From Monosiga brevicollis MX1 (lineage: Eukaryota > Opisthokonta > Choanoflagellata > Craspedida > Salpingoecidae), in contig NW_001865065.1 in the NCBI RefSeq assembly GCF_000002865.3, forward strand, positions 360,812 to 424,811: a stretch of 64,000 bases of DNA. The letters are read 5' to 3'. The notes beneath the pieces were generated by a model that saw only the letters and a list, made by a program, of their open reading frames with translations, had not been told where the DNA came from and did not search any database. The position numbers and the translations under genes were made by a program. The number at the start of each line of letters is the position of its first letter. The stretch's first letter is position 1. Of the stretch, positions 1 to 64,000 are shown one piece after another.

Positions 1-139
1 AAGGTGTTGTCAGGGGTGAGTGTGTCAAATGACAGACTTGCAGTTTACTCGACCTTCCAAGGTTAGCGACCGCTCAAACCAGCGTGTGTGTGTGTCTGTC
101 TCTCTCTTTGAAAAAAAACGAAAAAAAAAAAAAGTTCAG

Positions 140-171
<32 letters not shown>

Positions 172-610
172 ATGGGAACGAAGAAGAATGGCAGCGGGGC
201 TCGGGCCTGGGCGCGCAGAGGCTGAGGCAGACACGAGAGGCGTGGAACCATTCAGGCTTGGGAGACCAGTTTGATGCTTTGCATTGGCCCGTGTTTGCCT
301 CGGTCTTTTCTGTGTTCATGCTGACGTTTGCTCATCTCGAGCAAACGTCAGGTCAGGCCCGACGTCTTTGGCTGCCTTGTAGCAGGCGCTCAGCACGGCA
401 TCGCCTCTCACTGTCGGGTTTTCGGATCCTTCCTTCCTGTGTGCCTCTGTATGTGCTGACAGGCTTTTATTGTGCGACGCCGAAGACCGTTGCCCACACG
501 TGTACTTCGTCTTTTTTTTTTTTTTGCTCTTGCGCCCCGAGCTGTCGCTTTGCGACCTTTTCTCCTTGTTACCTTCCTTTCAGTCGACTTAGTGCAAAGC
601 ACCATCCAGT
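1..610. other. Spacer upstream of CCT4
   Basis: No gene is supported here. The stretch holds a short (GT)n microsatellite at about 143-171, a poly-A tract near 119-134, and the presumed promoter and 5' UTR of the chaperonin gene that starts at 611. Open frames crossing this region are low-complexity translations of the repeats and show no family signature. Confidence 0.6.
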
Positions 611-3031
611 ATGGCCCCCGCTGCAACTAGCGCCCAGGATGGCGTCTACAACGACAAGTCCAAGCCTATGGAGGTTCGCCTCAGCAACATCACTGCTGCC
701 AAGGGTACGATGCGACCAAATTTGGACCACCCATTGGCAACCGAGTGCCAGAGCCTTGTTTCCCCATGTTGTTGTGTGATGGCTGCTGCAGTCCCCTTGT
801 GACCCGCGGCCTTGCCCGCCGCCAGTGATCCAACTCCGTCTCACCCACGATGTGCGCCTCTCTTCTTGCTTTGGTCGGGGAACGCTCTGCTCGCCTGTTG
901 CAGCCGTGGCAGATGCCGTGCGTACCAGTCTGGGCCCCAAGGGCATGGACAAGATGATTCAGAATGCCGACGGCGGTGTCACTATCACAAACGATGGCGC
1001 CACCATTCTTGAACTCATTCAAGTCTTGCACCCGGCCGCGAAGATGGCACGTCACCTGCAACGCTTCGACGAGCCCCTTTGTCTTTCCACTCATGTTTAT
1101 TAACGTCAAATGACCATGCCCTCCGTTTTCTGCAGCTGGTTCAGTTGTCCAAGGCACAGGATGTCGAGGCTGGTGATGGCACAACTTCCGTTGTCGTTTT
1201 GGCAGGCAGCCTTCTTGACGCATGCGAGAAGCTCCTGTACAAGGGCATTCACCCGGCAACAATCTCCGTGTCTTTTGGCACCGCGGCGAAGAAGGCTTGC
1301 GATATCTTGGAACAGGTACGGAGGTTTGAGTGCAGAAGTGAAATTATTCATGACAGTTGCTGGTGCAATGCACAATTTGGCGGCGGCCTCGGGCATTACT
1401 GCGCGTACTTACCATTACCGTTTATCTTTGTGTAGATGTCCACGCCCATTGACATGCTTGATCGTGAAGCTCTTTTGAAGGCTGCCGGTACTAGTCTCAA
1501 CTCCAAGGTGAGCTGGGTTGACCTGGCTTCTGTATTCGTTTTGAGTTGACCCGGCTTCTGTATTTCTTTTGAGTTTCACTGTGTGTCATGCAGGCTGACC
1601 CTCTCCTTGAATGCTTGCACTCTGTCTTTCTGCCCTCCCTCAGGTCGTCTCAATGTGCTCGGATGTGATTGCCCCGATCGTGGTGGATGCTGTTCTGGCC
1701 GTGGCGGATCACGAGCATCACAACGTGGACCTCAAGGATATCAAGATCCTTCAGGCCGAGTATGTTCATCTTCACACTCGTGGCTTGCCCCATGTTGATG
1801 TAGATCTGCTCCACTTCACTTCCAACCTCACGATCTCTCTCTTTCTCTCTCTTTCCCTCTCTATTTTGCTTTCACCATCAGTGGTGTCGTTGAGGAGACA
1901 GAGTTGGTGCGTGGTGTGGTGCTCAACAAGCGCTTCGCCCACCGCGTCTCTGGTCTGGACCGAATGGAGAAGGCCAAGATTGGCCTGATTCAGTTCTGCC
2001 TCTCCCCTCCCAAGACGGACACGGACAACCAGATTGTCGTTTCCGACTACAGTCAGATGGACCGCGTCCTCAAGGAGGAGCGCAAGTACATCCTGAACTT
2101 GTGCAACAAGATCAAAAAATCTGGTTGCAACGTCCTGCTCATTCAGAAATCAATCTTGCGTGATGCCGTCAACGACTTGGCCCTGCACTTTTTGGCCAAG
2201 ATGAAGATTCTTGTCGTCCGGGACATTGAGCGCGATGAGGTCGAGTTCCTGTCCAAGTCTCTGGGCTGCCGCCCCGTGGCCAACGTTGATGAGCTCTCCC
2301 CTGACATGCTGGGTGCGGCCGAGCTCGTGGAGGAGGTCCCCACTGGCAACACCAAGGTCATCCAGTTCAAGGGTGCTGCTGCCGAGGCCAGCACGGTCAG
2401 CATTATCGTTCGGGGTAGCTCCAAGCTTGTCCTGGCCGAGGCTGAGCGCTCCATCCACGATGCGCTGTGCGTCATCCGCTGCCTTGTCAAGAAGGGAGCT
2501 GTTATTGCTGGTGGTGGTGCCCCAGAGATTGAGTGCGCCTTGAAGCTTGCTGATCATGCCCAGACTCTCACGGGAGCTGAGGCCTACTGCATGCGTGCCT
2601 TTGCCGAGGCCCTTGAGGTTGTTCCCTTTACATTGGCCGAGAATGCCGGCCTCAACCCCATCTCCACCGTCACGGCGCTGCGCACCAAGCACAAGGAGGG
2701 CGAGCAAACTGCTGGCATTAACGTCCGCAAGGTATATCATGTTGTGTCTTGCTTTGCTTGTTCCGTGCATTCTTCGTTTTTACAAAAGCTTTTCGTTTAT
2801 TTTTCCACCGCCTGTCGTTGGCCTGCTTTGCTTGCGCTTACACTGGCTTCTTTGGTTTGTTTGAATGTTTTTTTTTTCCAAATGCTTGGCCACTTTTATC
2901 AGGGCATGATCACAAACATTTTGGAGGAGAACGTGCTGCAGCCCCTGCTCGTGTCAATGAGCGCCATTTCACTGGCTGCTGAAACCGTCCGCAGCATCAT
3001 GAAGATTGATGACATTGTCAACGTCCGATAA
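611..3031 (+). CDS. CCT4: T-complex protein 1 subunit delta (CCT4)
   Basis: Delta subunit of the cytosolic TRiC/CCT chaperonin, the two-ring ATP-driven machine that folds actin, tubulin and other proteins. The coding exons I join are 611-704, 904-1046, 1136-1315, 1436-1507, 1644-1759, 1882-2731 and 2903-3031, with compatible phases. The product follows CCT4 end to end: the nucleotide-binding [18 protein letters not shown], and the [15 protein letters not shown] segment in the equatorial domain; the apical block [16 protein letters not shown]; then GGGAPEIE and ENAGLNPIS near the end. Length is close to the usual 530-540 residues. The second intron (1047-1135) begins with GC instead of GT; a GT donor nearby would shift the frame. 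Highly expressed housekeeping gene, and identification is secure. Confidence 0.97.
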
Positions 3032-3861
3032 GCAGCCAAGCGTGTCAAAACAAACTTGGCTCTTGCTGTTTTTGTGGACCGTGTGTAAATGGCCAAAAGA
3101 TGGATGCGACGAAACCCCAGCGTGGAGTGAGCCGTGGCGTGTTTAAGCTTGAGTGGTCTCCAAACTACAATAAGATCTTTGTGCTCGCTCTCTACATGTC
3201 GAGGCAAACATATGGAAAACCCCAAATCGAAGGAAAAAAAAAAATACTAATGAGGATGGGGACTATAAAGAGCTGACTCAAAGTGGACGAAACATGGGAC
3301 GAGACATTTGGAATTCAGATGTGAAATGAAATGTTTTGCGCTTTCTCATCTCAATTATGAGACGCGGCACGCACGACTGCCCATGGTAAAAGAAGACGAA
3401 GTACGGCACAGTAGACAACACAGGATTACGGCGCAGTCGGCACTACAAACGACGGGGTCAACACAGATTAAGCTGCTCGGCAAGAAAAGAGGCACATCAA
3501 AAAAAAAAGAACCACAGTCGGATCGCAAGGGAAAAAGACTTGCAAGAGGAACGAACAAATACAGACTGTTCAGAACAGAAGAGTCAAGTTGGAGACGCAA
3601 GACATCACAGAATTTGCATGAGCTGAGAGCTCAAGGCCCGTACATCAAGCTCACAAACAACCGGGCAAGGCGCACACACGGTCAACGAGGTGGGCACCAC
3701 AGCGGCCACCTCACTGCAAGCATGGCACGTCATTTGTTGGTTGTGACACCAGACGGGGACGTATGCGCTCCTCTGGCGGCAGATGACAGAGGTCTGGAGA
3801 CCAGCATAAACAAAACCAAACAAAAACATGGAGAGGCACTGCTACAAGACTTGTTCATTGC
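3032..3861. other. Convergent 3' spacer, CCT4 / RPB10
   Basis: Spacer between the ends of two convergent genes, presumably their 3' UTRs and polyadenylation regions. A-rich runs lie near 3233-3243 and 3499-3508. I see no coding potential with family resemblance and no repeat of note. Confidence 0.5.
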
Positions 3862-4193
3862 CTAGTTGGTGCCGCTCTCAAGAGGCGCATACTCGAGCAG
3901 CTTCTCAATCAGATCGACGTGCGTGAGCACCATGCGGCGGCAGCAGTAACGCTTGAGCTTGAGCTCGTTGAGAGCCTCCCTATCTCAGTGGGTCGTGGCA
4001 AAAGAGAGAAATAAGATCCGTCGACACCCGACACGTTTGTAAGCGGCCTGTGACAGGTGCAGCATCTCAAAACGACAACACGTGGCACCAAGACGTACTC
4101 TTCAGTGCGTGATGACTCGAGCAGCGTCAGATACTCTTGATAGCGGTTGCCAATCACCTTGCCACAGGTGAAGCAGCGTACGGGAATAATCAT
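3862..4193 (-). CDS. POLR2L: RNA polymerases I, II and III subunit RPABC5 (RPB10)
   Basis: Small zinc-binding subunit shared by nuclear RNA polymerases I, II and III. Exon 1 (4193-4099) opens with [16 protein letters not shown], the near-invariant RPB10 N-terminus carrying the CxxC zinc ligands. Exon 2 (3979-3862) supplies [10 protein letters not shown], with the second cysteine pair, and then [15 protein letters not shown]. The single intron (4098-3980) is GT-AG, and joining it keeps the frame through SSRTEEEALNEL. Total length is about 70 residues, as expected. It is transcribed divergently from the receptor kinase gene about 960 bp away. Very short genes with an intron are easily missed, but the match is unmistakable. 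Confidence 0.96.
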
Positions 4194-5155
4194 GCTGATG
4201 GTCTATGGGTGTTCGTGTTCGCGTGTGCGCGTATATGTATGTGCGATGGAGGCACAAAGCACAGCCAGACGACCGCTGCATGGACGCACGGGCCCAGCCA
4301 GCCATGGTCGAGAGGATGAGAAATTCATATGCCTTGACACACTGCGCGATGATACAGCGATACAAAAGACGGCACAACTCATATGCAAACTGCAATTTCT
4401 CCTCAAGCAACAAAGGCGAGCTGATATAACCACACCGCCATTGCCAACAGCACCGACGTCGCTGCCATTTCAGCCGCCGCTCACCTCAACACAAACGGGA
4501 AAAATCCAAACAACAAGCACACGTCTTCATCAAAAGATCAACGTGCTTTGTTTCCAACATATGTTATCAACACAATCTCCTTTGTCAGATTTTATCGGTC
4601 TTGTTTTTGTCAGACAAGTGACCGACTTTGCGCGGACGGCGAACCGGACGAACTCATGTGTCCGCCGGGGACTGCCTTGATGGGTGTGGTCTTGAGTCCA
4701 CTTGCGGATCGGACATGAAGCGGGAATGATAATATGAAGGCACAGGGTGGTGAAGAGCTCGCAAGTATGTGTGTGGAACGGGATTTTGTTCAGGCTTTGT
4801 GGTCCACCACCAGGAGGAGAAGATCGGGGTGCGTGGAGGACGACACAAATTTTGAAGCGAGAAGCCCAGCCTCAGCGCTCGGTGCAGGCCGGACGTTGAT
4901 AGGCTTCAGTATCACTGACTGGCGCCACTCGCACCCCCCCCCTTACTACCGATTGGTCCTCGCCGAGGGTGCATTGGGTGCAACCCTACCCGATCCGCTG
5001 TGCTCTTCTGTTCCTGGGTGGTCAGTCTGCCCCTCTGGCGAATAGAGCTGGCTGAAGGCGCAATGGCAAGCAAGCAGGCCAGCTAGGGTTGACAAACCGG
5101 GAACCCGTCTCGTCGCGCGAGTAGGCGTCGGCTGCGCCTTTGCCCCGCAACTGCC
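4194..5155. promoter_or_regulatory. Divergent intergenic region, RPB10 / GPCR-kinase
   Basis: 962-bp spacer between two divergently transcribed genes, so it should contain both promoters. I could not pick out a TATA box or a recognisable factor site with confidence. A short C-run occurs near 4933-4942. Frames here are not supported as genes. Confidence 0.4.
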
Positions 5156-6619
5156 ATGGCGCCGTGCCGTCGGAACGACATGCCTTCCTTGAATGCACCC
5201 CGCTGGGCTCACCCGCTTCTGTTACTCCTCGGACTCGCTTTGATTGAGCCATGGGCCGAGCTGGGTGTGGCCGGGACTTGCCTTGAGAGCATCGGTCCAC
5301 ACGGCCTGACGTGGCCCGCCACCTCGTCTGGGCGCGCCACAACTCTACCTTGCCCGTCACCACACACAGGCAGTGCAAGTCGCAGCTGTTGTGCATCCGC
5401 CCAGCAGGCCACCACTCTCTGTCTGCTGCAGGCCTGGAGTGAGCCATCCTACGCTCAATGCGCCATCCCTAGCCTTGAGGGTTGGTCCAGTGACTGGGCA
5501 ACGGGCGCGCCCACGAGTGCAGCCGCTCGCCGCCAACGGCTTGCCGGTGCCGCCACCATTGTTGCCAGCAGCGCCTTGCCCCTTGGTTCAACTGACGTGA
5601 CAGAAATTCTCCGCTTGGTGCAACGCGCCTCCACTGCCATCGATGCCTCCGCCGCCGCCAATCTTACCATCGCAGATCTCGAGACGCACCTCGACCTTTT
5701 CGACGCTCTTCTTCAGGCTGACTGGAAGATCCCTGATCCAGACGCGGGGTCTACACAGATGGCCCAAGTCTATGTGCAACTGGCACATGCGCTGTTTCTT
5801 GCTCCGAACACAGCCCTGGCATCCCCAGAGCCCTGGGCGTGGCACGCAGCCGCCGTCCAGGCTGCCCTTCTGATGGGGCCCGCTCCAGAGCTGATGACTA
5901 CTGGTGACCACTTTGTTTTAAGCTGGGCCCCCAATGCAACGCTCGCCATCGACAACGCGAAAACATTTGACATGACTGTCCTCACGCAGTGGACACTGGC
6001 TGCGACGGAAAATGGAACCACGCCGACGCCATCGTCAACCACCTCCAAGGCTTTGACAGAGGAAAGCATGCAGTTGGCCCTGTGCTTGGCAGCCTATCTA
6101 CCCGCCAGTAACCCCAACGGTCGCCATCACATCTTTCCCACCGTGCTTTTTGATGCAAATCAGCCCGGGGGTTTGACTGCAGGCCCGGTTGATGTTCAGT
6201 ATAATGTGGCAAGCTTGTGGGGCCCGCTGCAGCGCCAGGATCAGGCTCACCAGGCGCTATTGCGCCTCATCTTGTCCATCGATCCACCCACCCATGGCCT
6301 TGCATTAGACCTGGTGGACCTGCAGATGAGCGCAATACAAACAACCAACAACACCCAGATCATCAATCTCACCCTCGCCGTCAATGGTACCACAGTCTTG
6401 GCCGTCCCTGCACAGGCCAAGTGTGAGGCAGATGTTGCATGTACCCTGGACATCAACCTGAGTGCCGGGCTTTGGACTTGTCATTGCCAGCTGCAACCCA
6501 GTAGTGTTGCCCTGACGCTTACCACGACAGCACCCGTCGCCAACACTGCCCCAGCTCGTGCCTACAACCGCATTGACCACGCTCTTGCTGGTTAGTTTTT
6601 GTTTGTTCGTTTCGTTCTT

Positions 6620-6654
<35 letters not shown>

Positions 6655-9600
6655 GCAGCTTTGAAGGCGCTCGCTACGTTCTCTTTGCTCTGAGGCTGGG
6701 CAACCCGGGTGGTTGTGCAAATATATGCACTGGGACAGCGCTTACTCATGATTGGGGGTGTTCGTTTTTTCTAGGATTGTTGCTGCTTGCAATTCTTCTG
6801 TGCCTTATCCTTATCGTCATGGTGGGCTGCCAACCCGCTCGATGGCCACTCAAGGTGCGTAGTGCATACTCGATGCATGAGAATGCGCATGCCACCTCGA
6901 CCTCATTTCCTCGTCATGTCACTCGGGTGTCTTGCCCAGCTGTACCGATTGGGATTCATGTTGGCCACCTGCCTGAGCTTGGTGGCGGGTCTGGCTCTCT
7001 TGCGCGCCACGGATCTGGACAGCGCCACGGTGGCCAATGTACGCCATGATTTGTTTGCACCCTCGGGCAGGCTCGACCTTCAGTTGTTCCCGTTGTCTCG
7101 TGTAGCAACACCTCATGTTTGATTCAACTACAGGTCGCCCCTTCTGTTCTCATGGGTGCCCAGTATGCGCAAGTGTTGCATATGCTGGCGTTGGCCAGTC
7201 TGGTCGTGTATTGGACGCCCCGGCAATCAACGTACCAGAGACACGGATCCTGGCTGCGCCGTGGTCTGGTTGTTTGCTTGCTATGGATGGTGCCTGCTGC
7301 GGTCGTCGTGGGCCTACGACAACTCGATGCAAAGTACGCCGTCACCACCAACATGGCCGCTATTATTGTTATTATGCACGCGCCAGAACTTTGAACCGTC
7401 AACCCCATCAATTTGCACCGCATAACTCATCACGGATCCTGTCGACACCATGCATGACAGTGCCTTTGGTTTCGCCTGGCTACCCGTGCATAGCCTAGCC
7501 AGTCAAGTGCACTGGTACATTCTAGGAAGCGTCGTTGGCTTGGTATTGCTGGTGCTAATTGTTGCCTTCTGCCGCACCACAACTCCACTGGGGCATTTTC
7601 TACGACTGGTAAGACACCAAGATTGTTGACAAAAACCGCTGCCAAACACCTCAGCCTGCCCTCACACCTCAACCGACACCACAGTGGTTGTCCCTTGTGG
7701 TGCCCTTGACAGCTGGCGTCGGTGGCAGCCTGCTTTACTTGCTCCCGGACCTACATCGCGACCTACCTGCCTTGCGGCTTGTTTATGGCATCCTGGCCTT
7801 GATGGTTCCGGTAGGCCAGCTGCCCATTGCTCTCGGCCCACACCTTGTTTCATGCGCGCGACAGAAAAAAGCGAAGATGTTTACCACGTTTGATTGCCGC
7901 ATGTAGCTGGTCATGCTCTCCTTGGAGTGTCGTTGGCTTCGCCACGTACAGGCCTTGTCTACACCTCCACCGGAAGACGAGTCGGCCTATGCCATGCACA
8001 TGCAGGAGCGTGCATCCAGCAAGGCATCTTCCATTGGCATCAATCCGGTCGGCGCTGGCGCGACCTTCTGTTTGCTTCTTTTCAAAGTCTCGATTCGTGC
8101 CTGTCAATCCTGACCTCACCTTGGAATGAATGTGTTTTGTCAAAGGTGATGGGCCCACACACCAGCGTTACCCGTTTAGGCACACGTCCGTCTGGCTATA
8201 GTGAACCCGAATCACAGGGCCTAGTGAGCCATGGCCCTCCCCTACTTGTGGGCCGCGGCATCATGCCGCGAAGCTCTTTTTCGTCGGTTGGTCAGCGCAG
8301 TGCGCATAGCAGCCTGCATTATGATAGCCTCGCGGATGACCTCCTGATCCGTCAAGCCTCGGGCGAGTTTGACGATCTTCCTCAAATCACCCCGGAAGCT
8401 CAACTGTGCGTCAAAGCAACGTCTGCCCTCTGCCTCCGAACACTGCTCATCAACTATTCTCACTTTAGCTGGCAAACTCATATTCGCTGATCACCTTGGC
8501 CTGGTACAGCCCCAAACAGAATTCTACGTTGGCTGTCGTCGAGGAAGCAGAAGGTGAAGAGGCCACGCTTTCTCGGCGCCTGCGCTCTTTTCGACATCGC
8601 AGCATTCGCCAGAAAAAGCAAGCCGACCCTGTCGCCCGTCCTCGCTCCACGTCTTTGGGTAACCCGAAAACCATTTCTGCAGCCCTGCGTCTAGAGCACA
8701 CGGCACAAGACTTTCTGCAAACCAGGTACGACTTGTCTTTTTTTTAACACGGACGCTTATTGGGCTTTATGTCGGGAGTCTTCCATGTGGCTCGTAGTCC
8801 ACTGGGTGTCACAGAATGGGCTTCACTTTTGCTGACGAGAGTTCGATTTGGTGCTGCATGACTGAATAGCATTGTTGTTCAAGCCAACCGTGATTTGCGA
8901 GGCACGCGCAAGGGTGTTGCGGCCATTCGGGCCACCTCGCCCATGCGTGGGTCAGGCCGTCGCCACACTGTTGCAGGCGCTCGGCAAGCTGGTTCACTCA
9001 AGCGTGCCACAGCCACCGCCAAAGCGGCAGACGAGGGATACGTACTCCATTCACCTCAGTTGTCAGGCCATAACACACCAAGCGAACTTGAGGTGAACGA
9101 GCCGGTTCACTTTACATCTCGTCAACAAATCAGCCCCGCGCCCCCGACCGCGCTAGTGCGCGCAGCCCGCTCGGTCCAGTCCCCTCCCACTGTGAGTTGC
9201 CTCCCTCCCGCAAATCTTACCCAGGCCACAGCTTGATTTCTTCCAGTCATCGCTGTCAAAGCAGCTACGTGCTTCTGTAGTGGAAGTTGATCATCACCTG
9301 GCTCACCCAAGCTTCGCACATACAATACGACAGGCGGATCTCAAAACTTTGCGCGCAGTAACGGAGAGGCTGTCCTACGTCCCACGTCGTGGCCAGGCTT
9401 TGAGTCGCACCGGTCGGAAGGGCCACTCCCAATCGCATGCAAGCCTCTTTAGCAACGACTCGAGCGCAGCGTCGGACAGCGATGGGTACATGTCCGTCAC
9501 GCGCCAGTCTTCGGTGGCTGGTAGCGCTGCGCGTTTACCGCGCCACCGACGTTTATCCGCCCTTACCGCCCACCTCAGTCGAGGCAATTCTTACATGAGT

Positions 9601-11677
9601 TTTGGTGGAACGGACGTTTCTGACTTGGAGGGCGGCTATGACCAAATGGGCAACCAGACTGGCGATGAGGACGAGGCGAATGACGGACTGGCTACACCAC
9701 CCCCTGCGCTGCCCGACCGAGCATCATTACAAGAGAACGACCCATACGCACTAGCCCAGATAGATCCGACTGACAATGACGCACTTGAGGGCCTAACCAA
9801 GCCGCCAATCCCGGCACACGTGGTCGGTGCAGGCCCGTTGTTGTTTCGGCCCACCACACCCCCCGACGGGGCAAAGCGCACGGTATCGCGAATGAGCAAT
9901 ATGACGGCTTCGCTGCGCAGCGCCAACTTGCCACAGCAGCGGGAACTGGCGCGCATGCAGGCTGCCGTGTCCCCCGTTTCCTCCAGTATCAACGGTCAGT
10001 CCTTCATATCAAATGGCCACGCCTGCGCTTATGCTGATCTGTGCGAGTGAACATAGCTGTCTGTGCTAGCCCGCTCCATTCTGACGCGTTCCCTCGGCTC
10101 GTGGCTGACCTCACCCCCAACCCTGGCTTTTCCTCATTGGACATCAGACGACTCGGACGGCATCGAGTATGAGACGCCAGGCGTTTTGCGGGGGCTGAGC
10201 CACAAAGATAGTGTTCGGAATGCACACGACATGCGTCGCGTCCGTGACCGAGCAGCCGATGTCCAGTTGCAGCAGTTACGCCGTGCATCCTCTAGCATGC
10301 TCAACGGTTCCAATGTCAAGTTTCTTGACGACCTTGGTCGGGTATGTCTCGTTGTTCTCAGAGCAATGAGGTGCAGACTTGGTGTCAACGGCCTTGCTTG
10401 ATGTTGTGTGGCGCGCGTGAATTGGATTTTTGTAGGGCGAATTTGGCGTGGTGCGGCGGGCTCGTTTGCGTCGCGGTTCCCAGGAAGACCTGGTCGCCGT
10501 CAAGCTGCTCAAGCACTCCGCCAGTGTGGAGCAGGAAATTGCGTTTTTGGAGGAAGCCACCATCATGACATACTTCAGCCACCAGAACGTGCTGCGCCTG
10601 GTGGACACTGTCACAAACGAGCGCCCCATCATGCTGGTCCTCGAGCTCATGGAGCAAGGCTCGCTGCAGCGTGTCCTGCGGCACGAGACGATGGAGGACA
10701 TTCGCAAGCTAAAGTACTCGTATGACATCTTGAATGGACTGCAGTACATTCATGAAGAAGGATTTATTCATCGTGATCTCGCCGCTCGCAACGTGCTGCT
10801 GGGACAAGGATTGGCCAAAATCGCCGACTTTGGCTTTTGCCGTCGCCTCAAGCGCGACCAATCGGTTTATGTGGAACTCACAGGCCAACTCCCGGTTCGA
10901 TGGTGCAGTCCCGAGGCCTTGAACTACGGACACTACTCCAAGGCGAGTGATGTCTGGGCCGCAGCTGTAACATTGCACGAGATGTGGACGGGAGCGCGCC
11001 TTCCTTACAAGGGCTGGAGCAATCTGGCCGTGGCCACGAACGTCGGGGTTGGACACCGATTGCCACCGATTCGGCACATGCCGCGACCTCTATACGATTT
11101 GCTCGTGCGGTGCTGGCACCCAAACCTGAGAGAGCGCCCCACCGCTCGCGCAATGCTTGATAAAGTAGGCATGATCCGACGCTCCCCTGAACTGGTGGGT
11201 GACCGCTTTGAGACGGGCGTGGACCCTCTCCAGCATATTTATCGCACCACCTTGGTGGCTGGCCAACCCATGGCCATGCAATGGGTCATTCAGGATACCG
11301 CAGCCCGGGACACACGTCCCCTGGAGAAAATGCTGGACGATAACATTCCCAAGTCTGGCGCTTCAGATGCTTCCATCTTTGAACGAGACACACTGGAGCG
11401 CGCGCCCCCAAGTCAACGGCCTGAGTTACAGGGGGCTGCTTACCCTGATGCTGGCGGGAGTCCCCTTGACCCGCGGACAAAACCACGACGCGCCTCGCCA
11501 CTTGGTCGGACTGGTTCGGCGCAGTCGGACGTGTTCGTCAGCGGCGGCGCTGACAGCCGTTGTGGATCGCCCACCATGACGCGCACCACCCCGCCGCCCG
11601 GTGCGCGACCTGGAAACCAGCCCAAGCGGCGCAGTCGGTTGAGCGATACTCCATTAAGTGGCATACACATGCTCTAA
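5156..11677 (+). CDS. Adhesion-GPCR-like seven-TM receptor fused to a cytoplasmic tyrosine kinase
   Basis: Predicted plasma-membrane receptor. Exons: 5156-6590, 6775-6854, 6940-7038, 7134-7333, 7461-7608, 7685-about 7846 (or 7810), 7907-unresolved, 8146-8405, 8510-8725, 8870-9191, 9247-9994, 10070-10341 and 10436-11677; all junctions except that after 7907 have checked phases. The N-terminus has a leader (HPLLLLLGLALIEPW), then a HormR-like module (C...GLTWPATSSG...PCP...C), several N-glycosylation sites, and a WTCHCQLQ stretch like a degenerate GPS site. Seven hydrophobic helices follow, each in order from 6775 to about 7930. A Ser/Thr-rich linker of roughly 500 residues leads to a kinase domain with GRGEFGVV, VAVKLL, HRDLAARN, ADFG and LPVRWCSPEAL, all typical of an active tyrosine kinase. 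The GAIN assignment between HormR and helix 1 is inferred from position only. The alternative is two adjacent genes, which the in-phase linker exons argue against. Confidence 0.84.
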
Positions 11678-12110
11678 TGCCCAAGAGTAAGCCCAGCCGC
11701 ATTCGATCCATGCACGAGGCAACCTCCGCCATACGTAGATGTGGCGTGTGATAAGAAAAAGAACATCGTATACTGACATGAAAATTCATCAACGCGCGCA
11801 TAAGATAATATCACACCGGTCTGACCAGATGATGAAATTGATCGGCATAAAGTTGACAAGGCTGTTTGACAAAGGACAACAAAGAGGCGGGCGGGATCTT
11901 CCGGGCTATCGACGCATAGGACATCACAATAATGCACATCGGCTCGCACAGCTGAGCTGCACGGGATCGACAGCAGTTTGGGGGACGCGCTTCAGAACGG
12001 AAGTGCAAAGGGGACACGAACAACATAGGGCGCGTGCATGCCTTGGACGATGACACTTTCAATGCCCACACAAGCAGACGGCGCGCATATCCCTAGCACG
12101 GTTGGGCGCT
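11678..12110. other. Convergent spacer, receptor kinase / PP1
   Basis: Short tail-to-tail spacer, presumably the two 3' UTRs. I see no gene or repeat. Confidence 0.5.
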
Positions 12111-14172
12111 TTACGCCACAGGCAAAACATCACGCTCTGCTGCGCCTGGGTCGGAGGCATAGCGATACTTTGACTTCTTGTCAGCGGGCTTGAGGATTTG
12201 AAAGGAGCACATGAGGTTGGCATCAACGGTCATGATGGCACCCGCGTTGTCAAATTCACCTGGGACAATTGAGCGGCCAATGAAGAATGAAAAGAAAAAC
12301 AAAAAAAAAAAAAAAAGACAAGAAGAGCAAGAAGAAAAAGTGAGTCTCCACAGGCCAGCGCCCTAAAAAAATTCATGTGCGCAATCCAAAGCTGTGCACA
12401 GCACGGGCCATCACACAAGGAGTCATCAAGCCATACCGCAGTAGTTTGGTGCGCTGAAGACAGTCACTAGCTGACGTTGTGCGAAGAATTCGTAGCCATC
12501 CTCAACCACCTGTCATCAATCAGACCGGACGGCAATGTCAGCCAGGTTGCCATGTGCTTTTGATCGCTGTGAAGGAGCAAAGGCCATGCAGCCGGGCGTT
12601 GACCTGCCTGATGAGCGCGGCAAATAAGATCCAGGTCATGCTGTAATAAAAACTTTTCCACAATGTCGGCGCCAAACGTGAATGAAACGCCCCGATCGTT
12701 TTCGGCCCAATTCTCAACCTCGCGCTCGGGATCGCTCCACAGCAGATCGCAGAGCAGGCCTGGTGACCACAGGTTACAGGCAAGATATAAGCAAAAGACA
12801 GAGCTCTAGAGGAGTATCAACAGAAATCACTAGTCGCACGCACCAGTGTCTGGCACGTCGGTTGGTCGTTGCACGTTCGTGATCTGATCGAGAGCTTGCA
12901 AGTCTGCACGGGCGCGTGAGCCAGAACCGAGAGGCACAAAAGTTAATACAGGCGGCTTGATATTTGTGGCACAAGATATCTGGAGATGATTTGAAACGGC
13001 AAAACCAAAATAAGGAAAGCAAGCATGGACGCGAGAAGCTGACCGGGTGAGAGGCCACCATGGCAGCAGAAGATCTTGTCAGCAACAACGGCAGCAACGG
13101 GCAGGCAGTTGAAGCAGTCGGTGAAGGTTTTCCAAAGCTTGATGGAGTAGCGACGCTTGCCTAAGGAGTCAGGATGCAGGAGTTGATCACGCAGTTGAGC
13201 GCGCGCTTCCGAGCAACTCTGCACCACCACCATCGCTGCGGGACGCACACTCATCGTAAAAGCCATAGATGCGGTTGATGCTGGCACATTCGTGGTTGCC
13301 ACGCAAGAGCCAGATCTTGTCCGGGTAAAGGACCTTGTAGGCCAGCAGCAGGCAGATGGTCTCCAAGGACTGACACGACACAACAAGAAGATCACGCCCA
13401 GGTCGTTGACAGCCATGAGCTCCGAGTGGCAGGGAAGGGGGAGCCGGGATGAGAGTGGCAACATCATCGGACCTGTTTGCCACGATCAACGTAGTCGCCA
13501 AGGAACAGATAACTGCTGGCGGGCGGGAAGCCACTGTGCTCAAAGAGCCTCAGAACGTCATAGTACTGCCCGTGCACATCACCTGTCCAACAGCAAGCGT
13601 CCAGTGGGGTTTAAAAAGAAGAGCGGGAAGGCTCTCATTGAAGAGCACAAAAAAAGCGGGGATTCAGAGGACCCAGCATTCATACCACAGATTTTGACTG
13701 GGGCCTGGAGGCGCAAGAGCATGGGCTCGGCCAGAAAGGCCTCGCGCGCCGACAAGCAGAGCCCGGAGATCTCGCGCTCCTCGAGGCTCACTGTCTTTCC
13801 CGGCCGACAGCCCCGGACTATTGTTACCAGGCACCCAGGCAGCGTTGTAGGCCACAAGCATGCGTGATATCCGAGCGAAAAACGATGCAATAACAAGGCC
13901 AAGCCTCCCCCCATGTGCCGCTTCCAGCCCGCTTGGGTCACCCCCGAGGCTCAAGGCTCGAGGCTCGAGCACAAAACCCAGCTGTGCACCAGCCCCTGCA
14001 GCCTCGCGAGCCCATCCAGCGTCTCTACCCACGAATCACACATCCACCCAAGACCCACCCAATACCAACTCCTCGACCCAGCACAGCCGCCGAACCCCGA
14101 GGCGGTCATCACAAACTCACCTTCGAGGAGTCGGTCGATGATGCCCGCGACGTCCAGATCCAGATCCGCCAT
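12111..14172 (-). CDS. Serine/threonine protein phosphatase PP1 catalytic subunit
   Basis: Metal-dependent PPP-family phosphatase that removes phosphate from Ser/Thr in complex with many regulatory subunits in cytosol and nucleus. The gene is split into at least nine short exons from the ATG at 14172 ([17 protein letters not shown]) to the stop at 12111. In order I read [23 protein letters not shown] (metal ligands), [88 protein letters not shown] and [14 protein letters not shown]. All catalytic motifs are present and the RxxQ/RGxHE context is PP1, not PP2A or PP2B. The C-terminal tail is short. The intron at 12607-12510 appears to start with GC. Divergent from the PHD-finger gene, with 453 bp between start codons. 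Confidence 0.97.
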
Positions 14173-14383
14173 TGGTCCGATGTGTGTTGTTTTGCTACCA
14201 AATGTGTTTCTTGACCGCCCACTGGGTATTGCCGCTACGCTTTGACGCTTTGAGTAAACGCTAATTGTTTGAGCTGGGTTTTCATCTCTGTGACGCTTCA
14301 TATTCACAGCAGGTTGATTGTCAGCATTTTCTACTTTTGTCAGCATCTGTTCCGTGACGGAGTGTGATATATCTCACACTTCC

Positions 14384-14419
<36 letters not shown>

Positions 14420-14625
14420 TGCGACATTTTTTTTCTTGGCACCGTCGCTGACTGTGTGTGTACCTTGGGCGGGTGGCAGTTGAGCGAGGGGGTAGTGGGG
14501 GTAAAGCCATGAGTGCGTAAAAGGGCGCTTGACTCGGTCGCCAGCCGTCTTGAGAGTTGGTCACTTTAGGTGCCTGTTGTTGTTGTTGTTCCTCTTCTTC
14601 TTCGTCAAGTCGGAACGACTATTGG
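14173..14625. promoter_or_regulatory. Divergent promoter region, PP1 / PHD protein, with (GA)n
   Basis: 453-bp spacer between divergent start codons. It contains a (GA)n microsatellite at about 14386-14417 and a CTT/TTG-rich stretch immediately before the downstream ATG. Probably both promoters; no defined factor site recognised. Confidence 0.45.
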
Positions 14626-17600
14626 AGATGGAGATGGACGACGACGAGATTTACGAGCCTGGGGCAACCTCCGACCTGCCCTGCGTCATTTGCAAGCAAA
14701 ACGATGTCTCGGATAAGAATGATGTTGTCAAATGCAAAAGCTGTGGCTATGTGTTTCACCAAGGTCCGCAAGCCTGCTTGATCTATGCCCACCTACCTAC
14801 CCCGCCCTGCCTCCTGCCTAGCTAACCCCTTGGTGCCGGTTCATCTTCGTGCATGCAGCCTGCTATGGCGTTGAGCGCGTGCCCAAGCACGACTGGTATT
14901 GCCGACGCCACACCCCATACCTGACTATTCGCTCATCAAAAATGGTCTGTTCGCGCCCCGGCGGCCTTGGCCGTCAGCCGACTCGACGATCGAGCCGCCT
15001 CAAAAAAAAACGTGATCTCGCTAATTGACATGTCTGGCACCATCACAGAAGTGCGTGGCCTGCCCGGTAGTGACGGGGGCGCTCCTGCCAGTCGCAAATC
15101 CAAAAGATGGTGGTACGTCTCCTCGCGGGTAGCCTTTGCACCGGCTTGTTCATGTGTGCCCCGGGCGCTTTTCACCATCTCCTCCCCATGCCGTGCACAG
15201 ACATGCAATTCTGCCACGTGCTCTGTGCCATGTTTATTCCGGGTCTTATCATCAATGGTTCGCCTTGGTGGGAAAGTGTGACGGTCTCTGATCTCAAACT
15301 GAGCAAAGGCGTAAGCTCTGCTCCCGCTGCGAGCCCTGATTCAAGTACAAGCCTGAGCGGAAACACTTGGCCTCATTCTTGCCTGCCCACATGCTCTCGT
15401 CGCTGCAGGTTTGCACCATTTGCAACAGCCCGCGGTCTAGCGCCACCATCAAGTGTGCTCATAGCGGCTGCAGCCATCGCCTTCATGCCTCGTGGTACGT
15501 CTTTTTCTCGCTATGGAGCTGTGCCAATACCAGTGTGATGATGTGGATTGACTTTGATGCACGCGTCGTTGCCTTTGGCGGCAGTGCCCATGAACATGGA
15601 CTTTTGACCGTGGTTCGAGACGCCCAAGTGTCTGCACCGCGTGCAGGCCGCATCGTGTGTCGTGAACATCGTCAACAACTTAGGTCCGTCAGTCGTGCAA
15701 AGTACTATCATGATTGGTCGCAAGCAAAAGCTGACCCTACCCAACTGCCTTTGCTTAGCCATCGAAAGCAAGCGTCCAACACGAGTGGGACAAAACCTGG
15801 TGCCAAAAGACCGTCGGGCACTAGCACGCCAGCCTCTTCCTCCAGCTCCAGCCACGCAAAAGTGACCAAGGTGGCTAAAACAAACTCGACATCCACGACG
15901 CTAGTCGCCGCGCCCCGGACGCCCAGCAGCGGTGTCCCAGCCAGTCCGAATCCCAGCACCGTGGCCACCCCGCAATCGGGAAATACCCTGGTACGGACTC
16001 AGACTTGGTCCCCCTTTTGCACGTCGGGACATGGGGAGGGGTCGCATGGATTTTCCTCTGCCACTTTGGTTCTTGGTGACATTTGAATGCCTGTGCTTTT
16101 TTTTTTTTTTTCTTTTTTTGCGGGTAACGATGCCCCTTTTATGCCGTGATCTCCTTTTGGGGACGATACGCTTTTTTTTCTCCAATATGGGACTGAAGCT
16201 GCCCATTTCGACTCCTTTACCAGAGGCGGCTCGCCTGGTGGCTGACCCACCGCTTCAAAAAAATGGGCGTCCCTACCACGGTGCGTCTGCCAACTTGATT
16301 CATGAAGGCATGTGCGTGCGAACGCCTTCTCACCGCTCCTGCCACTGCTGCTACTGCGTACTTGTTTGATCATTTATTGGCACCAGTGTGTTCTGTCTGT
16401 GGCAAGCTCTTCTCCAAGCCGTCTGGGCTGACACGGCATTTTGCAGCTCACGAACGAGCGGAGGCACGCCTCCAAGACATAGCAAGTCCTGCGTCCGCCA
16501 CGTCGCCGGCGCCGGCCGCTCGCTCCTCGTCGCGCAAGGCTGCCAAGGCATCGCCGCAAACAAAGAACCCAGGTTTGGATCGGTTTTTTTTTTGTTGGTT
16601 GGGGTTTTTGGGCTGAGGCGCTGTTTGGGGTCCTGGTCGTCTCACTCTGCAATCATGTCAGACTCGACCATGAACCTCGAAGATGACGATGCCGATGCAC
16701 TGGCGACTCGCGTATTGGCATCAGGTACGTGCTTTTTCCCAGCGTTTGAGCTCGGGAAAGCGAGTCGGAAAACAGTATTTCGTAACCGGCCCATCATGGG
16801 TTGTGTGGACTCTTGCGTTGACTTACCGCTTGCCATCTCGTTCCCCGCCCTGCAGCCCCACATATCCCGACTGATGAGCTTCCCCGGCTTCCGTACGTTT
16901 GATTGCCTGGCAATTTTATTTTTTTTTTACTCAGCCAACATAATTTTTGACGCCCTCTTTGAATACCTAACTGTGCTGCAGGGCTTTTGAAGGGCTTCCC
17001 CATCTGGACGCGCTTAATGTCAAGGCGCGCGTCGCGGTTGCTAGTCCGCTGGCGGGTCCAACGGTTCTGCAATCTCTGGCCAAGGCCATCCATCAGGTCC
17101 GTGTCAAGCCAGGCAGAGGAAAGGATGTCGACGCGCTGCATGATACGGCCTCCTTACGATGATGGTTTGCCTGCTTTCGTGTGTTACTCCCGGAATGCAG
17201 GACGAGCCTTTGCCTCTGGATGAGGAGGTGAAGCTTCAGGCCCGCTTGGTTGCTCTCATGGTCAGTGGAAGCAGTGGATTTCAGAGCTTACATTCTGATG
17301 TATCATTTGTGGCATACATTTTGCCCATGCACTCACCCCTCGCTGTGTCTACGCAGAAGGAAACGGACAAGGAATTGGCGCGCTGGGAGTGGGAGCGGCA
17401 ACAAAAGAGCGAGGCCAAAGCCACGCTGGCTCGATTGCAGGCGCCCCTGTTGCCGACTCTTCCATCGGAACAGCGCGACGCATGCCTTGGCTTCCTATGC
17501 TCAAACCTCGCATCACCTGCTCTGCCGGACACGAGCATGTTTGCCAGCGTCGAAGCGTGGAAGCAGCATGTCCTCGCACAAGTAGCAGCGGTATGTACCA

Positions 17601-17772
17601 CAGAGCCGTGCTTGCCTGTGCCTGCCTGTGCCTGCCTGTTCTTACTGTTTCGGCGCACGCCAACCTTGTCGAATGAACACAGCTTCTGCCGCTGGCTGGC
17701 ATCGAGGTCGCGCAACTGCCCACGACATTGGAAGAAGCCCTCCAGCTCCTCCCGGAAGCTGTGACGCCCTAA
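14626..17772 (+). CDS. PHD / extended-PHD / C2H2 zinc-finger chromatin protein (JADE/BRPF/AF10-like reader)
   Basis: Predicted nuclear histone reader. The first exon (ATG at 14626) gives CVICKQND...CKSCGYVFHQ and continues across an intron as ACYGVERVPKHDWYCRRH, a complete PHD finger of the JADE/BRPF/AF10 class. The extended PHD follows in separate exons: FCHVLCAMFIPG, CTICNSPRSSATIKC, CSHRLHASCAHEHGL and IVCREH, with the zinc ligands in expected order. A Ser/Thr/Pro-rich linker then leads to one C2H2 finger (CSVCGKLFSKPSGLTRHFAAH, about 16387-16449), which in animal relatives is not usually placed after the PZP module. The rest, to the stop at 17772, is partly helical (ETDKELARWEWERQQK) without a known domain. 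At least ten exons; the junction around 15000-15190 and the one near 16870 are the least certain. No bromodomain or PWWP is seen. Confidence 0.86.
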
Positions 17773-18261
17773 AGCAGCGGGTTCACTCTCTTCCCACGCC
17801 CACCGACTTTTCTTTTTCCTTTGCTCCTCCCTCCCTCCCTCCTCCTTCTCTCTCCCTCCCCCCTTCTCTTTCGTGTGATATTGAGATGCGAGGCGCTCCT
17901 GATGCCAAGCATTTGCTCAACAACCAATCTGATATGCTATTGGCCCTCCATCATTCATTTCCTCATTCCCGCCCCCCCCCCCCCCCCAAAAAAAAAAAAA
18001 AAAAACATTTCAAATTGTCAGCACGCCACGCTTGTTTGTTGTTGTTGTAGCAACACAACAAACACACAAGGGAAAATTTTCATCAACAACGAAATTGTCA
18101 TAATTTTTTTGTGCGGTCGCCGACTTGTTGAGGTCAAACAATAAAAAAACCGAGAGGGTGTTGGTCCCCGAGAACTTGAGCAGCTCGGCCCTGGTGGCCA
18201 TAGACTCTTGTTCTCCATCGGCACGACGGGAGCACGGTGTTGGTTGGTTCCTTGGGCATTA
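17773..18261. other. Spacer between PHD and FHA genes
   Basis: Contains a pyrimidine-rich tract at about 17806-17876 and a C-run followed by an A-run at about 17971-18004. It presumably serves as the 3' end of the PHD gene and the promoter of the next one. No gene seen. Confidence 0.5.
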
Positions 18262-21200
18262 TGACGGCACAGCTTCGCTCCGCTTCAGGTGAGTCACATG
18301 GGTTCACCCCAGGGGTCCTGCAATTGCCGAAGCTGACCTCATCATCGCATTGGGATGCTGCATCTAGGAGTTGTGCCCTTGGATGTGCGAACACAGCGCT
18401 ATGTGTTCGTCGGGACAGATGCAGGCAGCTGTCATATCCCCTTGAGTAGTCGGTCGTGCGGCGCCAAGCATGCTCGCATTGGCTTTTTGGGACAGAAGCG
18501 CGCGCTTGCCGTCGAAGATCTCGCCACAACCACAGGTAGGCTGACCGTTCCAAGCGCGCCCCTGGCTGCTGCAAGCTCGCCTCAACCTTGTCTCTGGGCT
18601 CACGACCATGGCAGGTACATATGTCAACGGGCGTCGAGTAAAGGGGCGGGAGCCTCTTGGTCATGGCGATGCACTTCGCTTTGGAAGTGATGCGCATACG
18701 CTGCGAGTTGAGCTGAATGCCAATGAAACCTTTCCCGCTGACACGGAGGACGCGGGCCTTCCTCGACCAACCTCGACCGTCAACACACGGCGCAACAGTG
18801 GCATTGAGCGACCCCGCCTCCGTTCCTCCCGCAGCACCCGAAACCATGGTCCCTCGGAAAGCCTGAATGCATCTCGTCGCCAGATGCAAGTGCAATTTGC
18901 CGAGCAGCCCGTCCACCGTTCCACGTCCAGCACCACCGACCCGTGCGTTTTGGCTGATAGGTCTTGGTCGGCATGGCTCCCTGAATGATTTCTTGACGTA
19001 AACACCTCACAACACACATGCCATGCACCTGGTCTGTCACGCCAACAGCTCAAAGAGTGATACCGCACTCTCGCATCGACGGGATAGCATTGATAGCCTT
19101 GGCAGTGTCGAGTCAGATGCCCACTCCGTTCAACAGGTATGCCACGGCCATGCAACTCCATCTCACCGAGGCGCGCGTACACATTAATCGGCCTTTCAAC
19201 CCAAGCGAGCTGCCTTGTGCGAATGTCTCATGGCAAGCGTCTGGTGCTTTTCCATTAGCCGCAGCCACAGCCCCCCCCACAGGATATGAATCGCACGCGA
19301 CGACGCTCGTCGCGGACTTACATCACTCGGTCTCGCCATGAGCGAGATGCGCCAAGCAGCGAGCATGACCATGGCCACACCCGTAGTCACAGCCGAGGCC
19401 GCAACCAAGGACATCACCGCCATTCAAGCACTAGCCGAAGCCCTAGCCCTGACAAAAGTAATGGACCAAGCCATGCCCCGCGTCACCGCAGCTCGCGTCG
19501 CAAAAGTGATCGCAGTCCTAGCCGCAGCCCGAGTCCCGCACGCCGCTCGCGTCGCGAGCGCGCATGGCCGGTCAAGGTTCCTTATTCCGACGCCTCAGAA
19601 ACCTCTGATCGCAAAGGGCCGACCACCAAGACGGCTGCCAGTGACAGAAACGAGGTTCAAGCACCCAGAGCGCCTTGTTTAAGTGACGGGGCGGTGGCTC
19701 GGCACAATCACGCCACCCACGAGCTGGTACAGCGCCTCCAGGCTGCCACAACACAACTGACCGAGCTCTTTCACAACGCCAAACTGCGCCTGCCCAGCCA
19801 TCTCCAGCACTCGCTCAACGGCGTCACTTCGCTGGACGCCAGCAGCTTGCTGGTCACCCCGATCGATGGGCTGGGCGAGGTCCTCAATACCTGTGCAAGC
19901 GCAGCTGCTGCTCTGTCCGTTGGCCTGACACAAGCCAGTCGCCAGCTCAAACGGGACCAATCAGCACAGCAAGAGGCTTCGGATAGTACTCGGCAGTTGG
20001 ACAAGCGCCTGCGTTCTGCTACCGAAGAGGTGCAGCACTTGCAGGCCGACCTGGCGCTTGCCCAACGTGAGCGAGACCAAGCACAAGCCGCTTTGACCGA
20101 GGCTAAGGAAAAGACTAAGAGCTATCGTGTCAAGCTTCTTGATCTCAAGCAAACTACCACCTCTTCCTTGGCCGAATGGGAGACTGAGCGGCAAAGCTTC
20201 AACCAGGAGCGCCAACGCCTCGTGGCGGAGCGCGATGATCTCACTCAACAACTGCGTAGCCTGCGCCTCGATCAGGACAACACTGAGAAGCGGGCACAGC
20301 GCCTGGAACGCGAGTGCAACGAGGCACGAGCGCGCGTGAGTCGTCGCGATGCCGCTCTGCAACAGCTGGAGCAGCAGCTTCAAGCCAATCGCGCGGCTAC
20401 CGAGCCCATGAGCCTGGCTCCCGTGCGTCCAACGAGTCCGCGACTGGGAGCCGAGCAAATGGAGACCCTGCGTGAGATGCAGGCGGCGCTGCAAGAGCTG
20501 GCAGACGAGCATGCACACTTTCGTCGCGGGACAGCAGTGGCCCTGGATGGTTATGGTGACCAAGTCCGTGCAACCATTAGCCATGTAGTCCAAGCCACCC
20601 GCGCAGGGCAGGAGCAGCGCGCAGCTCAAGACCGAGCCACCCTCACAGCCGAACGGGATCAGCAGCGCCGACTGGCTCGAGCACGCCAACGTGAGCTTGA
20701 GGACGCTCAGCGCGAGTTGGAGGCACTACGTTCGCAGTCTGCAACCAGTGATGCTACGCTTCAGCGCATGCAAGAAAAGCTTAATAATCAGCCTCAGCTG
20801 GTTGAGGAGCTCAAAACGCTGCGCCGATCCCTGGCCAGCTCAGAGGCGGAGAGCCAGGCGCAGAGGGAGCGCCTGGGCCGACTGGAGACTGAGTTGACCA
20901 CGGCTCAACGCGAGGTGTTGAGTCTCCGCACTGACTTGGCACAAGCTCAGAGCAATGTGGATAGCGCAACGCGACCCGTCAGCCCCGTCAACGGCCTTTC
21001 CCACGCCAATGGCGCAGCTTCACAACTACAAGCGCGCCTGTCTGGACTGGAAGGTCAGCTACGCGAGGCAGAGGCTGCGAATGCTCGCGCAGTGGAACAG
21101 ATGTCAGCCGAGCAAATTCGTGCCACGCAAGCTGAGGTAGCGCTGCGTGAACTCGAAGCTCGAATGCAACGAGCCACCACTGAGGCTGATACTGCCGCGG

Positions 21201-23329
21201 AATCTCAGCACCACGAGGTAGCAGAGCTTCGCGCGCGCTTAGTGCAATTGCAGAGTGAGCGGGATGCGCTTGCGGCACAATGCGAAGAACATGCCCATAA
21301 GTGGGCCCTTCTTTGCGATACGCTGCCTGATTTCCTGACCCACTGCCAGCCTGGAATAAACGCGGAGTCCGAGAGCCTCGTGATTCAGGGCCTGCACGAT
21401 TGGTCCCAGGCTTTGAGTCTGCGTGAAATGGTGGTAGTGGCGCGCGAGCAGGACGTGGCAGCACTGGAGCAACATGCAAGCAGCTTGCTAATGGCAGAGT
21501 CAAGTTCGTGTGCTGAGCTGACCGCCACGCTGCACGATCGGGACAACGCGATTGCTGTGCTGCAGCAACAAATGACAACGCTGCATGCTAGCCTGGCCGA
21601 AACCGAAGCGGCTCTGGAATCGTGCCGTGCAGGACCTGATGCGGCCCTTATGCAAGCTTACATGGAACGTGAGGCCGCTCAGCGAGCCCAGGCCACCGCT
21701 GAAGCTAGCTGTGCTCTAAAGCAGCGAGAGCTGGATGACCTGTACGTCGAGCAGACCAATTTGCAAACGCAGCTGAAGACTGCAAATGAGGAAGTGCAGC
21801 GACTTTGCGAACAGTTGTCGGCGGCTCAACGCGAAATCGCCTCAACCCAAGACCACACCGCTGCGCAACAGCTCGAATTAAATACCAGCGAGTCAGCGCT
21901 GAAGCAGGCTCGTGAACAGTTGGCTTTGAGCGCAACAGAACAAGTCGAACTCACGGCGAAGCAGCAAGCTTTGCTTGTTCAGATCGAGGAGTTGACTGCG
22001 GCGATGAACGAGGCAGCTGCAAACCGGAATGCCCTGCAAAGTGACCTGGAAGGGGCAGAAGCGGTGCAAGCCACGCTTCAAGCTCAGGTGGACAAATTGT
22101 TGGCCGCGCAGGAAGCCTCGCACGCGGACGACGCCTCGGCACATGCCCAGCTGCTCGCCGAGCGTGATGCAGCGCTCGAGGCCTGTGCCGAGGCACAAGC
22201 AAAGCTAGCCATTACCCGGGCCAAGCAAACAGAAGTTATTGCCAGGTGCGAGGAATGGCGTGCCCGAGCGGAAGATCTTGATAACATGACAACCGCACGC
22301 GCTGAGTTGGAGGCGAAAGTCGCGGCCCTCACAGCTGAGCGAGAGGCTGCAGCCGCGGCACTTGCGGGGCAACAAAACGATCAAGAACGGCAGCAAGCAC
22401 AGTTTAACGCCGAGCATTCTACTATGGTGGCACGCTTGGAGGCAGTTGAGCAAGAGCATGCCGAGCTTCAAACGCTGCATTCCGAGCTGGAGGCGGGCTT
22501 ACGGGAGGCCCAAGAAGGCCTGAGAGAACGAGGCGCTTGGACAAAGCTGCAAGCAGAGGCTATGCGGGGTCAGGTTGAAGCCCTGCAGCGCGGGTTGGAA
22601 CAAACTACGGAAAATTTGACGCGAGCAAGGCGCGAGCGAGATGAATGGCGCGACCAGTGCCAGCGGGGTGCCAAGGAAGTCCAAGTACAGCGTGCTCTGG
22701 CAGACCAGTTACAAGCACGCCTGGATCAAGCCCTGCAGCACGTGAATCAAGCTACGCGTGAGCAAGCACTTGTTCGGCGAGACCTTGTTGAGGTGTGTCC
22801 ATTTTACCCCCCTCTCGCTTTTGTATCTTTACAAGTGAAGAGCAATTTCATTTTCCAGCGTCCAGAGCTCGCATCCTTGTGTTGTAGCCCCACATTTCTC
22901 ACTGAGTCATGAAAAATGCCTGTTTGACTGCTCCTAGGTGGCTTCGAAGCTGTGCTGCGAGCCTGATGGCGTACTTGAGCGCCTGGAAGGTATGTAGACG
23001 CCTTGTCCGGGCCTGGCCAGCTCGTCTTCAGCCGCTTACAGCAGCCACGTTCGTGGACGTGCGTGTCGCATACAGAACGATTCGCCCAAGCCGCTAGCGT
23101 CGCGGAGCGCTTGACAGAGGCTGAGAACCGGTACGCCTGAGAAACTCATCAAAAATGCGCACCCGCTGGTGGCATCTGGCTCACCGGGCTGACTCTGCCC
23201 CACGCGTTTGCTGCATGTAGCAACAATCTTTTGGTGGTCCAACTGGAACGCGTCCAGCGACAGTTACAACACATGCAAGAGCAACAAGACTGGACATTGG
23301 TAAGCAGCGCGATGCGCGGCAAGTCCTAA
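18262..23329 (+). CDS. FHA-domain plus long coiled-coil protein (FHAD1-like)
   Basis: Starts MTAQLRSAS in a 28-nt exon (18262-18289). Exons 18368-18535 and 18615-18942 encode a forkhead-associated (phosphothreonine-binding) domain: FVGTDAGSCHIPLSSRSC, KHARIGFL, TTGTYVNGRRVKGREPLGHGDALRFG; the TYVNG and GD..RFG signatures are clear. An 88-nt exon (19049-19136) and a very long exon (19283-22792) follow. The latter opens with an Arg/Ser-rich stretch and then gives about 1,100 residues of heptad-like, Glu/Gln/Ala/Leu-rich coiled coil. Short final exons (for example VASKLCCEPDGVLERLE and RFAQAASVAERLTEAENR) extend the coil to the stop at 23329. An N-terminal FHA followed by a long coil recalls animal FHAD1, but coils align poorly, so homology is inferred from architecture. 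Likely a scaffold with a phospho-dependent partner. Confidence 0.85.
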
Positions 23330-23513
23330 AAGTTTGAAATACGAAAGGAGTTGCACCTGGGCCGAGCCTGGGCAAAGATATGCGCCATGTGTGCTCTGCA
23401 TTGTGAATCGAGCTGAGCTCGTTAAAGATGAAGCGCTTGCGACAAGACTTGGGGACTTGGGAAGTCAAATTAGCCACGACAAGAACATGATACAGTGTGA
23501 TTTGCAAGCGCGT

Positions 23514-24392
23514 TTATTTTAGCTTGCTGCGCACGCTCTGCGCGCGCTGCTCGACCTGCTCGGGTGTCAAGGGCTCGTGTATCTGTCGGTCGCATGGTTG
23601 ACGCAAAAGTAAGGGGGACGGTGGGTTTGGTAATCTGTCAAGGCGGCAGGGCGCTGACGACAGTCGACGACGGCCCTCACCTGGGTGGCTGCTGCCAAGT
23701 AGTGAGTGGCGGTCAGAGGGAAGTCAAACTCAGAGGGAGCATCATCGAGATTCCAGTACGTGAATTCGCTGAAGCGGCTCACGGGTTCCATGACACGGAG
23801 ACTCGTGTCGCTGTGCAGCACAGACTTGTCCCGCAAAACAGTGCCTGCAGGCATGACCGAGCGATCCGGCGTCGATGAAAGCATTGAGTGGAGGCCATGC
23901 TGCCCAATGGGTCAAAGTGTCAAGGAGCGATCCGCGCGTCTGACCTTTGTATTTGTCGGGGACGGTCACGGTAGCGCCCTGTATACGACGTCCGCGAAAG
24001 GTGCACAGATGTTGCTGTCCTGCACAGGGACGGTCGGAAAGCCGGTAGAGTCAAAGTCAGAGTCAGAGCAAAACAGAGGTTTCGTTGAAGCCAGCCTTGT
24101 ACGGAGAAAGTTCTGGGCAACCTGTCGTGTTTTCCAGTTGGATTGGCTGGGATTCACTCTGGATCAACGGGAAAAAAAACGCGTCTGTATTGGCCGGGCC
24201 ATCCTGAGGTCGACCGCAGGGTGAGTCAGCGCTGCAGTGCAAACGCTCGGGGCTCGAGTTGAAAGGCCAAGACTGACGGGGATGACATACGTGGTGAATT
24301 TTGCAGGGCATCCAATGCAGAGTTGAATACTGGCCGGGGCCCGCCGTGAGATCCAGCAGAAGCTCCTCGCTGGCTGCCGCCTCCGCTGCCAT
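23514..24392 (-). CDS. RNASEH2C: Ribonuclease H2 subunit C
   Basis: Non-catalytic subunit of the heterotrimeric RNase H2, which removes ribonucleotides from DNA and cleaves RNA:DNA hybrids in the nucleus. The exons join in phase. MAAEAAASEELLLDL (from 24392) runs to HWMPCKIHH, then DGPANTDAFFFPL, then TFRGRRIQGATVTVPDKYKG, then a long block containing RFSEFTYWNLDDAPSEFD, and last HEPLTPEQVEQRAQ to the stop at 23514. The LPCxIxxDGPA, FRGRxLxG...VPxxYxG and FTYWNL segments are the hallmarks of this otherwise fast-evolving family, and all are present in order. The C-terminal tail after the YWN block is longer than I remember for the human protein. An in-frame upstream ATG at 24464 would add 24 residues; I chose 24392 because the family starts close to this block. 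Confidence 0.92.
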
Positions 24393-24676
24393 GATGGCCT
24401 TGAAGCGAGACGGGAATGTAACGGTCAAATAGAGCACGAATACAGTGACCATCGATGCCGTCATGACCGTATTTGTCAGACTTTTAGTTGACGTTACCGA
24501 TGCTGCGTATCATTCATGCTTGAATCTGTATAGATGGGGGCTACTTAACACGATTATATCTATACACATGAAGCGCAAAATGTATTGCATGACGCTTGCG
24601 AAAGCGTTTCATGAATCTTACGGAAACTCCTCGAAAGAAGAAAAAACAGAGAGAGAGGCAGTCCAATATGGCAGCC

Positions 24677-24764
24677 TGATGGTAGCCTGATGGTAGCCTG
24701 ATGGTAGCCTGATGGTAGCCTGATGGTAGCCTGATGGTAGCCTGATGGTAGCCTGATGGTAGAG
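24677..24764. repeat. 11-bp tandem repeat (TGATGGTAGCC)n
   Basis: About eight near-perfect head-to-tail copies of TGATGGTAGCC. The array degenerates downstream into GAGCAGGGGTAG and then two looser TGATGGCA motifs up to about 24806. The 11-bp unit is unusual for this window, where other repeats are di- to hexanucleotides, and the copies are almost identical, so it is probably recent or homogenising. Confidence 0.95.
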
Positions 24765-25008
24765 CAGGGGTAGTCTGATGGCATTCTTGAAGGCAGTCTT
24801 GATGGCATTTGGTTATCAGCACTCGTGATCTACGGTGCAGACACGGGGGCGGGATTTACACGCTTCACACTACGATCACACTGTTTCCCCTCATTGCTGT
24901 TATTGCACGCTTGCGTAAGCGTGCAAGGCATTAGTGCATTTTTCCTCTTGAATTTCGAAACGGCGGTGCCCGCGTATTGAGCAAGCAGCGCCAGTCTTCT
25001 CGCCTTCT

Positions 25009-25028
25009 TCTCTCCCTCTCTCTCTCCC

Positions 25029-25071
<43 letters not shown>
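25009..25071. repeat. (CT)n / (CCCTCTCT)n microsatellite
   Basis: Pyrimidine tract with CCCTCTCTCT units followed by a run of CT, about 150-210 bp upstream of the SAP-bZIP start codon. Probably in the promoter or 5' UTR. Confidence 0.9.
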
Positions 25072-25073
<2 letters not shown>

Positions 25074-25225
25074 GCTTGTATCTGGGGATCGATCTCGCCA
25101 GCCGTTTTTTGGGCCGAGGAAGGCTCGTTGACGCCAACGAGGCGCACGACCCGACACAGCGTCGATCCTGTTATCCGCTTTGCGCACACCTTTGACAAAC
25201 GCCAGCCCCGACCTGACCGCAGCAG

Positions 25226-26325
25226 CATGGCAGCCGAAGTAGCTCAAGCCGAGGCCGTCTCTGACGGAGCCCAGCTGCCAGCTGGATTCAACACTCCTGA
25301 TTTCGATGTGGCGGCCCTGACCGTCGATGAATTGCGTGAGGAGATGCGCCGCCGTGGCATGCCCACTCAAGGGTCCAAGCAGTCCTTGGTCCAGCGCCTC
25401 TCTGCTGCCATCGCCGCTGGCTCCACCAAGACTCATCGCTTGGTGCGTGCTTGACCGCCTGCTGCTCGAGGCCAAGGCCTACTTCTGCTAACCGCGGTTT
25501 TCCTTCGTCGCTCGCTGCCACTTACGCTCACCACTGACCCTCGATTCCCTCTTGTATAATAGACAACCTCAACAGTGAAGCGCAAGCGCCCACACACCCG
25601 AAAAGAGCCAACTCGTGACGAGTTTGATACAGACGAAGAGCACCTCGCGGCATGGAACAAGTGGCGCCAGGCGCGCGATAACAACAATTTATCGGTGTGT
25701 TGCTCATGTTTACGCTTTATTTTTGTGTGTGTGTGTGTTTTTTCATGGTTTTTTGTGTTTTTTTGTTTTTTTTCGTTGTTGTTGTTTTATTTAGAGGTTT
25801 TTGAATTATTGCTTAGTCCCTTTCTGTGTCTTATGTGCGATGTCTTATGTCTGTGTGTTGTGTCTGTGTGCTGCTGTGGTGTCTGTGTTTCGTCTTTTGT
25901 GCTGTGTCTGGTCCTGTGTCTTGTTGTCTTGTGCCTGTGTGCGTGAAAGAAACGGTTTGCCTCGAGCTTGCTAATTCTGAGTGACGGCATCGGTGATGGA
26001 TCTGCGCTGTAAACGTCTGTTATTCATTCTCCTCGGATGTTGGCCGACTATTCATTAGGTCAAGCGCTCCCGTGAGAATCAACGCAAGAAGAAAGAGCAG
26101 CATGAGTCGGTCTGCAAGCGCCGTGAAGCTGAAAATTCTCGACTTGAAAAAGAGCTACACGCCATGCGCGAAAAAATGTCTTTTCTCGTGCGCGCCGTCT
26201 CCCAACCCGGCTCGCTCTCGTCCGGTGAGCAGCAGCAACTCCGCATGATGATTCTCGAGGAAGCTGCAAAGCAAGTGGCTTCTGAAGACCCAGAACTCGC
26301 CCAGCACAGCTCGGCCCTCGTTTAA
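25226..26325 (+). CDS. SAP-domain bZIP transcription factor (C/EBP-like)
   Basis: Predicted nuclear DNA-binding protein with two DNA-contacting modules. Exon 1 (25226-25442) encodes a SAP domain, ALTVDELREEMRRRGM...GSKQSLVQRLSAAI, the helix-turn-helix fold that binds AT-rich or scaffold DNA. Exon 2 (25563-25694) has a KRKRP basic patch and the start of the bZIP basic region, WRQARDNNNLS. Exon 3 (26059-26325) continues KRSRENQRKKKEQ and a zipper with heptads through ENSRLEKELHAMREKMSFLV. The split basic region aligns with C/EBP (RERNNIAVRKSR), including the NN and the SR pair. The final exon ends in an acidic/Gln tail. SAP-bZIP fusion is not an arrangement I know from animal C/EBPs. All three exons join in phase 0. 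Confidence 0.9.
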
Positions 26326-27004
26326 GCCAAAGAGCCCCTCCCCCCTTGGAGACGCACTCTTCTGTGTATCTGTCTCTCTCGCCCCCTTGGCCTTTTTTTA
26401 ACTGTTTGACCTCGTCTGCGATGACGTTTTTCTCGAGTACCTGTCCCGGTCGTCTTGTTCTGTCGTATATCGTGTGTGCATTCCGTAGCGTGGTCAGACA
26501 CTTTGATGTGATACTCCTGCATTCTACCTCTCTTGTTCACGACCCCGCTCTCTACTCCCGCTGGGACATGAGCCAGGCCTGGGGTCTAGGGATCAGTGCT
26601 CCTTGGCACGAGCCATGTGTAGTACCCCTCAAGAATTTGACGCCAGTGGCAAATTCTATTCACTTTCTTCCATCCTCTATCAACCTAATCGATGCAGCAA
26701 GCTTGACATCACCTGTTGCTTGGGGGTACAGGCTGACAAAGGGATTGCTAGACAAGCTGCACCATACATAAGGCCGTTTATTGATTCGATGCATGCCCAT
26801 CGTGGGCTGTTCGCTTGCAGGCAACCGGGCGGCTCGGCCGCCGTCCCTGTAGAACAGAGGGAAAAAACACTTTGGACGCCGCCATGACGCACACACTCCA
26901 AACTCTCATACAGACGTCCGAGAAGAATACAAGGCGGGCTCTGGCCATTACAACAACGTGTGCGGGTAAAGCGGGGACTTGACACAAAGGGTGGGCAATC
27001 TCGC
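26326..27004. other. Convergent spacer, SAP-bZIP / ACBD6
   Basis: Tail-to-tail spacer of 679 bp with presumed 3' UTRs. No family-like coding potential or repeat seen. Confidence 0.5.
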
Positions 27005-28428
27005 TTAGGACTTGGCAAAGCCAGCGGGCCAAATGTCTTCGGCTAGTTCACCATCGCCGCTGACTGCAGTCCGATCGGCACCGGCAGCCAAGAGACGAGA
27101 CACCAGCTCCTGCCGTTGTGCATAGCAAGCTGCAAATTTCAGCACCATATAAGCTGGCAAGCACATACACGGCAAGCTGGAGAAACAGAGCGCCTGGAAG
27201 TTGCCAATCCTTACCATTGTGCAAGGCTGTGGTTCCTTCGGCATCCTGCAAACGTGAGATCAGAAAGACAGCAACGGTCAGCCGAACAAAAAGCGCAGAG
27301 CAGCAAATTGAGAGGCGCGCGAATGCCCGCCCCCCGGTCACAACCCGTATTCTGGGCGAGCACAACACACCGGAAGGTTGACATTGGCGCCATGCTCAAT
27401 CAGCCAGATGCCGACGGCAGTCTGACCGTGGTCGGTGGCCCAGTGCAACATTGTCATGCCGTCTTCATCACGAACATCGATATCCAAGTCGGAAGCGGCC
27501 CAACGCGCCTGAAGCTCGGGCAACTGGCCGTCAGCGGCAAGCTCGTGCAGAGACATGTCAGCAGGCAAGCGACCCGACTCGGGTGGCAACAAGGTTGACT
27601 GCACAGCACCCAGCGCTACAATGGCGACGCAGAGATACCCAAAGGATACGAATCAAACAAATGAGCAATGTGCAAGGACTGAAGGTGGTGCTTCTTGCAT
27701 TGGGACGGGGCGACAAAGAGGGCGCGGTTGAGCATGAAACATACAAGTAGCGCCTTTATCGTCCTCGTTGTTCGACTTTTGCACTGTCTCATCCTCAACG
27801 TCACAACCATCTGAATCACTAGCAGCAGACTCGCTCTCGCTCTCAGACCCAGATGACGATTCGCCGGCTGCTGCGAGCATGCACGGCACGCCAGGTGAGC
27901 TATTGTAATCCAGTCTTGACCCAAGCAGCAAGGCACAGAACCGACCAGCATCCGCAACGTGCGCTAAGCCGAGGTGTTGATTGACAAGTGCCACATATTG
28001 CGCCTGTGCCACGGCCTGATCCAACGAGCCCAGCTCTTGCCAAGCAGCCCTATGCATCCCAAGGTCGGTCGATCAGCGCGCCGACTAAAGCGAAAGATAA
28101 GTTGACACAAGAATGGCTCACCACTTGGCTCGTCCTGCAAAGTCAAAAATGCCAGGCTTGGGCATGTTGCAGGGACCCTCTGAACCCTGAACGCGGAACA
28201 GCGGGAGGTTAGGGGCGGGTCTTGAGTTCGTCTTGCGCGGGTCATCCTCGTGTGAAGCGTGAGTGCCAGCAAGGCAAGTGGCTTCAAACACGACCAGCGA
28301 CAAGGTGGTACCTGTTTGTAAAGCCCATAGAGCGCCAGCTTGGCATCGTTATCCAACGCCAAATGCCGCGCATCCCGAATCCGCTGCGCCGCAGCCGTAA
28401 ACGCCGCCTCATCCACAAACGCCGCCAT
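27005..28428 (-). CDS. ACBD6: Acyl-CoA-binding domain protein with ankyrin repeats (ACBD6-like)
   Basis: Binds long-chain acyl-CoA esters; in animals ACBD6 supports N-myristoylation and lipid handling. From the ATG at 28428, MAAFVDEAAFTAAAQRI leads into NDAKLALYGLYKQ, then across an intron GPCNMPKPGIFDFAGRAKW, then AAWQELGSLDQAVAQAQYV. This is a complete ACB domain with the YGLYKQ and KW..W signatures. A Ser/Glu/Asp-rich linker (SSGSESESESAASDSDG) follows, then ankyrin repeats: GMTMLHWATDHGQTAVGIWL..GANVNLP and a second reading DAEGTTALHNA, then ELVSRLLAAGADRTAV. The order ACB, acidic linker, two to three ankyrins is that of ACBD6. Stop at 27005. The small middle exons are placed by homology. 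Confidence 0.93.
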
Positions 28429-29232
28429 CACGAGCTTGACCCTTGAAAAAAGCAACAACTTGTTTTATGCGGGAAATGTGTGTGTGTGTGTGTGTGTGTG
28501 AAACAGTTTCGCAGCAATTTTTTCTCATTTTTTCGTGTTTTTGTGCAAATTTTTGGGGGATTTGATACGGAATGAATTCGAGACATCTCTGTTTTGCACT
28601 TGGCGAAGCGGGCGGATGACGGCAGCGCTTCATTGCTTCATGGCTAAAGACAAAGTTGTTCCTTGGCTACTCGCCAATATCACCGGCCTGGCAAGACAAG
28701 AGCCATTTAATGTGAATGATTGCTGTGGTGTTGTTTATAACATTCGTGTTGGCAAAGGTCGCACAGTAAAAAAAAAAAAAATCCAGGATCCTTGATCTTC
28801 GTCTGTGCTTTCGATGTGAGGTCAAGCACGTCGCTCCACAGCAGCAGCAACCATCCTAGACAGGGCTGGAATCGCCCGAGGGCTTTAGAGCACCACGGCA
28901 CCGCTGACCAAAACGACACCAGCGCCATTGACATCAAACACATAACTGACAACAAAAACTTACACTGAAGATGTTATACATTATACAAAAACTATCAAAT
29001 CATCTACGTAAAGTGATTCGTGATCGAGTCGAGTCACTTCTCATGAGAACACTGGCCCATTTTGGCGCTGAACAATCAAAGTCAACATCACTCCACACAC
29101 ACTTGGAATGCTGGTCAACGCCGGCTCGGTTGCGTCTCGCTGCGATTCTGAAGGATTACGGTTTGAGCTTTGATCAGGGACATTGGCTTGTGTTTGCAGT
29201 CATCGTGGGTCTGTGGGCATTTTTGCTTGAGG
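28429..29232. promoter_or_regulatory. Divergent spacer, ACBD6 / Z-alpha-Schlafen gene
   Basis: 804-bp head-to-head spacer. It has a short (TG)n tract at about 28479-28500, an A-run near 28768-28780, and AT-richer sequence at 28960-29020. It should hold both promoters. No interferon-type or other regulatory element was recognised, and no gene seen. Confidence 0.4.
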
Positions 29233-30675
29233 ATGGCAGGAAACATGAATCATGCTAGCGCTAGTGATGAGGCCCTCGCGGCCCAGGTTTTGAATTTGCT
29301 GCCTTTGCACGAAGAACATCAACCGATGAAGCCAGTGCACTTGGCCCAGGAATTGGGTGTCTCTAGACCCGACGTCAATCGCGTGCTTCACCATGTGCTT
29401 CAAGTCCGCGGACAAGCCGAAAGCCCGGTGCCTGGGCGTTGGCAGCGGACTCTAGCAACTGCGCCCGACAGAGGGGAGCCTGACATTCGGCCATGGGTGC
29501 TAGATTCCCAAGCGACGACGCCACCAGATGCGCTCTCCTTGGCTGCTACAGCGCCATGCGTGGTCCGGTCATCGCTCATCAATCCAGCCTCAGCAGCACC
29601 TTCAACTACAGCGCAGCCTACTGCATCAGTATCGGGTCCGGATGCAACCACCCCCTTTGCACCTGCAGCTGCCAATCACGGACCCCACAAGTCGGCCGTG
29701 AGTGAGCTTAACGAGATCTTTGCTCAACCAAATCTGCCAAAAGTAGTCTACTCAGACCACAATTCGGGAGCTGGTATGTTCAAATACACTGCTCAGCTTA
29801 CTAGCCTACCACCTCGATGCTCTACATCGCTGCCAATGCGCTCCAAGAAAATGGCCAAGGAGGCTGCTGCCCAGGAACTTTTGAGCCACTTGGCGAATGA
29901 TCTCAGCTGGAGGGAGTTCGCTACGGATGAAATGCACAAACGGATTTGTCAAGCGCACTTTGAGTTGCCTACGCGTGGGCGCCATCTACAACTTGGCAAT
30001 CGCTACATTTGGGGCACCGAGGGTGAGCCCTCACGTGAGGAGACGGCCCTGATTACCGTGGAGGCCAAGAGCGGACCAGATCCCGAGAAGCCGCACACAC
30101 GCAAGTCCTTTCACAGGTGCATCAATACATATTTCTCTGAAACGGTGTGCGCGTTTTACAATTGCTACGGCAAGCGCCAGCGACCTTTTCAATTTCGACT
30201 CGTGTACGGAGTGCATGACAAGGACTTTATCATGAATGGTGTCCGAATTGCTCATAAAGAGTTCCCGGATGGCACAGACCCTCAGGACAGCTTTGACGAC
30301 GCCATGAAAAAGAAGATCACGGCGCGACTTGAGAGCACGATCGACATGTCCCATTCCATCGATGTGGCGACACATGTCTACACATTACAAAAGGCTGAAG
30401 ATTATAACATTTATTTGATCGAGGTCGTCTTCCAACACCGCAATCCCACCAATGCGACCATGCTGGCCCGAGTCGTAACAAACCGTGGCAACCCCGAGGA
30501 GAAGATCGAATTCTATACGCGTCGCGATGGAAGCAACTATCTGCTACAAAGGGAGCACGTGATTCAGCAGGCAAACCAAGTCCGGGCTGAAACGCCAGCC
30601 AATGGGTGTCCAGCTTGGGTGCAAGCGCTTTGCGAGGAACAAGCAAGCGAGGCCATGGCACCCTCGTCTGAGTGA
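29233..30675 (+). CDS. Z-alpha-like / dsRNA-binding / Schlafen AlbA_2-like protein
   Basis: Single uninterrupted 480-codon frame from the ATG at 29233. Residues about 12-74 resemble the Z-alpha winged helix of ADAR1, PKZ and poxvirus E3: HLAQELGVSRPDVNRVLHHV followed by PVPGRW. Asn49, Arg50 and Trp70 match the Z-DNA/Z-RNA contact residues, while the usual Tyr is His54. Residues 154-221 read as a double-stranded-RNA-binding domain (SELNEIFAQPNLPKVVY, then KKMAKEAAAQELLSHL). Residues about 263-446 resemble the Schlafen/AlbA_2 fold: VEAKS, SETVCAFYNCYG, RLVYGVHDKD, YLIEVVFQ and FYTRRDGSNYLL. Glu277, Lys279 and Asp329 fit its conserved polar positions; one acidic residue of the Schlafen nuclease triad is not obvious. 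There is no adenosine deaminase domain, so it is not ADAR. Function is inferred: nucleic-acid sensing coupled to an RNase or ATPase-like effector. Having no intron is unusual here. Confidence 0.82.
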   Translation: MAGNMNHASASDEALAAQVLNLLPLHEEHQPMKPVHLAQELGVSRPDVNRVLHHVLQVRGQAESPVPGRWQRTLATAPDRGEPDIRPWVLDSQATTPPDALSLAATAPCVVRSSLINPASAAPSTTAQPTASVSGPDATTPFAPAAANHGPHKSAVSELNEIFAQPNLPKVVYSDHNSGAGMFKYTAQLTSLPPRCSTSLPMRSKKMAKEAAAQELLSHLANDLSWREFATDEMHKRICQAHFELPTRGRHLQLGNRYIWGTEGEPSREETALITVEAKSGPDPEKPHTRKSFHRCINTYFSETVCAFYNCYGKRQRPFQFRLVYGVHDKDFIMNGVRIAHKEFPDGTDPQDSFDDAMKKKITARLESTIDMSHSIDVATHVYTLQKAEDYNIYLIEVVFQHRNPTNATMLARVVTNRGNPEEKIEFYTRRDGSNYLLQREHVIQQANQVRAETPANGCPAWVQALCEEQASEAMAPSSE

Positions 30676-30989
30676 GCCGGCGTGTGTGTCGGCGTATGTG
30701 CTGTGTCTCTTCGTAAGCTTTCTTTGGCTCAGCCAACAACACCTGGTCGTGCATTGCAAGGCCTCATTATACCGAGGAAGTCAAACTGTTTTTGACTTTC
30801 AAATTAATTGATGCGTTTTGTTGACACAGGAGTCTGGTGGAACAGAGCACATGATGTCTGGCAACGGGCATGGTCGGAGGTAAAAAAAAAAAAAAAAAAG
30901 TACAAGATGGAGGAAGGGAGATAGCACGGGAAGCACAATCACAAGAAAGGAACGAAGTAAATCCAATCACAAATAGCACATCATGCTTT
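30676..30989. other. Convergent spacer, Z-alpha-Schlafen gene / OAT
   Basis: 314-bp tail-to-tail spacer with a poly-A run at about 30882-30899. No gene seen. Confidence 0.5.
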
Positions 30990-32892
30990 TTACTCGTATG
31001 AGCGAAGGACCTTCTCAATGATGGCGCAGCTCTCCTCGACCTGGTCCTTGTTGATGACCAGAGGAGGGGCCAGGCGGATGATATCGTCGTGCGTGGGCTT
31101 GCAGAGCAGACCCTCGTCACGCAGCTTCATGCACACATCCCAGGCCGTCTGCGGACGCACAGAGCAAAATATTGGTGAGAGGGTTAAAAAAAAAAATATG
31201 CACGAGCTTGGGATACTCATAACGCTCTCTCGTGCTCTGACTCAAGCATGGTTGCTAGCGCTCATTCACACACGCACCGTGTTGCCAAAAGGCTTAATGA
31301 CAATGGCGTTGAGCAGACCCTTGCCGCGGACCACAGAGACATAGGGGGACTTGATGTCCACGAGCTTTTGACGCATGATCTCACCCATCCTGTTGGCATG
31401 ATATACGACGAGATGTGAGAATGTGCTAACAATATCACCCGCCCTTGAAAAATAGAGGTGGAGACTGTGAAATGCACGAGACGCAAGTGACGTACGCAAA
31501 GGCGTTCTCGGCCAGCTTCTCCTCCTCAATGACCTTGAGGGCCTCGAGGCCGACAGCACAAGCCAGGGGGTTGCCACCGAAGGTGGAGCCGTGTTGGCCG
31601 GGCTTGATGGTCAGCATAATGTCATCGTTGGCAAGGACACCCGAGACGGGAAGCACACCACCGGAGAGAGCCTTGCCGAGGATGACAATGTCGGGCTTGA
31701 CCTGCTCGTAATCAACAGCAAGGCGACGACCGGTACGGGCGCAACCAGTCTGGACCTCATCAGCGACAAAGAGAACGTTGTTCTCCTTGCAGATGCGCTT
31801 GACCTCGCTCAGGTAGCCCTCGTCCGGGACGACGACACCCGCCTCACCCTGGATGGGCTCGCAAAGGTAGGCAGCGACGTTGGGGTCCTGAACAGCCTTC
31901 TTGACAGCGTCGAGGTCGTTGTAGGGGACTGTTTCGAAACCAGGCATGAAGGGGCCAAAGGAACCGTAGCTTTCGGGATCAGTCGAGGCCGAGATGGCAG
32001 CCATGGTACGGCCGTGGAAGTTCTCCTGGGCAAAAATGATCTTGGCCTGATTGTCTGGGATGCCCTTGACGGCGTAGCCCCAACGACGCGCCAGCTTGAC
32101 GCCAGACTCCCAAGCCTCGACACCTACGATACAAGGCGCAATCGGAAGTACAAGTCAATCGTGAGCGGGGCAGTGATATAAGCCGCAAACAAGTCCAAGA
32201 GGGAGAGAGAGTGGATGCCAGTGAACAAACCGGTGTTCATGGGGAGAAACTTGTCATAACCAAAGAGGTTGGAAGCATACTCCTCAAACTCGCCGAGCTT
32301 GGAGTTGTAAAACGCGCGCGAGCTCAGCGTCATGCTGTCCGCCTATGGGGAGATTGACCAGAAATAGAGGATATGAGACACGGCAAGACCTTTCTCTATT
32401 CGAGCGTCAGATGAACGCAAAGCATTTCGAAGCATTTCGGTGTGCTCAAACACACCTGATCCTTGAGTGCCTTGAGCAGGCGGGGGTGGCAGTGACCCTG
32501 GTTCACGGCCGAGTAGGCGGAGAGAAAGTCAAAGTAGCGGTTGCCGTCGACATCCCACACAAAGATGCCTTGACCCTTGGCCAGGACGACTATCAAGGTC
32601 AAAAAAGCATGGCGGTGGCGTTGCATTGATGAATCAACACGAGAGCGAGACTGACAGACGAGGCCAGACGAACAGAAGGGCGGGCATGCAAAAGGGGTAA
32701 AGCAACCGACATACCAGGGAGAGGGTGGTAATTGTGGCAACCAAAGCGGTCTTCACGATCCACGTAGGACTGCGAGTTGGCGGTCAGGGGCTTGGCGCCA
32801 CTGCTCGAGCCAGCGTTGCGGCGGCTGGCGAGCACGCGAGCCCCCAGGCCCATTTGGCGCGTGGCCTGACGGGTGACAGTCAAGGTGGACAT
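30990..32892 (-). CDS. OAT: Ornithine aminotransferase, mitochondrial
   Basis: PLP enzyme converting ornithine plus 2-oxoglutarate to glutamate semialdehyde and glutamate, linking the urea-cycle, proline and glutamate pools. The start at 32892 gives [25 protein letters not shown], an Arg-rich, acid-poor sequence typical of a mitochondrial presequence. It continues [127 protein letters not shown] (Schiff-base lysine), [30 protein letters not shown] and RLAPPLVI. All catalytic motifs are present. About six exons separated by introns of 100-200 bp; stop at 30990. Confidence 0.97.
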
Positions 32893-33372
32893 CTTGTAAA
32901 GTGGCTTGGTGCAGGGAGCTAGACAAACAAGAGCGGGAAAGCAAAACACGGAGAAGCGTGGCGCAGGTCCAGTGAGCACCGCTGCCGTTGTTGTCAAGTT
33001 ACACACAACACACAACAAGCCAAGCGCGCTTGTTGAACACGACATGGTTTGGGGCAGGCCAAAACACCACCACAGACCAGCTGCCCAAAAGGGCACAGTT
33101 TGCAGTTTGTAGCACAACTCGACAGAAAGGTCCTGATCTCATTCAAAGCCACTCGGCGCTGCCCTTTGCATTTGCCGATCACCAACGTGCACAGAGACAC
33201 AGTGACAGTGACTTTGAAGAGAGAGAGACAGAGAGAGAGCGCGCGCGCGCACACACACAGACTTACAGCTGCAGTGGAAAAATGCAGCAGAGCCAACACA
33301 CACACTCACACACACGCAGATAACACGACGCAATGGTCGTGCAGAATCAAAGGACCTTGCACAGAGAGAGAG

Positions 33373-33404
<32 letters not shown>

Positions 33405-33785
33405 GAGAGAGGGACGAAGAAGAAGAAGAAGAAGAAGATGCAGAAGAAGGTGGAGGAGGTGTTGGGCCTGAAGCTTGAAGCGTGGGGTTGAAGAAGGTTA
33501 GAACAGGGTACTATTTGTTGAAGAAGAAGAACCAGTTGGCGAAAGGTTAGGGCTGCAACACGATACCAATTACATTTGGTACCCGACGCGGTCTTGCTGC
33601 AATCGGCCCCCGCGTTTTCTGCGTTCGCAAGACAATTCTGCTCTTCCCCCCCCCCCCCCACAACGCCCCCGTGTACTCTCCCCAGATCCCATTGCGGTCA
33701 AGGATCATTAGCAAGCAAGTGGATCAGATTGTCAGATAAAATGAAAAGGGGTTCGTCTGACAAAAACTAGCCGTTACAAACTGTG
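32893..33785. other. Spacer between OAT and beta-helix gene, with microsatellites
   Basis: Upstream of OAT (minus strand) and downstream of the beta-helix gene. Contains GA/CA tracts at 33219-33260, an (AC)n tract at about 33375-33402, an (AAG)n tract at about 33417-33440 and a C-run at 33645-33659. No gene seen; repeat translations rejected. Confidence 0.5.
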
Positions 33786-36204
33786 TCACTTGACGCAGAG
33801 GGCTGGGTCGTTGGTCAGAGAGACGGTGGTGCCAGTCTCTTGCACACTGCGATCGTGGCCTGTTTGCAGGTAGGCGCTGTGATCAGTCGTGCAGCGCACC
33901 AGGTGGTTGTCGCGCAGCGTCACGTTGGCGATGGCATCCAGCAGGAAGATGGGACCCGGTCCCACAACAAAAGTGTTGTTCTCGACTGTTAAATTGTCGT
34001 GGCAAAACTGATCCAGTTGTGCATTGTTTGGCAGACGCTCGACCCAAATTGGCGCTGCCACACGGTCCAGTTGATTGGTATACAAGCACGTGTTATTCCG
34101 TACAAGGTAGCTATGGGCACACAGGCCCTCGTACGGCGCGTTGAAAAGCTCCACCAGCCCACCGCCCAGTCCAACCGCCGTGTTGTGTTCCACCAACGCC
34201 TGTCGACCTTTGGCCAGCAAGCCCACCCGGCGCCCGTTGTGCAGCACGTTGCGTCGAAACACCAGTCGCTCCGCTGTCCGGGACGTATCAAACACTTGCG
34301 TCACCTACCACGCGCCCCGCACCACACGCAGCCATCAGAGAAAGAACATATGAAGAAAAAAATTTAAGAAGAAGAAAAAAAATCTCTTGCTTGTTAGGAA
34401 GCCAAAAGATCAACCGACTTTGTCGCAAAACCAAGCTTTTCCAGTTGCAGCCCAACAATACCAGAGCATGCGACTCACGGTTGCATTAAAGTTTCCACCA
34501 ATGATGCCGGGCACCGCACCAGTTGGTACCGGCTGATCGAGGTGGGCGAGCGTCGTTGGCATGCCGTCAACCAGGCCCCCGGTACCCAACGCATGGATGT
34601 GGGCTCGAAGCAGAATTCGGCCTGTCATGTGGTCGTAAAAGCTCAGTTCATCCCCGACCTGAAGCCACAGGTTTCCAAGCTCCACTTGAGCTGCAAAGAC
34701 ATCCGGAACGGATGGGCGCAAGGCCACGGTGGTCTCATTGATCACCCGATCCACGCTCATGACCAAACCCGAGACGTGACACGTGTCATCGCCGGGACTC
34801 TCAAAAAGCCCGTCACTAATCCATGGCCCAATGCGCATCGAATGATGATTGCCCCCCCCCCCCCCCCGAGGGAAGAGGTGCAGAAAACAAGCAATGCACA
34901 CGGTCCAAGCCACGTGAATGGTGAGAAGAGTGCATCTGGAGTGTATAAGCAAGCAAAGCCATCGCCAGTTACAAAGGCTCGCGTACGCGCGTTGACAAGC
35001 CGGCCACCCTTTCCCTCCCAGTCCCCACCACTCACCGGCCAGGGAGCAGCTGCATGTTGGCCCGGAGAATGGCCAGGTAGTCAGAGTTTTGACTGGTGAT
35101 GCATTCGTTCGAGCAAGCGTAAATGCTGGTGTTGTACAGGATAGGCTGCGTCGTGCCCATAAACACAAAGCCAGGCGCCTGACGCGGGTCCAGGTATATG
35201 ACATCAGCCTTGGACAGAGTTGTCCAGCCAGCATCGACAAGAACGGTGTAGCAAATGTTGCTTGCCAGTAATCGCCTTGTCTCCTCCGCCTTGGCCGCTG
35301 CTGAGCAAGCAACACGTGTCAGATTGGCATAGTTGAAGACTTCGGTGAGCCCTCGCCGATCGCGGGCCAGATCGGGCTCCTGAACACCAAAGATACCACT
35401 CGTCGTAAAAGCTGGGTTGCTCTCCACGGTCGGGTGGCCGGGCAATAATGCCACCGTCACGCGACCCGTGGTCACCGACACTGGAACCACATCCAGGATT
35501 GCAAATGCCGTGTAGGGCAGAGGTGATATGTCCAGCTGCATGTTGAGGAGGGCCACGCGACTGCTCAACGTCACGTAGGCAAAGGTGACAGGCCACGAAA
35601 AGTTGAGGAGTTGTCCCCCGCCATCTACGAGCAGGTCTTGTGCCTGAGTGACATTGAGCAGCGCCTGATAGTCATCCCATGACGCACCCATGGGGTTGAG
35701 TCGGTAGGTTCGATCGGCGCGAGGCGCAAAGGTCACGCGCTTGCTTCCCGACAGTGCTGCTGCATCTCGCAACGCAGCCACCACATCTGTAAATGTGGCA
35801 TTAACGTCGATTGTCAACTCGTGGTCCACTGCAGTGACTGTCACATGACTCCAGCCCGAGGCGGCTGAGATGCTTGATGCTGTCACTTGCCACACATATG
35901 ATCCCTCTGGCAGCGGATCGCTGGGGTAGAAGCGGCAGGCCCGGCCGTTGATGCGATCCTGAGCCACGACGGCGTGACTGGCAGCATCCACCACAATCAC
36001 ATCATAGTCCGCGTACATGTTGGCTCCGGCGCACACCCATTCAAAGTGGATGAATGGAAAGGCCGTGTGACTGCCGTTGGCCGGCGCCACCAGCTCCACG
36101 GCAGAAGACGCCGTCACCCTAGGATCTGTCGCCGCCACGGTAGCCATGATCGCCAACAGCATGGCTGCCACAGCAGCATTCCTCATCTTGCCGCACCGCT
36201 CCAT
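33786..36204 (-). CDS. Secreted right-handed beta-helix (pectate-lyase-like fold) protein
   Basis: Predicted extracellular protein of unknown specificity. The start at 36204 (MERCGKMRNAAVAAMLLAIMA) is a good signal peptide ending near ATD. Next is an Ig/fibronectin-III-like stretch (HFEWVCAGANMYADYDVIVV ... PLPEGSYVWQVTAS). Then comes a long region of short beta-strand and Asn-rich turns typical of parallel beta-helices: VTFAPRADRTYRLNP, LLVDGGGQLLNF, VALLNMQLDISPL, and in the C-terminal exon HNGRRVGLLAKGRQALVEHN, YLVRNNTCLY, DNLTVENNTFVV, NVTLRDNHLVRC. Several N-glycosylation sites are present. At least three exons, with the middle one near 34480-34830 carrying DGMPTTLAHLDQPVP. Could be a glycoside hydrolase or polysaccharide lyase, perhaps for bacterial or algal glycans; I cannot identify catalytic residues. 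Confidence 0.72.
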
Positions 36205-36679
36205 CCGCTTGGCTCCAGAATCTCAACCCCTGCCTGACCAACAACGGCACGCTCTATCGCATCACCCACCCCAGCAGGCAAGGCAGCAGCTGTTCGCCAT
36301 GCCCAAAGCAGACACACGAATGAATCCCAACGCAGTGTGTGTGTGTGTGTGTGTGTGTGAATGTTTTTGCTGACATGACATTGTTAAAGCTTCCAGCTGT
36401 GGCTCTTTTGATCAAGGTTTGCTTCCCAAAAAAAAAAAAAATGCGACACTTCGTTCAACGTCGTGCCGATCATAAAGATCAATCCGACGTGGTTGGACTT
36501 CAGAGACCAGAGAAAAGACACACGACGACCCATAATTAGAGAGAGGTATTCACGAACACACAACGTCATAGACAGGAGAAGGAGCGAGAGAAGAGACAGA
36601 GGATGGCAGCGCCAATTTCATTTGTTTTGATCGCTCAATTGCAGAGTAAACGGCACCGCAGTTTATTCTATCAAGAGCG
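36205..36679. other. Spacer with (GT)n and one copy of a dispersed repeat
   Basis: Promoter side of the beta-helix gene. Holds a (GT)n tract at about 36334-36358, an A-run at 36427-36440 and, from 36440 to about 36512, one diverged copy of the repeat described at 37124-37373. Confidence 0.5.
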
Positions 36680-37373
36680 TCACTTGCTTGGGTTGTTGGA
36701 GCGGTCACCACCCGAGGGGTTGCCCGTAGTGGAGGGCCAGCCGGCAGCGCTGGAACCTCCGCCCTTGCCTTGGCCCGCACCGGGGGCTCCGCCCTTGCCT
36801 TGGCCCGCACCGGGGGCTCCGCCCTTGCTCTGACCTTGACTGCCGCCCTTGTCGCTCATGTTGCTGTTGTGGTTAATCAACTTGCTTGCTCTGATCGTCA
36901 ACTGGTAAATGCGGCTCCTCCACCACTCGACTCGACTGGTTAGCGTGTCAACCTCGCTCTTCAACATAATAATAATAATAATATGAGAACTCGCGAGAAG
37001 AAGAAGAAAGCTTTTGCTTGTGACCTTGCCCCACGATTCCATCGGACTGCTTGCAGCTGTGGCCAACTGAGGCCAACCTCTTACAAGCAGTGAGTGATGG
37101 ACACGAGCAAGCTCGTCGAAAAATGTGCGACACTTTGTTCTACGTCATCCAACGATATCAAAGATCATCAAGTTGATGTTGGACTCCAAGAAAAAAAGGG
37201 ACAACCCACAGCCAGAAAAGGTGCTCAAACGAGTCGAGCCACTAGCCTAAAGACACATATCGAATGTGCAAGTGTCGCACAACGTCGTACAACGATGATC
37301 AATGACTGTTGTTGGACTCCTAGGGAAAACTCGAGACACATGCCCAAGCCACAGCCAGAAAAGGCGCCCAACC
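36440..37373. repeat. Three diverged copies of a ~60-bp repeat, two in a ~140-bp unit
   Basis: Copies start at about 36441, 37125 and 37265. They share a GCGACACTT-like start (less clear in the third copy), an ACGTC core, a GATCA segment and the ending GTTGGACT. The two downstream copies are each followed after 20-30 bp by the identical block CCACAGCCAGAAAAGG (about 37207 and 37349), so they form a direct duplication roughly 142 bp apart. No coding content, terminal inverted repeat or transposase seen. Confidence 0.7.
36680..36859 (-). CDS. Possible small Gly/Ser/Gln-rich protein (59 aa)
   Basis: Small open frame MSDKGGSQGQSKGGAPGAGQ..., ending NNPSK, with two copies of a 27-bp (nine-residue, KGGAPGAGQG) tandem repeat. 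It starts at an ATG (36859) and ends at 36680. No known domain; the composition is disordered and soluble. It lies alone between the beta-helix and DDX60 genes. It could be the end of a longer spliced gene on this strand or a chance frame in repeat-rich sequence; I have no homology to decide. Confidence 0.25.
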   Translation of the reverse strand: MSDKGGSQGQSKGGAPGAGQGKGGAPGAGQGKGGGSSAAGWPSTTGNPSGGDRSNNPSK

Positions 37374-37544
37374 AAAACACACACTAAGTCTTGTTTCTAA
37401 CGAGGCCGGTGTTACGTTCAGAGTCAGAGAAACTGGAGTGTGGACTGGGCATGAATTGTTCGCAAAGACCCACAAAGAAACAAGGAGCCGGATGACCAGC
37501 AACGGTTGGGACGATTACAAGTAAACGCCCAAGTTTGAAACCCA
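36860..37544. other. Spacer with duplicated 140-bp unit, no gene
   Basis: Downstream of the DDX60 gene. Includes an (ATA)n stretch at 36967-36983 and the direct duplication described above. No gene supported. Confidence 0.5.
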
Positions 37545-40500
37545 TTACAAGGTGGCAAGACAGTTGTGCACGTCAAGCTCCAACGATAGAATAAGGTCCA
37601 CCAAAAAGTTTCGGGCTTGCAAATGCTCGGGATCGGTTCCATCCTCCAATCGGGCCCACATGGTTCGGCCCAGCACCTAAATAAGTCACCAACGAATAAG
37701 AAAAACTAAAACAAAAACGAAAACAGAAACACAGCGGCTGTTGCCAAGCAGTGGACGCAGGCCAAGGGCGACTTACGCGTAAATAGGTGCGCAGCACGAC
37801 AAAGTGATCGTAGAGATCATCGCGGGTAACGCGATCCAACTCCATGACAAGAGCCGGATCGCGAACTTGCCACTGGTCGAGCACGCACGCGTTCTTCCAC
37901 GACGCACCAAACACCGAGCGATCCTGCAACGCATGCAAACAGAGAGGGTCGTGTGAACCAAAACAATACCAGAGGAAAAAAAAAAAAAAAGAAGGAAAAA
38001 AACCGCAAGCTACAAGTCCTCGCAAGAGCACACCGAAATTCGCACTCACCTGGTCGCTAACTAGGTCATCCACCAGCAGGTCTGAGTGAAGCCAGGGCAA
38101 GTACTCTTGTGTGGCAGCCAATGCATCTGAGGCCGACGCCAGGACATCACCCTTTCCAACCAAGGAACTGTTCGCTGTGCGAACAGTGGTTGGCACCGTC
38201 ACATCGGCCAACAGGTTGGTGGGGATTGCCTTGGCCGCGTGCGATGTCGATTTGAGCAAGGGCAAGGGCATTGAGTCGGTGTCAACAAAAACATCCTTGT
38301 GGGCCTTCACCACAGAGGTCAACGCTTGCACTCCCGCTGCGCGCGCAGCAGCCAGGGCTGGACCATACGGGGCAGGGGCAGGTGGCAGCACAATGGCTAC
38401 TGGGGCTTGGCGTTGATCGCGCGTCTTTTGAGCCTCCTGCAGCCAAGATCCGTTCTCGCGGCGAATGCATACGCAGTGCAGCACAAAAGTCAAGAAATCG
38501 GCCTTGGCTTTTTGCATCTTTTGATGAGCGCGATACGCCCCGTAGGCTTGCACGTACGTGCCCTCCACCAGGAGCTGCAAAACGGCAAAGTTGAGCGGGC
38601 TCTCAAAGTACAATTGACCAGCAAAGGCACTTAGGTTGTGCAGGTCCGCCGTCGCAGTCAGTTGCACTGCTGCCGGTCCAGCTCCAGCACCTGCAGGTGC
38701 CACGCTTTCGCCCTCCTCATCAGAGCTAGCATCCCAATCATCCAGGAGATCCTCATCATCCTCGTCATCAGAGTCTGGCTTGCCTGCAGCAGCCGGGATC
38801 GCCGACTCCTTGCTCACAGCAGCCGCATCGCTGGCCGAACTGGCCTGCGATACGTTCAACTTTACGGCACCCACCCGTGCCAAAAACTCGAGCACGAAGC
38901 GCTGCAACAGCGCGTTGCTGCGGTGGTGTCGTGCCAGCGTGGCGGGGTCTTGGGCCGCAAAGGCCATGGGCTGGCAAAGGACGCGATCCATGGTGCTCAG
39001 CACGTCGGAGCGCTCGTCCAGGCGCGTGTTGACAGTACGAAGGCCACAGAGCATCTTGAGCGTCAAGCCCGCATCCCCTACGGGGTTGCCCGCGTTGGTG
39101 TTGATGGACTGCGACAGGCAAAAACGCGCCTTGTAGGATGACATGTTAAAGAGGATGACCTGGCCGCGAAGATCGAAACCACGACGACCGGCACGGCCAG
39201 ACATTTGCTGGAAGTTGGTGGGGTCGAGCTCCGGTGCATCGCCCGTGATCACCACCGTGGGACAAGGCATGGAAATACCCACGGCCAACGTTTCCGTGGC
39301 CAGCACCACCGCGAGGCGATGGGCACGGAAGAGGTTCTCCACCAAACGACGCTTGGGCGCGGAAAGGGCCGAGTAGTGCATACCCACACCACACAAAAGG
39401 GCTTGAAAGAAGGGGCTCTCAGAAACCATGTTCTCAAATTTGGCCAGTTCCTTGCCGGGAGCATACATGTCATGCAGCTCTTCCATCGTTGGCAGAGATT
39501 GGCCGGGCACGCAAAAGCCGACGTTGCGGAAGGCTTGGGCGCGCACCGTGACGATAGCCGAGGCTTCGGCCTGCTCCAAGGCGTGCTCATCATACTGAGT
39601 ATCATTCCAATCCATTTCATCCTTTTTGGACTGACGTTGGGCATCATCCATGAGCATGGCTTGATGCTTTTGGTCGCGCACGCGGCGATACGTGCGCGTG
39701 GCACGAATCAGGTCGTCAACACGCTGCGAGGCACGCAGGTTGCTGAGGACGCGCTGTTCCGCCTCCTGCGCTGCCCACTCGTTGTAACCCCAGTCATCGA
39801 GGCCTTGCTCCGACTTGATGCGCGCTCGCTTGTGCTCGTCGTTTGTCAGCTCTGTCTTGAGTTGCTCAAAGGGGCTCGTGAAAATGGTCTCCCGCTTGAG
39901 CTCCTGGTCAGACGGCACGCTGAGTTCAATCTGCTTCACAATTTCACTGCCCAGCCTCTGGATATGAGACACGTTGAGACGGAAGATAAGAGCCGGCAAT
40001 TGGCGTTCCTTGTTTAGGTAGCGGTAAAGTTGGCGCAATTCCTCTGCCTCCCTCGGCAACGAGTCAATCAAGACGGGGGGCGCAAAGGCCAATCGCGCAA
40101 GCAACGTCTTGCACGCGCTGGGAGTCGTCTGTGCCAATCGTTGGACGGCGCCCTTGACCTGGGCCTCAAACTGCTCCACCGCGCTCGGCGTGGCAGAGAC
40201 ACCCTCGTCGTTGCTGCTGCCAAACATGACGGGCAGCTCTGCGCGTCCAAAGTTGGTATCACGAAACTTGGTCAGCTCGGCCACGTCCTCAGCGGCTTCG
40301 GGGATCTCGCGCAGCGTCTCGAGGACAGAGTCCAGGTGCTCCGGGATTAGCTTGACGAGCGACTTCCAATCATCTCGCTGCAGTTGTTCCGTACGATAGA
40401 GGGCAATCGGATTCATGGGCTCAACCTTGGGGTCCTCCAGAGAACCCGCGTACGTGGAGAAGCCCAGGTCATTCCAGCGCTTCTTGTGCTCGATAAACGT

Positions 40501-43500
40501 GACCTCGGGACGACGACGACTGTCCTCCAGCTCATTGAGCCAACGGCGCAGGTGATCCACGTTGCCCAGCGTGGCAGACAGGGCCAGGAAGGGGCAGTTG
40601 ATGAGGGCCAGGAGGCGTTCCCAAACACGGCCTGTGGCAGAGGTGATGCTGTGAATCTCATCAAAGATGACCCACTTCAGGGAAGCACGCCATTGCAAGC
40701 CCACGACGGGATCCAACAACAGCTCCTCAAGACACTCGGGCGACGCCACCAGCACCTGGCACGTATCCAGGTTGAAGCGAAAGCCAGGATCCAACTCGCC
40801 GAGAAGAACGCTGCGGTCCATCTTCTTCTCGAACCGAGCCTCCACATCGCCGCGCACTTGCTGCATGAGCGTACGGGTTGGGGCAAGGTACACCACGCGG
40901 CCGTCGCCGTGCTCGGGGTAGGCCCGAAGGACTTGCTCGATGGCGTAAAAAGAGATGAAGGTCTTGCCTGAAGATGTTGGGGCAGAAATGAGGGCGCTGT
41001 GGCGGTTGTCAATGGCGGTCAGAAGCGTTCGCTGCCAATCGTCGGGCGGGAAGTGCTCCGAGCGGTAGTCCTCGCGGCCGCTCGGCCGGCGGAAATGCGG
41101 GCCCATGACGCGCAAGACAAAACGGGCGAGCACTTGAGGTGGCTGGTCGTTGGTGAAGCCGTACGCGGCCAACAGGCTGCGCAAGCTTTCGACCTGCTTC
41201 GTCAGCAGCTCCAGGGCATGAGCAAACTCGCTAGGAAACTTGCGACTCTGATAACTCTCGGCCTTGCGGAGCAGCGATAGAGTTTGGCCAATGGTGGCAG
41301 CAGCCTCACGTTCTTCGACAGAGATGCGCAAGGGTGGCTGATCCAGCTCCAGTGGCGCTTCCGGACGATCATGACTACCAATGAAGAGACCGATGTCAGC
41401 CACCAAAGCCAGGAGGTTGGCCTTGTCGGCCGCGTCGTCCATGCGCTGGAGCCAAGTCTTATAATTGCGCACTTGCTGCTGGTTCATGCTGGTGGCGATG
41501 GCGCGGAGGACGCGGTGGCGCTGACGCGAGTGCGCTCGGTTTACTTCAACCTTGACACGCTCTAGCTGACGCGCCTGGACCTGGTCTAAGGAAACCTTGA
41601 GCTGCGTGGGGACAGTGGCACGCTGAAGCTGCTCCAGGCCCTTGCTGATGGGGTTGTCGTCGGCCTCAAGACGGCGACGGAAGGTATTGAGAGCCTCAAG
41701 TTGGGGCAGGCGATCGTCGTTGGCATCAAGCTCGATGAGCGTGGTCTGCACTGGGCCGCCAATGAGCCCTTCGGCTGTCTTGAGACGCTGCTCGCTCAGG
41801 GTTTGGCGTGCCCGCTGCTCCTTTTCCATGGCCTTTTGAATGCCCTTCATGTCACCCTTGTGTCGGCCACGGCTGTCAAAAAAGTATTCAAGCTCGGTTT
41901 CCATGGCCGGGTCCAGTTCCAGCGGTTTGCACCGCCGAAAGCGTTCATCAATGGATACGGGAAGCAGACCAAAGAGAGTCATGGTAGCATCGCGCATGCG
42001 GCGAAGCGCAGCTTCGCGCTCGTCGCCGGTGCTAGCAGTGGCTTCTCGGCGGGCTGCACGATAGATTCCCGCCTAGATGATTTCAAAGGAGCATCAGCAG
42101 AAATTTAGATGAGGCATGGTCAAAATGAATGAGCAAAACCAATATCAAAGACCAAGCACAACCCTCTACTCTCGCACTGGCCACGCTGCCTCTGAGAGAG
42201 CGCACAATCAGCTCCACAACAAGAAGAGGGTGCAACGTACCGCGCGCATGATGCGCTCTTCGTGACGACGGCCAATTTGAATCTGATTCACGTAGGCAAA
42301 ACGATCCGAGTCTTGGTCGGCTACCTTGGGCGTGAAAGAGTTGGGCACTGGCCAAGCAGGCGTGGTTTGCGCCTGCATGTCAAGGGTGGGCGCGCTTTGG
42401 TTTTGAGCCAAAGCAGACCAAACTTGATCCTCGCCCGCAAGCTGTGCACGTGTCATGGCACGGTTCATCCAAAGATCAAGGATACGCGAGTTGTCCGCTG
42501 AGCGTTCGGCAAAAGCTGCTGTGGCGTGCAGCAGGGGCAGCGGTTCGGGAATGGCAGCAGAAGCTGCTTGCTCAGCACGGGCAGCCGCTTGTGCACTCTC
42601 TTGCTCGGTTTTAGCAGCAGGCACAGCGGCCTTTGGGGCAGTTGTCCATGCTGCTTGCAGAGGGGCGCTCGAAGCGAGATACTGCGTCAGCCAGCTCGGG
42701 GCTGAAGCGGTCAGGGCAGAGGCTGGAGCTGCGGGGTTGGCCAGCAATGCAAGGCACAAGGCACGATAAAGGCGGCCATCAACAATATCCTCCACGCGCT
42801 TAGGTTTGTGGGCACTTTGGCGGGTAGCTTGCAGAAGAAAGGCAAGAGCAGTCAGACTCTTGAGCCAGAAGTCGCGACACTGGGCGAGTTCGGGGCTCGC
42901 CTGGGCCAGGGCATCCCAGGCTTCGGGCGTTGGGCCAGCCAGGTTGCGGGACCGCAAAGGCAAAGTTTGCGCCAGGGCAAGCGCAGCCAAAGCTACGCTG
43001 TGAGGGAAGGGAGATCCCTCGCCATTGGCCTGGAATGCAGCTAGGCACAGCGCAACGCAGTAGCGCTCCTCGTCATCTGCCGAGGTATCTTTGATCTGTT
43101 GTTCAAAAGCAGACAGCAGCGCGGTTTGCTGCTCCGAGCTGAATTCATCCGAGACCGCCGCGGTCACGGCCGGTGATGTGTCTTCCGACGTGGGCAATGT
43201 AACTACAAGGGGGGCAAGTCACTGATGAGGCACGGCACCGGAATCTTGGGCGTCACTTTTGACAGCAGGAAGGTGCGCTCCAATTGCAACAGGCTCCTTA
43301 CAAAAGTCGACAAGCCAAGCGAAGAGGCGTGGCGTGGCAAAGTTGCTGCCCTCCAGCAAGATGACTGGCAACTCCTGTGACATTGATGCACAGTCATCAA
43401 GTGAGGCACCTGGTTGGGTTGGGGAAGTGGGGTGGTGTGGGAGACCGTCAATGTGCAACAGACCTGACGCAGCCACAGATGAATGCTGGTGATGGGGTCA

Positions 43501-44169
43501 CGATCCGCTGTCGTGCTCAGAGCAGCAATGGGCTACCAAGCCACAACAAAAAAAAAATTAAGAAAAAGAATGTGAGGTTTGGGCTGAGGGCAGCACGATG
43601 GTAAGTTTGGGGGGAGGCAGAGGGAAGATAGCACCAACTGACCACGTGGTGCATCTTATCAGAGCTGAAGGCTTCGTCGTTGATCGAGGCATATCGGGAG
43701 AAGGTAACGGAGGGATGGTCGATTTCCGACTAGCAAGTCAACGCAAGGCGATGAGTGAGGTTGCAGGAAGGTCACTCTGAACCGACGTTGGCCATCGTCG
43801 ATGGCCGAGTGTCGCACGCTTGGACACCCATCATTGCGCACTCACCTGAAAGAGGGTGACGATGGCGTTGCGAAGAAGCTTAAGGCTGGCATCATTGTTC
43901 GTGCCGATGGATTCCAGTTCGGGCGCGCTGACAATCCAGAGGTGAATGTGGGCCACATTGACGAGAACGTCGACAAAGTGCAGCGCCTTTTGAACCAGGT
44001 AGCGCACACTATCCTTGTACTCGGGCTCATAGACGTGATGGGCGAGGCCCTCCAAGTCCAGGAGCAATGTGCGTCCTTGACCAATACCCAGGGTGGCAAT
44101 GGCATCGCACCAGCGCAAATGCTTTTGAATGTCATCCATGGTGGATGGTCCTACTAAGCCAGCGGCCAT
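37545..44169 (-). CDS. DDX60: DDX60-like SKI2-family RNA helicase
   Basis: Large superfamily-2 helicase of the DDX60/SKI2 type; the vertebrate member is an interferon-induced antiviral factor in the cytoplasm. The N-terminal exons (from an ATG at 44169; MDDIQKHLRWCDAIATL, then RTLLLDLEGLAHHVY) resemble the DDX60 N-terminal region. A second part (ELPVILLEGSNFATPRLFAWL, then an Ala/Gln-rich exon down to 42241) leads to the main exon, 42072-38050. This carries FPPDDWQRTLLTAI, APTSSGKTF (Walker A), YLAPTRTLMQQV, VLVASPECLEELLL, FDEIHS (Walker B), LALSATLGN, TETLAVGISMPCPTVV and QMSGRAGRRG, a complete motor. Two short exons (37923-37777 and 37675-37545) finish it. Length is about 1,900 residues, somewhat above vertebrate DDX60. 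Exons between 43.8 and 43.2 kb are approximate and an upstream first exon is possible. Confidence 0.91.
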
Positions 44170-45551
<1,382 letters not shown>

Positions 45552-46610
45552 TTAAATATCAGTGGGAACTTTGCGGACGGTGTAGTCTGATAGGATGGTG
45601 CTGGTGTTGGCCAGCGCATAGTAGTTGAGCTGCATGCGCAGTTGAAAGCGCGTGGTTTCCGGGAAAAAGGTAAATCGGCCATTCTCTCTTCGGCTCCAGG
45701 AGCGAAGCGTCACCGCCTGCCCAAAGCTCTCCATGGTATCTCGCTTGAAGTTGTGGTAGACAAGGCGCAAGTCAGAGCACGTGCGTCGGTGGCGGACGGC
45801 CACCACCATGGGATTGGACGCCAGTGCTGCCATTACTTCTGGCGACAGCTCGTCGGGCAGGATGATGGCCGTACCGTTGACATAGGACGATGCGGGGTTA
45901 TCGAGTCGGACCACGTAATCGGGGAGGCGAGACACATTGCCAAGGAGATAAAAGCCAATCCATAACCTCTCGCCGTCATCCAAACCCCAATGCGAGGCCA
46001 CTGATGGTGGATAGGTGAAGATTGGACCGCTGTTTGTCGAACCAAGGTCGGCCAATTGGGCTGTGACCCCCTCATAGCGGCAGGCCATTTCGTGGGTGAT
46101 GCGTTGGTCATCCTTCCAGCAAACGACCTCGATAAACTGCCAGCAATCGCTACCAAGCATTCGAAACGTGCCCTTGACCTGTACCATGGCCACGCCCGAG
46201 CTCAGGTCATCATCCAAGTCGAAAAAGGGCGAATAAACGTCTCGGTAGCCCACCACGTGAACATAGTCAATGTCCAGCGCACGATAGAGCGAGTTGTTGT
46301 AATCGAGATTGATTCCCCACGGTCCTGCAGTGGGGCCGGGCGCAAGTGCATTGGCCAGGTCTTGCCGGGTCCTGTTGAGCTCCTGCGACAACGACTCGAT
46401 GCGCGCCTTGACATCCACGCCGTTGAGATAGATGGTAGGGCTGGCGGCGCCCGCGACGCTTTGCTCTTCGAGCGTGGTCGCATTAATGTGCAAATTGCCA
46501 CGGTCATCCACGGCCAGGATAGGCCACTCAACATCCTCTGTCGCGTGTACCAACAGACCCGCAACCACCAGCAAGCTCACAACATGACCCCGGTGCGCCA
46601 TGACGAACAT
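45552..46610 (-). CDS. Secreted protein of unknown function
   Basis: Uninterrupted 352-codon frame. The first Met at 46610 begins MFVMAHRGHVVSLLVVAGLLVHATE, a convincing signal peptide. A short helical segment (VKARIESLSQELNRTRQDL) follows, then a mostly beta region with several N-glycosylation sequons (NNS, NVS, NGT, NTS) and a few cysteines (DCWQFIEVVCW, RTCSDLRLVYH). There is no membrane anchor, so it is probably secreted or cell-surface associated. I do not recognise a family. Having no intron contrasts with most neighbours, though another intronless gene occurs in this window. Confidence 0.75.
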   Translation of the reverse strand: MFVMAHRGHVVSLLVVAGLLVHATEDVEWPILAVDDRGNLHINATTLEEQSVAGAASPTIYLNGVDVKARIESLSQELNRTRQDLANALAPGPTAGPWGINLDYNNSLYRALDIDYVHVVGYRDVYSPFFDLDDDLSSGVAMVQVKGTFRMLGSDCWQFIEVVCWKDDQRITHEMACRYEGVTAQLADLGSTNSGPIFTYPPSVASHWGLDDGERLWIGFYLLGNVSRLPDYVVRLDNPASSYVNGTAIILPDELSPEVMAALASNPMVVAVRHRRTCSDLRLVYHNFKRDTMESFGQAVTLRSWSRRENGRFTFFPETTRFQLRMQLNYYALANTSTILSDYTVRKVPTDI

Positions 46611-47211
<601 letters not shown>

Positions 47212-48759
47212 TCACAGCGAGAGCGGAATCACCTGAAAGCGAATGTCAGTCGGCACGAATACTAGTTGTTTGGGCAGAGGTGCGTGCTCCCAGAGCAGAC
47301 CAACAACTGCTTGACCTCCTTCCGGTGAGCTCAGGTCCACCAAAGCCGAGTACCCGCTCGGGAGCGGGTCAATCACAACGCTAGGGGTCCAGGAGGTCCC
47401 GTTGTCTTGGCTCACATGTGCTGTCAGATTGTAGCGTAGGTCCCATGCCGCTGGATGTGTCAGCACCAGTGCCCCCGAGGCCAAGGTCACAATTGACCCC
47501 TCACAGCCATCTACGGGCTGGATGAGCGTCTCCACCAGTTGAACAGGCCCAAAGGATTCGCCATTATCGTGACTCAACCACTGGCTGCGTCTTTCCAGCA
47601 AGGTGCGCGCGGAAAAGAACAGGCTGCCGTTGCTCAAGACCGCAGCCTGGTTCTCGTTGGAGAAGAAAGGATCGAGCTCCGTAGAGTTGATGGTGGCTCC
47701 GATGCGCCAAGTTGCACCCTCGTCATCGCTATATGGGGTTGGCAAGTCAGAAACAAAAAGAGTGGCGCCTCGCTTTCGTGGGCGAGTTGACTGCTTTGGC
47801 GCTCCAAGAGGGCGCAGAGGCAGAGCAGACCACACGACACGGCACGGTACGGTACGCATACCTGAGAAGTGTGTGGGGGTGTGTAAACTGGCCATCATCA
47901 CCTAGTTGAGATTAAAAAAAAAAGAAAAAAATGGGCAACTCGGACACCATGAGCACTTTGGCGTACCTACCGGTCTTCTGTGGGGCGGAAAAAAGGCCAT
48001 ACCCTGCCTACGCACCATGTGGTGATGTGTCGTGATAGGCTGGTATGACAACCCGGCCGCGATTGTAGAGACCACCGGGTGGCCCTAGACCAATCCAGCG
48101 CCAGTCGTCCCGCACTGCGTTTGAGACCAAAGTGGGGGTGCTCCAGCTCATACCTTGGTCGTCACTAGCACCCCGGCAGTCCAGCAAATGAATGAGCCAC
48201 TTTGAGACACCTACTGCCGCAGATGAGACAACGGGAAACTGCCTGACCTGTGCATGGTGTAGACAACCTTGTTGTCGAGGCAATGTGGTAAAAGCAGCCG
48301 ACCTGATGGAGCCGGCCAGGAAGCGATCGGGCGGTGAGCGGTTCGGGGGTGAGTAGCACGGATCAAGCGAGCTGGTGCACCAAAAAGCGTACCAGAGGGC
48401 AGGAGTACTGGCGCAGCATTGCCCACAACATGAGCGCCATTGGCGTGGACCACGGTAAGATTGCCCCACGTGCGACCAAGGTCTTCAGAGCGCTTCATCA
48501 CCAGCTCGGTGGCAGTGTAGTCCGAGCACGAGTCTCGGCGAGCCTCTCCAAACGCCAGCAAGGTTGAGCTGTTTGGGAAATGCACCACATCCGGAATCTT
48601 GATGCAGTAGTACCCAGCCTCTCCCTTGGCAAAAACCACACTCGGTCCCACTGGAGGCACTGGCACCGCCGCCCTGACCGCCAATACCATCAGCCCAAGC
48701 CCCAAGATGAGTCGGGTCGACCCCCAACCGGCCGTACATTGCATCTCCTCCCTCGGCAT
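47212..48759 (-). CDS. Secreted sialidase (GH33-type) with five Asp boxes
   Basis: Predicted exo-alpha-sialidase. The start at 48759 (MPREEMQCTAGWGSTRLILGLGLMVLAV) gives a signal peptide or anchor. Then YYCIKIPDVVHFPNSSTLLAFGEARR occupies the place of the family's RIP motif and first strand. Asp boxes (SxDxGxTW) follow in order: SEDLGRTW, SDDQGMSW, SDDEGATW, SHDNGESF and SQDNGTSW, diagnostic of the six-bladed propeller. Conserved WIGLGPPGG, GRVVIPAYHD, FFSNENQAAVL and DGCEGSIV lie between them. At least four exons; those near 48.0-48.4 kb are approximate. Odd point: the catalytic Arg of (F/Y)RIP appears as Lys. Stop at 47212. Confidence 0.86.
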
Positions 48760-48788
48760 TTTAAGGGAAAAAAAAACAAAAAAAACGT

Positions 48789-48840
<52 letters not shown>

Positions 48841-48864
48841 CGTTACTTTTTTTTTCGTATTTCT

Positions 48865-48911
<47 letters not shown>

Positions 48912-49511
48912 TGAACTTGATGCACTGACGGGCTGCCGCTCTTGGCTGTCGACTATCTGCTGTCTGCTGTCTGCGGCTATTGGCTATTGACTGCGACTGT
49001 CGATTGTGGCAGCCAGGCTCGACTCTCTGAGCTATTTGTCTTGTGGCGTTGCGAAATGGTCGTTGGCCCTCGACTTGCTCACCCATGCATGTCAACTGCG
49101 TGTCTCTGCTGAGTCCTGTGAAGGTTTCGCGCCTTTGGAGACGCTGCTCATCGGCGCAACCCTGCGCCGTCTTTTGGCAGACCTGCGTTCAGAGGGCCTC
49201 CTGGACGTAGCCTACACATGGCCTCGCGACGCCGCAGCAATGAGCCTGGCCCGGCTAAGGGCACGGGCCAACCTGCTAGCAAGGTCAGCCTGCTCTACGG
49301 CGTCCGACAGCATTTGACATGGACCATCTCCCTTCTGACTGGTGCGATGCAAAATGCCCTTTCCTCTTGCAGAGATCTCATCGAGATCACCCCAGCCGAG
49401 CCGCTAGGTACGACGGGCGCACGCCCATGTGACTCAATGTTCGGCTTGGCGCCGTAGCTCACCTTTTTCAACTATTGGCATGGCACCAGTAATTCTGTGC
49501 CATCTCCACAG
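48760..49511. promoter_or_regulatory. Divergent spacer, sialidase / chromodomain gene, with (GT)n
   Basis: Contains (GT)n at about 48790-48838 and 48866-48886, then (GA)n at 48887-48911. A short plus-strand frame beginning at ATG 49218 (MASRRRSNEPGPAKGTGQPASK) may be an upstream coding exon of the chromodomain gene, but I could not join it to the 49512 exon in a consistent phase. Confidence 0.45.
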
Positions 49512-50214
49512 ATGCCTGTTGAGGAGGATCCACTCCTCGCACCCGTAGCCGCAGCACCATTGACGGCCCGCCAGCGCTTGCGCCACCGTATGCTTCAAGA
49601 GCCTGAAGGAGCCAAGCAAACCACCCCCGCGAACTGGAGGCCCACGGCTGGACCTTCCATGGTGCGCCCATCAGCAACAAACACTCCAGCCTCAATCCTT
49701 CGAAAACACCCCTCATCGGCTCTGAGTGCTGGTGCAACGTCCGTGGCGCGGACGAGCTCAGCACCGGTGCGACATCAACATGACGCTCGACCAAGTGTAC
49801 AGCATGAAATCCCACGCCGCCGGAGCATTGAAGAATTGCAACATCCCTCTCAGACGACATCATCAGCACAGGCTTCGCTCAAGGCCCGTGCACCGGACCC
49901 GACTGAACTGGGTCTTGATCCTCATCAGCTCATGGTGGTAGAGCGAATCGAGGCCGTGCGCTGTGCGCCTAACGGCGTTCGCTCCTACCTGGTACGATGG
50001 TACAAACGAGGTCCCCAGTTCATGACCTGGGAACTGGAATCGGCTTTTCTATCCAAGGTGGGTGAATTTGCTGCCTCCCCCAATTGTTTGTCGCCGCCGT
50101 CATTTCGTCAATCTCTTTTGGACAATCTGACACGCACTGCTCTCTCCCCTCTCTACTGTTGCCAACAAGGCGGCAATCCAAGCCTTTGAAAAATCGCAGT
50201 CACAAACGCACTAA
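49512..50214 (+). CDS. Chromodomain protein
   Basis: Predicted chromatin-associated protein. The main exon (49512-50057) begins MPVEEDPLLAPVAAAPLTAR and has about 120 residues of Ser/Pro/Ala-rich, probably disordered sequence. It ends in VERIEAVRCAPNGVRSYLVR, WYKRGPQFMTWELESAFLSK, a chromodomain core with the usual V(E/x)xI, YLVRW and TWE positions. The intron 50058-50169 is GT-AG. The last exon (50170-50214) adds AAIQAFEKSQSQTH, the C-terminal helix, so the module is complete and the protein ends directly after it. The aromatic cage is partly present (Tyr and Trp of YLVRW/TWE). 5' end uncertain; upstream exons near 49.2-49.4 kb are possible. Confidence 0.8.
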
Positions 50215-50470
50215 AACGCTGAGCGTGCCGTGCTCCCCCGACTTTTTCGAGCCAGAAGCTTCAAGCAGTCACATTGACTGCATGCACTGGCTGACTTGTT
50301 GCTCACTTGTGGTTCGACTCTTTGCATGTACTTTGCTCTGTAGTGTGTCAGGCTTCTGTGCACCAATTGAACATAGCCATGCGAGCGCTCTTGCTTTTGC
50401 TGCATGTGGAACGTTGGTGCACGAGTTGATTTGGTTCGATCCGTGAACGCGTTGTCAAGTCAATTAAAGT

Positions 50471-50659
50471 TTACTTTCCAAACCGTGCCTTGAGATAGGC
50501 CAGCAGCACACGCTGTGCATTCAGCGAAAAGCTTTTGATCATGGTTGAATCCTCTGACAGCTGGTCCCCTTGCAGGCGATCCTATGATGGACGATCGGTA
50601 CCAGGAAAAGCCACCAGCGAATCAGGGCATTGTGCACAATAGCAAACCTCCTCCATCAA

Positions 50660-50754
<95 letters not shown>

Positions 50755-51948
50755 GAGCATTCGAGAGGAGCACAAACAAGAGGAAAAGGGGGCAAAGGAG
50801 GGATGAGGGGGCACCGTTGAAAAAGTTACGTACCACCAGGGTCGCGCAAACAACAGCGGCTGGAACCCCAACCGTGTGGCAAAAGCTGCTAAAGACCAAA
50901 GCCTCCATCTCGATGTTGACCACACCCACGCCAGCAGCCTGTTGGAGGAAGCGCATTTTGTCCTGGACAAGAAGCATGAGTTTGATGCACAACTCAGCAT
51001 GAGGAGCGGTGTAGACACGACGAATCATTTTTAGGGGGGGAATGAAGTACCTCTTCGCCAAAGCTGCAGATGGCGCCGTCGAGGCGACCTTGACCCTCGA
51101 AAAAGTCGCTCGTGCTCATGGTGGCGCCACGCACGATGTTGATTTCCGACGGAGCGGCCTGGGCGATGGCATCACTGAGGGCCTCGTCGAGCTTGGTATC
51201 ACGTTCCACGCGCTGACCCAGAATAAAGGACTCGTGGGAGGCACGAAGGAGGCCATCGTAGACCTGGGTGCTGAGGACGACACTGCCCGGGGTCACACCC
51301 AAGCCGCCACTCGTACCGAGACGGATAAATGTCATGTTTCCGCATTCATGGCCGGCATGAGCCAGAAGCTTGACCAATTCGTTGAGCATGATGGCACACG
51401 AGGGCTGGCCCATGCCGTGCGACACACAGAGCACAGGGCCGGCCTTGTACATGGAATACCTGTGGCACCAAGAAGCGTTGTTGTTGATGAGTCAAGGCGA
51501 GGCTGCAAGAACGTTGGTTGGATAGAGGTTCATCGGCAGGGAAGAAGGCACATCCACAGACACAAAGACCTCAAAGACACAAGGACACAAAGACCACAAG
51601 GACACGGAAGCAGGTCCCATGGCCACAAGCATAAAAAGGAAATATGGCAAAGACGGGAACGAGATGCGTAGTACCGTACCTATCGGTGCTACAGATATCA
51701 TGCAGCTGGCTACCAAAGGGCAAGGGAAGGTCCAGCTCAAGGAGCACCATTTCGGCAAAGTGTTGCATGCGAGTGGGCGAGCCTCCCGTTACGACGACTT
51801 GAACGTCACCAAAGAGGTGGCGAAGGTCATCGCGGGTAGAAAAGCCAATATGATACATATTGTCCTCCTTGAGCGTCGCCAAGTGGGGGTTGGTGTGCGA
51901 CAGCGCCACGGCTGCCAGCTGTGCCGTGTCCATGGTCCCGTGTGCCAT
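50471..51948 (-). CDS. UPP1: Uridine phosphorylase
   Basis: Catalyses reversible phosphorolysis of uridine to uracil and ribose-1-phosphate in pyrimidine salvage. The ATG at 51948 starts MAHGTMDTAQLAAVAL, with NPHLATLKEDNMYHIGFST and DDLRHLFGDVQ, the family's N-terminal signature. Next VVVTGGSPTRMQHFAEMV, then GPVLCVSHGMGQPSCAIMLN, TFIRLGTSGGLGVTPGSVVL, ATMSTSDFFEGQGRLDGAIC, GVVNIEMEALVFSSFC and AAVVCATLV. The last exon gives GDQLSEDSTMIKSFSLNAQ to the stop at 50471. These are the phosphate, ribose and uracil pocket segments of vertebrate-type UPP1/2. Five or so exons; the (AC)n repeat at 50661-50753 lies inside the last intron. Confidence 0.94.
50661..50753. repeat. (AC)46 microsatellite in the last uridine phosphorylase intron
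   Basis: Uninterrupted AC dinucleotide tract of about 46 units. It lies between the exon encoding AAVVCATLV and the terminal exon, so it is transcribed as (GU)n in the pre-mRNA of the minus-strand gene. Confidence 0.95.
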
Positions 51949-52220
51949 GTTCAAAGGTGTGTGCTAAAAAGGCTCCACTGGCAGCAGCCCGGCCAAAAAG
52001 GATACACGGACCAAGAAATACACTCACAGCCTCGAGCACAGCTCTCCCACACCCCTAGCCAAACACGCTCTTAGGACCTCACAGCGCCTCCAGGAACAGA
52101 GATAATCAGGCAATATGATTTAAGATCCGACCCCACGCTGCCGTTGTTGGCGCTCTCGCTCTCTCTCTCTCTCTCTCTCTGAAGAAAAAAAAAGAAAAAA
52201 AAGGAAAAAGTGTTCAACAG

Positions 52221-52256
<36 letters not shown>

Positions 52257-52498
52257 AGCGAGCACCAAAACAAATGTTTGAAAGGCGTTTTGGTCAACTG
52301 GCTCTTATTGGGTTCTTTTCTTCTTCATTGGTCAGCTCGGACTTGGGGCCATGTGCTCGGCTTGATCTTATAGTTTGGGAGTGCGTGGCATTGTTGTACT
52401 TGGAAACAGGCGCTGCCATAATATGGCTGCCATTATCTGACGCCCGCCAGGACCGCATGCACACGCACGCCATTGAGGTGGCTGCCGGCAGCAGCGGC

Positions 52499-52531
<33 letters not shown>

Positions 52532-53223
52532 CTCTCTCTTTCATTCTCTCTCTCGCTGCGCACACCATTGCACAGAATGACGCAATCGAAGCTGCAACGG
52601 CTGTCAATGTCAGATGTCAGATGTCAGATGTCAGAGTGTAGGGGAGGTTTTTGCCTGTTTTTTTCCGAATTTGCGCTTCACTATGGCGCCAAGTCACATT
52701 GATAAGGATCGAGGTTTGTGAACGACTAGCGGTTTGAGGGGTACTTGAGCTGGCTGTGAACGATTGCAATGGAACGGGTGAAGGCCTCATACACTACTAG
52801 CCAGCAGAGTACGTGTGTTGTTGGTCCATCTCACTCCAGATGCTTGCCCGCGCACCAATGCTTGGTCAATAGGGCGTACTCCGATTTGGAACATGGCGAA
52901 AAGTTCACAGATGCACACACAAATCATTCTCGGTGGTGTAGATGGCGCTCATCCTGACCCATAGTTATCACTTGCGTGGTTTGAGTGCATTGAGGCTCGT
53001 TGAGCTACCGCACTCGTTCGTCTCGGGCCGTGAATCGAGCATGTGATGCGTCTAATACTATTTTAAATTCTTGTCAAATTTAGATACACATGCAATGGCG
53101 GCCTCCACAACAAGCACACTGAATCGCGCATCATCCAAACCTCAGGCAGGACTCGCGTAAAAAAAAAACTCAAATCGAAAGAATATCCCCTTCGTCCGCT
53201 ACATGATACCAGAAAGGGTCTCG
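51949..53223. other. Spacer with microsatellites, UPP promoter side / SCYL 3' end
   Basis: Contains (CT)n near 52157-52180, (TG)n at about 52225-52253, (AC)n at 52500-52529, and four 7-bp units (ATGTCAG) around 52607-52634. No gene is supported in 1.3 kb. Confidence 0.5.
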
Positions 53224-56200
53224 CTAGAGATCGAGATCCAGATCTTCATCTCCAGCGTCGCCCCAGCCATCACCGTCCGCCTCCCCCCAGCCGTCACCAC
53301 CATCATCTTCAGGCGAAGGATCGGCCGCTGCAAATCGCATGGTGGCAGGGGCGCTCAGCGCCGGGGCCGGAGAGGTGGGCTGAGGCTCGAGCTTGGGCGC
53401 CAGCTCTGCAAATGGGTCATCTGACACAACCTTGGGTACCACGGGCTCTGCTGCCGCGGGTGGTTTCGTCGCTGGCGTCACAGTGGGTGCTTGCCCCTCA
53501 GAACTTGTGGCACGGGTTTGCGTGGAGCTCTGGCTATCATCACTAGGCAGCACCTGGCGTTTGGCTCGCCCCGCTAATTTCATGCCCTTCTTCATAGGCC
53601 GTTCCGATTGCTTTTTCGGGGGCGATGACGGTGATGATGATGGTGGTGACGTGTTGCCATCCATCTTTGACGTAATGGATGATGACCGGACCGGTACCGT
53701 TTGCCGATCCGAAGACTGGGCATCACGAATCTTGGTCCGAGCCCCAGAAACGGGGCTGGCCATGGCGCTCTGATTTTTGCCCGCCTTACCCTCGCGGCCT
53801 GAGCCAGCTCGATCATCATCCATCCTTTCCCCAGGACTGGTGCTTTGATGCCTGCTGACGTCGGGTTGGGGCACGGGCGAAGAATGTTCCTTGGCTGACA
53901 TCTCATCTTCGAGGGCACCCCAATCATCATCTTCGGCGCCCCAGCCGTCGTCTTCATTGGCCCAGTCATTTGTCTCCACAACGGCGGCGACCTTCATGTT
54001 GGCACTCTCCTGCTCCTTGGACTTGGTAGTTGCATCGGAGCTCTCCTGCTCTTTCTCCTCCACATCCTCGTCCTCCTCCAACGGCCCCCAATCAACGGCC
54101 GCGTCTTCATCGCCCCAGTCCCCAGCCAGTTGTGGCGACCCGCTAGTCTTGGGTTCACCTGCACCTGCGACGTCCTCGCTCTGGTTGATCCAATCGTCAT
54201 TGGCGTCCCCCTCGTTCAGGTTGCCCCAGTCAGCATCCACGTCTTCCTCGTTGCCGCTACCCCAGCCGGGCTCCATAGTCGCAGAGTTGTCAACAGGGGC
54301 CTTTTGTGATTCAAGACCAGAGACCGGGCTTGTGGTGGGATCCTCCCCGCTTGCCTATGGGTGAACAAAAAATTGCATCACAAAAAAAAAAAAAAAAAAA
54401 TCAAAAAATCAAGCCCTGCACCTCGCAGACAACTCTTCTCCTCATGCTGATTCATTCTCAACGACGGCGTTGGCGAGACACAACCTCATGACCGCATCTT
54501 ACCTTTTTGGCCCCGAGTTTCGAGCGGGAGCCTTTTTGTTTGGCAGCTTCCCGGCGTTCCTCACGAGCCTTGCGCCTGCAAAGGTCGAGCGCAGTGTTTT
54601 TCAGTGACGGCGCAAAGGCAAACAAGGCATCAAGTACAATGGAAACGACTGCCTGATGTTCTCCAACACGATGAATCAGCGAGCACAGGCCCCAACAAGT
54701 ACGAACCGGGCCTCACGCTCAGCATCTCGTTCGGCCTTTGTCTTAGCCGGCCTGCCCGAGCTGATAGCGCCCATCGTTCGAGTCTTTGTCGGGCTATCCG
54801 CACCACTTGCGGGACTGGCGGGCGTGTCCTCCATGGGCACCGGGTCATCTGCATAGACACTCTGCCCAGGGCTTGCTGTTACTGCCTTGGTCGGTGGGCG
54901 CACAGACGAGCCGTCTTGGAAGCGGCCCGCGTCCGAATCTTCGTCGGCAGGTCGTGGCTGCATCCAGGAGGCAGCACAGTAAGAGAAGCATCATCACTCC
55001 ATGCCACCACGTTCAAATCGCAAAAGCCAACCACGTCGCAACACCACGTCCTCTTACCGGGTTGAACGCAGCCACCACGGGCATGCGGTGTGCGTGTAGC
55101 ACGTCGCCGCCCAGCCTCTTGATTGCCGCGCCCATGGCCATGTACGATGACGCCATAACACTGTCGTCGTCGGCCACAAAACCTGGCCAAAGCGTCCGTT
55201 TGTGGGGATGAGATGGCATCGCACTACGGAATAGAAGAGCACAGTCTGAGCCCATGGTCGGGATCAGGTCCTCACCTTGTTGAATCAGGTGAAGGCAGCG
55301 TTCCAAGGCCTTCAAACTCATGGCCGGGGCGGCCAGGTAGTAAGCCTCAAGTAGCAGGGTCCGACTCACGACGTCATTACTCTCCAGCAAGCCCTCACTG
55401 AGGGGTGCCGAGTAGATTCTGAGTGTTTGTAGTACCATCGGTGGGCAGGACCAAGGTGAGGTGTGGCTATGCAGCTTACTGCCGCCGAGATGCCCGCGAG
55501 CGCTGCGGTGAGCTGTGGACACACACGCACGTTTCAATCTCAGTTGGTGTGGTTGGGCAACCGGGCCGTGCCACATCTACAAAGTGGCGAATCAGAGTGG
55601 CCACACTGTCCAAGGAGAGCATCAAGGGCCGATGAACCCAAAGAGGCAGCAGGACTCGGCCGAACGCGGCGGCAGAGAGGCTGCGTAAGCTGCCCGCCAA
55701 TTCCCTTTTGGGGCATTGACAAGTTGACAAAGCAGTCGAGTTGGGAGGTGAGTGTTACTCGAGTGATGCTCGAGCGTTGGTCTGAGGGAAGGGCAGGATT
55801 TTGGGCGTACTGGAGCTGGGCTGCGCGCGCGGAAGGGGAGAGGATGGTGAAGTCGTCGGTGAAGCGGACGGCCTGTACAAGGGGATCGGATCTGTTGGGA
55901 ACGCCAGCAAGGTCAGAAAAAACGGAAAAGGCGCGCGGAAAACACGCCTCTGCTGGTCAGCTGCTAGCCCATCACAGTGGGCAAACATGATTGAAGAGGT
56001 CAAGGGGGGCTGTGGGGGTTGAGCATCGAATTGCGAGGTACGAACAGGAGCGGTGATTTGGGGGCCTGCAGTACGGCAAGGGCCTCTACCTGCGCAAGCA
56101 GCAGGCAGGTCGGCAGAAAAGCAACCGGCGATGGGGTGCGATTGGCCCATAACGAGAGGGATCAAGTCCATCATAAGCGCGAGGTTTCTGGTTCCGTTGC

Positions 56201-57135
56201 ATTCTCCAACGGGGCGCAGTGGCACAGCGCGACGATTGGCGATGTTGTACGGCGGACACAGGTGAGCGCGAACCTGGAGGGTGTTGGCCTGTACGAGCTG
56301 GCGCACCAGTGCGAGCAGAGCACGGGGCAGGGGGGCGGTCAGCGGCAGAACATCCAGCAACGCATTGAGGGCCCAAACGTCTGGGCACTGACAATCCGCC
56401 TACATCCATGCACACAGGAGGTTAAAAAAAAGGTGGCGTGGAGGCACCAAAGACTGGGGCTCGATCCGCTGCTTGGTTTGGGTGGCGTACCGGGGCACGC
56501 GCAGCGAGCTCGCGTAGATCCGACTCAAGAGGTGGTTGGGACTGCTCAGCAGTAAACTCAAACCCTCCCAACTTGAACTGGCCCGTGGAAGCGTGGACAA
56601 AAACGCTGCGCAAACAGATATTGTTGTGGTACAAGCCACACTGGGTTGGTAGGGGGGTGCAAAGCACGTGAGCACGCGTCGAGTCAGGATCATGAGCGTG
56701 AAGCAAACGGGTGAGGGCGACGAGCATTGCGGCGGGCGTGATGAACAAGGCTACCTCGGTCAGAAAGGTCAAGGCTCGAACAAGTGTGTGGCACAGCACC
56801 AGCGCCTCGTGAGGCGTGAGCCGGCAGTCGAGGCTAGCCCAGGGCACGACGGGCTCGGTGACAATGCCTAGGCGGCGTTGCGCAGTGGTGCCTTGTTCCC
56901 ACTCGTATTTAAGAAGGCAGGGATGGCGCAGTTTGCGCAACCAGTTTGCACTGTTTTTGACCAAGCTCAGGACGGGGTCCGGATCAGCCGTCGAGGTGTG
57001 CTCAAAGATCGTGATGTCCTCTTCAGGATCGTGGCTTACGGAGCGGAGGATGGTCCAGATACCGGTGGCATCCTGCGTGGCCAGGGTGCGCACGCCCGCA
57101 CCTTCGGGCGCAGCGGTACTGGCCACCAAGCCCAT
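53224..57135 (-). CDS. SCY1-like pseudokinase (SCYL1/SCYL3 family)
   Basis: Kinase-like scaffold of Golgi/COPI traffic and, in animals, nuclear tRNA export. The ATG at 57135 begins MGLVASTAAPEG, fitting the myristoylation pattern (Gly2, Ser6) of SCYL3. It continues WLRKLRHPCLLKYEWEQG, RLGIVTEPVVPW, LYHNNICLRSVFV and FKLGGFEF: the HNN replacing HRD and LGG replacing DFG mark a catalytically dead kinase fold. A helical HEAT-like middle (SLKALERCLHLIQQGEDLIP, MAMGAAIKRLGGDVLHAH) follows through several exons. A long acidic tail has repeated Asp-Trp-Gly motifs (DDWGALEDE, DGWGEADG), like the SCYL1 C-terminus, and ends DLDLDL at 53224. I place it in the family but not with either paralogue. Confidence 0.9.
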
Positions 57136-58163
57136 GCCGCACGAGCAAGGCAGCAAAGGGAAACCGGAGCTTGCAAGACCACGCCGCTCAGCTCACAGCG
57201 TGAGCCAGTTGAGAGATATCCTTTTGCTCAGCTGGCAATGATCCGGTTCAACCGGAGTCAAATCGTCACAGGCCACCAATAGCACAGAGACTCGGACAAG
57301 ACGCAATCACCGGAAGACAATGCCCACGTCCAAGTGCCCCTCCTTGGCCCTCCAAGCGCATTGAGCCGTCCAGCTGCCAAATCGAGCTAAAAACTGGTTT
57401 TTAAATTTTTTTATTTTTTATTTTATTTTTTGATCGCCTCTGTGTGTGTCACTGAATACGTCGTCGGTTGGTCAAAATGTAAGAATAATTTGGACTCATA
57501 ATTTGTCAGACGAGTCGACAACGACTGTTGTTTGTGGTGAGTCTGGGTAAGTGTGCTCGAGTCGCACTTGGGCTGGGATGAAAAAACAATCGAGTTTTGA
57601 AGGTTGCTCCAGAGGACTTTTGAATAGTTCAAGCATGATTTTTCAGTTTTGAATAAGAATGAGCCAACTTGCATGAGCTCATACCACGTTGCAGGGCTAA
57701 GCATGGTATTGCACGCGTGATGAATGTTACACTTTAAACCAGGCGGCTGCGCCACAAGGTCACTTCAAGCCATTACCACGTGGAAAGCAAGCGTCATTGC
57801 TACTTGCAGTGTCAGCCATTCTCTGTTGACCTTACGCTTTACCTTTACCTTGTCTGACCGCGTGGCGTGTGCACACTGCATTCCTTTTGACAGCTCCACA
57901 CACACTCTCCTCTACACACACTACACTACATACACACACAGAGGAGCATAACGTAAACACGTCTGCTGCTGTTACACCAAGTCAAGTGTGTTCTTGCGTG
58001 TTTTTGTGTGTGTGCGCGCGTTTCAGTCACTGCCACCACACACACACACACACACAGAGACGCGCGCTCTCTCTCTCTCTTTCAAGACGACTCGGGCGAC
58101 GGCTGTGGCTTACTTTACTTTATTACTTGGGGGGAGAACGGTCTACCGATACCAACCGCCAAG
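57136..58163. promoter_or_regulatory. Divergent spacer, SCYL / EF2
   Basis: 1-kb head-to-head spacer. T-rich run near 57400-57430; CA and GT short repeats at 57900-58060; a (CT)n at about 58067-58081 just before the EF2 start. Expected to contain a strong EF2 promoter, though no element is recognisable with confidence. Confidence 0.45.
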
Positions 58164-61100
58164 ATGGTACGTTGCTTGTCTCACCGGGGCGGCGGCGGCT
58201 CGGCTGGCCGGGCTGCCGTCAAACATACATACACACAACACACACACACATCAGACCTTCTTCACCTGGATCAAGGCTGCCAAAAGCTGTTGCAAACCAT
58301 GCGGACTGCCGGCAAGCCGCGTCAATGTCTGGACAGTACCCCTGCTCCGATCGGGTTATAATTTGAGACACGGCCGTGAACGGATGTTCCGCCATAGCGC
58401 CGCGTAGCTCGTCATGATCGAAAAAAGTCGGTGGCTGGGCTCAGATAGGCGTGGCATCCAGGCTGCAAGGATGTTGCGGCCGGACATGATCCGAGCGTCA
58501 CATCCCGCGCTTCCAGAGGTGCCAAAGCTATCTGATTCACTTCCACGTGGGAAAGGGCCGAGCTAGTCAAGCATGGCAGCATTGCTACATGCAGCATCGT
58601 CATGCCACCACATGAAGGGCATGCCATACACTCCCCACTCCCTTTACACTTGATCCTCGCTTCCCCTTGCCGGCAGTCGCTCATGAAGTTATCCTTGTTT
58701 TTTTTTCCCCAGGTGAACTTTACGGTCGACCAGATCCGCGCGATCATGGACAAGCGGCATAACATCCGCAACATGTCCGTGATTGCGCACGTGGACCACG
58801 GCAAGTCCACGTTGACGGACTCCCTCGTCTCCAAGGCCGGTATCATTGCCGGTGCCAAGGCCGGTGAGACTCGCTTCACTGACACGCGTCAGGACGAGCA
58901 GGATCGCTGCATTACCATCAAGTCCACTGCCATCTCCCTCTACTACGAGCTGGCTGAGGAGGACATGAAGTGGGTCAAGCAGACCTCCGATGGCAACGCT
59001 TTCCTTATCAACTTGATCGACTCGCCCGGACACGTTGACTTCTCCTCGGAGGTGACTGCCGCCCTCCGTGTGACCGACGGTGCCCTCGTCGTCGTCGATG
59101 CCGTCTCTGGCGTCTGCGTCCAGACTGAGACCGTGCTGCGTCAGGCCATCGCCGAGCGCATCAAACCCGTCCTCTTCCTCAACAAGATGGACCGTGCTCT
59201 TCTCGAGCTCCAGCTCGAGCAGGAGGATCTCTTCCAGACCTTCCGTCGCATTGTCGAGAGCATCAACGTCATCATTGCCACCTACGGTGATGACGAGGGA
59301 CCCATGGGCCAGATCCAGGTCGATGTCTCCGCTGGTACCGTCGGCTTCGGCTCTGGTCTCCACGGCTGGGCCTTCACCCTGAAGCAGTTCGCCACCATGT
59401 ATGCCTCCAAGTTTGGCATTGAGGTTGACAAGCTCATGAAGCGCCTTTGGGGCGACCAGTTCTTCAACGCCAAGGAGAAGAAGTGGCGCAAGAACGGTGA
59501 TGACTCGTCTTACGTCCGTGGCTTCAACATGTTTGTCCTGGACCCCATCTTCAAGGTCTTCGACTCTGTCATGAACTTCAAGAAGGACGACACTGCCAAG
59601 CTCATCACCAAGCTCGGCATCAAGCTCTCCGCCGATGAGAAGGAGCTTGAGGGCAAGCCCCTCATGAAGGCCATGATGCGCCGCTGGTTGCCTGCCGGTG
59701 ATGCCATGCTTGAGATGATCACCATCCACTTGCCTTCCCCCGTCACCGCCCAGAACTACCGTATGGAGATGCTGTACGAGGGTCCTCATGACGATGCCGC
59801 CGCTCTTGGTATCAAGAACTGCGACCCCGAGGCTCCTCTGATGATGTACGTCTCGAAGATGGTCCCCACCACCGACAAGGGCCGCTTCTATGCTTTCGGC
59901 CGTGTCTACTCTGGCAAGGTCGCCACTGGCATGAAGGCCCGCATCATGGGCCCCAACTTCGTTGTTGGCAAGAAGGATGATCTCTTTGTCAAGACCATCC
60001 AGCGTACCATCCTGATGATGGGTCGCTTCATCGAGCCCATTGAGGATGTTCCTTGCGGTAACATCTGCGGTCTCGTCGGTGTGGATCAGTTCCTTGTCAA
60101 GACTGGTACTCTGACCAGCTTCGATGGTGCCCACAACATGAAGGTCATGAAGTTCTCCGTGTCCCCCGTCGTGCGCGTTGCCGTCGAGTGCAAGAACCCC
60201 TCCGATCTGCCCAAGCTCGTCGAGGGTCTCAAGCGTCTGGCCAAGTCTGGTGAGTTTTTTCTTTGGGTGTTTCTCATGTTTGCTCTGTCGAGGGGCTGCT
60301 TTGTGGCGCGGTGATGCAAACAAAACACTTAGGACACCTTCTGAATCCTTGTGATTGTGTTGAGTGCTTGTTATTCACACTGCCTGAGCTCCACATTGCC
60401 TGTGCCTCGACAATGCTTTTTGTCCCGCTTCCGAGCTTATCTGTCGTCCCTGCTCCTACACGCGAATGGTTACAAACGCTTGTTTGTCCGCACAATTGCT
60501 TTGCTCATAAATATCGGTTCTCTTGATACGTAGACCCCATGGTCCAGTGCATCATTGAGGAGTCTGGCGAGCACATCGTTGCCGGTGCTGGTGAGCTCCA
60601 TCTCGAGATTTGCCTCAAGGATCTCGAGGAGGATCACGCTGGTATTCCCCTCAAGAAGTCCGACCCCGTCGTCTCTTACCGTGAGACCGTCGATGACGAG
60701 TCGGAGATTATGTGCCTGTCCAAGTCCCCCAACAAGCACAACCGTCTGTTCATGAAGGCTCGCCCCTTGAGTGACGGTCTGGCCGAGGCCATCGATGATG
60801 GCAAGGTCAGCGCCAAGGACGATCCCAAGACCCGTGGCCGCTTCCTCGCCGATAACTTCGAGTGGGACGTCACAGAGGCTCGCAAGATCTGGTGCTTTGG
60901 CCCTGAGGGCACTGGCCCCAACGTCATCGTCGATGTCTCCAAGGGTGTTCAGGTGTGTTCCACGCTCCGACTGTGATTGACCTGTTTGGTTTATTTGATC
61001 GCCAATGTGTTCTTTCTTTGTCTTTTGTTGTGTGGACGCCATTCGAGTGCATGTTGAACGTATCAATGACGAAACCCTGTTTCGTGAGGACATCCTTTGA

Positions 61101-61810
61101 TGAAATTTTGTCAATCACTCTAATTTTTTTCTTGAGATGCGTTGTGCTTAATGGCGGCACCCAAACTTGTCGTTGTCTTGACGCTTTTATTTTACGTGAC
61201 CGTTGGTCAATCATCTCACCTTTTTTTTTCTCGTACTTTTTAGTACCTCAACGAGATCAAGGACTCTGTCACCACCGGTTTCAACTGGGCCTCCAAGGAG
61301 GGTGTCTTGGCCGATGAGAACATGCGCGCCATCCGCTTCGACCTGCACGATGTGACCCTGCACGCTGATGCCATCCATCGTGGTGGTGGCCAGATCATCC
61401 CCACCGCTCGCCGCGTCCTGTACGCTTGCTGCTTGACCGCTCAGCCTCGTCTCATGGAGCCCGTTTTCCTTGTCGAGATTCAGTGCCCTGAGACTGCCAT
61501 GGGTGGTGTCTACTCTGTCCTGACCCGCCGCCGTGGTATGGTCTTCGAGGAGAACCCCGTCTCGGGCACTCCCATGTACAACGTCAAGGCTTACCTGCCC
61601 GTCAACGAGTCGTTCGGTTTCGACTCTGCTCTCCGTGCCGGCACTGGTGGCCAGGCCTTCCCTCAGTGCGTGTTCGATCACTGGGAGAAGATGAACGGCA
61701 ACCCTCTCCAGGAGGGCAGCAAGGAGTACGAGATTGTCAAGTTCTCCCGTACCCGCAAGGGTCTCAGCCCCGAGCCCTTCACTCTCGACAAGTACTACGA
61801 CAAGCTCTAA
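58164..61810 (+). CDS. EEF2: Elongation factor 2
   Basis: GTPase that drives ribosomal translocation. The first coding exon is only the start codon (58164-58166), followed at once by a GTACGT donor. The 546-bp intron ends at 58712 and exon 2 (58713-60249) begins [17 protein letters not shown], so the protein starts M-VNFTVDQ as in all eukaryotes. Further exons: 60534-60952 and 61244-61810. G-domain motifs [18 protein letters not shown] and [10 protein letters not shown] are intact, with the [10 protein letters not shown] switch region. Domain IV has [15 protein letters not shown], whose second His is the diphthamide site, and the end is KYYDKL. Length is about 840 residues. Codon use is strongly biased to C/G third bases with GAG, AAG and CTC, fitting very high expression. 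Identification secure. Confidence 0.99.
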
Positions 61811-63187
61811 ATGCTGTCTGCATTTTTTCTTGTCTTTGTCGTGCTGGACCGCTTCATGGATTTCGTCGTCCATGGCAACCTTTGGGTGTTGGCTTGGATT
61901 TGCGGTGTAACTCGCCGTCTCGACGCGTCCTCTTGTAGTGTGGTTAAGTGCTTGGTTTTTCGTTTTCTCGAACTGCTTCTGCGAACCTAGATGTTGGATG
62001 TCGGGGCCTTTTTCCTGTCCTGCCTTGCGCCTAGGGCGTCGTGTTTAGTCATTGACGTTCTCCCTGGGTTGCGTGGCCCCTTGTTTGGCGGCTTTTACTT
62101 TCTGTTGTTTGCACGTTCCCGGTTTGTGTGCCGAGGTTCCGTGCATCGACATGAAGAATTCATCATTTCGAAGTATAAATCATCCCGTTGGGAGAAATGA
62201 CATGATAGAGATGTGAAGAAAAAAAAATTTCGCCCAGCTCTTGACTTGTCGATTGAACGCGGCCCACAGCGAGCCAGGGGTGTTGAAGACAGCTGTTGTG
62301 CATATTTTTGGCTGCAGCAAACAACAGATTTTCAGCTGTTTTTCTGACTTTAACGGTTCAGAAATCCATCACGAGGCAAAGGGTCGTGTGTCCCGATCAG
62401 GACTACCAAGTGTCAGAGACTGGGCAGACTCAACAAAACTTGAGGAGACTTGTTAACACCAATTCGCCGTTTTTTTTTTTTCTCTCTCTCTCTCTCCTTT
62501 TCTCTCTCTTTTTCTCTCTCTCTCTCTCTTTTTCTCTTTCATTTGTGTGTGTGTGTGTCTCGTTTTTCTCTTTGCAGCTCTGTGTCTCTGTGTCCCTCTG
62601 TCTCTGTGTCTCTCTCTGTGTCTGTGTCTCTGTCTGTCTGTCGCTCTCTCTCTCTCCCGTGCAAGAGGTCAGTCGGTCAGTCGGTGCGGTTGGCTCAACA
62701 GCGGGGCACCGTCACCACTGCCCAGAGGCAGGTGCCTTTGAGCCTTGGGCTGCCCGCTGGCGTGGTGGTGAAGCCATGTTGGATCCTTGAGCTATCTCAA
62801 CGTGTGTAGATCGCACTCACCGGCACCAATTGTGTGGTAGGAAGGGTCGCCGTTCGCCCCCGACCCATCAGTTGCGATTTCGCCTCGCGTCGCTTCCGCC
62901 TTCCACACTTTGAGGTGAGTGCCCCTTTGCCCATGGTAGCCCACCGTAGCGTAGCGGCTGCTTCCTGCTGTTGGAGCTCCGTTTTTCGGTTTCTCTCAAT
63001 CGCCTGGTGCACATGCGCACGCACGGATTGGCACCCGTTTAGCCGCGGCCGCTTTCCTTCTTGCCGAGGGCCTCCCCACACTACTCCCACACGCACCCAG
63101 CAAGGGCAGGGACGGCCTGAACCGGCATTTCAAGACGGGAGCGAGTGGGACATGGCGCCTGGTGGTGCCATGCAATAACGGATCGCC
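61811..63187. other. Spacer with pyrimidine microsatellite between EF2 and TBL1-like gene
   Basis: First part is the EF2 3' UTR. A pyrimidine tract with (TC)n, (TCTG)n and T-runs covers about 62470-62660. The stretch 62660-63187 probably holds the promoter and 5' leader of the next gene; a short frame there is not supported. Confidence 0.5.
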
Positions 63188-64000
63188 ATGAGTATCGATT
63201 CAGACCAGATCAACTACTTGATCTATCGCTACCTCATTGAATCTGGTCGCGTCGCCAATCCGCGCTCTCGCCCTCGCCCTCGCCCGCGCCCTCGCCGAGC
63301 GCTTCCACCTTCTCTGACCAGGTCCTGCATCCCTGCACCGTGTGGACTCTGCTCAACACAGGCTTCCAGCATAGCTCTTTCACATTTGCCCAAGAAAGTG
63401 GCATTACCAAAAGCACTGTCACTGCCAACAAGCTTCCCCCGGGTGCCCTCATTGCTCACCTGCAAAAAGCCCTCAACTATGTGCAGGCTGAGGTGAACCT
63501 GACCGAGGTACATGCTTCTGCCCTCTCACGTGTCATGCCGTGTTGGCACACACACGCACACACACACACACACAACCACAGCAGCGTGCATCGTCTTCCT
63601 TATGCAAAGGACAATGCATGTCCTCTGCGTTTTGCATCTTACTCCCCCCACCCAATGTTGCTGACCGACAAGTATCGCTTGTCAGCTCTTCTTTTGTGCT
63701 CACAGCGACCTGGCATGCCATGCCCTCTCGTCTTTCCTTTCCAGGATGGTCGGCCCGCTGATCTTGAAGACCTCGAGACCATTGAAGCGCTCAATCTCAT
63801 TGAAGCATGCCAGGTAATTTTTGGCCTCCTCGTTTTTCATGAACGGCATTTGCCACGCCATCAATGTGTGATCCTCCTTTGTCGTCCTGCACGCGTGCAC
63901 ATATGTGGCGCCGCGCTTTCCCGGGCACCTTTTTGTGCCTCAGTTCTTTTGACACAATGCGTACACATCGGCGATCCTTCTGCTGCTGTGCTGCTTCGCG
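63188..64000 (+). CDS. LisH protein of the TBL1/ebi family, N-terminal part (runs off the window)
   Basis: 5' end of a gene for a transducin-beta-like co-repressor component (NCoR/SMRT complexes in animals). Start at 63188: MSIDSDQINYLIYRYLIESG, the LisH dimerisation helix pair, nearly the TBL1 sequence ([20 protein letters not shown]). After the first intron the frame resumes FQHSSFTFAQESGITKSTV, then LPPGALIAHLQKALNYVQAE, which is the TBL1 oligomerisation region. The third exon gives DGRPADLEDLETIEALNLIE, matching DGR...ESLSLIDA. Three exons with intact junctions are visible; the WD40 propeller expected downstream is beyond the window. Partial only because the sequence stops. Confidence 0.93.

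Follow-up and report, generated by a model that had tools for sequence, protein, structure and literature searches.

A Monosiga brevicollis gene with candidate Z-alpha-like, dsRNA-binding and Schlafen/SAMD9-type AlbA_2 domains in one reading frame

What would a protein do that carries a Z-alpha-like domain, a dsRNA-binding domain (dsRBD) and an AlbA_2 domain of the Schlafen/SAMD9 type in a single small chain? The question is raised by a gene within a 64,000-nucleotide stretch of the Monosiga brevicollis MX1 genome, referred to here as the window. The 480-aa frame given in a preliminary description of the window is confirmed as intact, with its start ATG at 29233 and its stop codon at 30673–30675, and it lies within a stop-to-stop run of 502 codons. 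No run of at least 502 codons occurred in 800 sequences of 5 kb generated with a first-order Markov model; the longest reached 283 codons when the model was taken from the flanks (n=400) and 383 codons when it was taken from the frame (n=400). The frame is real, and a chance origin of its length is very unlikely. The ATG is preceded by A at -3 and followed by G at +4. G+C content at codon positions 1, 2 and 3 is 0.60, 0.46 and 0.57, compared to 0.64, 0.42 and 0.71 in the neighbouring aminotransferase exon, and the frame is therefore described as coding-like with a weaker third-position bias. A query of the genome with the whole protein (E ≤ 1) returned, besides the protein itself, two weak matches to residues 61–183, which are mostly low-complexity linker; queries with the N-terminal and C-terminal domains returned nothing besides the protein itself at E ≤ 10. 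By these comparisons the 39.47 Mb genome appears to hold one copy of the gene.

The features of the gene are collected in Table 1. Sequence comparison supports the order Z-alpha-like helix-turn-helix, low-complexity linker, dsRBD and AlbA_2. The three-domain order of the preliminary description thus holds by Pfam, PDB phmmer and hhalign, with the qualification that every Pfam score is below threshold: searched as whole protein and as fragments, z-alpha, dsrm and SLFN_AlbA_2 all fall under their curated cut-offs. NCBIfam and PADLOC profile searches of the protein gave no match.

Table 1. Predicted features of the 480-aa frame, in window coordinates
Feature	Position	Strand	Basis
Whole frame, 480 aa, read as one exon	29233..30675	+	Frame list, Markov test
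Z-alpha-like helix-turn-helix (sub-threshold), about residues 11–74	29263..29454	+	PDB phmmer, VIA-align, Pfam, residues
Ala/Pro/Ser/Thr-rich linker, about residues 75–149	29455..29679	+	Sequence, low model pLDDT
Probable dsRBD, residues 155–220, KKxAK (K205, K206, K209)	29695..29892	+	Pfam dsrm
AlbA_2 (Schlafen/SAMD9-type) domain (sub-threshold), about residues 263–436; candidate E270, E277, D329, K279	30019..30540	+	Pfam, hhalign, MAFFT

The Pfam z-alpha profile matches residues 16–56 (E 0.19 and 12.2 bits with the whole protein, E 0.0069 and 16.9 bits with the fragment; cut-off 21). On the same N-terminal stretch MarR_2 gives E 0.1 with the whole protein, and on the isolated fragment its E of 0.0042 is better than that of z-alpha, as would be expected of a generic MarR- or IclR-like winged helix with ordinary dsRNA or DNA as its ligand and no link to Z-form nucleic acids. 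VIA-align superposes the low-confidence model of the N-terminal domain on the PKZ Z-alpha (4kmf), and IscR, IclR and DeoR are also among the structural matches, which again suits a generic winged helix; structural agreement for this domain is weaker than sequence agreement. PDB phmmer analysis of residues 31–77 argues in the other direction, as Z-alpha-type chains (ORF112 and ADAR1) make up 8 of the 12 matches and the ORF112 Z-alpha core is identical at 12 of 25 residues, the Asn and Arg included. All of the Z-contact residues named in the preliminary description (N49, R50, W70, P65 and P67) are present. N49, R50 and W70 are the equivalents of ADAR1 Asn173, Arg174 and Trp195, and all three contacts are kept; the PDB alignments hold N49 and R50 in register with the N and R of ORF112, and the ADAR1 matches run past W70. 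An ungapped count back from W70 sets P67 at ADAR1 Pro192 and Gly68 at Pro193, with P65 near the wing-proline positions, and a wing that carries P65, P67 and W70 also speaks against a generic winged helix. The important Tyr of Z-alpha helix 3 (Tyr177) is replaced by His53, a point in favour of the generic fold, and because of this substitution the domain is named no more than Z-alpha-like. On this evidence a generic winged helix is unlikely, and a Z-alpha-like domain, albeit sub-threshold, is well indicated by sequence. Binding of Z nucleic acids by winged helices is reported to require the key residues; the same survey names bacterial candidates without both N173 and Y177 "Z-alpha-like" and records Phe at the Tyr177 position in some candidate Z-alpha domains of corals (PMC11298590). 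The Z-beta domain of ADAR1, which is without this Tyr, is reported to fail to bind Z-DNA (PMC10523160).

The linker that follows is modelled in blocks of residues 71–150 at pLDDT 27–44, with no helix or strand between residues 76 and 154. Residues 155–220 probably form a dsRBD: the dsrm match extends over 66 of 66 profile positions (E 0.0054 for the whole protein, 1.6e-4 for the fragment; 22.6 bits against a cut-off of 23), and the KKxAK motif, which sits at the start of helix 2 in dsRBDs, is present as K205 K206 M A K209. A PDB sequence search with the dsRBD fragment gave nothing at E ≤ 10, and in the genome-wide dsrm search this dsRBD is the weakest of five matches (E 0.0138). Other genes for RNA-related proteins were observed in the same genome. 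Contig C13 carries, at about 74437, a single-frame RNase III gene (L008:1201–2169, minus strand; Pfam 3.4e-27) with two dsrm stretches, and this RNase III as a query found nothing in a collection of genome contigs. A frame on contig C29, at about 338274, has two stretches that match dsrm (L005:1099–1671, minus strand; Pfam 2.4e-14). The only adenosine-deaminase locus found is an A_deamin locus in three pieces (C48:318323–319502); the dsrm search gave no match on contig C48, and the locus is therefore more likely to be ADAT1-like than an ADAR. A genome search for the Piwi domain returned no match, with the search control positive in 1 of 14 genomes.

For the C-terminal region, the best Pfam family is SLFN_AlbA_2, which covers residues 290–436 at E 0.0041 in the whole protein and reaches E 4.9e-4 and 21.1 bits with the C-terminal fragment (cut-off 25.3), the next family following at 0.033. 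A PDB sequence search with this fragment found nothing, and a profile of five sequences, four from Schlafens and one bacterial, scored 1.0 bit, under several of 2000 shuffles. A second attempt, made after the Schlafen-based profile had failed, used 13 AlbA_2 sequences from plasmids and phage contigs (L011–L016, L018, L019, L021, L022 and L024–L026). L017, L020 and L023 were excluded, being near-duplicates or short, the L014 row consists of 90 residues followed by a stop, and the plasmid member L011 matches SLFN_AlbA_2 at E 4.5e-18. With hhalign, this profile aligned to residues 301–366 of the fragment (E 7.2e-4, score 29.04, probability 26%) and gave E 0.0015 and probability 16% with the whole protein. 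The score of 29.04 was reached neither by 1000 shuffles (best 23.82) nor by 615 window frames of at least 60 codons, cut to 400 residues (best 26.98). It is conceivable that the C-terminal fold is not AlbA_2 and that the sub-threshold matches are coincidental, leaving a Z-alpha-like/dsRBD protein with some other fold. This is judged distinctly unlikely, given that two differently built AlbA_2 profiles agree and that the best decoy frame aligns elsewhere, to a C-terminal stretch of the profile. An AlbA_2 domain is accordingly regarded as well indicated, at a sub-threshold level. The structure prediction proposed as a check confirmed no fold, the AF2 models made without relatives being of too low confidence (pLDDT 42 and 43). 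The model of the N-terminal domain superposes on a Z-alpha, and no AlbA_2 chain is among the structural matches listed; those listed in the comparisons for the AlbA_2 fold are unrelated. A second gene of the Schlafen/AlbA_2 type, apparently split by introns, was observed on contig C47 (L004, at about 925371–925475; core IAFYNANHDGELLFGVTDDG). One of its exon pieces has a Pfam match at E 3.4e-5 and another has none, and in the genome search it lies below the cut-off. Downstream of it is a long frame that appears coiled-coil-like by eye.

Nine MAFFT runs, combining three strategies with three start points, place E270 on the first conserved Glu and D329 on the conserved Asp of the AlbA_2 alignment every time, and F308, G326, V327 and R430 likewise fall on conserved columns in 9/9. 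The column of the second conserved Glu is occupied by E277 in three runs (those with genafpair) and by T275 in the remaining six. A three-carboxylate active site is possible, as E270 and D329 align stably with conserved columns and E277 does so in some of the runs. In SLFN13 the site consists of E205, E210 and D248, and the E205A and E210A variants are inactive (PMC5862951). SAMD9/9L and SLFN13 show that AlbA_2-type domains can be translation-stopping RNases. The chief rival to a cutting enzyme is a protein that only binds, coating or sequestering dsRNA and Z-RNA in the manner of poxvirus E3, with an AlbA_2 domain that has lost catalysis and adds a nucleic-acid contact. The domains of this protein are indeed better supported than its active site; the AlbA_2 domain of SAMD9 was first predicted to be a DNA/RNA-binding domain (PMC5445408), and SLFN5 and mouse SLFN1 retain the Glu pair, yet cut none of the tRNAs tried (PMC5862951). 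The constant placement of E270 and D329 at active-site columns weighs against loss of catalysis, as does E277-x-K279, which could supply the remaining Glu, and a binding-only role is considered rather doubtful.

Pfam analysis of nine frames in the window gave matches at E ≤ 0.001 for four and none for five. Downstream, on the opposite strand, is an aminotransferase class III gene, for which the match in one frame extends over part of the profile only; the other named frames encode a TCP-1 chaperonin, a protein kinase (PK_Tyr_Ser-Thr) and a DEAD helicase. The nine frames scanned gave no sign of a defence island, virus or contaminant, and contamination is disfavoured since the four nameable frames look like ordinary cellular genes. 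The window also contains frames of 1217 and 500 codons without a Pfam match at E ≤ 0.001 (19259–22909 and 5093–6592, both plus strand), and two long frames of 592 and 561 codons that overlap on opposite strands (58536–60311, plus; 58692–60374, minus).

Homologue searches with the whole protein (with scoring limited to the 8000 candidates with the most words in common), with residues 222–450 (258 candidates) and with residues 10–76 (52 candidates) each returned the protein itself only. A single-protein query of viral contigs and genome contigs, which reaches close relatives only, found none, and a phage search found no relative. One plasmid match at E 0.8 was dropped, its frame being without AlbA_2-like sequence by eye. 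These results bear on the suggestion that the gene has a viral or bacterial origin and represents an inhibitor or a relic instead of a host sensor. An intronless frame beside an aminotransferase gene with a partial profile match in one frame would agree with acquisition, as would the combination of Z-alpha and dsRBD, which is the layout of a viral inhibitor (E3). Set against this are the four nameable frames among the nine scanned in the window, all ordinary cellular genes, and the failure to find any viral, phage or prokaryote relative apart from the one weak plasmid match, and acquisition is regarded as very unlikely. A fusion of Z-alpha, dsRBD and AlbA_2 was not found in the titles and abstract beginnings of the open-access papers listed by literature searches, nor was the three-domain fusion found elsewhere in the sequence collections, which are largely prokaryotic and viral. 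In the main text of a Z-alpha survey the terms choanoflagellate, Schlafen and AlbA are absent (PMC11298590).

The proposal that a Z-form sensor is here coupled with an RNase is partly supported. It is upheld for the domains, by sequence, and for the retained N, R and W; it is weakened by His53 at the Tyr position and by an AlbA_2 fold that is not confirmed structurally. The most economical reading is a host AlbA_2 effector tethered to dsRNA or Z-RNA, a tentative account with a fair chance of being correct, though somewhat short of even, and its functional part is offered as a hypothesis. The Z-alpha-like domain and dsRBD would bind dsRNA, probably including left-handed stretches, and the C-terminal AlbA_2 domain would be held at or near the bound RNA. 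SLFN13 and SAMD9 suggest by analogy that this domain would then cut RNA, whether the bound dsRNA, tRNA or rRNA, and that translation would stop when dsRNA of viral or other foreign origin accumulates. The binding of dsRNA and Z-RNA is inferred, and with less confidence so are cleavage of RNA, ligand activation and an antiviral role. The broader claim of an undescribed one-protein antiviral module in a unicellular eukaryote, perhaps closely related to animals, in which a Z-RNA/dsRNA sensor is fused directly to a Schlafen/SAMD9-type RNase as an independent solution to the task that PKZ, ADAR1 and OAS-RNase L perform in animals, is doubtful at present. If the domains work like their relatives, a single small protein from outside the animals would unite Z-RNA/dsRNA sensing with Schlafen-type RNA cutting. 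A Z-form sensor would then have been paired with a translation-blocking effector before, or outside, interferon systems, and the gene would offer a minimal protein for a direct test of sensor-effector coupling. Such a protein may also be relevant to the response of choanoflagellate-type organisms to viral dsRNA, to which the two cGLRs assayed from choanoflagellates are reported to be insensitive (PMC12424679).

Several known systems share parts of this layout. The candidate AlbA_2 effector within a multi-domain antiviral protein recalls the tRNase domain of SAMD9/SAMD9L, and the reported SAMD9 spacing of E184, E196 and K198 is matched by E265, E277 and K279, an agreement that may be coincidental, since the stretch is rich in Glu; unlike SAMD9 in its described architecture, the protein is without SIR2, NTPase, TPR and OB parts. 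The Schlafen family (SLFN8/11/12/13/14) shares the AlbA_2-type core AFxN..G..GVxD and candidate Glu/Asp residues. Schlafens also have a second lobe, SWADL and helicase parts, whereas no sign of these is seen here, where sensor-type domains are found instead, and the Schlafen-based profile fails to recognise the protein. Poxvirus E3 consists of Z-alpha and a dsRBD, in the order seen at the start of the present protein, but it acts as an inhibitor and lacks an effector domain; the present protein continues into a C-terminal domain of some 200 residues and is encoded among cellular genes. In PKZ, Z-alpha domains are joined to an eIF2alpha kinase; both proteins would thus fuse a Z-alpha-type domain to an effector that stops translation, although the present one has a dsRBD and no kinase. 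ADAR1 has a Z-alpha-type domain, dsRBD and C-terminal RNA-acting domain in that order, the layout defined as ADAR1-like (PMC4323055), and the same succession is predicted here. The present protein differs in having one Z-type domain and one dsRBD, His53 as the Tyr177 equivalent, and an AlbA_2-looking domain in place of the deaminase. The layout of the protein is best read, from its sequence, as an ADAR1-like order in which the deaminase appears to be exchanged for a Schlafen-type module.
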